A stretch of 56,074 nucleotides of DNA. It comes from Pezizomycotina sp. ARF18. Taxonomy: Eukaryota > Ascomycota. This document shows, in pieces, positions 1 to 56,074 of this stretch. Each line of letters opens with the position of its first letter. The stretch's first letter is position 1. The notes beneath the pieces are model-generated. The model had not been told where the DNA came from and made no database searches. It saw only the letters and a list, made by a program, of their open reading frames with translations. The stretch lies in the NCBI GenBank assembly GCA_002224055.1, contig AZLU01000006.1:455050-511123 (forward strand), written 5' to 3'. The position numbers and the translations under genes are program-made.

Positions 1-3000
1 AGTTGCATTTTCCAGGGTCCAAGTTTATCCTGTCTGGCTTCTTTTGTTAAACTGAAATATTTAGAATGGTTACGATCCCTTGCTTTTGTTATAAGCGGGG
101 ACACTACTTGTTTAGCTGATGTAAATAGTGTCGGGTTTCACACAGAGTTGGTCGATAACTAAGCAGATATTTAACATATCGTAACCTTCTTCTACACCTT
201 GGTCACTGGATAATAAAACGATCTCGGGTAATCCTCTTGAGTGTATTCACTTTAATCTAGGCACCCTGAAATGTCCGGTACTTTATCTTACCTCACCACC
301 TGCGCTGATTTTGAATTATAAGGCTTGAGTTTAGAAAGTGTGAATGAAAATCGTTGAAATCGGTCTTGAAAAACAAATTGTCGATGAGAGTCAGCGTATA
401 CCCCCCTCGTGATTTAGAATATATCAACTAGGTGCAATATATTCAGCGAAGAGATAAATGCTTCTCCATCAGGGTGTAATCTCTAATTCACGTTCTAGGT
501 TTAGAAGTATTGAAGAGACGGTCGGCCAGCTTACTACATCGAAATAAAGCGATAATGCACGCTATTATGTCACGTCGATAATCGCTGCTTCTCACATAGC
601 TCCACGCGATGTGGAAAAAGTCCAATTTACAATTTACGTAGAAAACATCGCAATGTATATCCGGCATCGAACGTTATGTCTACCTTAGGACCATCGTAAT
701 TTCGATGCTTTATACTGGATCCCGGATGAGATTGACTAGGAGCAACCTGTCCGGACAGTGATAGGCCTTAGTAGAAAAATATTATACATGGAGGTGTACA
801 GGATGCTACAGTCTAAGAAGACGATCCAAAGCTTCTTGCTTCCTCTTCACGATATTAGTTATGTAAAGTCACGATCCATGTCTGTTGAAAATGGGAGAAC
901 ATAGTTATACGTGCCTATGTGGAAAGTTCTCACCAATGCATCAGCTATAAAGATGTAGTTGACTCTCTAGGCGCATCCGCTATTTATGGTGGCCTTTTGT
1001 ATATAGAACGTCTTGAGCGCGACATAGAGGGTTAGAGAAACCAAAAGGCCGAAAATATCGCTCAGTTAGACTGCTGACTTGTTAAACAATCCTTCGTATG
1101 CCAGGGCTTTTTGCTCCAAAAGATTAAAGTCGTGTTTGTTCCGCTGTAGGTTGGTAAAGTACACCTTATATAATGTCCGAGAGCCATGGTCTATCGCGTA
1201 TTCCAATACATGCTATTACTGTAATATGCTTCAATCTTTCCCGCTCTGCAGTAATCCGAAAGACTTGATACTAGATAGGCAGCTCCAGGATGATATTGAC
1301 GAATATGATAAATCGTTGTACGTACGACTCAGCCGGTAGCTTTCCTTTAGGACGACATCGGTTCCCCAAGTTTTATTCATACTCGAATTTATAAACCGCT
1401 GAAACTGTAACTTGGTCACCTCATAAATCTTATACGAACACTGGCGGTGTTTTTTTGACCGAAAGTTCGTTTAGACTTGCATTTATGTTCGCTAGATCCA
1501 GTTGATGACAAACTACGTGGCCAAGCTCTGTGGCATTTAGATTTCTATAGGGCAATCCGATCCTTTAGCGTTGTTTGTTAACAGATGATGAACTTATCGA
1601 AGTTCAAAACTTCTCAAAAGTAAGAATATTGATATCGTCTATGCTAGATGGAAATTCATTTAGTCATAGTATATATACGTAGTTCATTTATCGTTGTATG
1701 ACTTCTTCGGCTTAAAGTGATATACCCAGATGCTGCCTCATTGACGAAGAAATGATTATATGAAATAACCATTGCCTCTCAAGTGCTTAAGTCTTTGCTT
1801 CTTATTTTATCATGAGGATTTTCCCTCAGTGAAAAGTAATCTAAAATAGGATATCGCTTGAGCGTTGTAGAAACACCTGGACTATGTAATGATCGCAATG
1901 GAAGCAACTCCAAGAAGAGATATATAGAGAACTTGCACCCTTGTGTAAGAGTCCCGAAATCCAAGAAGTAGAAATCCCAAGAAAAACCCCACGAAATTGT
2001 AAGTGCTCGTATTATCGATAAAAACATCTGTCCGCTTCAACCTCTCTACCACGATCAACGCAATTTCTTCACACGTTGCCCTCAAACAGCAAGCTTATAA
2101 GTGGGTTTCCGGGGGAGCAAGCGAGAGCTCAAAAGAATTAGTAACTAAATACTTGCGTCCTGGGGAAAACACCAATACTCAATAGTCACAATTACATAGC
2201 AGTGGGGTCAAGCTTTCGACTAGTGCAGCCGCACAGACGCCCAGTCTTCAGCCGCAGACTACTCTCAATAAACATAGAGCTCTTGTTAGCACTACGAGAC
2301 AGTACGAAAAACGTAATCATTTGGCGTTAACATATTCGTTGCATCAGGAAAAAAAAAGGTTCAGAAAATCGCTTGGTTCGGAAGGATGCCGAAAAGAAGT
2401 GAGAGCGGAGAGAGTTCAGGAGTGGTATTTCCTCATGTTCTTCCTTGTAATTTTCCAAGTGGTTTTTTATGCGTTTGATATTGAGGATTTCGTGGTTTTT
2501 AGTAATGAGGATTTAATATATTAATTCACTTGGTAAGATAGTTAGTACTGCAATGAGCAATTGCTCTAAAACGGGTTTTCGGAGTAAACTTCCCGTTCTT
2601 GAGATGTTGAAAGGGCTTCAATTGATTGAGATAACGAGATGTTCAGGATATAAGCTCCCCCTGCAGCTCTTTCGTTATATAAAGCGTCATAAATCTCGCG
2701 AGCGCTGATCATGATGTATCGACGCTCAAACCTGGGAGACTCACTCGAAGATCCGTGAAATAGAATTGTTTGTGAAAATTTTTTGTGTTTGGTATTGTGG
2801 ATGTATATGTATAGGAGGATATGCTACTATTCACATGGTTATCATTGCAGTTAAAAAAAAAAAAAAAACAAAAAAAAACCAGAAAAGATGGATATATTAT
2901 ATAAAATGAGCGTGAAACCGGTAAATGATGAACCCAATGTTCTAACCGTTTGAACCTTTGAAAACCCTTAGAAAAGAAAAACAAATGCCGATATCATGAA

Positions 3001-3250
3001 GAAGAAAAGAAAGAAAGAAGATAAAATCGTTAACAATTGATGCTCCTAGTAACTGAAAAACCAAATTGGGTAACGTAAAGTAAACGTGAATGAGAGACCG
3101 CGTTCATTTTTTGATACATGAGGAAACTCCTAGCAAAAAAAAAAAAGGTGATTAAAAAAGATAATAGAAAGCTCCAATAACAATAATATATAAACAATTT
3201 TTGCTACTTTTCTTGATTTTTACTTATTTTTTAATGACACTAGATTTGAT
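1..3250. other. Gene-poor AT-rich stretch
   Basis: No reading frame in this stretch has the look of a conserved protein; the longest are 60-91 codons and stop-rich on both strands. The sequence is AT-rich by eye with scattered CpG. An A16 run lies near 2852-2867 and purine-rich sequence near 2996-3020. The last few hundred bases probably include the 3' untranslated region of the SUR7-like gene that ends at 3251. I see no clear transposon ends here. Confidence 0.5.
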
Positions 3251-4354
3251 TTAGACTTGCTGGTGCCTCATGGGTTCGTAAGACGAAGGGTACTGGTACC
3301 CGGGTGAGGAGCGGGGCCAGTGTGGCCGGAAGCCTGCTCGCCCATGAGAGGAGTAGTGTACGGGCTAGGGACACGCTGGTATTCGCTCTTGCCGTAACCA
3401 CCAGCAGACTTGTCGGTGTAGCCGGCACCCCTGGTCTTGCCCTTGTCGCCCTTGACAATCCTGTCGCGGCGGCCGGAGCAGCAGCAGGTGGAAAGAAGCC
3501 AGAAGAATGCAGCGGCACCGCTGATGAGGACACCGAGCCACATGATAGCGTAGGTGTGCCTGTGGAATACAGCCGTGACACCGAAGTTCTTGTGCGTCTT
3601 GTTGAAGGCGGTGGCCATGAGGCTGTAGACGACGGTGTTGAAGAGGGCACCGCCAAGGAGGGCAATGAAGGCAACGTTGGCGAAGATAGTTGTGCAGCAG
3701 CTGCCCCAGCGGGAGAGGAGACCGAACCAACCTACAGCAAACTCAACACCGGTAGCGATGATACCGACGACGAAGAGGGTGAAAGCGACGCGGAGAGGGC
3801 GCTGAAGGTCTTCAGGACCTTGTTGACTTCGGAGGGGAAGGTGAGGTTCTGTCCCTGGTTGGTCCTGTCGTCGTTGACAATGTCGACGATGTTGAAGACG
3901 AAGTAGGCCTTGGACTTGGAGCACTTCTGGACGGTGGTGGAGTTGTCCTTGTTGAACGAGCCGGCGCAGTATCCGAGAGACCAGCCTGGTACCATTCGTG
4001 GATGCCGAGCTCCTTTGCGGTTCCGCCGCCCTGGATGTTGTTGGCACCGCCCGCCCCGACCTTGTTGACTATATTATCGAATGTTGAACCGCCCACCAGT
4101 GCATCCTTAATGTTCAGGTTCCGCGTATCAACCTAGGGTTGTAATCACGAGTGTTAGCTTGAGCTCAAGTCTAAATTTTTTTAAACGGAAAGGGTTCTCT
4201 GAAGGAAGCTTACCTGTACGAAGTACATGCTCTTAACGAGCCCACCAGCCGTGCTAGTCTGCCCGAGGAATACAGCAATAATAATCAAGACGGCTGTGGC
4301 AATGGTGCCCACCATGGGCGTAAAAATACAAGCGAATCGTCCTGCTCGACCCAT
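3251..4354 (-). CDS. SUR7/PalI-family four-TM plasma-membrane protein
   Basis: Predicted fungal SUR7/PalI (claudin-like) protein; family members sit in plasma-membrane eisosome patches or act in pH sensing. Exon 1 (4354-4214) starts MGRAGRFACIF and holds TM1. A GTAAGC donor and an AG acceptor give exon 2 from 4132 (VDTRNLNIKDAL). The extracellular loop carries a WSLGYC motif and further cysteines, as in the family. TM2 (FTLFVVGIIATGVEFAVGW), TM3 (IFANVAFIALLGG) and TM4 (YAIMWLGVLISGAAAFFWLL) follow, then a cysteine cluster STCCC and a hydrophilic cytoplasmic tail ending YEPMRHQQV. The conserved reading changes frame at least three times (near 3980, near 3820 and near 3305), each explained by one base. 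Total about 330 residues. The SUR7-like assignment is firm; the exact subfamily is not. Confidence 0.8.
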
Positions 4355-7300
4355 TTTTGCTAATGTCGAATTATTTGTTGACTACTTGGAAAGAAGCGAG
4401 AGAATCGATGTTCGAAAAGCTGGAGAAGTCGAAAACCGAAAGAGAGAGAAGTAGAATCGAAGGTCGTGGACCACGGAGACTAACGATGCAATACAAATGC
4501 AATGTAATAATAGAATAGAACCTTAATGAGTAAGAAGGAAAGAAAGGGAAAAAAGGAGAAGCAAAAGAGAGGGAAGAAGGGGAGTATTAATAGATTAAGA
4601 GAGAGAAGAGAAAAAGGAGAAATGCGATGGCGGTGTACTGAATTTGCTGATCAGTAGGAGGTGGGTGGTAGTATGGAAGACTCCTTACTATTTCCAGTTG
4701 GGTGGTATTTTAAAGGAAAATCGACACTTCCCCCGGTTAATTATGATGTCGTATGCTAAGCCCAAGATAATTATTTTTTTTTTTTATTTTTTTTTTATTT
4801 TTTTATTTTTTTTATTTTTTTTTATTATTTATTATTTTTCAATTTATTTATTTTTATCTTTTTATTCCCTCTCTTCTTTTCTTTCCTTTTTCGCCTTCAA
4901 CATTCTGAGATTCTGGAATAATAATTACGTTACTATCACCAAACCTTCCTCGAGGAGTTCAATGTGAACCAATTCGAATAGAATCGCAATACGGCTTTGA
5001 AGGATGGATACTTACTGAATCAAAAGACCACCCATTTCAGCTCCACCGTAGGAGGGAGGTATTCTTTATAGCTCCGAATATTTCAAATATCACTATTACT
5101 TAAAGTATACACGGAGTACAGCGAGCCAGAGTCTGCAGCCTCGAGAGTTCTTTGTTTCCCACTTCACATAGGAAGCTTTGACCTCTTCTGCTTATCACTT
5201 GCAAGGAAAAACGAGAAACGTCCAGCACAAATGTCTGTTCTGCTAACATTTTTGACATCTTTTACAGCGACGCTTATGCACCTTTTCGACACTTTCGACT
5301 TCAGCTCAAGGCTGAAATGAACACACACCCACACTTGAGGATCTATCACCATCACGAACATTAAAAGGAATAAATGTCAGCAATCTTTTTGCTCTGTGCA
5401 CCACTTTTTACTGCCACTTCGCCTTTCTTTGGTTGCTGGGGGGAGAGCGGGGATCTGCAGCCCAGGGATGCATGAGCCCACCATGAAAGCATCCTTTCTT
5501 TTTTGCAGCTCCCCAAACCAAAAAATATTTTTGTCGGGAAGGGAAGCTATCGACATAAGGTATTGCGATCAGGACTGGCGGCCGTTTGTATGAGAGATTT
5601 CCGTTTACAAGCATTTACTACTACTACTGTATGAGGAATGGTTTCATGAATTTCTAATGTATTTATTATTTTATTTTCAATATTTCGGAATAGGCTGGCT
5701 GTCTGATACCTTTTTGCTTTCGGCGCAGGGTTTTCACACATGAATTTGCTTTGCACTACTGATTTTTCCGCGTGGGAAAATTTCGACCTCTAAGCCCTGG
5801 CCCTCTTTCTGCCTTTTCATTCGATTTTCTTGCTATTGTTAGAAACCGATACGTATTCCGCCATGCCAATCCATCTGCTTTCCCTGAACACCACACCAGT
5901 TTTTCACATTTCGTCGTTCGAGAGACATGCTGAGCCCAAAAAGCAAATAAAAGGCTAAAAAGAACATGGTAGGGTTACAACTCCCAGGCAAACTCCCTCA
6001 CCGAACAATTGCTATCCTTGGATGTATAGCCCTATGGAGGAGATGCCCACGGCACCAAGAACAAGGCTTTCGAGGAAGTATTCGTAATCACCCGGGAGGC
6101 TCTGCTTCTAATGCTTCTAGCACGAGAGATTTAGCCAGAACCCGATCGTTAATGCCTATCCGCCCGCTGTCATGGCATTATACATACAGTCTCGCTTCCG
6201 GGGCAGGGTCGCTGGTTAAACCAGGTGCTGCCAGGGCCCGGAATAAAACCCACGAGATCAAAACAGACGGCCAGGAGTGGCTTTTTCCCAATGTTTCTAA
6301 TTGCGCGTCAAACGTGTTCTAGTAGTTATTATTTTTATGATAGCTTTTTAGGTTCTAGCGCGGCGATGCTAGATGAGAATTTTCCCGGCGGCAAAAAGGA
6401 AAACAAAGTCCAAGCCATTTTTAAATTTTGGCAAAAAAAAAAAGGCTCGAAAGACGCGTACGTTGGTGAAGGCTTGTTAAACAAACGATACGGGCGAATA
6501 AGACGATCAGCTTGGCGACGCGATACGAATATCTCTCGCTATTCAAGAACGATCTCGTTTTACTCCGTAGTACGTACGTTTCGTGGAGCCAGTGGTAATT
6601 TCCACGATTTTACGGAAAGTGGAGGATGAAATCGTTTGCTGCCCAATCAATGCGAAACTCGGACAGGAGCCTGAGAGCTTATTTTGATCCGAAACGTAAA
6701 CGGCTCGAACCCTCCAAACGGGTTCTCCCGCGGCACCCTCAAAATCGAAATTCTTTTCGGCAGTCGAATTGCCTATAGCTCGGAGATCAACAGGCGAGCA
6801 AAATCGCTCGGGAGGAGAAATAAAGCCGTTTCAGTGACCTGCAATGCTTCCGTATTCGAAGATTGTTAATGACCGAAGGGTATTACTATCTCTCTCAGCT
6901 GTCTGAGCTCTTCGAACCTTTTGCATAAAGTTCTCGATTTCGAGACGCGAAACGTGAACAAGGGGCCAAGAACGGGTAACGAAGCTTGGCCCTCACTACC
7001 ACTGCTCCTTATCCAGGACGTGCAATCCTAGACGAATTGGTAGTAGTATCTGGGAAATGGCTTTATCATTTTGGGTTGGAAGGCCCAAAATCTCAACCCT
7101 GGAAATCTCATATATAGACAATGATTCGGGGATCTGGATAATTGATTTGAATATAAAGCAGGGAAGCCTCTATATGGCTATCGCGAGGTAAACCCAATCA
7201 ATCAGTTTTCGGAAAGTCTTCCGACCGGGAAGCTCGGATCCACCTGACCAGCACGAGATATCGGCGCTCGCTCCGAGACTCGTGAGATTAGAATTTTCAG

Positions 7301-9743
7301 AATAGTTTGCATTCTTTCGGACCCGACCGAAAAGTAGTATATATAAACAGTTCCTGTCAGCAACAGAAAATATCCCGAAATCTTATTTTATAATTGTTTA
7401 AATTGAACCGATATCGAGTCGAAAACTGGGCTATGCTGACGCTCCTCATTTATTTCAAGAAAAAAATTTTGATGAAAGAGAAAGATAAAGTAAGATTCTA
7501 TCCTTGTAGATCTTCCGTCAAGGGTGACACCTGCCTCAGTTGGCGATACGCGGTTTGTCTTTGAAACAGAATGGCTCGCGATAAAAAGATAAAAAAAAAA
7601 GTCAGCCTTATGTAGGCTTTCCTTTATAGAGAAGCGTTCGCGACCCCGGACTTGCACGGATCATTGCCCTTTTTTCCCCCAGTGCTGTTTCTATACTGAA
7701 TGCTGGGTATATACAACTATACCCGACTCACGATCCAGTTCAGATTCTCGGAGAGCCTACTTGACGGGCGTTCCTATTTCAGATTAATTTGTCGATTTGC
7801 TCATATCGATCAATAATGTCTGAGGAAATATATGTATTCTCCCAGATATTAATTTGCTCAATGGCGGAATGTATTAACTAAACTTTCGAAAGTTGGTAAC
7901 TTCACGTGGTTATCTAAACACCAACTTTTTCTTCTGATATTCTCATACTCATCCCAGCTCATCATTAATATGTCTAAAAACTACTAGCTAGAGAATAGAG
8001 CACATTTTGTAAATAAGATATTCAATTCCAGATTCTACGGGTCTAAGAATAGCGCTCTTCATTATTCCAAAACGTCCCAGCTTCACATATAAGAGTTGAT
8101 ATTGCATTCTATGCAGAAAAATTTCCCAAATGATCGCAACTTTTGTTATACCGGGATTAATAAACGCACGGTACTTGGAAAGCGCGATCCTTAAATAACA
8201 ATATATTAACTAATTAGGCTAATTAGGAGCATTACATGACTTCCCCGGCCTACCAGTAGCTCTTAAGAACTGATTATCAGATGGTAAGGTGGGCAGAGAC
8301 GTGGTCAAATCTTTCTGACGATTTTGCTGATGCTTCTAAGGGATTCACGTAATATTAATGCATTACACTGACTCGAAGTAGTATATACCAAGTACTTGTT
8401 CTATTCAAGCTTTCTTGAATACTTCCCTCAGAGATCGAAAGCCGTTTGCTGTGAGTTATGGGTATACGTATGTCTACGTCGACCGAATGAAGACGCCGCC
8501 TTTGCTTAGAAAGGTCAACTATGTTCATATGGTAGTATTGTAGTTCATAATGCAAGCCTTTGATTTTTTCTCGCGCGTTTTAACTTGATTTCTACTCAAT
8601 AGGTGTAATTATGTTATTGTACTATCTTAAGCTATGTATTCTTACGTAGCTTAAGACTGGTATCACGGTTCTCATACCAAATCCAATTTCCGAAACGGAA
8701 TATATCAATACGTACTGGTCGAAGGCACATCGAAATGAATACCTTGAGATAACGATCTTAATCTCGCCTTATACTTAATTAAACGTATGAGAAGAGCCAA
8801 AACCTGAATATACTTGTCGCTGATGAGGAGACATCCAGGCTTATTCTCTCAAGCCGGAGCTTATATTATTCTTAGTTGATATATATATTCTGAGACTAGA
8901 AAATTGGTTCTTAGCTATAGATTTAGGTCAGAATAACATACTTAGTATTGATGTCCTTAGAGTCGAAGTCACCAGCAAATAGTATTCAACTTTTATTCAC
9001 TGCTCATTACTTTCTTCCGATCAGCCTATATTGTTTTCTATTAATATATGTATAGGCGAACAAACTCTAACGGTTCTATATATATGTATAGACGTCGATT
9101 TTTTTTTTTTTCGACTGAAACCTAGATAGCTCTATGTATAATGAACATCTTCAGACAAGAAGCTACTTACGTACCACAGGATTTTACGAGCTATATTCAG
9201 AAATGCCTTCACGAACCGGTGATTACAGTGAACAACGACCCATTAACCCCAGGAAATATACTCTGCCAAGAGCCGAAACTTTGTGTTACAGTGCGTGGCG
9301 AACGTGCGTATGCAGGACACTGCTCAGTAGAAACATTTTAGAACTTTGCTCGCGTGAATTCGTCACAGTGCTCGAGAGCAGCACAAAATAACGAGTTTTT
9401 GCTCGCAGACACAAATATATTATAAGCACGGCAGTTCCGGCTCCGGCCCGCGAGTGAGCGCTAGAGCTGCATGGGTAAAAAAAAAATCTGGGCTCGACTC
9501 CACCACCTCTCTAAATTAACAAAAGTGGAGAAACCGGCAAACGCGCGATATCTATGAGGCTAATGAAACAATATTAAATGTCACGATACTCATTCATTTA
9601 CCAACTATTCGTCGCTTTTCTTTTTATTCAGTATTATTAGAGTTGTCATTAGATTTCCTTCTAGAACAAGTGCCCTTTTTCTAGCTTATAAAGTACCCCA
9701 CGATAAGAGAAATTTTGTTGTAAACGTCTGTGAAGAGGGGGAA
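4355..9743. other. Long gene-poor region
   Basis: The first 300 bp is purine-rich 5' flank of the SUR7-like gene. The rest has no recognisable gene. On the minus strand near 5980-6090 a short hydrophobic reading (GDYEYFLESLVLGAVGISS, then a stop) looks protein-like and could be a decayed exon, but I cannot name it. Frames at 5966-6322 and 6225-6629 (+) have no family resemblance. The 7-9.7 kb part is AT-rich and stop-dense in all frames. Confidence 0.4.
4768..4860. repeat. T-rich low-complexity tract
   Basis: About 90 bp of T runs broken by single A residues. It lies roughly 400 bp upstream of the SUR7-like start. It is simple sequence of the kind scattered through this window. Confidence 0.9.
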
Positions 9744-10192
9744 ATGAACAATCACGAGGGCGCTGTCGTCGATTACAAAAAGATCAAATACTTCAGCGAA
9801 GGCAAGACAGTCGGCGAATTCAAAGCGGCGGTCGGTCTGGAGCAACTACTCGGGACAAGAATATACCACAAGTTCAGAGTAAGTATTGAGGAGTCATCAA
9901 CGCACTAGTACTTCCAATGATCGCGACAATTAGTCTAGTATGGTATGTCATTCACGTAATGACACCGCTTCCCTTTTGTTTAAAAATATAGGGGCGAACA
10001 AGAAAAGTAATGAAAAAACACAAACTCGTCGATGGTTGGAATTGGCCAGAGGGTGGATACGAAGAGTATCTCGTCTTCCGCGAAGTATCAGAGTCAATCC
10101 GCTTGGACATCTACTTCTCCAAATGGCTAGTCTACAGCTGCCTCAGAAGCTACGACATTCAAAGGGTCCCGGTAGAACTGAGGACATGGTAA
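9744..10192 (+). CDS. Hypothetical 111-residue protein, two exons
   Basis: Function unknown. Exon 1 (9744-9878) runs from ATG (MNNHEGAVVDYKKIKYFSE) for 45 codons to a GTAAGT donor. Exon 2 (9992-10192) follows an ATATAG acceptor in phase 0 and reads 66 codons to TAA at 10190-10192, ending VPVELRTW. The joined frame has no internal stop, unusual among the longer genes here. The protein is rich in aromatic residues (DGWNWPEGGYEEY, YFSKWLVY), with no signal peptide or membrane segment. It is convergent with the kynurenine monooxygenase gene. It could be a small orphan protein or the start of a longer gene cut by a frame error, since a protein-like frame follows at once. The splice sites are my only support for the structure. 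Confidence 0.45.
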
Positions 10193-10208
10193 ATCAGCCA
10201 GCCTCCGG

Positions 10209-10436
10209 ATGGGCGTGGAGGAGCAGCAAGATGCCCAACCTATGGCGTCGCCTACCTCAGCGACCGATTCCGAGGCGATTTTCCCTAATATATCCGATAG
10301 GGAGAGCCTGATCGAGACTATAAACTCACCCGAAACTTTCGCGCCACAATCGCGACGAGACCGAGCTTTTGGGACACAGTACTGCTGTCGGAGAATAGCG
10401 GTGAAGAAGTTATGGGATATATCTCCAGGTGTATAG
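10209..10436 (+). CDS. Possible small ORF or continuation of the upstream gene
   Basis: A 75-codon frame from ATG. Its first half has an ordinary soluble-protein composition (EEQQDAQPMASPTSATDSE, NISDRESLIETINSPETF). It starts 16 bp after the stop of the 111-residue gene, in a different frame, and is open upstream to the junction. It may be the true C-terminus of that gene, separated by one sequencing error. No family recognised. Confidence 0.2.
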   Translation: MGVEEQQDAQPMASPTSATDSEAIFPNISDRESLIETINSPETFAPQSRRDRAFGTQYCCRRIAVKKLWDISPGV

Positions 10437-10682
10437 TTAAACAGTCCAATAACATCCATATTTTCGCAGAAAAAATTACAACCGACATCTGCTTAGATTA
10501 GCGCACAGACCCGTATCCGACATATATACTTACAAAGAAAAGGAACTATAAAGTACATGTATTCCTAAATATTCCCGAAAATGTTATATCCTTTTATTTC
10601 TTTGTCAATGTAGTGCGCAGGCATCTTACTTCAGACTCTGCTCGACCCTATTAAATCTTCCAAACCTCCTGTTTTTCCCTGT

Positions 10683-12682
<2,000 letters not shown>

Positions 12683-14816
12683 TCAAAAAAGAGAGAATGA
12701 AAGGAAGAAACTGCAAAGTTGGCCTACGTTTTCGGCTTGTTTCCCTTCTTGTTGCCTAGGAACTTGAGCTTCTTCCTGCGCTTCCAGCTGTGGTCGATAC
12801 AGATGCGCCTCCACCGTTGCCGTTGCCGCCTTTGATGGTCGACTGCTCGTTCCCCATTTCTTAAGTTTTGGTTCCTTCGCGGGAATCTGAAACGTCAGCT
12901 TTGTTGAACTCTATTATATCGCTAGAAACCTTCCAATAATTTGGAAGACCGAAGAGATGAAAAACCTTCTCGGGTGTGGTTCACGATGAAAAATAGTCTT
13001 GAGCAGAATGAAACAACTATCGTGAATGTGAACGATCGCGAAGAGGAAAAAAAGAAATGACGGAAATGAACCCAGAAAAAAATGGCCGTGAAAGTATCAA
13101 GGCAAGGGAGGTTTTGAACAGGCCCCAGTTGAACTCTACGACACTAGGGATTTTGAGTTGATATATAAATAATTTGAGAGAAAGTCTATATTTTATATAT
13201 ATTCCTTTTTCTTTTTCGCTGCTTAATTAATCTCCGCCCTGCGTAACAAAATTAGAATTCTACCCCAACGAAGGCTCCTTGTTTGGCTATTCCTGCATTT
13301 TGAAACATATAATTGGCCCTTTTACGAAAATCTTTCGTCGTGTGTTTGGGAAATCCTCGGATGAAATGGATAAAAAAAAAATTACCAGTAGCTATTACTT
13401 CCCCACCATCAAGCTACGAATGCCGACTTAAGCCTCTCTCTTCCCCTCGGATCCTAACCTCATGCCTAATATCTGGTTGGTGGGTGTCAGCTGCGTTCTG
13501 CAGGTCGCTGTACCTGGAGATCTCGTGGCTGCCAAACCAAGGTTTTGAATGCAGCACTGCATATGCCAGGAATATTCGCATATGGAAAAAAATTGCGGAG
13601 AGTAAAACTTCAGACTTTTCTGATCGCCTCCTCGAGTTTCTCTTCGGTATTCTCCACCGAACTCGTATCTGTAGCGAAAGTAGAAAGACCACTCCTCGAT
13701 GATAGCCTATCCCGTTATAAGAGGCTGTGGTGTGATAATCTTCTCTCCCATCATCCGGTGTGATTTAGGTAGATTGATTCGACAAGACCTGCTAACGGAT
13801 GGTTGAAAGGAAATCTGCTCGATGATCATGACGATTCTTCCTTTCGAGGAGCTCGCTAAATACCTGCAGGAAGTTGTTTCGGGGACAGCCCACCTAAGTA
13901 AGAAAATGATCTGTTAGTTACTTTTTTCATCCCAGCTTTATACAAGCGACCAGTGAGAATAATGCGCAACAACCCCTCTCAACAAAATAAAGGAAAGAAG
14001 TCAAGCTTCCATAGGAAGCCCTGAGGGAGTTTTGAGAGCACTTGGAATATAACCAGCATCCTAAAGCATTTTTGAAAACGTATTATATATGTAACTTAAG
14101 AATGTGAATGTTAGCTTGTCAAAGTTGTGCAAATGAATATCTAGATAATAGTACTATAACATCATTGCCCTCGAGAGCAGATTCGTTACTCATTGCACCT
14201 AGCTCACGGCTATAATACCGTGATTTCTCTGTTTAAAAAAGAAAAGAATCAATAACTTAAACACTAATGCAGAGGAGAGCTACTACTAAGGATTCTTTGA
14301 TTTATCCCGAAAGAACAGGAAGCTGAAGAGACCTTTGCCTGCAGGAAAGAGCTTTGCTTTTTCGGCAGTCGGATACATCCTACACTAGTCGATCAGCCAC
14401 ATCTGCCACGTGACTAAGGCTTCTCTCTGCACTGTGGGCGTTCTGGAATCCTGCAAGGTCGTGAAATCTTCCTCGAAGCAGTCTCAGACAAGCAAAAACA
14501 AGGACCCACTATAAAGACAACAACCCCCCCTTCCGAAAATTTTTCAATAGGGAAACCTGATCTTCAAAAAAACTATCTGGAGGACTTCACGTTTAGACTC
14601 TCTAACCATCACGACAGCATATCTCTCTCATCTTGGTGAGTGCGAAGCTGCTCTTCTGGTGTTCTGTTCGTGTGCTACTTTATCATTTGGTGGATGCTGA
14701 TAAGTGAGTCCCAACTCACAAGACCCGCAAGCACTTCTTCCAAACGGCGAAGCTACTTCCTCCCTCGTTTTTCACACCTGTGCGATCACTCCTCGCGAGA
14801 CTCAAGCCGCCAATAC
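12683..14816. other. Spacer with possible decayed minus-strand exons
   Basis: No gene I can name. On the minus strand a lysine-rich frame (WKRRKKLKFLGNKKGNKPK, stop near 12727) overlaps a frame beginning MGNEQSTIKGG at about 12860, and all three frames are open for 60 or more codons there. At 13414-13692 (-) a 92-codon frame, and near 13830-13900 the reading NNFLQVFSELLERKNRHDH, could be exon relics. The last 200 bp is upstream sequence of the methionine aminopeptidase gene. Confidence 0.3.
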
Positions 14817-16400
14817 ATGCGTAACGTTGCTTGCAAATCGATTGCTCAAATCAAGCTGGGACGCTCCAGTGCCCGACCTGCCTGAAGCTCGGTCTGAAGG
14901 AGAGTTTCTTTTGCTCGCAAGACTGTTTTAAGAGAAGTTGGATGTCACTTTTGCGCCGCCATTTCAGAGTTGTTGGCTACATGAAACAATTGTAGAATTG
15001 ACTTTCGAGCTTATTCCTCGGAGCTTCATGAAATGTTTTGTGCGCTAACTTATAACCTTCGCCTCGTTTGACTTTTTTGTCTACGGCTGCTTCTTGTTTT
15101 CTACTATAGAGCGAACATAAACTCTACACAAACTCGCAGTGACGAAGAGCTCCATCCTCCGCACATTGAAAGATTTGCATCAGCCAACACCTTACCCTTC
15201 CGATCCAGCCACAGGAACGCACAACCCTTTCCCGTCGTACAACTTCGCCGGCTCGCTACGGCCCGTACCCTCTGTCCCCGTACAGGTCCGTCCCGCCTCA
15301 ACATCAAGAGACCAGACTCGCCGAAGATGGTATCCCGCGGTCCGAATTTGCGTTTCAAGTCGCCGCTCAGATTACCATCCTCAACGCGAAGGAGCAAGAC
15401 GGGATGAGGAAGGTTTGTAGGTTAGCGAGGGAGGTACTCGACATTGCGGCAGCCGCGGTCAAACCGGGTATTTCGACGGACAAATTGACGAGATCGTCCA
15501 CAAAGCTTGCATAGAGCGAGATGTGCGTAACTTCAGGAAAATTGCCTATCTTTAAACTATTCTTTAAGGCTAATATCTGTCTGGGTGGTACATACAGTCG
15601 TATCCCTCTCCCTTACGGTACAACCACTTCCCTAAATCCGTCTGCAGTCCGTGAACGAGTGTATATGCCACGGTATCCCGGATCAGCGCGTCCTGCTCGA
15701 CGGCGACATCATAACATCGACGTCACGCTGTACCACGGCGGCTTCCACGGCGACCTAAACGAGACTTATTACGTCGGCGAGCGCGCGAGGCAGAACCCGG
15801 ATCTCGTACGTGTGGTAGAGACGAGCCGAGAGTGCCTTGATAAAGCTATCGAGATTGTTAAGGTACAATTTTTCTCTCTTTAATATCCATTCATTATTCA
15901 AATTACATTGCCAACATAGGTTAACCTGAACATTCGGGGACAATTCTTTAGCCTGGCATGCTCTTCCGAGAACCGGGGAACATAATCGAAAAGTACGCCA
16001 AGTCGAAGAACTGCTCTACGGTCCGGACGTACTGCGGCCACGGCATCAACCAGTCTTCCACCCGGCACCGAGCATACCGCACTACGCTAAGAACAAGGCG
16101 GTGGGTACGGCAAAGCAGGTATGTGCTTCACGATCGAGCCGATGATAAATTTGGGCACGTGGAAGGTAAGATGTGGCAGACGACTGACGAGCACGACGCA
16201 GGATGGGAAGGCTAGCGCGCAGTTCGAGCACACGCTGCTGGTGACGGGAGACTGGCGTTGAGGTTTTGACGCTAGGAAAGCGATTCTCCGGCGGTCCGAT
16301 ACCAATGCCTGAACCGAAGACTGAGGAAAAGACTGAGGAGGCATCGAAAGAACAGTCTGAAAAGAAGACGAGAAAAGGCGGGAGTAAATGTAAAAGTTAA
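14817..16400 (+). CDS. Methionine aminopeptidase 1
   Basis: Cytosolic, ribosome-associated metallo-aminopeptidase that removes initiator methionine. The N-terminus carries the type 1 zinc finger ([19 protein letters not shown], then [12 protein letters not shown], 14824-14943). The [14 protein letters not shown] linker and a pita-bread catalytic domain follow ([17 protein letters not shown]). Metal ligands are visible: D in [12 protein letters not shown] in [13 protein letters not shown] in YCGHGINQ, E in CFTIEPM and E in QFEHTLLVT; the substrate-binding H is in [10 protein letters not shown]. Introns: a GTGCGT donor after KACIERD, and 15863-15951. The C-terminus has an acidic/lysine tail ([16 protein letters not shown]). 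The start is uncertain: ATG at 14817 is one base out of frame with the zinc finger, and a stop lies just before it in the finger's frame. Several other one-base frame changes occur. It is convergent with mS26. Confidence 0.92.
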
Positions 16401-16680
16401 AAGGCAAGGTAGGATTTATGTGACATTTCTTTCCCATAAATGCGAATCACTGCTTGAGCATTAGATATCAATAAAAGTCGAGGTCCGGGTAACCCGTAAT
16501 ATTCATTAAATGCGAAATCTTCGATGGTGTTTTGTAGAAGTTTGTGAATACGTGTGAATATATAACAGCAAATGATGATGTTATACTACATCTAAATATT
16601 TATAAAAACTCGACAAATTTCATACACGACAAAAAACCTCAATAGAAGAATTGTTTTTGCACGCGTGCATATCTTTTTGG

Positions 16681-16714
<34 letters not shown>

Positions 16715-16736
16715 CACACACACACACACACACACA
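16681..16736. repeat. T18-A16-(CA)11 tract between convergent genes
   Basis: Eighteen T, then sixteen A, then about eleven CA units. It lies between the 3' ends of MetAP1 (16400) and mS26 (16817). The T-to-A block is self-complementary and reads as an A run on either strand. Confidence 0.9.
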
Positions 16737-16816
16737 GGATTGTATTACTATTAAGTTCTCATATCAACGTTTTCAGACTTTGGGCTCGAAATCTTCCTGA
16801 GGATTCGAAAGCCAGC

Positions 16817-17765
16817 CTAGGGTATCTGACGGCTCGCCTGACCGGAGAATGTTGTTTGTATTTTCTTTTCCTGCTCTTTCTTCACCTTGGCAGTCTCGTC
16901 CTGGAGAGTACCACCGGTGAGGGCAGCGTCCAGCTCCGCGTTGATGAACTTGCCTGTGCTGTAATTCCCGAAGCCGAAGCCTCTCAGCACGTCCAAGCCG
17001 TCTGGCATCATGGGCTTGGTACCCGCATCCCCGTCGAAGGGAACCTCTCGAATATAACCTCGTCCAGCTGTGTCTCCGTCAGGATGAACGAGTGCGCGTT
17101 CTGGTAGAGCTCGTGTATGAGCTCGCCTTATTCCTCCTCTGGAAGTACATGAGCTTCAGGTACTCTTCCTCCTGAACGCCAGCCGGCGCTTGCGTACTTG
17201 TCCACGGGCCGAAATGACTCCTTGAGGTGCCTGTCTATCGTCGGCAGCGTGTACTTGACGTCGTCGGACTCGGCCTTCGCGAGCAGCTCGTCGCGCTCCC
17301 GCTGCCGCCGCTCGGCTATCTCCCGCCTCTTTTCCTTCTCGCTACCTGCTTCTCGTGCAGCTCCACTATACCCTCGCGCAGGTTGCGCCTCCTGGCGGCG
17401 GAAAGCTCGTCCTTGTACTTCATCTTCTCCTGGCCGTACGTATCCGCTGCGGTACTTTGGCATGTTTCGGCTCCGCGTGACGAGCGAGAGGAACTCGGGC
17501 GTGTGCTTCGGCAGGCGGTTGGAGCTGTTTTTCAGGACGTTGCGGGGTTTAGGTACGAAGCCCTTCTTGGGAGCTTCCATGCCGGTACCCGTGTTGCCGG
17601 CTGTGGAACTTCGATGTAGCTGGGCGATTCGGGTCCTACGACGCCGAGGGAAGGTGAAGTGGTAGAAAGGGACCTGACGATGTTGTGTGCATTTCGGAGG
17701 GCGAGGGTGAGATAGGATACCGATGACGGGCATCGGGTGGTGGTGGAGAGAGCTCGGATTGACAT
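16817..17765 (-). CDS. Mitochondrial small-subunit ribosomal protein mS26 (Pet123 family)
   Basis: Component of the mitochondrial 37S ribosomal subunit. Translation starts at ATG 17765 (MSIRALSTTTRC) with a typical matrix-targeting leader: arginine- and serine-rich, acid-free, with repeated LSTT. The body has the GFVPKPRNVLKNS region, then a charged helical region (EKEKRREIAERRQRERDELL), then LAKAESDDVKYTLPTID and EEEYLKLMYFQRRNKAE. The family's conserved block follows, HELYQNAHSFILTETQLDEV, which aligns with the yeast Pet123 segment of the same pattern. The C-terminus reads FGNYSTGKFINAELDAALTGG. The conserved path changes frame near 17590 and again near 17100-17160, each by one base. No intron is needed. 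It is divergent from the WD40 gene and convergent with MetAP1. Confidence 0.85.
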
Positions 17766-18040
17766 CTTCGGCTTCTTGTTCGTACTACTTTGAGGCAGCA
17801 CGTCGATGTCACCGCTGGTACGGAACCCAATTGAAGTCGAAGCAGTGTCTAGCGCAGTCGAAAATCTGAAAGCCCTATAGCATAAGTATCTCTCTAGAGT
17901 CAAGATTTTAAGCTGCTGAATTTTTTAACCAATCAGAAAAAAGAGAAAAGTGCGTGTTAATTAGCAGGGAGTTGCCCGCTCCCTTGGCATTTAAAAATAT
18001 ATCTATTTATTTTATTTTATTTTATTTTATTTTATTTTAT

Positions 18041-18107
<67 letters not shown>

Positions 18108-18505
18108 ATTTTCTTCCTATCAACTCCCAATTTAGAAAAATCACAACAACCCACTTTCTTTCCATTGAGTACATCCAATCCATCCTCAAACAACAACCAA
18201 AAAATATATATATATCTATATTCACGTCAACAATCACTAATCGCGAAATAGGAACAAAGTCTTTTAAAACGAAAAAAAAAAAAAACTCATTTCTTTGGAA
18301 ACAAGCCTTTTATTTCTATTTCTCATTTGCCTGGCCTCATTATTGTCGTCCAACTTCAAGATCTACGCAAATTCACACGCGACTGCAGTCAGTTGAAGGG
18401 GACTTTATTAAGCAAGCTCCTTTTCTCCACCAGATTTGTTCACTTCGATCACAATTACCTTTCAAAAAAAAAAAAAAACGCGCGCTACTATTTAGACCAT
18501 TCAGA
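17766..18505. promoter_or_regulatory. Shared upstream region of mS26 and the WD40 gene
   Basis: A 740-bp divergent intergenic region. It holds a pentanucleotide ATTTT/T-rich block at about 18005-18112 and an A15 run near 18463-18478, 27 bp before the WD40 start. No specific factor site can be defended from sequence alone. Confidence 0.4.
18005..18112. repeat. (ATTTT)n and related T-rich microsatellite
   Basis: About six ATTTT units pass into an ATTTTTT-type repeat of roughly 65 bp. It lies in the divergent promoter region between mS26 and the WD40 gene. Confidence 0.9.
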
Positions 18506-21203
18506 ATGCCGCCGAAAAAGAAATCGAAAACTCCCGCCGCGAAAGCCGCCGCGAAAGCGCCGTGAAGCCGAAAGCCGCCGCAAGTGGACCAAAAGCTCCC
18601 AAGGTTCCTGCATCAAAGCTCTCAGACTTCATATTCGGCGGAGACCACATACTCGCTTCGACCGCTTCGAGAGTTGTATCATGGGACGGAAAGAAAGTCA
18701 CGAAACTCCTGAAATCGAAACATAACAGCATTAAGCATGCTACCATGGTAAAGATGGTGAGTAACTTTCTGCCTCTGTCCTACTCATGAACTATGGCATG
18801 AATGAATTGACTGACACTATCGTTCTTCGTCAATTTATTAGGATCACATCTTGCCATCTCCGGGTCGAACATTGTTGTACTTAAGAAGATGAATAATAAG
18901 ACCGTATCTCACTATAGGATCGACCCTCCCGTAAGTTAACTCTCTTGCCGTTGCTCACATCAGTAGCGCATAATCCCCTTGCCCTTGCTAACGAATTCGG
19001 CATGTAGGAAAGCTGTAACGACGATTCAATCACGCTAAAATCGAGCCACGATGGACGGTTCTTATTTATAACCAGCACGCTCAAGCATGCCGTCGCGATT
19101 TACAATATGAGAGATCAAACCGTCCAGTGGTGCAAGGTAAGCCTTGAACAATTCTATCTGAGCCTGCAATCCTTTCGTACAAACACTGACCAAGCCTCAC
19201 CGGTTTCTAGAGCCAACAACTCTCCGATCACTTCATATACTATCTCAAGTAATTCGAGCTCGTTTTGTCGGCATCGTGCAACCCTCGATGGTTGTAATCA
19301 ACAATCTCGACTTACAAACCCACTTCGTACCAGATCTCACTTATGCATCCGAATCGTTCATCGTTGCCTCCACATTTCACCCTGTGAAGAAGCACATTTT
19401 CGCTTTAGCATTTGGGGACGGAGTTATTGCGGCGTTCGACTACAGCATGTTGTCTGGTTCGAAGCACATCATTGGCATGCTCAACCAGCCTCACTATGCT
19501 CAGATAGGCGCTACTGGCGTGGCCGCAGTCGAATTTCTTCCGGGACGAGACACGAGGGCTATTAGTATCGGGCACGACCAGCGCATGTGCTTGATTGATT
19601 TTGAGAGGGGCGGGGTATTGAGCAGCTGGAAACTTGAAGCACCTCCGACTTCATTATCTATCAGGACCCTGGTATCCAAGATCAACAAAAGTGGCTCGCT
19701 GCCGTTGGCACCGTACACGGACGCGTCTTCGTCTATAATGATAACTTGAACATGGTCGGGAATTATCAGTTGAGCGCGGAAGGAAACCCTATCCTCAGTC
19801 TTGAGTGGGTCCGTGGAGATGTTGGGGTGTCGCCAGAAATGGACTTTGATCGCACCGCCGCGGAGAAGATGCCATACTTGTTTGAGTCCGGTCGAGGGGC
19901 CAATAAGGTGGAAACCGGCCTGTCGAATGCACAAGGCAAAGCCGATGGTCCTGGGTCTCCGAAGTCACCTATTATCCTCGATGAAGAGAACGAAGCGGCG
20001 TCGGATAACGAAGCCGCAAACCCCAGCGCCGAGCTCTCGTATATGCAAAGCTTTTCGCCCTTAAAGCTCCTGGACCTAGGAGGTCAGCAAGACTGAGCTT
20101 AAATAACATCGAAGGTAGCATGTCGTCGACCCCAGGCCGTTCGGCTCAATCCCTTGTGGCTCCGAAGCCCAGCAAACGTCTCGAACCCTCAGCCGAGGGA
20201 CTTTATGCACGGTCTCAGCGCCACAGGTCAGCGCTGGTATTACGGATCAAGTTAAGGAGGAAGCGCAAGTGGCTGGACCCTCAGGCATACAAGAAGCACC
20301 TCAAGGCTTGAAAGTGGCTCTCAGCCCTGCGAAACGTGCGGGACCGCCCAAACCGGCTAGGGTCGACCAGCTGAAAGCACAAGCCGACAAAAGACGCAAA
20401 AGCTGACCAAGCCCCAGGAGTGGCTCAAAGATATACGCATGGGAGGGGCTAAGGGCCAGAGCGCTAAACAGCAAGGGAACAACAGCAATCGCAGCCTTCG
20501 AGCGCTAGCAACACGATGAAGCTTATCGCGAGCCTCATGAACAAGTCGCAAAGCAAGGGAGATGGCTCCGATAAAGAGAACGGTGCTTCGCCGAACTCTC
20601 AAGATATCTCAGCAATGGACCTCGATTCCCCTGCCAGCGATCCAGCCAGATCCGTGTCCTCATCCAACTCGAAGCGCAAGAGGAACGGTCTCGACGAATT
20701 GGAGGACCCATCAGGAAGTAACTCCAAGAGGATGAGATCGCCGCAGTCAGCATCGCACAACAGTAACACGAACGCTCTCACCAGCAGGACCAATCTCAAG
20801 TACCTCCGCCCTGGGCTCAGATCTTAATGGACAGCATCAAAGAGAGCATGCTAAGTACTCAATCCGAGATGAGGTCCGAGATGAGGAGGATGAACACTGA
20901 GATTGCCAATTTTAAAGAGAGCGTCCTAACTACTCAATCCGAGATGAGGAACGAGATGAAGGAGATGAGTAACGATATGGAGTGGATGAGGAGCGAGATA
21001 GACAACATGAGAGTCGGGGTGGAGGAGAACAACACTCATATTCAAAATCTACTTGGGGATATTCTGACTTTGCGGAACGATGTGGGCTCCTGCGGCACAG
21101 TGTGAACGGCCTGCAAAATGTCAATCAAGATTTACAGGACCAAGTACAAGCGCTCATTAACAGCAGCACACGGCTTCTGAATCTAGCAGTGCATCAGGGT
21201 TAG
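18506..21203 (+). CDS. WD40-like protein with C-terminal coiled coil (possibly NEDD1-like)
   Basis: The start ATG at 18506 gives a lysine/alanine-rich leader (MPPKKKSKTPAAKAAAKAP). Beta-propeller-like segments follow: DFIFGGDHILASTASRVVSWDG, KHAVAIYNMRDQTVQWCK, SFIVASTFHPVKKHIFALAF, GVAAVEFLPGRDTRAISIGH and HGRVFVYNDNLNMVGNYQLS. Introns with GTGAGT (after MVKM) and GTAAGT (after RIDPP) donors are clear. A long Ser/Pro/Lys-rich linker (about 19900-20800) leads to a coiled coil that contains an internal duplication (ESMLSTQSEMRSEM / ESVLTTQSEMRNEM) and ends LLNLAVHQG. An N-terminal propeller plus a C-terminal coiled coil resembles NEDD1/GCP-WD, which tethers gamma-tubulin complexes, but I see no decisive motif. 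At least four one-base frame changes interrupt the reading (near 18564, 19740, 20090 and 21090). Confidence 0.65.
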
Positions 21204-22443
21204 AAACCTCGGATGGTTTGCTCCGGCATGATGGATTCGACAGGAGAGAAAAAAGCTTGTCATCAAAGGGAATATATTTTAGACTTACACAATTAAAAAG
21301 GCCCCACAATAATAAAAGAGATGGTTGGTGTACAGAGCAAAATACAAGTTTTTGGAAGATTTACAATTGGGAAAAAAAAAAAAAAAAAAACGAAAAGAGG
21401 AAAACAAGGCAGGTAAGGTCAATACATACAATAAGCAAAGCATTGAAAAAAAAATCATCTGTAAAAATCACGGTTCTTTTATGTACCGAAATACAAAGAA
21501 TAGCCTTACACCCTTTCCCTTCTGTCTGTATACGAGCTTTATATTCTCAAAGCAAAAAAACTTCACGTACAAAACATTCCGGTTAGCTTTTTTTTTTTTT
21601 TTTCACTTTATACAATGGTTTTTAGTCTTCAATTCGACGATACAAATTACTACTTTACATTATTGATATTCCTGTTCCTTTTCTATTTTTTCTGCTTTGT
21701 TCTTCCTTTCTTTTCTTCTCCTTATCATGTATAACTCTCTCCTCTCTCTTTCTTTCTTTGTTTGGTTCTTTCTTTTCTTTTTAGACCCTCGTCAGACTTG
21801 ATTTACAAGTAGCTTCCCTTTTTTTTTTTTTTTTTTTTCTTTTTCTATACATTTGGTGCATGGCGGTTTGGTTTTTTTTTTTTTTTTGTTTCCTTTGTCG
21901 CTTCCGTCCTTTCTATTCCCTTTTCTGTATCATTATTATACATAAATCGGGGAGTTCATCGGTTGCTATGTCTTTTTTTTCTTCGTCGGAGTTTACTTTT
22001 TTTCTGCGTAACAGCTATGTATACCCTTTTAATACTCTTGTCGTAACATACTATACCCTCGTTGTACATTAGCTCAAGTAAACGGCGTTCACGTAGATGC
22101 ATTTAGACATCTCTATATAAGGATTCTCAATACCATTCCTTTTTTTTTATTCTGCTTAGTTCTTTAGATTATAAGCTTATTGAAAAAATGGGCAAATAAT
22201 AGTGTTTATATAACCCATTCTAAGCTTGAAAGTTCGAAAGGAGAATGCGGAACCATCTCATGGCTTTCTACCTGCTGCAAGGCGAAACATGCGTATCTTC
22301 TAGCTTCTACCAAGAGATCCTTTCTAATGTCTCTACCATTCTATAGAATCATCCTCATAATTTTTATCTTCCCGTTACGCCTCTCTAAAAAGACTTCATG
22401 ATAACATGACTTATTAAAAAAAAATACACTCGGACGAAATGTT
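21204..22443. other. T-rich intergenic region between convergent genes
   Basis: This stretch holds the 3' flanks of the WD40 gene and the DUF1769 gene. It contains A and T runs of 15-20 bp (near 21373-21390, 21590-21603, 21820-21838 and 21871-21886) and CT-rich sequence near 21700-21780. I see no coding signal. Confidence 0.5.
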
Positions 22444-23219
22444 TCAATCCACATCATCCGGACTAGTCTCCTGCACCGCCGCCTTCTTCTGCTCACCGCC
22501 ATCCTCTCCTCCGTGTAGCTTTATCTTCTCATCGATGTGAGCACCATCCGTATAGCTCCCCCACTCTCGCTATCGCCTCTCTCCTTCCTTTCGACGAGCG
22601 TAAACTGGACGACCATATAAACCTTCTGATCCTTCCTGTTCTTCAGAACATACCTCAGCGCTGCCCGTCCCAGTACTTTAATATCCGTATCGTAACACCC
22701 GGAAGCTTCAGTGCAAACTCGTTAAAGTCCAAATAAGGATTATAAAAATCCATGTGGTACTTTTTCCCCGATGGAATTTAAACGCTTCGCGGTTTTCTTT
22801 TTTGAGGAAGTACTTCATCCTATCGCCGGATGATGTCGTGGGGATGTCTAGTATGTTTCCTTCGCTATTGTTGTTGTTATCGTTGTTGTTGTTGGATGTG
22901 GGGTTGAGGTCTAAGCCGAGGGATTCCTCGACGACGTTGAACTTTCGCCTTCGATGCCCTTTCGAGTTGCTCTTGCGCTTTGGGTGGATGATGACGCGGC
23001 GGTGGTTTGGTATGGCAAGTGCTTGTCGCCGTAGCTCAGCGCGTTGACGCTGGAGAGGACGGGCCCTTCGAGCCATGGTTTTTCGGCCCAAGGGTCGCCT
23101 CGAGTCCTGGGTCGATAAGATATCGGGCGACACGCCATGCGACTCCTGCAGAATATTTCAAATTAGCAGTTGCATATCTCTAGTAATATAAAATAAGATA
23201 GGAATTTGAATATCAATCC

Positions 23220-23250
<31 letters not shown>

Positions 23251-23668
23251 AAAAGATACATCTTGAAACAATTATTTTAACATACCAAACCCGGCGGCAG
23301 CGCCTGGCTAATACTCCTATCAAAATCATTTCCCAACACCAAATCATCACCAGACACGTCTTCATCTCCTTTAAACACCAGCGGCGAAAAGCTAATCGAA
23401 TACTGATCCTTCTCGTGCAACGGGTGCTCAAACCACGGCGACATCTTCTTCGCATCGTCTAAATTTTCTTTACCGTTTCCACGCCGTGCGCGTTTAGATT
23501 CGCAGAAGTAGACGGCGGGCCGCGGTAGTTGCGTACGCGCACGAAGACGTCGCAGCTGATGTCATCGGTGTCGAAGTGCAGTGCCTGTTCTGAGTTTACG
23601 GGTACGGGCCTGTGTGTCGACGTATCGCGCGTGGGGCCCGCGGTTATGAGGACGTAGTAGTCCTTCAT
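22444..23668 (-). CDS. DUF1769 family protein (UPF0590-like)
   Basis: Member of the conserved fungal DUF1769 family; the biochemical role is unknown. N-terminal block: MKDYYVLITAGPTRDTSTH, then PVNSEQALHFDTDDISCDVFV and RVRNYRGPP. A middle block (SPWFEHPLHEKDQYSISFS, VSGDDLVLGNDFDR) is followed by a short intron near 23150-23290 containing two A runs. The C-terminal half has a basic/asparagine-rich insert (FNVVEESLGLDLNP, then an N/D run) and the diagnostic block YFLKKENREAFKFH with MDFYNPYLDFNEFALKLPG. ALRYVLKNRKDQKVYMVVQF follows, and the likely end is VQETSPDDVD with a stop at 22444-22446. The start is placed at ATG 23668; a glutamine-rich extension upstream is open and might belong. Frame changes occur near 23455, 22755 and 22580. 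Confidence 0.75.
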
Positions 23669-24777
23669 TGACCTTTTGGATTTACCTTCCTGTTGCTGTG
23701 GTTGTTGGACATGTTGGTGGCGTCGCTGTAGTTGCTGCTGTTGTGGCACTCCTTCCTGCGGAGGAGTTGCAGGGATTTGGTATCTTTAGCGAAAGGATCA
23801 TCGTGGGGATAGATAATAATGCCTGTTAAATATTAAAATAGTGGAGCCTTTTATTATTCTCTTTTTGTTGAACCCCAGCAAGAATAGAAGCGAAAAAAAG
23901 GTGCGAAAGATTGGGTTTTAGGACGCGGAGAGAACGAAGAATATCTCGGGATTGTCGCCGGATGAAAAGCTGAGAATATAGAGAAGGCTTTTATTTACTT
24001 ACCTCAATTCAATTGCTAAGGGATGTAAACCTACTTATATATACTCAAGCTTGCAAGTATGTATATATGTATGTATGTCTGAGAAAAAGGGATGAACGTT
24101 CGCCCTTCTGTCTTACATTGAATTTCGTGGACGTTGCAAAAAGTATTCAAATAAATTATTTAACTCCGACAACGGCAGTGTCAGGTTTGATACCCTCGCC
24201 AACCATGATATCATAAATGGCAATACAAGCCTTTTTTGTTATCGATAACGGAGGGCAAAGGGAAAGGGCAACGGGCAACGGGCAACGGGCAACGGGGCAA
24301 AGGGAAAGGAGGGGCCAATTGCGCAAAGAGTTCTTGGTTCTTAAGTGGGGGGGGGGTTTGTTGGTCAATGGTGAGTGTTGGTTTTTGTTGTACAAATAGC
24401 CGGCGTGCATTGCTGAGCTTAGAAAACTGGCTGGCCCCCCGATTTGAAATATACTTATTAAATACATGTCTAGGTATATATATATGTATGTAAGTAATTA
24501 TAGGTAAAGTATAAAAATCAAGTGACTTTAATCCTCTGCGTTTCATCTACATTAAAATGTCTTTACGCGCCATGTAAGTGTGTGATATCTGTCAAGGGGA
24601 ATAGAGAGAGCTTGTGAAACAAGTAATTGATGCCCTATGCACTGCTACTATAATACAACAATTGGCTGTTTGGCTTGTTCAAAAATATAAACAAAAAGTT
24701 CCTGGCGCCTTTGGTGTCTCTAGCCTTTTCCTTTTTTTTTTTTTGCTTTGATTTAAAAACTACCCATATTGACCCAA
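23669..24777. other. Intergenic region with heptamer repeat
   Basis: Upstream region of the DUF1769 gene. It holds a (GTAT)n-like patch near 24057-24076 and a GGGCAAC repeat at 24252-24309, then a T12 run near 24733. No gene is supported. Confidence 0.5.
24252..24309. repeat. GGGCAAC heptamer microsatellite
   Basis: About four tandem GGGCAAC units, flanked by diverged GGGCAAA and GGGAAA units. The short G-rich array has no evident gene association. Confidence 0.85.
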
Positions 24778-27638
24778 TTACTCATGAACGAAAGCTTCCT
24801 CCCGCTTCTTCTTGCATGATGGAAACGAATTCTCTTCGCTGATACGGCCCGGACCGCCTCTTTCTTTAATCTCGGCTGCGATCTTAGCCAGCTTCGGCGG
24901 AGAAGTACCGGGCGTCTTACTACCCGAACCGCCCTCCGCGTTGCCTTCCTTCGATTTCAAGCCCGATGTGGAAGTAGACTTGTCCCACTCCTTAAGTCCC
25001 AAAGTGCTCAGCTCCTGCTGGAATTCCGACGGATTGTTCTTCATCACTTCCAGCCCTTCTTTTCCTTCGTCAGGAAGAGTAGGTCGAGTAGTTCGTTGAT
25101 CCCTTGCTCCGTGACCTGACATATATTTCCCGACCCACGTCTTCTTCTTTATCCAAGCCGGATTTACCCATAAGCCGTCTCCGCCTATCCATGCCAGCGC
25201 CATCCCACCCGTCATCCTCGTTATCGTCGTCCTCGTCTTCGGACCTGTAGTAGTCGTCGAGGTAGTACAGCTTCCGCTCTTCCTCCGACGGCTGCCTGCC
25301 GGGTTCCTGGTCTATTTGACCACCGGCAGTCCACTCGGCGAACGGACTGCCGCAAACGGGTTCGGGTCAAAGTTGAGCTCGGCAAGCTGCGGCGTGGCCA
25401 GCGACATCCGCCTGTGAGGGAAACCATTACTCATCGTCGAAGGCGGCCAGAGAGGCTGCCTTGTATCCCGCGGTGAACGGGCGTCATTACTCCACCGTCG
25501 CGTTATGTTGGCGTGAGGCGAGACGACCGCGCTGTCGGACCTCGTAAATACAGGGGAAATGTTACCTCGCTGCTGCTGGCGTGGTGTCCGGGCGCCACAA
25601 TAGGAGCGGGGGCGCTCTCGAGCGTTCTTTCCGTCGTCGCGGCGGTTGCGCCGGTCGTACTATTACCGGCAGCGGAGCTCGAACCAGACAATAAAGAATC
25701 CTGTGCACTGGTGCCAGCACCACCATTCGTCGCACCAGATATTGACTGCTCGCGCTGCTGCCTCATTACAAAGTGCTGGCTCTCCAGCCTTCTCCTCTCA
25801 GCCCTTTCTGCGGCTCGCTCGTTAATCCTCTCCGCCGTGTACTGTTCGCTCGCCTGCGCCGTTTCCCGCTGCTCGCGGCCTCGGTTTCCCGTCCGTGCTC
25901 CGCTAGCGCCCTGCCTATCGTCTCCGACCTCCTACCCAGCTCGTTCTGGTCCGGCACCAGCGCCTGCTGCGGCACGTCATTCAGATCGTCATCCTCGGAC
26001 TTCACCTGCCTCCTCCCTTCCCCCGGCGGTATCCCGCCCGCAAAGGCCGCCGAAATCGGCTGCGAACCGCCAGCACCGCCGCCGTCTGGTTCTGCTCCAC
26101 GACGTCCTCGTCCATGCCCGCTATCAGGTCCTTCATAAGGTCCTTCTGCAGCGCGTAGTACGCCCTGAACATCCTAAGCACGTCCTTGCGCTCGATGTAA
26201 CCGTCGTCGTTGAGGTCGTAGCTGCGGAATACCCGGCGGTGGCCCTCGATGCGGTTCTTCGGCGTGTCGGAGGAGCGCTTGCTGCTGCTGCGCATCGACA
26301 ACCCCTGTATGAACTCCTCGAAGCCGATGAGGCCGTTGCCGTCGGTGTCGTAGTAGGCGAACATGCGGTCGTATATTAGGTTCGGCGGCGGGGGGCGGAG
26401 GGAATTGTTAGGTACGAAGCATTTGTCGAAGGTGGCGCGGTTTATCGCGCCGTTTAGGCCATTCACGTCGTCGGGGAACTCGGTCGCGGCGAGGCACTTG
26501 AACTGCTCGAAGAGGGCTTCCACTTCCGTTTGATCGACTGCGAAAAAGCGGGTATCAGTTTAACAGACTCTCCTAAACATTCATAAAGCAAGGTAATACT
26601 TACTGCCAGTCTTCTGCGAGAAGCTTTTTAGCGTATCTAGCGGAATACTGAGCGGCATGAGCGATGGTTTTCCCGGGTACACTGGCGGCTGTATCTTCTT
26701 AGGATTTCCTAGGAACGGTGCCGGTATCCGTACTTTGTAGAAGAGATGTGTCTTCGGGTGCGCGTCCTGCGCCTCGCAGGATTCGCAGAGGTCAAAGTCG
26801 ATGCAGTTCGAGCAGCGGTACCGTATCCAGTAATCGGCAGCACGTTGCACAGATTACATGTAACGCCCCTGTGAACGTACCCCTGCTGTTTTGCTTGGTC
26901 CTGTACAAAAATCAAAATATTTTAGTGAAAAGGAAAGGTTCCACCTAAAAAAAAGTACTTGAACGAGTAGGAGCAAAGAAAAAGGTAGTCTCGGACCCTC
27001 CAAAGGAGGGGAAAAGGTATACCTCTGCGATTAGGTATAGTAGCTGCAGCACGTTCTGGTTCTCGTGAGACTCCTTAGGTTCCTGCTGCTGCACCATGTA
27101 CGAAAACTCGCTATCATCGCCCTCGTTCCCTCCCAGCCCTTCCCTTCCCCTCTGTTCCCTCTCGCCGCGACGCCGGCATTGTTCAGCATCGCCGTTATCG
27201 TTTCGTCCTGCGGTAGCGTGATCCCATCCATCACAGCAACGGCATTTAGCGCGGCCGCCGCGGCCGCCCTCGACGCATCCGCATCGCCGCCGTTCAGGTT
27301 CTCAACACCGTTAATATTCGCCGCTGCACTGTTCGAAGCGTTCGTCCCGTCGAGTATCGCAAGGCTCTCCTGCACGGCCGCGTTTAAGGGCGTCGAAGAA
27401 CCGCCGGCGTTTGTCGATGCGTGGGGTACGAGCCAGCCCGCGGCCTCGCGACGCGCCGCGCATTTCGCCTCCGGAGCTGCCGCTGCTTCCTGCCGTTGGC
27501 TTCGCCGGACCGCGAGGATACGTAGAGGTTGTAGAGGGATGTGATGCCCAGCGCTACGGCTACGCCGGATAGTACGAGGAGGTGGGGTAGAAACGGTCAA
27601 GGAGGGCGGAAGAAGAGGAAGGCGCTTTGCCTGACATT
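24778..27638 (-). CDS. Membrane-anchored ZZ zinc-finger and EF-hand protein
   Basis: The start at ATG 27638 (MSGKAPSSSSALLDRF) is followed by one hydrophobic segment (HLLVLSGVAVALGITSLYNLY), a likely signal anchor. An alanine/asparagine-rich linker (NASNSAAANINGVENLNGG) leads to EFSYMVQQQEPKESHENQNV. A ZZ-type zinc finger follows (GVTCNLCN, then YRCSNCIDFDLCESCE and HPKTHLFYKVR). An EF-hand region comes next, with DTDGNGLIGFEEF and DLNDDGYIERKDV, both with normal calcium-loop acidic positions. The C-terminal third is charged and low-complexity, with an acidic run near 25215-25260 (SEDEDDDNEDDGWDG). The stop is at 24778. Splice sites lie near 26900-27022 and 26537-26603. The order TM, ZZ, EF-hands suggests a calcium-responsive membrane protein; that is inference. 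Several one-base frame changes interrupt it (near 27590, 27490, 26820 and 26030). Confidence 0.75.
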
Positions 27639-29216
27639 CCCCCGGGGTAATGTTGCTGAGAAAATCGGTTTCTCAGGGCATAGAATCCTTTTTTTCAGCT
27701 TACTTTGTGATCCTTGGGTAGCTTCTTGGATAGTATGATACAGACAGAATACTGAGAGAATGTGAAAATATATAAAGTGAGAGTCTATTCTTTTGTACTT
27801 GCGATGTATGTGCGCGTATTTGCGAGGGAGAGAAATGTGGAGTTCAAAGAGAAGGTGTTTCCTTCGATTTCATTTATGAAACGAAGAGCCCTTTCAGAAT
27901 CCAGTCGAGTTGTGTTGGAGGTGTGAGACCCGAGATCAAAGGAAACCCCAGGAAAGTAAGAAAAAGGAACTTAAGCCGTATAAGGAAATAAAGCGAGAGT
28001 GCCAAGAGCGTGGCATTATTACAAGTCTACGGCCCCACGGCGCGATACTACATCCACGATTTCAATGATCCTTCAGTTCTCTTAAATCATAAGTATAGTA
28101 GGTATTGACTGACATTTAATAAAACGTGTGCTGGAGCGAGTAAGGCCAATTGATTTAACATGACAGTCTGTTATATACCTGTTTGAGAATATATATTTGT
28201 GTATATTTCTTGAAATTTTAGACGATATAGTGGAGGTTATTCCAAGATCCTCAAAGTTTTTGCTTTGCTGTGGCGAGCGGCAGGCTGCAAAGACTATCTA
28301 TCTGAAATATCATAATCTCCACTGGCACGTTCAAGCTGCATCTCTTGTGGTCAAATTTAACTCGTCCATGAAAACCAGGATACCCATTCCCTTAATTGTA
28401 TAAACGGTCCCTGGCTCCTGCAAAGCCAGCGCTCGGTCATTCACGTATCGGCTTGCGACTTCCATGCAAGATCTGTTTTGTGAAAGTGTCCGTCGTCCGC
28501 CCTCCGCCCGCAGTCTCCACAAGAGGAGAGAACCCACTTCGCCGCAGACGTCAGTGGTATCCGACAGGTCGGAAAACACAAAGTGTCAAATATAGACGAT
28601 AGGTCCTCGGGAAAGAATTTATGAAACAACAAGCCGAGAAGATCGTCAACTTCCAGAACGTTTAAAAAAACGGATTGATCGACCAAAGACCGGACGGAGC
28701 CGTCACGCCAGATGTCAAGGGAGCCCTCGCGGCAGAATTAAAGGGACTATCAAAAAAGTCATGGAGTGGGGGGAGGCTGTTGCCTGTCAGTTTGGGGTCG
28801 CCATTGGCCCTTCGGCTTACACCGTAACTCTGCACGGGAAAGGAAAGGAGTTTGCATTAGTGTCGAGTCGCCGAGTGGGAATTTCTTTGGGGGATTTTGA
28901 TTTTCTCAAACAACTTCCCGGTTCCCCGGTGCGTCCGTCCTTGCGACGGATTTCCCTTCGCATAAGAAGCCACCACAATTTGACTGATACCAAAACGGAA
29001 CAGCAGATCAAAGGTGGTAATATCACTATATATTTATCCAGTAAATCTCTGATTCTCCTTTTAAAAGGATGGGGGGTCTCCCCAATGTATTATCTTGATG
29101 TATTGATCAACTCAAGTCTTTTTTAGTTATCTTTAAAGGATTGTGGGTCTCTGGTAGCTTTTTCCGAAGCGCGTGGTAACATAAAGTGCAAGCGCCCTTC
29201 AATCTTAGATGCGACG
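27639..29216. other. Divergent spacer with a possible gene relic
   Basis: This is upstream DNA for both the ZZ/EF-hand gene and the rhodopsin-fold gene. Between about 28605 and 28775 (+) there are protein-like pieces: SGKEFMKQQAEKIVNFQNV, and one base out of frame NGLIDQRPDGAVTPDVKG, then ALAAELKGLSKKSW. They are too short to name. A 121-codon frame at 28761-29126 does not look conserved. Confidence 0.35.
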
Positions 29217-30841
29217 ATGGCAATCACTGGCAATCAAGAAATCGTGAGTCGCGAAGCAATCCCTTTCTTCTATAGCTTCCTTTTCTAAAACTAATCCTCT
29301 TTCATTGAAATTAGGCCATAGAATGGTCTATGGTAACTCTATGCGCAATCCTCGTCGCCACAAGGATATACGTTCGTGTATATTGTAGGTCAAAATGGAC
29401 ATGGAGCGACGGCTTCGTAATTATCGCCTGGCTGTCGTTCCTATTCCAAGCGTCGATGGATACGGAACTCTTCCGGACTGGCTTCTGGTCAAGCTACAAC
29501 ACAGAAGCCCAATTACCAAACACAACACCATTTGAGGAGACAGAAATAGAAGCCCATAGGATCTACTGGCTGAAGGTATGTTGTGGATGTACCATTGCCT
29601 CTTTTCGCGATTAGCTAAAACAAAAGCTCGAAATCTTTCTCTTCTTTCGCTTTGATATAGATAATATACGTCGAAGACATTCTGTACTATAATTGCATGT
29701 TAGTGCGCTCTTCTTTTTGTTATCGCAGCTTCCTATAGCACCGTGGTTAACACAGCTACAATATAGGTACGCCGTTAAAGCATCGATGCTCCTGTTTTAT
29801 TTCGAATTGATCTCGCCATCATTAACAGTAATATACGGAGCTCTGTGGGGGACAATTTGCCTGACAATTTCAGGCTTTATAATCGAAATCTGCCTTTTAG
29901 CATTTGGGTGTCTCCCCGTGAACAGGAATTGGTACGGAACAACTCTTGCTTTCTCGGCAACAGAAAGGAAAAGAGTTTTTGTTATTGACGGATATTCCCT
30001 CCCAAATTTAGGTCTCTCGACCCTGAAATATCATGCCAATCTGTTGCATTGGACAGGATAATATTTCCGTCGCTGAGTCTCCATCTCCTAACAGATGTTT
30101 TGAGTGAGTTGTGTTTTTTCTAGCAACATAATGATTCCGTATTAGACCAGATAGCTGAGTCCGTTAACCCTTTCTTCGCCGTATTAACCAGTATATTGCT
30201 TGCCCATCCCCATAGTTAGCAAACTCAACCTGCCATTACGCCAGAAGATTGGGGTTGGCTTGATATTTGCCATCGGGTTCCTCGACGTCGCCCTGGCCGC
30301 ATTGGTGATCGGCTTGCGCTTCCAGAACACGGGAATATATTCGATCATGGAGCAGACTTGGGCAATTATTGTAGCGTGCTGCCCTGCTCTCAAAGCCTTC
30401 TTGACACGAGATGTGAGGAGGACGCTAAAGAAATATGGCCGGGAGAAAACCGTCGCCGGAGCCGGGACACAGATGGAAGTTGCCCATCCATAGTTAGCAA
30501 ACTCAACTGCCATTACGCAGAAGATTGGGGTTGGCTTGATATTTGCCATCGGGTTCCTCGACGTCGCCCTGGCCGCATTGGTGATCGGCTTGCGCTTCCA
30601 AACACGGGAATATATTCGATCATGGAGCAGACTTGGGCAATTATTGTAGCGTGCTGCCCTGCTCTCAAAGCCTTCTTGACACGAGATGTGAGGAGGACGC
30701 TAAAGAAATATGGCCGGGAGAAACGTCGCCGGAGCCGGGACACAGATGGAAGTTGCGGTTGTGCGGAAGTTTGGGTCGATTTGCAAGAGCAAAAAGAACG
30801 CAACGAACGTAGTTCAACCACGCGCACTACCGGAAAACTAG
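29217..30841 (+). CDS. Fungal rhodopsin-domain integral membrane protein (PF20684-type)
   Basis: Seven-TM protein of the large Pezizomycotina rhodopsin-domain/Pth11-related group; ligands are generally unknown. Exon 1 (29217-29243, MAITGNQEI) ends at GTGAGT and exon 2 (29315-29575) at GTATGT. Exon 3 begins at 29661. Family landmarks: VATRIYVRVYCRSKWTWSDGF in the first loop, the YVEDILYYNCM helix, AVKASMLLFYFELI, FGCLPVNRNW, and the sixth/seventh-helix region LLPIPIVSKLNLPLRQK, GLIFAIGFLDVALAALV and SIMEQTWAIIVACCPALKAF. The true tail is probably VVRKFGSICKSKKNATNVV with a stop at 30839-30841. A 280-bp direct duplication (30200-30752) repeats the last two helices. The first copy reads cleanly and the second is frame-broken but continues into the natural C-terminus. 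Other frame changes occur near 29705 and 29750. Confidence 0.8.
30200..30479 (+). repeat. Tandem duplication, copy 1 (280 bp)
   Basis: First copy of a direct repeat inside the rhodopsin-fold gene, covering the PIPIVSKLNL through AGAGTQMEV coding region. It reads in one uninterrupted frame. The boundaries share the 4-base TTGC. Confidence 0.95.
30480..30752 (+). repeat. Tandem duplication, copy 2 (273 bp)
   Basis: Second copy, directly abutting the first. I find no substitutions against copy 1. It lacks seven bases at five places: CCCC to CC, CC to C twice, a G lost in CAGAAC, and AAAACC to AAAC. The losses break the reading frame. It continues into what looks like the true end of the gene. 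Confidence 0.95.
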
Positions 30842-32013
30842 CAAAAGAGACGTGAGGATGTTTAGAGTTGTTCGACGATTGTTGCGAACAGCGGGGTATT
30901 ACAGTCGTCACACCGTCGACTGAGGAATTAAGTCGGCGGGGAGCTTAACGATTTGAAATCTTCTATATCTTGCTTTGTTTCTTGTATTCCAGCTTCTTCT
31001 GCAGCAAGAGAAAATAAGCCAAGAACGAGAGGGCGAACCTCTTCCTATCAATTCATAATGCACTAAGAGTATTCAAGTCTTTGTTAATTTCCTTATAAGC
31101 TTCAGAAGAGGGACGCTTTATATTTTCGTACTGGACGTTTCGGCGGTAGACAGTGTCGACACTGAACTGGGTAGACCAAAAAAAAAAAAAAAAAAGCCTC
31201 GTAGTGTTGCTGCTTGCATCATGTGTAAGTGCGCGTTAAAGCGGTCCCCTTATCTCTGTCCGATACAGACGCAGGAAGTGGGGCAAAAAATAACATGTTC
31301 GAAAGTGGGAAGTTCAGGCAACCCCGAAGCAAGCAAGGGAGAGGTAAAGAAAAATCACAAGCTATGAAAAGGCCGGGAGGTTAAAGTGTCAAATGCAGCT
31401 AAACAACGAGTCGGCCCAATCGCCGAAGCAGGTTTAAGCTATGCCGTAAGAATTGCACAAGCGAGAAATGTAGGGATTGCTATTTGCTGCTTTTTAGATG
31501 ATGAGATGCAGAAATGAGTAGTGGAAAGGGAAATTTTGCAGGTTGAGAGAGGAAAGAAGGGAAGAACAGGAGAACTGGCCTTTTTAGAATTCATTTTCTA
31601 TTTTTTTTCCGTTCCCCCTTAATAATAATCAGGAGCGTCAAATAAAATATCATATTAAACAATTTACAGAGCACATTTCTTTCCTTTTCTTGACCTCCCT
31701 TCGACAACCAATTTTTACCTCCATACGTCAGGGAAAGAACTTAGCTTTACCAGCGATTCAACAACGCCTCTTGATAAAAGATAATCCGTATGTTTTTCTC
31801 CTCTTCTGTTAAGATTGCCTCAAGCTCACGCCTCTAACTATCATGGTCCTCATATTCGTAGACCTCGTTAACTGAAAAATTTTTTTCTTGCTTTTTGCTT
31901 TCCGCTGGTTTTGTAGAAAAGGCTTGTCTCGGAAGGGCACACCGCAACCGTTTTACCTGTCGCGCAACCTAGAAGGATCCCTTGGATATAGTCGGTACCA
32001 AGAAACGCAGCAG
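30842..32013. other. Intergenic region
   Basis: 3' flank of the rhodopsin-fold gene and 5' flank of Erv14. An A17 run lies near 31179-31195, and T-rich patches precede the Erv14 start. No coding signal is seen. Confidence 0.5.
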
Positions 32014-32465
32014 ATGTCTGGCGAAGCGTGGCTATACTCTTAGCAGTGCTGCTGAACGCAGTAAACCTGTTCCTGCAGGTCTTCTTCACGATAATGTTTG
32101 TCGTCCCACATAACGACCCCCGCTTTAGTTTTGCCGTTTTCGAAAAGTCATCGCTTGTCGGCATTAAGCGGACCTGCAACGACTCCCATCTAAAGCACAA
32201 GAATGCACTTCCAAAACGTTCTTTTACTTTGCAATGATATAATTATTTGAGATCAGAAGCTGACCGGCTCTTTCGTTTTTGCCGTCACAAAAAAGGTACT
32301 CGGATCTGGAATGTGACTACATCACCCATTGACCTTTGCAATCGCCTCAACTCCTACATCATTCCGAAGCCGGCTCCATGCTTCCTCACTGCGCTGTTCC
32401 TCATCAACGGTTATTGGATGGCTCTGATCTGAACTTGCCGCTCGTGCTGTTCAATATCAAGAAGT

Positions 32466-32510
<45 letters not shown>

Positions 32511-32812
32511 GTCTCATGAAGGAACGACCACTAACATTGCATTAGGATTTTGGACACGCGCATCTTTTGGACGCCACGGAGATTTTCAGGACGCTGAACA
32601 AACACAAAAGGTCAGCACTGCAGTAGTTTCGAACTCACCGCAGAGCTCGTGATATAGAGCATTAGGGTTCCCTGTACTCTCGATTGGTTTGCTACTCGTT
32701 CTCTTTTCGCGTTCGAACAGGAATCATTTATCAAGCTTGGGTTCCACCTCATCATGTTCTTCTTCTACCTTTACAGCATGATTGTCGCCTTGATCGGGAC
32801 GAGACAAGTTGA
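32014..32812 (+). CDS. Erv14/cornichon COPII cargo receptor
   Basis: Small three-TM ER export receptor that loads transmembrane cargo into COPII vesicles. It begins MSGEAWLYS then [19 protein letters not shown]. The first intron (32096-32295) joins ATAAT to GTACTCG to give [10 protein letters not shown]. Exon 2 reads [14 protein letters not shown] and [15 protein letters not shown], then [12 protein letters not shown]. The second intron (32464-32545) contains a 39-base T run. Exon 3 gives [16 protein letters not shown] after correction. A third intron starts at 32611. The last exon is [20 protein letters not shown], then IVALI. The IxxLL-rich binding loop and overall length (about 138 residues) fit the family. 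Five one-base frame changes lie near 32043, 32320, 32380, 32555 and 32797. The C-terminus is read as RDETS with TGA at 32810-32812. Confidence 0.93.
32470..32508. repeat. Poly(T) 39-mer inside an Erv14 intron
   Basis: An uninterrupted T39 run starting immediately after the GTAAGG donor of the second Erv14 intron. Its length is likely to be poorly measured. Confidence 0.9.
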
Positions 32813-33494
32813 TTGAGAAGCACTAAGGAATTTCGAACTCCGAACTCCAAGCTGGGCGTCGCGATCCCATGATTGCTTTGAAAACGAAAGAAACTTTTAT
32901 CAAAGTTTCACTCTGTATAGAATCTATTTATTATTTAAAATATTCTACATCCTAAATGCATATCCTTACTTCCTTTTTGTCAACGGGATCGTGTAGACGA
33001 ATGGGGGGGGTTGAAAGGCGAACGGCGTGTGGAGGGGGGCCATTGCATTATTATTCTTCAGCGCTTTTTAAATATATCATTTATCCCGTCTTGTTTATGT
33101 TACTCGCTACAAGGATTACAACTTCGAAGGCAAGTTAAGGAATATATAAATCTTCCTTACCATTCCTTTTCCTTTTTCTTTTTCTGTAGGGATTAATGGA
33201 ATCCATTAACGCTTATTTTCTGTATCCGTTACGTCATACAAGGTTCTCTCACTTTACCACTACTGGTCTTTTTTCGTTCTATATATAAATAATACCTCTT
33301 TTTAGCAGATATTTGGTGTTTAATCCTTGACTCCTTGACTATAACTTCTGATATAAACTTGGCATGCAGATGCAGGGCGAAGTCTAATTGGAGAAGAAAC
33401 TTGGAAGTAAAGGGAAGGCAATAGCCGTAGCTGCACAGATCTTCAAATGGCGCTCGGAGTTATTTCTTTAATAGCTTTCTGAATTAAATCAGAT

Positions 33495-33525
<31 letters not shown>

Positions 33526-34123
33526 CCCAACCTTCAATATCTTCACGATATCCAGATACTGGTGGTTGGGGGAGGTTGAAAATGTCACGTTTGTGTTTGA
33601 TTGATTGGTGCCCCTCGATCTTTGGGCCGCGGCTTTTATCAACAGTTTTATTATAGTTGGGCTCTTAAGCGAAGAAGCCAATCCTCCGTATTTTGCGGGC
33701 AAGCAAGGCACAAGGAACCACTTTTTTTTCCCTCTCTTTACCCACCCCCACTATCAAAGTCAAGCTACTTTTTTAGCCCCACAACCAACAAGAAAGAAAA
33801 TTATATATATATTGTTATTATCATTAAATTAAAGAAATCCCCACGGCTTTGGATTAACACCGAAGTCGAATGCCCGGACCTGTTCATCATACCTTCTACA
33901 GTATATAAAGGGCCCTCTTTTTGACCGTCAATCTCTGAAACCTACCTTTCCTACCTTCTTCATCGAGCTTCTTTTTTCCCTCCTATTAAAGAGCTTGTGT
34001 TCCTTCTTTAACACGCTGTTCTCGCGTATATCCGTCGCCTAAACATCCTCCCCACTAGCCTCCGAAGCTTGAAGTTTCATTTCTCTTCAAATAAACTTCT
34101 TTTAGCACAAAGTCGCCTCAACC
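32813..34123. other. Intergenic region upstream of NMT
   Basis: It holds the 3' flank of Erv14 and the promoter/5' leader of the myristoyltransferase gene. A T32 run sits at 33494-33525. A CT-rich, TTTCC-rich stretch at 33920-34100 just before the NMT ATG is typical of fungal pyrimidine-rich leaders. No gene is supported. Confidence 0.5.
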
Positions 34124-36087
34124 ATGCCGGAAGAATCGCACATCGTGGAGGATCCGCAAGAGGGAAACCCAAGGATGAAAGCTCTACTCTGCTGCCACCG
34201 CCCGGATGCTCCCGCTGAAGAACAGCCGCTGAGCAAGAAGGAAGCCAAGAAGAAGGCGAAGGTCGACGAGATCCTGAACGAGCCCCTGAAGAAAGCCGAC
34301 AAGGATCTCATCGAGCAGGTCATGAAGGCTAACCCGAGCCTGACGAGCGGCGCCGAGGATATGAGCCAGAAGAAGCTGGAGGAGATGCTCAGAGGGCTTA
34401 AGCTTGAGGATATCATGACTGGGATGGTGCGTCAATTGAAAGCAAGATGGCGAACTTGCCATTGAGAGGATGTTACTGAGCTTTTCTCACTTTGTGTTAT
34501 GTAGGCTCCTGGTGGGAAGAACAAGAAGGACATGGCGAGCCATAAGTTCTGGCAGACGCAGCCCGTCGCAAAATGGGGTATGCTACATTAAGATGTTTTG
34601 CATGAATTTGCCTAGGAAGCTATCTTTGCTAACGTGGATCGATTATTTCTGCTAATACAGGCGAGGAGATTACCGAAGATGGAGAGATCAAGAAGGGTGT
34701 ACTCGAGGAAGTTCCGAAGGAACCTCTACCTTTGCTCGATAACTTCGAGTGGGTTGTGATGGACTTACTGATGACAAGGAGGTAAAGTAATCAAGCTCGA
34801 AGTATATTTCGTGCTTTTAATTTGGTTATTTTAACAATTGATGTTTGATCCGCACAGCTTGACGAGGTCTACGAGCTACTGGGACACTACGTCGAAGATG
34901 ACGAAGCAATGTTCCGATTTAACTACTCAGGATCTTCCTAAACTGGTACTTTAATTCCAACCCTTACAACTAAAACCTTTCAAAATAGCTCACGCCTATT
35001 CTTCTATACAGGGCACTAAAAGCACCCGGATGGCGCCGGGAATGGCACATCGGCGTCCGCGTCAAGGCCTCCCGCAAGCTCGTCGCTTTCATCTCCGGTA
35101 TACCAATCCAGCTCCGCGTCCGCGAGCGCGTCCTCAGCTGCTCCGAGATCAACTTCCTCTGCATCCACAAGAAGCTCGCTCGAAGCGCCTCGCGCCGCTC
35201 CTCATCAAAGAAATCACCGCCGTTGCAACGAGGTCGAAATATGGCAGGCCATATACACCGCTGGAGTAGTTCTGCCGAAGCCCGTGGCCAGCTGCAGGTA
35301 CTACCACCGCTCGCTGGACTGGCTGAAGCTCCACGAGGTCGGGTTCTCACTTTACCCCAAGAGCACGAAGGCGAGGCAGATCACGCGGTTCGCGCTGCCG
35401 AAGGATACTGCGACGGCGGGCTTAAGGGGGATGAAGAAGGAAGACGTAAAGCCCGTTTTGGATTTACTCAAGCGGTACCTGGAGAGGTTCGAGATGGCGC
35501 CCGTGTTCACGGAGGAGGAAATCGAGCACTGGTTCCTGCATAAGAAATCGAGGGGACGAGCCACACGGAGCGGGTGATCTGGGCGTACGTCGTGGAGGAT
35601 CCTGAGACGAAGAAGATTACGATTTCTTCTCGTTTATTCCTCGAGTCTTCCGTTATCAAGAACGTTAAGCACGCATGGTCAGGGCGGCGTACATGTTCTA
35701 CTACGCCAGCGAATCCGCCTTCGCGACGGGGAAATCGAAGGACGACGGGAAGAAGATCCTGAAGGCGAGGCTTAATGCTCTCGTGCACGATGCTCTGATC
35801 CTTGCGAAGCGGGTAAGCACTTCCTTTCAAGTTTTCCACAATCTAATTTATTTATATATTCTTTGGTGGGTAGAAATACTAATATTGTTTTGTTATATAG
35901 TTCAACTTTGATGTCTTCAACGCTCTCACGCTATTAGACAACACCCTCTTCCTACAGGACCAAAAGTTCGGCGCGGGGACGGCAGCTGCACTTTTACATT
36001 TACAACTACCGCGTCGCTCCGATCAGAGGAGGAATGGACGAGAAGCGTGGTGTGGACGAGAAAAACGGAAGCGGTATGGTGTTGTGA
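34124..36087 (+). CDS. Glycylpeptide N-tetradecanoyltransferase (N-myristoyltransferase)
   Basis: Transfers myristate from myristoyl-CoA to N-terminal glycine of proteins after Met removal. The start is [12 protein letters not shown] with a lysine-rich ribosome-targeting segment ([15 protein letters not shown]). It continues [24 protein letters not shown], and the [19 protein letters not shown] core. [60 protein letters not shown] and [19 protein letters not shown] follow, then [18 protein letters not shown] and [16 protein letters not shown]. It ends GMVL; in the family the C-terminal carboxylate is the catalytic base, so a leucine end at the normal place is meaningful. Introns: 34427-34504; one ending AATACAG before GEEITED; others near 34795, 34945 and 35812-35900. 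One-base frame changes occur near 34758, 35205, 35550, 35620, 35680 and 35985. Confidence 0.95.
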
Positions 36088-36326
36088 TGTTGTAATTTCG
36101 AGCGAATTACTATTTTCCCTTTTTAATTCGGTTTATATAGCGGGAAGGTTCAGCATACGCTTTACGTTTCGGTAGTATGACATCCTTTGTGATTTAGCGA
36201 GGGAAAACACTTCTAAATATTTAAATATATAACAAACAAAGCCGATCATGCTGTTCATTTCCATCCCAAATCATAACTAAGGTGCTAAAGGGTATAAGCC
36301 AGCTGTAAGCAAAACAAGGTACTCTT

Positions 36327-37691
36327 CTATGAAAATGTCAGAGCGAACCCGGTTTTCCCCAGTTTTACCCATCTCGGTCTAGAAAACAAAGCAACCATGT
36401 TACCACTTTTACAATCCCAGTCGCTTCCGGATAACAAGCCAACAGTGCTGGCTGTGACGATCTGATTGTGACCACCCACTTGATAATCTTCTGTTCTATG
36501 CTCCAGCCTCCCTCAGGAACACCCTCCATCAAGTATTCTCCCAACCTTCACCATCTAGGTCTTTTCTCTTCGACAATTTGTCAACCTCACCGGGCGAAAG
36601 CTCTTTAACCTCCGCAGTATCCCCTCCCAGCGGAGCCTTCGACTCTAATACAACCGCGTTCGCCGCAGCCTGGTACAAATACTCCGAATGGTGCAAATAA
36701 TCTCAATGTCATCGTACGAGTGCACGATGCTCAACCTCAAGTGCGGTGAATGCTTAACGAGGCTCTTCACCTATCCAGCGAATTCCACTGCTCGTTTACG
36801 AAATTCTGCAGCTTACGTTGTAACCAGGGGTACTGCCTCAGCGGTCCCAGGATGGGCACTATACCGCGATGGAGTAGGTCATTATGAGGACTTTCATGTT
36901 GCTGAACCCCGCGAGCAGTACTACGCCCGCGAATTCGGTTTTGTCTTCGCGCGCGAGGACGTCGGTTGCGCCGAGAACTATTGCGGTTCCGAGGCTCTGA
37001 CCGACGACTACGATGCGAGAGGGTGAGATATCTAGGTCGTTGATGATGAAGCGTAGCATTGCGGCGCCGTCTGCTATCAAGCCATCTTCCGTCGGTTCGC
37101 CGGTGCTCCTCCCAAAGCCTCTGTAGTCGAACGCGAAGACGTGTACTCTATTGGGGTCCACGGATATGAATTCCTATACGCGTCGGTCGCCACCTTGTCC
37201 CACGGTACCCGCATTGCGTGGAAGAATATCACGACTTTTGCATCCGGATTACTACGCAGGAGCTCGAAGGATAATGCCTTTGAAGGATCTTGAACTCCGG
37301 TAGGTTCGTTTATGAGCTTGTCGCGGTTATCGGCGTAGATGCCGTTAGGGAGAATGTGCCAGGCGAACAGCTTCTCGTCGCCGGATGATAAGATAAAAGG
37401 TGTCACTTGGTTCTTTGCGAAGCCGAACTGTTCCGGCTTGTCGAGCTCGAGGACGAGGGTAGCCGTACCCGGTGGAGGTAGACGAAGCTAGAGAAGACCA
37501 ATTGAACGCAAATTAATACCAAAAAAAATTTTTTTTTTTTTCCTTATAGTAATCTTTAGAGGTAAAAAGATCGATACTTACTTCTTCTGTATTGAAGGTA
37601 CCGTGAGGGCGAAGAGGAAGCCGAAGTAGATGACTCCGAGGCCGGCAAGGCTCCAGTAGGCCTTTTTAAGCAGAGGATTGAAGTTAACCAT
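36327..37691 (-). CDS. Bem46/ABHD12-13-type alpha/beta hydrolase
   Basis: Membrane-anchored serine hydrolase. Exon 1 begins at ATG 37691 (MVNFNPLLKKAYWSLAG) with one N-terminal membrane helix (LAGLGVIYFGFLFALTV), and a GTAAGT donor follows. Core motifs: DEKLFAWHILPNG, VVIFFHGNAG after correction, HVFAFDYRGFGRSTGEPTED, the nucleophile elbow VVVGQSLGTAIVLG and GVVLLAGFSNM. SYDDIEII and SEYLYQAAANAV follow. The catalytic histidine is probably in KWGGHNQI near 36470. The end is uncertain because of frame changes near 36560 and 36490; a stop at 36327 is the first in the frame that carries GGHN. Other frame changes lie near 37190-37215 and 36850. Bem46 is a family guess; related ABHD proteins have the same layout. 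It is divergent from the Swc3-like gene. Confidence 0.8.
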
Positions 37692-38409
37692 GAAAAAAAA
37701 AAGGGTCTATTCCCGGATATATCTTCCGCGAAACTTTGATCAAACTTGATTTTGAGGAAACAGGTTCGAAGAATCAACTCTATCTGAACAAATCGATGGA
37801 GGATTGAGTATAGACAATAATAAATACTATACTACTGAATGATGATACAGAAGGTGGAGCTTATCGCGCCATTTAGAGACTTTTTCTCTCTCGCTTCGAC
37901 CATTTGGCCCGTCTATTCTTGGCTCAGAAAAAAGAAAAAAAGAAAAGAAAAAAAAAAAAAGAAAAAAGGAAAAAAAAAAAAAAAGGAAGAAAAAAAAGGA
38001 AAGAATTTGGCTTTTTCCTCCGCCAGATATATATTTTAATTTTCTCCCTCCCTTCCTTTTTCCCTTTGTTCTCTCCCACTTTTTTTTTTTTTTTTTTTTT
38101 TTTCTTTTCCTTCTATTTCGTTTTTTTTTCGTTTCTCTCACCATAAACCCCAACCATCCCGACAAACTCCCACGCGCCTTTAAACCAGGCCCCTTCCACG
38201 AAGTCACGATTTTCAACGAAAAGTAACGTAAGTGGAAGGGCAAAATAGAATAGAAAGAGATATAAATAATATATCTAATTAAGATGAATATACGATCATA
38301 AGTGGGTGAAAATACAAACTACATTTTCATTCTTTATGACTGGTTAAAAAGAAGCAAAGAGAAGGGGAAAAAACGTCGTCCTCTTTTTTTTTTTTTTTTT
38401 TTTTTTCCG
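37692..38409. promoter_or_regulatory. Divergent upstream region with A/G and T tracts
   Basis: A 718-bp spacer between the hydrolase and the Swc3-like gene. It contains an AAAAG-rich block at about 37926-38009, T runs at about 38081-38103, and T22 at 38384-38406 ending just before the Swc3-like ATG. No specific binding site can be supported. Confidence 0.5.
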
Positions 38410-40172
38410 ATGCCGGTGGAAACGAAGCGGAAGAGGACTTCCATGTCCCTCCGGGATACCTCGTCCAACAAACGCCGCGAATCGCTGAAAGCCGTGCCGC
38501 ATCGACCAAAGCATCCAAAGCCCCGTCACCGCCGCCAACGCCTGAACCCGAAGTGAAGGAGGAGGTGGAAGAGGTTCCGACGACGTTCTCCGAAAATGGC
38601 CCCTTACCGTCTGTGCCCACGATCCAGAAGGAAGATGAGCTGCCAATCAAGGAATGGAAGACAGTTGCTGAAAGGTTGGTTTGGGAATTATATGATTTAT
38701 TTATTCATTTATTTTCATTATGAATGACTACCCATCTATCTACCTACTTTTTTTAACGGCTGGAGGTCCTTTTATGTACTAAATTTATTCAACTCCTAGT
38801 GGCGTCCTCCAGGCAGCTTTCGACCGTTCAAGGGATAAATTATTAGCTGGGACATTTTCGAAAGGTTCTGGACGAAGCCGACAAGAAGAAAATGGTTGAG
38901 AAATCCAACCCGCCCAAGGAGTCTATGACAAAATCGGAGAATGCACCGTTACAATCCATCCTCACATTTTCGAAGTCAAGCTGTACAGCGTCCGGGATAA
39001 AGAGAAGGAAAAGCAGCGCGAATTACAGCAGCAGCAAATGCTCGCCATGGCTCAGCAGCAGCAGCAGCAGCAGAATGGACGCACGATCCAGCCTTCTGGA
39101 CCGCCTCCGAACCAGACACAATCTCAACTGTTCAACAGGCCCCTTCTCAGCCTCCTCCGCGGCAGTCAATAGCCACAGCAATACCAACGGAAATGACAAT
39201 GCTCCACGTCCTCCTCTTCAACAGGGCCAGTCGCCTCGGCAGCCCGCACCGAACGGCTTCCACAATGTTGCCCAAAACAATCTCCCTCCGTCAGCACGCA
39301 CGACTCCCGCTTACGGCCCGAATGGAAACAGCATCCAGCCGGACATCAAAATTCCGTTGCTGCCGCTTCTACTGTTCCACCAGCTTCAGAAAAGGCTCAG
39401 AATGGCCTGCCAGCGCAACCTCCGTCGACTCCTGTGCCACAGAATGCCTCGAGGCCAGTGCAAACGCAACAACCCGTACCGCAACCTGCCCGCAGCCGCA
39501 ACCGCAGCAACCGCAACAAGTGCCGCAGCGCCAGCAACCGGTGCAGCCGCAACAACAGCCTCAAAGGCAACCACAATCGGCTCAATCGCTCAACCTCCTC
39601 GGCAGCAACAACAGCCGCAGCAGCAACGGCAACAGCCGCTAGCTCCAGGTCCGCAATCGCAGCAGCAGCAGCCACCACAACCGCAGCAACGTCCGCCGCA
39701 GAATGGACCGAGCCTCAACCTCCGCCACCTACTCCTCAGGATCCTGTTATCCAACTGCTTGCGAGCAAAGCCTCCACTGATCCTGAATTGAAAGCTTTGA
39801 TGCGCGTTGTTGCTCCGGCCAGGCTTCCACGGAACAGCTGAAGGCTTTCCAAGGGCAAATCGATATCCTAACCCAATTGCCAGAGCTCAAGCTGCTAGGC
39901 AACGTGCGTTGCAGGCATCCGGAAGTCCCAGGGCGCCGCCGCCGCCTGCTCCGCAGAGCCAGCAATCAGCACCCGCGAGGTCTGCTCAAACACCAGCCCG
40001 ACCTACTTCGACCCCGGTTGCTACACCCACTGCAGGAGCGAATAACGTTGCCAGTCATCCGTTCAGCGGCCTAATCCTCAGCCAGCTGCACAGTCAACTC
40101 CTCAACCTTCTCACCAGAACAATCTTCCCCAGAGTCGTCCGGCTTTGCAGCCTCATGCGCGGTGTCGGTGCC

Positions 40173-40215
<43 letters not shown>

Positions 40216-41799
40216 CAACAGCGAGCTCGAGTCAACATCCAGACGTCTCAATCTGTCCGACAAGTTGCACCTACTGTTCAGCCTCATCAACCAGTCCCGC
40301 GGCAAGCAAAACCTGAACCGCAGACGCCCTCGCAGACTCCTGCGGCATCTCAACCGCAAACTGCGCCACCACAGAGTCGTGTCCAGCATCTACAGCATCC
40401 GCATACGCCGGCCAATGGCGCGGTAATACGCCTCAGCCGAGGACCTACAATACGGTACCTAGGCAGAAGGCCTAAGCGCCGCTGATAAAAAGCATCTTGA
40501 TATTTGCGCCGTAGTATTTGAGTTTACAATATCGTCGTCTGGGGACCGTTTCATGATACCTAAACACTCAATACTGGAGTATCGCTCAAACGGCTGCGAA
40601 CTTTTGCTTTCGTATATATTCGTAAACGAAGGGCGCTTTCAACCGATCACGCTTAATTCACCGCTGCATCCCCAGGTACCTGGAGCCGATATCGCGAGTT
40701 ACTCACGACAAGGAGTCAGTCCAGAAGCATATGTTGGAGTTGATGAGCAAGCACCAGAGAGCTACATGCGGGTTCTTGTTAATGAGGCTTAAGAGGGACG
40801 AGAGGGAGATCAAAGCGGCGGAGGAAGCGGAAGCCGAGGCGAAGAAGAAGGCAGTGCTAGAGGAGGACCAATCGCATGGGAATAAGGATTCAGACGGCGC
40901 TGATGGCGTCCTCGGGGCGGTACCCGACCCGACCGAGCTCAATAACAAGGCACCCGGCCAGAGCAACAGCAACCAGCCTAATTTAAGAAAGCTGTAAGTC
41001 GTCTAGGTTTACTTCAAGTGTCAAACGCGATGGTAGCGGCCTGAATGCACAGAAGAGGCGGGTGGATCGCGAGGAATCAGAAAGAAAGAAAAAAAAAGCA
41101 TATATAAAGTTTTTCATTTTTGGCCCTGTCGTTTTCCAATTCCTTTTTGTCCATATATCACACCAAAAGTAGCATACATATTGAAATTCATTTTTCTCTT
41201 CTCTCAACCATAGACATTTGCTCAAGCGCATAATTCTACATCGGCGAGTCCACCGCCATCGACGATGACGCTCTGCCACTAAGCCTAAGATTAAGATACC
41301 TCGATCAAGAAAAGGCCGCATTGCGACCCATCCAAGTCGTGTCACATCTGCAACACCTCTAACACTAGCCTGTGGAGGAAAGCTGAAATTGACGGCGAAA
41401 GCGTAACTGTTTGCAATGCGTGCGGCATTAAATGGAAGACGAAGGAGAAAGAAGGATCAAGCCGGTTCGGAGTTCAAGAACTCTAGCGCTTCGTCTTTTT
41501 CGGCTGCGAAGCATAAGATGTCAGCTAGCGCGCTTAGGAGGAGCGCCTCGGGGATGGATTTGGCTATTGAGATGGACGCCACAACGACTTCTTCAACCTG
41601 CAACAAAATTAACAACAACGTCGACGATACCCAAGAACAACTTGCTTCGTCATCTGTGGTACGGCGGGACGTATCACAAGAAGTAGTCGCCGAGAAGCCC
41701 GAGGTTTCCGGGGCTGACGAAACAGGTGCAAATGCAAGACACCCTAATGATCAGCCGATGGAGCAACAGCCTCTAGCGAATGCACGCCGGAAACCCTGA
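38410..41799 (+). CDS. Swc3-like SWR1-complex subunit with C-terminal GATA zinc finger
   Basis: Nuclear protein, probably the Swc3 subunit of the SWR1 H2A.Z-exchange complex. The start is ATG 38410 (MPVETKRKRTSMSLRDTSS). Swc3-type blocks: SGVLQAAFDRSRDKLLAGTF, then IGECTVTIHPHIFEVKLYSV followed by RDKEKEKQREL. A long Gln/Pro-rich middle with a CAG run precedes DPVIQLLASKASTDPELKAL and LKAFQGQIDIL. DICAVVFEFTISSSGDRF with MIPKHSILEY and CELLLSYIF comes next. ESVQKHMLELMSKHQRATCG and FLLMRLKRDE form the end of that region. After an intron (ending at about 41211) comes PKIKIPRSRKGRIA and a GATA finger, CHICNTSNTSLWRKAEIDG then VTVCNACGIKWK (C-x2-C-x18-C-x2-C spacing). The middle is heavily frame-shifted. 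The match to yeast Swc3 is from pattern memory. Confidence 0.7.
40174..40221 (+). repeat. CAG/CAA polyglutamine run
   Basis: About twelve CAG units followed by CAA/CAG, within the Gln/Pro-rich middle of the Swc3-like gene. Length variation between strains would be expected. Confidence 0.9.
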
Positions 41800-43335
41800 T
41801 GCAGGTTGAGCTGCGCAAGTATCTGCGTTAAATCGCGCGTTACACGATGACGTGGTCTCTTGCTCTCGAATGTTTCTCGCTTAATAAGTTTACTGTCCTA
41901 CGTTTCTCTATTCGGATTTTTTTTTTTTTTCAAATTGTTTTTCAATCCTCTTTTGTTGCAATCTAGTTTCAATCTTTAAAGGGAGCTCTTGTCTTTTGTT
42001 GTCTATGCGTTTAGGCTTGGTTTCCACGTTGTGCCACTTCACGAGCTGCGCTTTGAGTTGTCTCAACTCCTCATTTTGCTTGCTATCTTGTTTTATTCTA
42101 CTTACTCAGGAGTTGGATTTTATTTTGATATCGAATTCTTCTACGTTTAGTTTCTGCTCTTAGTCTTTCTGTTTGTTTTGTTTTTATTTTGTACAACTAC
42201 CACTTACACCAATTACTCACATGGGAGTACTCTGGTTGTTTCTCTTCGCCATTTCAGTTGGCCTTTTCCGCTTCTTACAGTGTTGCTTCTCGCGAGGGAC
42301 AACGGCGTTATTTCTTTCCGATGATTGGATTTTTTTCGTTTCTTATTCGATTTGGATATGCTCAACGTATACAGTTACACAAGAGATAAAATGGGCGCGT
42401 GGGCAGCAAATAGTAATACTGATGCTCACGTTACTGCTATTATTGCCTAGAATTTGGAGTTTTTTTTGCCTTTTCCTGACTGTTGCTTAGTGTTTGGTCG
42501 TTCTTGTTGCTTGTTTTTCCGTTCCGCTATAGTTGTTGCTTTCTTCTTCGTTTCTTCTTTTCTTTTTTTTTTTTTTTTTTTTTTTTTTTTCCGCTGTTGT
42601 TGTCTTGCTTCTTTTGCTTTTGAAGGGATATGATGCGTAATAGTTCAGGGTGTTCAAGAGAGTTGGATGTTTTGGCTTTCTGGGGTTTAATGCTGCGCGC
42701 GGGTCTTTTGATGTATTCCAGACTGATAATATTCTTGTTTTTTACAATTTTGTTACATCTACAGACTGATGTGAGAGGGGAGAGTTTAGGGCTTATGGAC
42801 ACAAATCTTCGAAGATAATCTCTAATAGATAATAATAGTATTATTATTTCTTATTATTGTTTATTATACATTAATTTATAACAAGGCCAGTTGCAGAACA
42901 GTCGTTTTTCTCTCTCCGCCTTCGACTGGATTGGCCCGATGTGTGAGTTAAACTTCGTCAACATTGTTTTTTGTCTAGAACAAAACACTCCACGAGGTAA
43001 AGTTGGTGGTCTCGGATTCCAGAACGTCACAATTCCTAACCTTATGCAAATGCATGCTAACCAGTCTCTCGAAGCAGGATATCAACAATTATGGAACGAA
43101 TGAAGAAGGCTGAAAGGGCATTTTCCCCAGTCAAGGTCGTGAGGGCATACGTAACCGAATCGCTCTCCTTTGCTAACTTTGTACAGTCAGTCACTTTTTA
43201 CGACGATATACTGTCCGGAAGGCAACGGTAACATACCGTTACGGTAGCATTTTTTCGCTCTTTGTACGCTCGAGCAGCGTACGATCATTTTTCATCTCTA
43301 AATTGGATATAAGAAGGGAAAGGAAAATAAAGAAT
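41800..43335. other. T-rich spacer with a possible small gene at its end
   Basis: 3' flank of the Swc3-like gene, then T-rich DNA with a T run of about 31 at 42559-42589. Between 42950 and 43103 (+) a frame reads EQNTPRGKVGGLGFQNVTIP, and a second frame at 43091 takes over. A possible TATA-like GATATAAG lies just before the next gene at about 43306. Confidence 0.4.
43091..43231 (+). CDS. Possible small ORF, 46 residues
   Basis: ATG-initiated frame MERMKKAERAFSPVKVV then RAYVTESLSFANFVQSVTFY, ending SGRQR. Its composition is protein-like and it is open upstream of the ATG. It overlaps the end of another protein-like frame one base apart, so the two may be one broken exon. The stop lies in a small hairpin (ACGGTA-ACA-TACCGT). 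No family recognised. Confidence 0.2.
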   Translation: MERMKKAERAFSPVKVVRAYVTESLSFANFVQSVTFYDDILSGRQR

Positions 43336-44824
43336 ATGAAGATATTACGGAACGCCGGTCATTTCTCGTGACCTTCTACGCCCTGCTTTTCCTCACCCAC
43401 GGCGTCAGCGGGTGTTTCGTCGTCTGCGCCGTGGCCAGCTGGTTCAGCAACACGGTCGCGCCCGCCGTGAGTTCCGCCTTCCACGCGGCGACGACGTGGG
43501 TGTCGAACGCGGCGACGACGTAGCCCACGACGTCGTCAGCGGCGTCGAAACGGTGGCCCACGACGTCGCCAGCGGCGTCGAAACGGCCGTCCACGCGGCC
43601 GTTAGCGAAGCCACCATCGTGGGCGGTGACATCGAAGAGGGTGTCGAAACGGCGGCTAACTGGGTCAAGAAGACTGCGGGTCAGGTAGGGGACGACATCA
43701 AGGAAGGCGTGGACGCCGCCGGCGCGTGGGTCGTGAAAACCGCCGACGATGTCGGGAAGGATGTAGTCTCGGGCGTGGGCACAGCGGAGCACTGGGTCGT
43801 CGACGAGGCGGACAACGTCGGCCACTGGGCCGTTAACACGGCCGACGACGTGGGCAACTGGATCAAAAAACACCGCCAGCGAAGCTGGCCAGTGGATTCA
43901 AAAGGAAGCGGGCGTCGTGGGTCACTGGCTGCTTAAAGCGGCGCAGTCGCTACGCAGTTCGTCATACAAACGGTCGAGGGCGTCTGGCAGGAGATCAAGG
44001 TGTCGCACTGGGAATTTCCATGCTAGGTAAATTCGTCGCCATGGAGGTGGAAGGTCTGTTCACGCCGGCGCAGGTTGACGAGCCGATCTCGGACAGGACG
44101 CCGCCGCCGCTTTACGATCCCAGCTTTCCGCAGTATAACAGTACGTAATAGGCTTTCCTTTCTTCCTCTTCGTTTTTTTTTTTTTTTTTTTTTTTGTTTC
44201 TTAGTTGGAAAAAGAAATTTTAAAATATATATACCAGCACTAAACTCGAAAAAACAGATTGCACAGCAGGTTACGTCGGCCCTCGCCGAAAACCAAACAG
44301 AGCTGATAACGAAGGACCTAACCATCCTCTTCAACAAAATGGACAACGTCTCCGGGGAAGCCTACTGGAACTGGATGCGCTGCCCGGGGCGGTACAACTT
44401 CACCTCGGGCATGATATCCCGCTGGTATAATATGCTGACGGAAGACACGCAGCTGTTCATCCTGGGCTTCAATTTCAACACCACCCAGAGCTTTCCCGCT
44501 GAAGCAAACGGGGAGATGCAGCAGCCCACAGGCGCGTGGAAGAGCTGCGATGGCATATTCTACGACCTGAGCTCCGCGGTCAGCTGCGAGTTCAACAACC
44601 TCATCGCGTGGGTGAAGACGATCAGCTGGGCGGACGTGTGGAAGGCTGGAAAATTCATCATGACATTCGCGCTGGATTGGGTCACACTCGGCGTTTTCAG
44701 CGGCGTCGTGAACGCCGTTAGCGATATTCAGCACCACGATTGGTGGGGTTGTGAAGGATATAGCTACGACCGTGCTTTTTCGTTTTTATCTTGCTGTAAT
44801 GAACTTGTTCAATGGGAAGGCTAA
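43336..44824 (+). CDS. Predicted secreted protein with tandem 11-residue (hendecad) repeats
   Basis: Unknown family. The start at 43336 (MKILRNAGHF) runs, after one base correction, into a hydrophobic signal-peptide core (VTFYALLFLTHGVSG). At least fifteen consecutive 11-residue units follow at about 43455-43950. Examples are VAHDVVSGVET, VAHDVASGVET, AANWVKKTAGQ, VGDDIKEGVDA, AGAWVVKTADD, VGKDVVSGVGT and VGHWLLKAAQS. V/A/W/I recurs at positions 1, 5 and 9 with charged residues between, predicting long amphipathic helices. A proline-rich hinge (DRTPPPLYDPSFPQY) precedes an intron, 44141-44237. Exon 2 (44238-44824) encodes a C-terminal domain with NQT, NFT and NTT sequons, six cysteines and a hydrophobic segment (IMTFALDWVTLGVFSGVVNAV). 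It ends ELVQWEG. Frame changes: near 43371, 43521, 43867, 43940 and 44010. Similar 11-mers occur in LEA-3 proteins, apolipoproteins and synuclein; homology to any is not shown. Confidence 0.6.
43523..43588 (+). repeat. 33-bp direct repeat encoding hendecad units
   Basis: Two adjacent 33-bp units (43523-43555 and 43556-43588) match at 30 of 33 bases. They encode two nearly identical 11-residue repeats of the secreted protein and show recent expansion of the array. Confidence 0.9.
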
Positions 44825-45721
44825 GGAGGAAAATATTAAAACTGAAGAAATAATATTCATAAGATTATAAAAACTCATTTTTTTTCCGTGCACAGATGCT
44901 TATATAGAACGAGATAATCGCTTCATTAATCTTGGATATATAGAAGAGAAAGAAAAAAAAAAAAGAGGATATACACAGGTAGATATAGTTATGTACCTAG
45001 GTATATAGATATACTCAAAGAAACAAATAATTATATGAATTTATACTTTAAGAGAAAGCAACCCGGTATCCGTTATCACTAACACAAAAATAAAATAATA
45101 ATAAAAAACCCCTCGCGCAATACATGCCAACATATTCATACACAAAGAAAAAGGTATTAAATACATATGATCGGTGTAATAAAGGAGTGGAAGAAGGGAA
45201 CACATAAAAAAGGTAGATAGTCGAAGAAAGAGCAATGGGAGTTTGTATATATACGTGTAAAAGAAGATCGGAAAAAAAAAGTTTGTGAAAAAAAGGGATT
45301 CGAAGGGGGAACCATCGTGTGTTTACTTCATACGCTCAGTTGATATGCAAGAGAATAGAAAAGAGATGCGAACCAATTGCAAAGAGGGAATAACGTCTCG
45401 CTCATTGAAGAGAAGGAACAATAGTAGAGGTGAGAAGAAGAAAAAGTAAGCAAGGGAACAACTGAACTTGATTTTTACCGTTGACGCCATGTAATAAAGA
45501 ATTGTCAAAGACGAATGGCTTCGGGAACTCGTGAAAATAAAAAGGCAAAACAAACATGGGCATTTACAAAAAGGATAGCCCAAGAAAATACAAAGGCACG
45601 GGATAGAAAAGCTAGTGTCGCTTGTCTGGTGGGCATAGATTATTGAGAAAAAAAATTCGGAAGCGGATGGAAATTGCATCCCTAGCCCAAGGGAAAGTTG
45701 AGATAAAGAGAGGGAGCTCAT
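44825..45721. other. Intergenic region between convergent genes
   Basis: 3' flanks of the hendecad-repeat gene and the large minus-strand gene. The plus strand is purine-rich with several short A runs. Open frames on the minus strand (45323-45721, 45041-45235) are low-complexity and phenylalanine/serine-rich, so I do not call them genes. Confidence 0.5.
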
Positions 45722-48700
45722 TTACTCCCACGCGTTGCTCTTGGTCATTTTGCTTTCGTCGATTTCCGCAAAGTCGACGATGGTAATATCCGCTTTGCGA
45801 TCGACTATGATTAGCCTGTGACCATCTGGTGTGAAGGCGACGGATGCTGCCTCAGTCATTTTGATAGCTCCCTGAACTTTCGCCACCTTCAAAACCCGGG
45901 ACGGCGCCCTTCATCGTTGACCAGCCCATGAGGGAAATTGACAACCAGAACATTTCCAGTTTTGTCGATCGCACAGAGTGATTGCCCGGTTGGCGAAACA
46001 CAACAGCCGTGGACTTTGTCGCCAACTTTGTTAAGTCTTGTGACGAGAGAAATCTTATTCACGGGCAAGCCCGTGTTGGGGTCTACGACCCCGATGTGCG
46101 AATCCACCACAATGGGTGGGGCTAGAGAAGCCACACTCGTCACACAAAGAAGGCGATTGCCGGGGAAGAACTTGACAGAAGTAATTCCCTCCGCGTCGTG
46201 GGATATGTCGAGCTTTCGGGAAGATTTCATTACCAGTCTAGGAGGCTGGTTGGCTAAATCATAGACGAGAAACCGCGATTCTCTGACGGTGCTACAAAGC
46301 CAAGTACGTGCTATCATCTGAAAAGGATAGAACCCCAGTTGGGTCCGCGTAGGGTAGTGTAACCTTGTTGGATCTAGGCTCTTTCCGGATGGGTTCGGGG
46401 TGGATTCGATGTGATGAAGGATAATCTGCGATATTTCTTTACCGTGCTCGACGGTGACGACGCCTAATGCAACGGTTTGCCCGTCGCCGGATATAGCCTG
46501 TGCGCGAAGTTAGTCCTATGAGACTTTTTTAAAGATCACAACGCAACGAAATTGTGGAAAAGATATGGAGGAAAAAGTAAGGACTGCTTACCATGCACCG
46601 AATGTCATAGGTTTCCGATATATAAGAGTAAATGGGCTGGCCATCTAAAGATAGATCATGGACTTTAAGTGTGCCGTGAGTCCCCGCAATTGCTAAGAAT
46701 CTGTTGCTACATGCTGCCATGAGATATTCCCAGCGGAGTTGCTATACCAATGGGGAAGAATATTGTTAGATTATGCCAACACTCAGGCTCAAAACAGATA
46801 TTTAGAACACGAACCTTTCCAATAACCTTGTCTTCTGTCGAGATATTGTTGTACGGTTCAAGGTATGATCCATATCACCGGTAGACTTTCCGCAGCAAAG
46901 AAGCTCCGGCATCTTATCGCTTGATAAGATCGAATACACTTTGAACTTCTTCTTTTCGAGCAGCACGAATTTCTGACAGTTGGGAGCGATAGACGTAGCA
47001 ACAATGTCTGGGAACCGTAGGCGACTCCCAGTTTGAATATGGTGAACGTATTCAGCTACATTGTGTTAACTTGTTAATCAAACCGAATTTCCTGCCAATC
47101 GCGATGATGCTCTCTACTGACCTTTGAAGAAAGGGAAGTTCTTGTTGAAGCTGAGTTGCCGTGTCTCCTCGTCTTTATCGAGTGGCGGTCGTAACACGGT
47201 GGTCTCTTGGGGTATGATTGATTGCGATCTATCCACATTGCTATTCTGTTGGCCGACGGGTCGCTTGGATTACGAACAAGTTTAGCGCGCACGTCCTCGC
47301 CAGCTGCGTCAGACACATCGTCGTATTGCGGTGTCCGGTATCTCGTTGACCTTGTATCCGTTGACCTTGTCCGCCCGGACCGCTAACAACAGACCCGGGA
47401 CCTGGTTTCCTGTTCATATTATAAGGAGAGCCATACCTAGGTTGATTAGAAACGCCAGATAGTAGAGGGGCACTCCGTAAGGGGCTGTACTGCTGAGGTC
47501 CGGGAGATGATCCGCCGGTTACATCCGTTGTATAGGATCTGAATGGCCCATTGAAACGGGACATCGAAGGGGAGGTTGGGTCCTGATACCTTGTCGGAGA
47601 TAGAGATCTCGTTAATTCGAGAGGATGAGGGCTCGTAGATAAAGGCGCGGTGTTTGTGCGGGAGACGCTGGGCGATGAGGCACTTGGTCCGTTACCGTAC
47701 GCATTGTGATGATGAGCGTGTGTAATGATGTTGGGCGGCCAGTACTCGTGGGCGAACTCGTCTTGCCGTCACTGCTATTACTAACAATACTTGCTTTCCT
47801 GAATTGTCCTGATATTTGTTGGACAAATGTTTTCCTGGGTGGTGGTCCGGAAGATTCACCAGCAGACTCTGCTCGGGAGATCTTTCGCGTGTGTCCGGAA
47901 ACAAAGGTTTCAGATGGCCTGGAAAATTTGGAAATCAAATAAAACAAAATCAGTTACAAATCGGAGATTACCTTAAAACAAAAATAAAAAAAGGGAGTAA
48001 AAGCAAGCCATGAAGACGATAATTTTAGTATGAAAAACATACGCGCTTGGGGTTGATGATCCTGCTGGTGAAGAACTAGAATGCGTCGCAGTTGTTCCAC
48101 GGTCGCCGAACAGCTGTTCTAGTGCCTCCGGTATGAATTTGACGGAGGGATTTTCCCAGGGTAGCTCCTTTGGGAAGCCGCCTCCCTGGCCCGGGCTCCC
48201 AAATATCATGTTGTCCGGCGAAGGTATCGCGGCATCACCTTGGCCAAACTCTAGCGGTATCCGGACACTGCTATTGTCCCGCTCACTCGACCTGCCATCC
48301 GAAAAGTCATCTATCATACCTCCCGGCGACGAGATGACGACGCTGAAACGATGATTGCCGCCGTTGTACATTCCAAGTTCCATTTTCTTATCCGTTAAAA
48401 TTTGATACAATCTTCTTAGTTTTTCAAGCGGTTTCTTGATCGTAGTAGGCACTTCACAATTTGGGCACTGCATGGATGTCTCGTCAGCAACAATGTTTTT
48501 CTTTTTTTGCAAGAAATTGACTGATGACGAACCAATTCCTTCTCCTGCAGCCGTGCTTTTATGTATGACTCTGACATTATACAGCCGCATGTTAGAAGGC
48601 AGAGGTCTGGCAGTTCCATCTGTTTCGTGACAATTAGAAATTGAATTGATTGAGATAGGTAAAGACATGGACTCACTTTTTTGCCCCTCGCACTCAAGTT

Positions 48701-50912
48701 CCATCTCCATCTCTGTCACAAAGGTCCTCCATTCATCCATATCTGTTATTAGGGGTAACGATACGCTGGGTCGAGATCTGAATCGCAATGTGGCGACAGG
48801 GTCACCGCCTTGGTCGGGTTCTGGTAGTAATGGCTCGGCCCGCGCTCAGGTATCTTGAATATGCTCATTTCTCTCTGAACTTCGCTCTGTTCATTCAGCC
48901 GCCTTTGCGTCAACAACCTCGCATTGGACCTGTCCCGTTGTTCCAACAAATTGAAATACTCCTTTCGGTCTACATCCAACGCTCTTAGCGCCGAGTCTAC
49001 CAGCACTGCAGCCACCACACCTCTGTGTGTCAATTGAGATAAAACATCGAAAGCTTTGCATTTTAAATTAGCCGAGCTGCTCGTTTTGACCACGTTGACG
49101 GCAATTTCGTATGCTTTGCTGAGCGCATCAGCGCCCATAGCTTCCCTTGCGAGTTGTTGTAGAAGGTCTAGAATTCCAAAACCCAATGGTTGGCCTCGCT
49201 CTGCGATGATTGTAGTTCGATACCTTTTCCATTTTCGACCGCTTGGCCCATGTGCACCATCGATTTCTTTATCAATACCCGCTCCAATTGTTCCGCTACC
49301 AGCCTTTCCACCTCATACAGTGCTGCTTCGTCAAGTTCTGGATGACGAGACTTGGCGAATTGGGACTATTCATCGGCGGTAATACTCCGAAAGGTTCCAC
49401 ATTAGGTCGTCCAATTCAATGTAGAGAACATGCCAATCGGAAGCGTTCGCTTGTATGGGCTCGGATAAACCAAGGATCAATCGAGACATATCGGCAAGTC
49501 GGCGGATGCGGAAGCGGATACGGCGGAGAAATCGTGAAATATACGGCCGATGAGAAGTTGGTCTTGGGTGCGGCTTTCCGGAAGACTATACAAAAAATTT
49601 CGTATGTAAAAAAGGAGGTAATCTATCCGAGACCATTAGCCTTTTCCACGGTGCAAAAAAAGAAAGAAACTGAGGAAATGAGGGAAAAGAGAGAAAAAAT
49701 GTTGGCCGATGCTAGGGGGCGATTTCACAAAGAAATGCAGATGAAATGAGAATATTACCAATTGTCCCATCCCGCCCCTCATTTGACACTCCAGGCGGGG
49801 CATTTTTTGATCCACAAGCGAAGGTAGTTTTTTAATAAGCCTATCCAGAAACTCTCCACTTAATGCCTTCACTCCATGCCATCTTAGCAGCCGTAGCCGG
49901 TTATCAAGGTTCGCAGCTGGAGTTCCTGGCATATAGTAATGCTATCAAAATTTCCTGTACATCGCCATCCTACAAAGTCGGGGATGCTATAGTATCGACA
50001 ACTTTTAGTAACGTCGGGATGGTAACGATTTCGTCAAGGTATGTGGATTCAGAGACGTCAGGTATCGCCTCTGATATTGGAGAATGATATTAAGCTGTGA
50101 TATCAGGTGGTAGACGAAAGACACTTCCGTATCCTTCGGCTTCTTGAGTGCAATCAGGATATTTCGCACTATGGTATCGATATGTCTTCTACGGAAGAGG
50201 TTGTAATCGCTTACGGAACCGCTTCGACCCGGAGCGACGTTGTTGTTTTCGGTGGAGATCCCTCGGCCGGAAGCAAAACCTCCGCTGCCACTACCGCCAC
50301 TTCCACTGCTCACGACGGTCCCACTGCCTATAAGACTCGCGGTATCCGACCCTCCACCGCCCGCATTAATGACAACACCCCGATTCCCAACGTTTCCAGC
50401 GGCATTTCTTGGACGGAGTGAAGAGTTGGACCTGTAGAGAAAAATATTAGTACCGAGCTCTATAGGTATATATAAGGGGCTTGTTGGCGATGTAAATGAG
50501 ATGAAGATACATCCACTGCTAGGAATTCGTCCGCCGGCAGAATTCTGTCTAAAATCCGCCGAATAAATACATACACGTGTCGTTCGAGCATTGACATAAC
50601 TACCATGCCTACAGGCCAACCTTCGGCCCCCTGATTCGTCTAAACTTTGGCTTCCGTTTTTCCTGAAACAAATAATGCTGTTGCTTCACAGCGGCGATCG
50701 TAGTTGTGGGAGGTATACGGTTGACAAGCCGTCAGATGGCGATGGAGATTGTCGGGAACGAATAGCTTCTTAGACTTTCGGCGGAGTCGCATAAAGGCTT
50801 CAAGCGGTGAGGAGGTCGTGATCCGGGTGTGTCGCCAAATTTTGAGATACTTCGGTATGAAAACGGTCTTCCTAGTGACTGAGGCGTGAGTGAGTGTCCT
50901 GGACAGAGCCAA
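45722..50912 (-). CDS. Large protein of unknown family: helical N-terminus, Ser/Pro-rich middle, WD40-like C-terminus
   Basis: Function not recognised. The N-terminal part (about 50.9-48.7 kb) gives helical pieces: RRRHIDTIVRNILIALKKP, STYLDEIVTIPTLLKVVDTI, NLDNRLRLLRWHGVKALSGEF, LIKKLPSLVDQKMPRLEC and LKCKAFDVLSQLTHRGV. They look like HEAT/ARM-type repeats. Next come EWRTFVTEMEMELECEG and LEKLRRLYQILTDKKMELG. A Ser-rich exon ending SSSSPAGSSTPSA has a GTATGT donor, and an acceptor before PSETFVSGHTRKISRAES at about 47922 joins it to a Ser/Pro/Gly-rich linker. The C-terminal part has propeller-like strands: DIVATSIAPNCQKFVLLE, FLAIAGTHGTLKVHDLSLDG, GITSVKFFPGNRLLCVTSVA, GCCVSPTGQSLCAIDKTGNV and AASVAFTPDGHRLIIVDR. 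It ends SNAWE with a stop at 45722-45724. The start and many exon edges are uncertain, and two genes cannot be excluded. Frame changes are frequent. Confidence 0.5.
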
Positions 50913-51025
50913 CGGTGTTACCGGCGAGACAAGAATCCCAGGGAAACGGAGCCGCCGATGGAGATGAAAGGAAATTTGTGGTGCGATTTGGGTTTTTGCT
51001 GTGATTTTAAAAATTTTTACCTTAA

Positions 51026-51066
<41 letters not shown>
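51026..51066. repeat. T16-A25 back-to-back homopolymers
   Basis: A T run directly followed by an A run, self-complementary, lying just upstream of the large minus-strand gene. It has the same form as the tract at 16681-16714. Confidence 0.9.
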
Positions 51067-51475
51067 TTTGCCTGGAGACTTTTTCTCTCTTTAATTTACT
51101 ACTTATGTGAGGTCACGGAACAGTACATACACTCCGAGGCGGATCGCCGTTCTTTCTTTTATTATAGCAAATGGAGAAAAAGATAAACACAAAAGGAAAA
51201 GGGAAATAAAAATAAATAAAATAAATTGAAAACAATTAAAAAAAAAGGGACAACAGCTTATTGCGTAGATAGAAATCTATATTAAAGAGGGAAGAATACT
51301 CCAAAGTATAGTTTATTCGAAATCCTCCGCAATGATATATAGTCAAATACGTATTAGCAGTATATATCAGAGGTGGGTACTATCTTTCGTTCTTCGCTCC
51401 AATGATAACGGCTCTTTTGGCCGTCTCGGAAAGCAAATAAGAAACGAAGAGGGTGGCATGAAAGATGAAATGGAA

Positions 51476-51477
<2 letters not shown>

Positions 51478-51520
<43 letters not shown>
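51478..51520. repeat. (GTA)n triplet microsatellite
   Basis: About fourteen perfect GTA units in noncoding DNA. Confidence 0.95.
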
Positions 51521-52291
51521 AGACAAGGTCAGGCAGGACAGAAGGGGAGAAGAAGGGAAGGGTATAAAATAAAAATAAAAATAAAAAAGGAACAAAAATC
51601 TAACTAGCAACAACAAGAGGGAAAAAACAGACGGTTCGGAAAAATTCTGAGTGGATAGGTTTAAACTGTCTCGAGCAGGGAAGAGGAGGAAGCATGCGGA
51701 AGAGACTACTTACTCCGAATAACGAGAGGATATGATAGGAGGGAAAAAGGCTGAGGGATTGCTAGGACGAAAGTGTCGGGTAGAAATGTTGAGGATTCTA
51801 GACACTTCCCTCTGACCTATCTCCTCTTTTTTCTCCTTCTCCGCAACCGCTTTTATTTTTCCTTTTCTACTTTAAAAGATTATTATCGAAATATATATAT
51901 ATATATAATGGTATTTCCCGCAGAAGGAATATTAATCTCATAGCGCTTGCTGGCAAGGAGAGTCGAAATGCGGGAGCTCATTTGCCTCGTGTGCATGTTA
52001 CACCCCAGCATTTTTTTTTTTTTTTAGTAAATATCCTTATTAGATTCGTATTCAGTCGTACGGTGGTGGAAAATATGTATCTCAAGAGCCGTAAAGTAAA
52101 GTTGAGCCAACAATATCAGCGCCATTTAAGCGTTTCCCTCTTGGCCCTAAACGATGTGGAACTCATGATTCCTGAGTAGGAGACGCACCACTTCTTTCGC
52201 ACTTCGCTCAGCCCTTGCCCAGAGGTGACACCAATTTCGAACGGGGACGGACATCAGTCAACTTGGAGAGCCCTTTAGAACTCTTCTCGTT

Positions 52292-52293
52292 TT

Positions 52294-52323
<30 letters not shown>
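52292..52323. repeat. (TTTC)n tetranucleotide microsatellite
   Basis: About eight TTTC units in noncoding DNA. Confidence 0.9.
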
Positions 52324-52324
<1 letters not shown>

Positions 52325-54504
52325 ATATCTAGTTCCACCCCCGGGTATTTTGTGCAACGAACAACCTCTTTTTCGTACGTGACCTTTTCATCATCGATTG
52401 CGTCTCACATACCAAAGTATGAAAAGCGACAAGTAAATTTGCCCTGTGATGGATCTCGTTCTTTCTCCGCTCCTATTTTTGTGGCACTCTCGACGGCGAC
52501 ATTTCTGCTCGTCTTCAAACGACCAATGCAATCCCCCTCCCACCTCGTTATCTTCGAATGCTTTGATCTGGTTGGTTGGGGAAAGAAATCTTAGGAAAAA
52601 AAAAAAAAAAAAAAAAAAATATTGGCGCCTCTTGTTTTTGCTTTCGGTTCAAGGAATAGTCCTTCCTGATTCGGTTTTTGTTTTTCCGGTCGAATTTGAA
52701 AACATTGAACATTTGGGCGGGTAATCTTGCCTCTGAAATATATATTATAAATCTGGCTCTTTTCTAAGTACTTTTGTACCTCATGTCAGTTCATCGTCAT
52801 TGCTAATGTGAACATCCATCACCATCATGCTGTTTTTTAAATTACATGTGGCAAGCTCCAAAAGATGCAGAGTTCAATATCTAAAAGTTCTATTAACTGC
52901 CCCTGCTGTATCAAGAGAGTGCGAATATACAGTAATTTATTCTACTAATTTATTACTTCGCACAACTTCTTAGGACAATAAATGGTTTTAAAACAAGATA
53001 TATATAGAGGCATTCACGCCTCTGGGGCACGATGGACAGCATTTCTACCCGCATGGGATCGCCCTACAATCACCAAAATTGAAAGTGTGTTCAAGCAGGA
53101 CATCATTCCACGCGGGAAGATATCGCCCGAGACCAAATGTTAGTCAATGGTGACCCAGAACCAATGTTGGCACATGTGCCCCAGGACCAATGTGGCATAG
53201 CGATAAAGGATGATTATGACAAACGTCGGCTATTTGGCCGTATCTCGATCCTACCTCAAGTTAGCTTACACTGGCGATAAAGATTAAGTAACTTTTCTAG
53301 ATGATGGAAGTAATCGCTTGCAGATTTTTCTTCAAGGTTGGTAGTATTCTTGGATGCTTAGGAACCCAACTTAGCTATCTTCTAATCTATAATAATAATT
53401 ATAATAATAGTTATATTATTCGGCTATATAAATAAATTAATATAGCCCTACTAGTAAATTGGTTCTGTATCTTAGATCATTTTTCTATTAGTTTTGTGCT
53501 ATATATAATTATATACTAAAGCAAAGATACTAATCATTTTACATACGTTTCTCTAGTTCTGAACCAAGAGCTGGACTATCTAGTAAGGAATAATAAAAGA
53601 GTTACGATATATATATTTAAGAATAATTCAAGGTTTCTTCGTTATTATACTTAATTATTAGAAGTCGATAATAGTTTAGAATATTATCTATATTTCCGTC
53701 CTCCTAAAATATATAAAGCGCCATTTTTAACGACTACTTTATACGCCTATCTCCAAGCCGGATCTTTGTTCGAGAAATTAAGGTTATAAGGTTTAGCCTG
53801 CCACATATAGGGAGGGCTGCAAGAACCTTGATATCACGACTCGCTAAAGCGTCCCCCCCAAATATCTACGAATTCCGCATCGCATGTTGAAAAGGTCCTC
53901 CCCTGCTAGGCGGCTTGAACGGCCGTAAACACGTCCGTTCGAGTTGACTTTTCTCGAGTTTGCTCCCTAAACATATTTTTGTCAATTATTATACCCTCTA
54001 AATCAAGGACAAATTCAAAATAATAACATTGACATACTAAGGTTGTTAGAATCTGCGATCTCGTCAGCAATTGCCTCTAAATTCTCCAACGACCTCATTC
54101 GAAAGATGGTCCCCATGCTCTTCTAGATTCAACTCCTTAAGCCTCTTTGAGTATCTGACACATTCAGTCTGAATTTTGCCGGACTTCTATACCCGTAGAG
54201 AACCAAATCGTTGGTAGCAAACTTTCCGCGAGATCCCTCATTTATTCGTTGGACAGAATGGTTACGCTGCAGTATTTTCATCTAGTCATTTGGGAAGCGA
54301 TCTTCTAGAGTTTTGTCAGAAGAGTAGTGTCTAGAAGGTATTGATCTTCGAGTTCTCCAGCGGCAATTCGTTTCTCATCTGCGCGGTAGTTGCTCTCGAT
54401 CAGACGAAGAACATCCCGCATCGTCCTTAGCGGAGCAGCTAACACGTCTTTTTTAAAGAAATAACATTAGTATGGTAAGGAAAGATAATGATGTCCGCGA
54501 GTTT

Positions 54505-55030
54505 TTATACCTTGATCGTAATCCACTCAACCGCTAGAAGATCTACTATTAAATGATGCCAATCCGAACACTCGCAACTCATCTCCGCCTTCTCCATCTC
54601 GGATTCGACACCCCGCCAAAGGCCTTCCTGCGTTTTAATGTTCTGAAGCAACTTCCCAAACTGCGCTAATCTCGTAATATCGTACATCTTCATCAAGAAG
54701 ATATCTTTCTCATTTTCGCCAAGCGTCCCATCTTGAGCAATCTCTAGCTTCCTCAACAGTTCAAGCGTGCTCGTACGATAGTAGCCAACGGAAATGCGTA
54801 CGCGATGGATTATATCTAGTAGTTGTTGGAGACCGAAAACGTTTGAAGCTGGTTCCGAAGCTGTACTCGCAGCCTGGCTTAGGAATATCCCCGACTCCAT
54901 AAACCCTGAATAATCTTATCCCCAAGCTCGGGCGTTTTAAAAAGGATGCCTTTCTGAACAGCAAACCCCTCTGGCACCACTTTGAGGTCTGTAATTAGAA
55001 ATGGATATATTTCACGTCTGTTCAAGTCGA
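54505..55030 (-). CDS. Hypothetical helical protein, probably part of a longer broken gene
   Basis: Not recognised. Upstream part: YPFLITDLKVVPEGFAVQKG and ILFKTPELGDKIIQG. After a one-base frame change near 54903 it reads MESGIFLSQAASTASEPASN, then NVFGLQQLLDIIHRVRISVG and STLELLRKLEIAQDGTLGEN. It continues through KMYDITRLAQFGKLLQNI and SCECSDWHHLIVDLLAVEW to a GTATAA donor-like site or stop at 54505. A further exon-like stretch at about 54440-54080 reads LRTMRDVLRLIESNYRADEK and GELEDQYLLDTTLLTKL, then breaks into pieces with stops. The predicted protein is mostly alpha-helical and soluble. It could be a decayed gene at the edge of the AT-rich region, or a real gene with sequence errors. 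I do not assign a function. Confidence 0.4.
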
Positions 55031-55424
55031 CAGCTGGGGACCGTTGACAGGTGTAGCGCCTGGAGGAGAGAAGACATAGGTTAGTATAGAGAAACTAATA
55101 TATAGCCGCTTCTGAACGAGTCTGGTAAAACTAACCTTTTGAACCGAAAGAATTACGGAAATAGATGTTGGACGGTTGTAGTTAACATTGGCCCTGACAG
55201 AATCGCGGAGATAGATGTGGCGGGCGACGGAAGCGCGCGGCTACGCCTCAATGCATGTTTTGTCTGCGAGAGCTGTAGCCTTAGTCAGTTTTGACGATTG
55301 CGATCAAGTCTGTTAGAAAAATGAGATGCGATCATTAACCGTCACTGTGATCCAAAAATCCGGGCACACCTCTCCTGGCAAAATAAAGGGAAAAACCGAG
55401 CCAATCGCCCGCGTTGTGCCCGTA

Positions 55425-55560
55425 GATTGCCCGTAGTTGCCCGTAAAGTACAGGGAAATTTTTTTACGGTTCCGCATTTTATTAGTGAAATGCGGGAGGA
55501 ATCGTATTTTCAGCGGGCGTGGCGATAATTGCCCGTATTTTCGGACATTCTCGAGTCTGT
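55425..55560. repeat. Imperfect foldback with TTGCCCGTA units
   Basis: Three close copies of TTGCCCGTA (about 55427-55445) lead to a palindromic core, CCGCATTT-(8 bp)-AAATGCGG at about 55472-55495. A further TTGCCCGTA copy follows near 55530. The layout suggests a small repeat-derived foldback; no coding content. Confidence 0.5.
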
Positions 55561-55628
55561 TCACGGGGTTTTTTTTAAACATCCCCAAGCATTTCGGGTA
55601 GTGTCCCTATAACAAATTATCATAGTGC

Positions 55629-55752
55629 CACGCGCTGGTCAAAAAAAAATTGTGCAAATTTGAAATTCCCGGCTTGGCACCACCACAACAAAACTACAAA
55701 AATAAATTTATAGGTTTTCAAATTTGCGCAAATTTTTTTTGGCCAGCGCGTG
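55629..55752. repeat. Terminal-inverted-repeat element or MITE-like foldback
   Basis: Two 37-bp arms (55629-55665 and 55716-55752) are inverted copies matching at 34 of 37 positions. They begin CACGCGCTGG and surround a 50-bp spacer. Two of the three mismatches are C/T. A perfect 12-bp palindrome GTGCCTAGGCAC (55754-55765) abuts the right arm. It has no coding capacity, so it would be a non-autonomous element or relic. I cannot assign a superfamily. Confidence 0.7.
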
Positions 55753-56074
55753 AGTGCCTAGGCACCTAGGGTCGACCTTGGATTCGCAGCTGTCTTTCCT
55801 GACAGCAACGCGGTGTTAGACTTCGATGATCTGTTAATATCAAGCCGCCACAATTGCGAATATAAAAGGGGAAAATTATTTTGCCTGCGGCCCAAGAAAA
55901 TTTTATTATTATTTTGCCTACGGATTGCCAATCTATAAAAAAATCACACACTGATTACATACTAGCCACACCAAAATCCAAATCCACAAGCCCAGAAAAA
56001 CAAAAATTTGGCACGCCGGCGCCGCGCCAAAAATAAACCACTCTCCCCCCGCACATTACGACATCTACGTTCCT

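What the first reader, a model, noticed from the sequence alone, without database searches (positions are those of the whole stretch)
43336..44824. Secreted fungal protein built on at least fifteen exact 11-residue repeats
After signal-peptide-like sequence, the reading falls into consecutive 11-residue units with no spacing breaks, alternating a V-x3-V-x2-GV-x-T type with an A-x2-WV-x3-A type. Strict hendecad periodicity with hydrophobics at 1, 5 and 9 predicts long amphipathic helices, as in LEA-3, apolipoproteins and synuclein. Regular tryptophan is unusual for those families. A separate C-terminal domain with glycosylation sequons and six cysteines follows after a proline hinge. I recognise no known family. 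Role is inference: surface or lipid binding, or stress protection outside the cell.
Basis: partly seen in the sequence, partly recalled or inferred. Interest (0 to 1): 0.75.

Follow-up and report, generated by a model that had tools for sequence, protein, structure and literature searches.

The report
Fungal protein of 11-residue helical repeats
A fungal gene, split into several reading frames by what look like sequencing errors, encodes a probably secreted protein with a long acidic helix made of similar 11-residue units, and none of the sequence collections searched held a relative.

Summary
The repeat is real. Ten complete 11-residue units follow one another without a phase break in one open + strand frame (43523-43852); about three more read on across a frame change. 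Units 4-9 alternate as a 22-residue super-repeat (xxDVxxGVxTA / GxWVxxTADxV); earlier and later units do not alternate. This ORF ranks first of 125 in the window at lag 22 (z 13.0) and lag 11 (5.9); second is its own antisense (5.9, 5.2). Hydrophobicity peaks at 98.5 degrees per residue, the 3-11 helix value, and AlphaFold2 on the single sequence gives almost continuous helix (pLDDT 78.7). The + strand is probably coding, though codon usage alone cannot tell over the repeat. The frame breaks look assembly-wide: HSP70, actin and N-myristoyltransferase genes break likewise. The gene is single-copy in a 46.4 Mb fungal assembly. No family or relative was found, but no fungal collection was available, so 'orphan' is untested. 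Corrections: fifteen exact units is too many; three of six cysteines lie in a doubtful frame; the N-terminus spans frame changes. Best reading: a secreted, acidic, weakly hydrophobic amphipathic-helix protein that coats an interface, with a hendecad stalk as close rival. New variant of a known kind; moderate interest.

The parts
43336..43371 (+). Putative start codon (ATG at 43336) and the first 11 residues, frame 1, ending at a stop
   Evidence: Six-frame reading; weak codon score (-8.2 with one stop); linked to the next piece only by inference
43338..43520 (+). Frame 0 piece: hydrophobic signal-peptide-like stretch (best 19-residue hydropathy 2.04), a CxxxC stretch, then degenerate repeat-like units whose frame is doubtful (frame 2 scores better over 43455-43520)
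43523..43852 (+). Ten complete 11-residue units in one open frame (frame 2); units 4-9 alternate D-type and W-type; the first two units are near-identical in DNA (33-bp period, 96% matches)
43853..43946 (+). Continuation of the repeat, about three more W-type units, read partly in frame 2 and partly in frame 0
43946..44015 (+). Degenerate helical continuation (frame 2, score 8.7; antisense 8.9)
44011..44140 (+). End of the repeat region and proline-rich stretch (frame 1, score 6.9)
44141..44204 (+). Probable intron: GTACGT donor, poly-T tract, TTAG acceptor at 44204; an alternative acceptor at 44237 keeps the same phase
   Evidence: splice sites by eye only
44238..44737 (+). C-terminal domain, frame 2: four N-x-S/T sequons, three Cys, a hydrophobic stretch near its end (19-residue hydropathy 1.77)
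44738..44824 (+). 3' tail, frame uncertain: frame 2 (three Cys, stop at 44822-44824) or frame 0 (hydrophobic tail, stop at 44868-44870)

Best explanation
It is a single-copy fungal gene for a secreted or cell-surface protein. Its first exon encodes a signal peptide and about 13 hendecads that form one long 3-11 amphipathic helix. The face is narrow and weakly hydrophobic (Val/Ala/Ile at positions 4, 8 and 11), Trp or Asp sits on one flank (position 3), and the rest is strongly acidic. The second exon encodes a glycosylatable domain with cysteines. Most likely the helix unfolds onto an interface outside the cell (lipid, waxy surface or air-water) and coats it, as perilipin 4 and apolipoproteins coat lipid surfaces, while the C-terminal domain holds it to the wall or to a partner. 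Shown: the repeat, its period and phase, predicted helicity, copy number. Well supported: coding strand. Inferred: secretion, intron, exon joining, and any interface binding.
For: Hydrophobic-moment peak at 98.5 degrees, 0.302; at 98.18 degrees 0 of 2000 shuffles reach the observed 0.294, while the heptad angle gives 0.063. Columns 4, 8 and 11 hold only V, A or I. AlphaFold2 on the single sequence: helix 2-33 and 37-118 of 119, best model pLDDT 78.7. Perilipin 4, whose giant repetitive helix lacks bulky hydrophobic residues, forms a stable layer on oil droplets (PMC8064757, abstract and passages); 3-11 helices are generally associated with repetitions of 11, 22 or 33 residues in apolipoproteins, synucleins and perilipins (PMC6164224, passages). 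Signal-like hydrophobic N-terminus and four sequons in exon 2.
Against: Net charge -17 per 111 residues with 5 basic residues argues against binding acidic membranes and is unlike Lys-rich lipid-binding 11-mers (recalled). The three-position face suits a coiled coil equally. No sequence relative of tested function. The N-terminus spans two or three frames and codon usage prefers frame 2 over 43455-43520. The other four AlphaFold2 models reach only 43.8-73.4; the C-terminal model is uninformative (pLDDT 32.0). No expression data.
Confidence: 0.38

Rival explanations
1. The hendecads form a right-handed coiled-coil stalk, with the helix oligomerising through its V/A face, that holds the glycosylated C-terminal domain away from the cell wall; no lipid is bound.
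For: Positions 4, 8 and 11 have the 4-3-4 spacing of a hendecad core; the best single-sequence model is long helix.
Against: Core is small (V/A) and Gly is frequent (14 of 111); the Foldseek search of the helix gave 24 matches at E 2.5-9.5, some of them coiled coils, and none at E <= 0.001.
Confidence: 0.3
2. The protein is an extracellular stress protectant of LEA type: disordered when wet, helical when dried.
For: Acidic, Gly/Ala/Asp/Glu-rich, 11-residue periodicity; Artemia LEA proteins with long predicted amphipathic helices protect liposomes against desiccation (PMC6164224, passage).
Against: No Pfam LEA family at E <= 1; recurrent Trp and low Lys are unlike group 3 LEA proteins (recalled); probable signal peptide and sequon-bearing domain.
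Confidence: 0.12
3. It is a membrane-active or host-directed secreted protein: the helix and the hydrophobic C-terminal stretches insert into a target membrane.
For: Hydrophobic stretch near the end of exon 2 (19-residue hydropathy 1.77) and a moderately hydrophobic tail in frame 0 (1.34).
Against: Helix is acidic and weakly hydrophobic; no family match for the pieces scanned; nothing is known of the fungus or any host.
Confidence: 0.1
4. The locus is a decaying pseudogene, and the repeat is no longer translated.
For: About five frame changes in the first exon and a possible sixth near 44738.
Against: Of 26 junctions between pieces of conserved genes that I tabulated (3 HSP70 genes, 1 actin, NMT), 19 change frame with no room for an intron, in 6,234 matched bases; between-unit differences still look like those of a coding sequence.
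Confidence: 0.1

Closest known systems
Perilipin 4 and other perilipin 11-mer regions
   Same: Long, repetitive, weakly hydrophobic 3-11 helix
   Different: Perilipins coat intracellular lipid droplets, with 33-residue units in Plin4 (PMC8064757, passages); here a signal-like N-terminus, 22-residue super-repeat in part, recurrent Trp, net -17, and no Perilipin match in the pieces or the genome (a search that rang nowhere, so weak)
Exchangeable apolipoproteins (apoA-I type 22-mers)
   Same: Paired 11-mers, predicted amphipathic helix, secreted
   Different: No Pfam match; no proline between units (proline punctuation of apoA-I recalled); few basic residues
Synucleins
   Same: 11-residue repeats with Gly-Val and Thr positions (recalled for synuclein)
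   Different: No Pfam match; acidic repeat, no Lys-rich motif (motif recalled)
Group 3 LEA proteins
   Same: 11-residue periodicity, hydrophilic (recalled)
   Different: No Pfam match; Trp-containing; apparently secreted and with a separate Cys-bearing domain
Hendecad coiled coils
   Same: 4-3-4 spacing of hydrophobic positions
   Different: No PDB sequence match (best E 0.11) and no significant fold match; core of small residues

Membership tests
LEA group 3 (Pfam LEA_4) | Match to the family profile | tested here: not met
   Pfam scan of four pieces (P0001, P0002, P0003 and 44237-44821) at E <= 1: only UBA_7 at 0.087 for the repeat
Exchangeable apolipoprotein | Match to the family profile | tested here: not met
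   PDB sequence search of the repeat lists three chains at E <= 10, none an apolipoprotein
Exchangeable apolipoprotein | Tandem 11/22-residue amphipathic helical repeats | tested here: met
Exchangeable apolipoprotein | Reversible lipid binding | not testable with these tools
   Needs purified peptide
Synuclein | Match to the family profile | tested here: not met
Perilipin | Match to the Perilipin profile | tested here: not met
   pieces; own genome, but no control genome rang either
Perilipin | Intracellular lipid-droplet location | not testable with these tools
   N-terminus is signal-like, which speaks against it
Hydrophobin or other known fungal surface family | Match to any Pfam profile by the C-terminal domain | tested here: not met
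   No family at E <= 1 for 44237-44821 frame 2
Hendecad coiled coil | 3-11 periodicity of hydrophobic residues | tested here: met
Hendecad coiled coil | Oligomerisation through the core | not testable with these tools
   Needs ultracentrifugation or crosslinking

The most novel reading that the evidence does not exclude
A founding member of an unrecognised family of secreted fungal interface proteins: an acidic 3-11 helix with recurrent tryptophans on its flank, fused to a new glycosylated Cys domain, doing for the outside of a fungus what perilipins do inside cells.
Probability: 0.2. Interest if true: 0.65.

Novelty: new variant of a known kind. Interest (0 to 1): 0.36.

Why it matters
Long 11-mer amphipathic helices are known mainly from intracellular or blood lipid-coating proteins and from LEA proteins (partly recalled; PMC6164224 passages). 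A secreted fungal version with recurrent Trp would widen the range of this design and would be a candidate surface-active protein outside the hydrophobins. The case also warns that gene models of this assembly may be unreliable: in the conserved genes tabulated, frame breaks occur about once per 330 matched bases.

Tried and rejected
Antisense reading: an open frame on the - strand (43376-43897) also shows 11-residue periodicity, and its codon score over the repeat is slightly higher than the sense one (70.1 against 67.5). Rejected, not excluded, because differences between units pile up at + third positions (300 of 495 comparisons) and are fewest at + first positions (171 of 495), which are the third positions of that antisense frame; residue entropy is lower in the sense frame (1.63 versus 2.07 bits), lag-22 similarity higher (z 10.0 versus 5.3), and exon 2 favours the + frame (37.3, no stop, against 20.3 with two stops).

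Introns as cause of the frame changes: rejected as a general cause, because 19 of the 26 junctions tabulated in conserved genes change frame where the DNA gap about equals the profile gap; the other 7 leave room for an intron, and 2 of those keep the frame. In this gene only 44141-44204 or -44237 looks like an intron.

Relatives: GTDB contigs with the C-terminal domain (33 pattern matches, none confirmed) and the repeat (88, none confirmed); IMG/VR (2, none; 5, none); plasmids with the repeat only (none); phages with the C-terminal domain (none) and the repeat (one 28.8% hit at E 0.1, taken as chance). The related-loci queries were single proteins, which find close relatives only. PDB sequences: none for the C-terminal domain; best E 0.11 for the repeat. 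NCBIfam: three weak hits for the repeat, best E 0.011 with 16.4 bits against a cut-off of 100, taken as compositional. Fold search of the helix: 24 matches at E <= 10, none at E <= 0.001. The C-terminal model (pLDDT 32.0) was not searched. Not scanned against families on their own: the short pieces 43866-43946, 43946-44015 and the frame 0 tail.

Papers: six searches showed 20, 15, 12, 12, 12 and 10 of 1,272, 511, 39, 241, 47 and 308 papers; among those shown I saw no fungal secreted protein with 11-residue helical repeats. Titles and abstract beginnings only, except passages of PMC6164224 and PMC8064757. The lists are capped, so absence from print is not claimed.

Full report
What is there. 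On the + strand, 43523-43879 reads without a stop as consecutive 11-residue units. Ten are complete (43523-43852). Units 1, 2, 4, 6 and 8 are of a D type (xxDVxxGVxTA), units 5, 7, 9 and 10 of a W type (GxWVxxTADxV), and unit 3 is neither; alternation is therefore strict only over units 4-9. The first two units are near-identical in DNA (33-bp period, 96% matches). Columns 4, 8 and 11 hold only V, A or I; column 3 is D or W with one A; column 7 is G in the five D units and T or E in the W units. About three more W-type units read on in 43853-43946 across a frame change.

Chance. Similarity at lags 11 and 22 has z 6.5 and 10.0 against 500 shuffles of the ten units. Over all 125 ORFs of 100 or more codons in the window, with the best stretch of about 100 residues taken and 300 shuffles each, this ORF is first at both lags; its antisense ORF is second; the best of the remaining 123 reach 3.4 at lag 22 and 3.3 at lag 11. 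The hydrophobic moment peaks at 98.5 degrees (0.302); 0 of 2000 shuffles reach the value at 98.18 degrees, and the highest peak at any angle from 60 to 180 in 500 shuffles is 0.268.

Which strand. Codon usage trained on 2,620 codons (25 stretches of conserved genes) does not separate sense from antisense over the repeat: 67.5 for + frame 2, 70.1 for the antisense frame. The between-unit differences do: 171, 280 and 300 of 495 comparisons at sense positions 1, 2 and 3, although part of the low count at position 1 is the G-rich first position of GNN codons. Exon 2 favours + frame 2 (37.3, no stop) over the best antisense frame (20.3, two stops). The signal-like N-terminus and the pyrimidine tract before the acceptor are on the + strand. 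I take + as coding.

Frame breaks. The first exon changes frame about five times (ATG in frame 1, signal-like stretch in frame 0, repeat in frame 2, then 0, 2 and 1). Codon scores back frame 0 for 43359-43412 (8.1), frame 2 for the repeat, frame 0 for 43866-43946 (10.2), frame 2 for 43946-44015 (8.7) and frame 1 for 44011-44140 (6.9). They do not back frame 0 for 43455-43520 (-3.4, against 16.1 for frame 2), although the frame 0 peptide there resembles a W-type unit; where the change from 0 to 2 lies is thus open. Conserved genes break likewise. HSP70 on contig C49 is covered from profile position 5 to 597 by seven pieces with six frame changes and no intron room; with two more HSP70 genes, one actin and NMT (in this window), 19 of 26 tabulated junctions change frame with no room for an intron, in 6,234 matched bases (overlaps counted twice). 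I chose these genes; other HSP70 and actin places and all kinases were not tabulated. At that rate about 2.5 changes are expected in the 805-base first exon (own arithmetic), so five is somewhat high. Assembly error is the simplest cause; a pseudogene is not excluded.

Copy number and organism. Exon 2 DNA, the repeat protein and the exon 2 protein each match one place in the 46,361,250-base genome, at E <= 10 for the proteins; the tool scores only its best candidates. The genome has 23 Zn2Cys6 matches at E <= 0.001, a family that rang in 0 of 14 control genomes, and the window holds a SUR7/PalI match, so it is fungal (both families as fungal markers: recalled). The species was not determined.

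The rest of the gene. A GTACGT donor at 44141 and acceptors at 44204 or 44237 fit an intron in the same phase (read by eye). Exon 2 in frame 2 scores 37.3 from 44238 to 44737, against -23.7 and -159.3 in the other + frames, with four sequons and three cysteines. From 44738 frame 2 scores -8.0, frame 0 -0.7, and one antisense frame 1.9, so this tail and its three cysteines are uncertain. AlphaFold2 failed on this domain (pLDDT 32.0) and gave helix for the repeat (pLDDT 78.7, pTM 0.40; the five models range from 43.8 to 78.7).

What it works like. Period, face and length match 3-11 helices of interface-coating proteins (PMC6164224, PMC8064757; passages). The charge is unusual: 22 acidic, 5 basic and 5 His in 111 residues. 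Position 3 (Trp or Asp) lies about 94 degrees from the centre of the face, opposite position 5 (mostly Val) at 103 degrees. A Trp there could sit at lipid headgroup level or pack in a helix bundle. I put interface coating first and a hendecad stalk close second.

Membership. No Pfam or NCBIfam cut-off is met by the four pieces scanned, and no sequence relative was found in the prokaryote, viral, phage, plasmid or PDB collections searched. None of these holds fungal proteomes, so 'no known family' is supported and 'no relatives' is not tested.

Noticed in passing
G000 contigs C49, C70, C303, C382; window 35004-35295: Frame breaks in conserved genes (HSP70, actin, N-myristoyltransferase), about one per 330 matched bases: 19 of 26 tabulated junctions.
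   Followed up: yes
window 43376-43897, - strand: A 173-codon antisense ORF with 11-residue periodicity and codon scores as good as the sense frame.
   Followed up: yes
window 30220-30855, + strand: One ORF translation appears to hold the same stretch twice, the second copy shifting frame part-way: looks like a local duplication (by eye).
   Followed up: no
window 3268-4068 and 26002-26559, - strand: SUR7/PalI family match and EF-hand protein.
   Followed up: no
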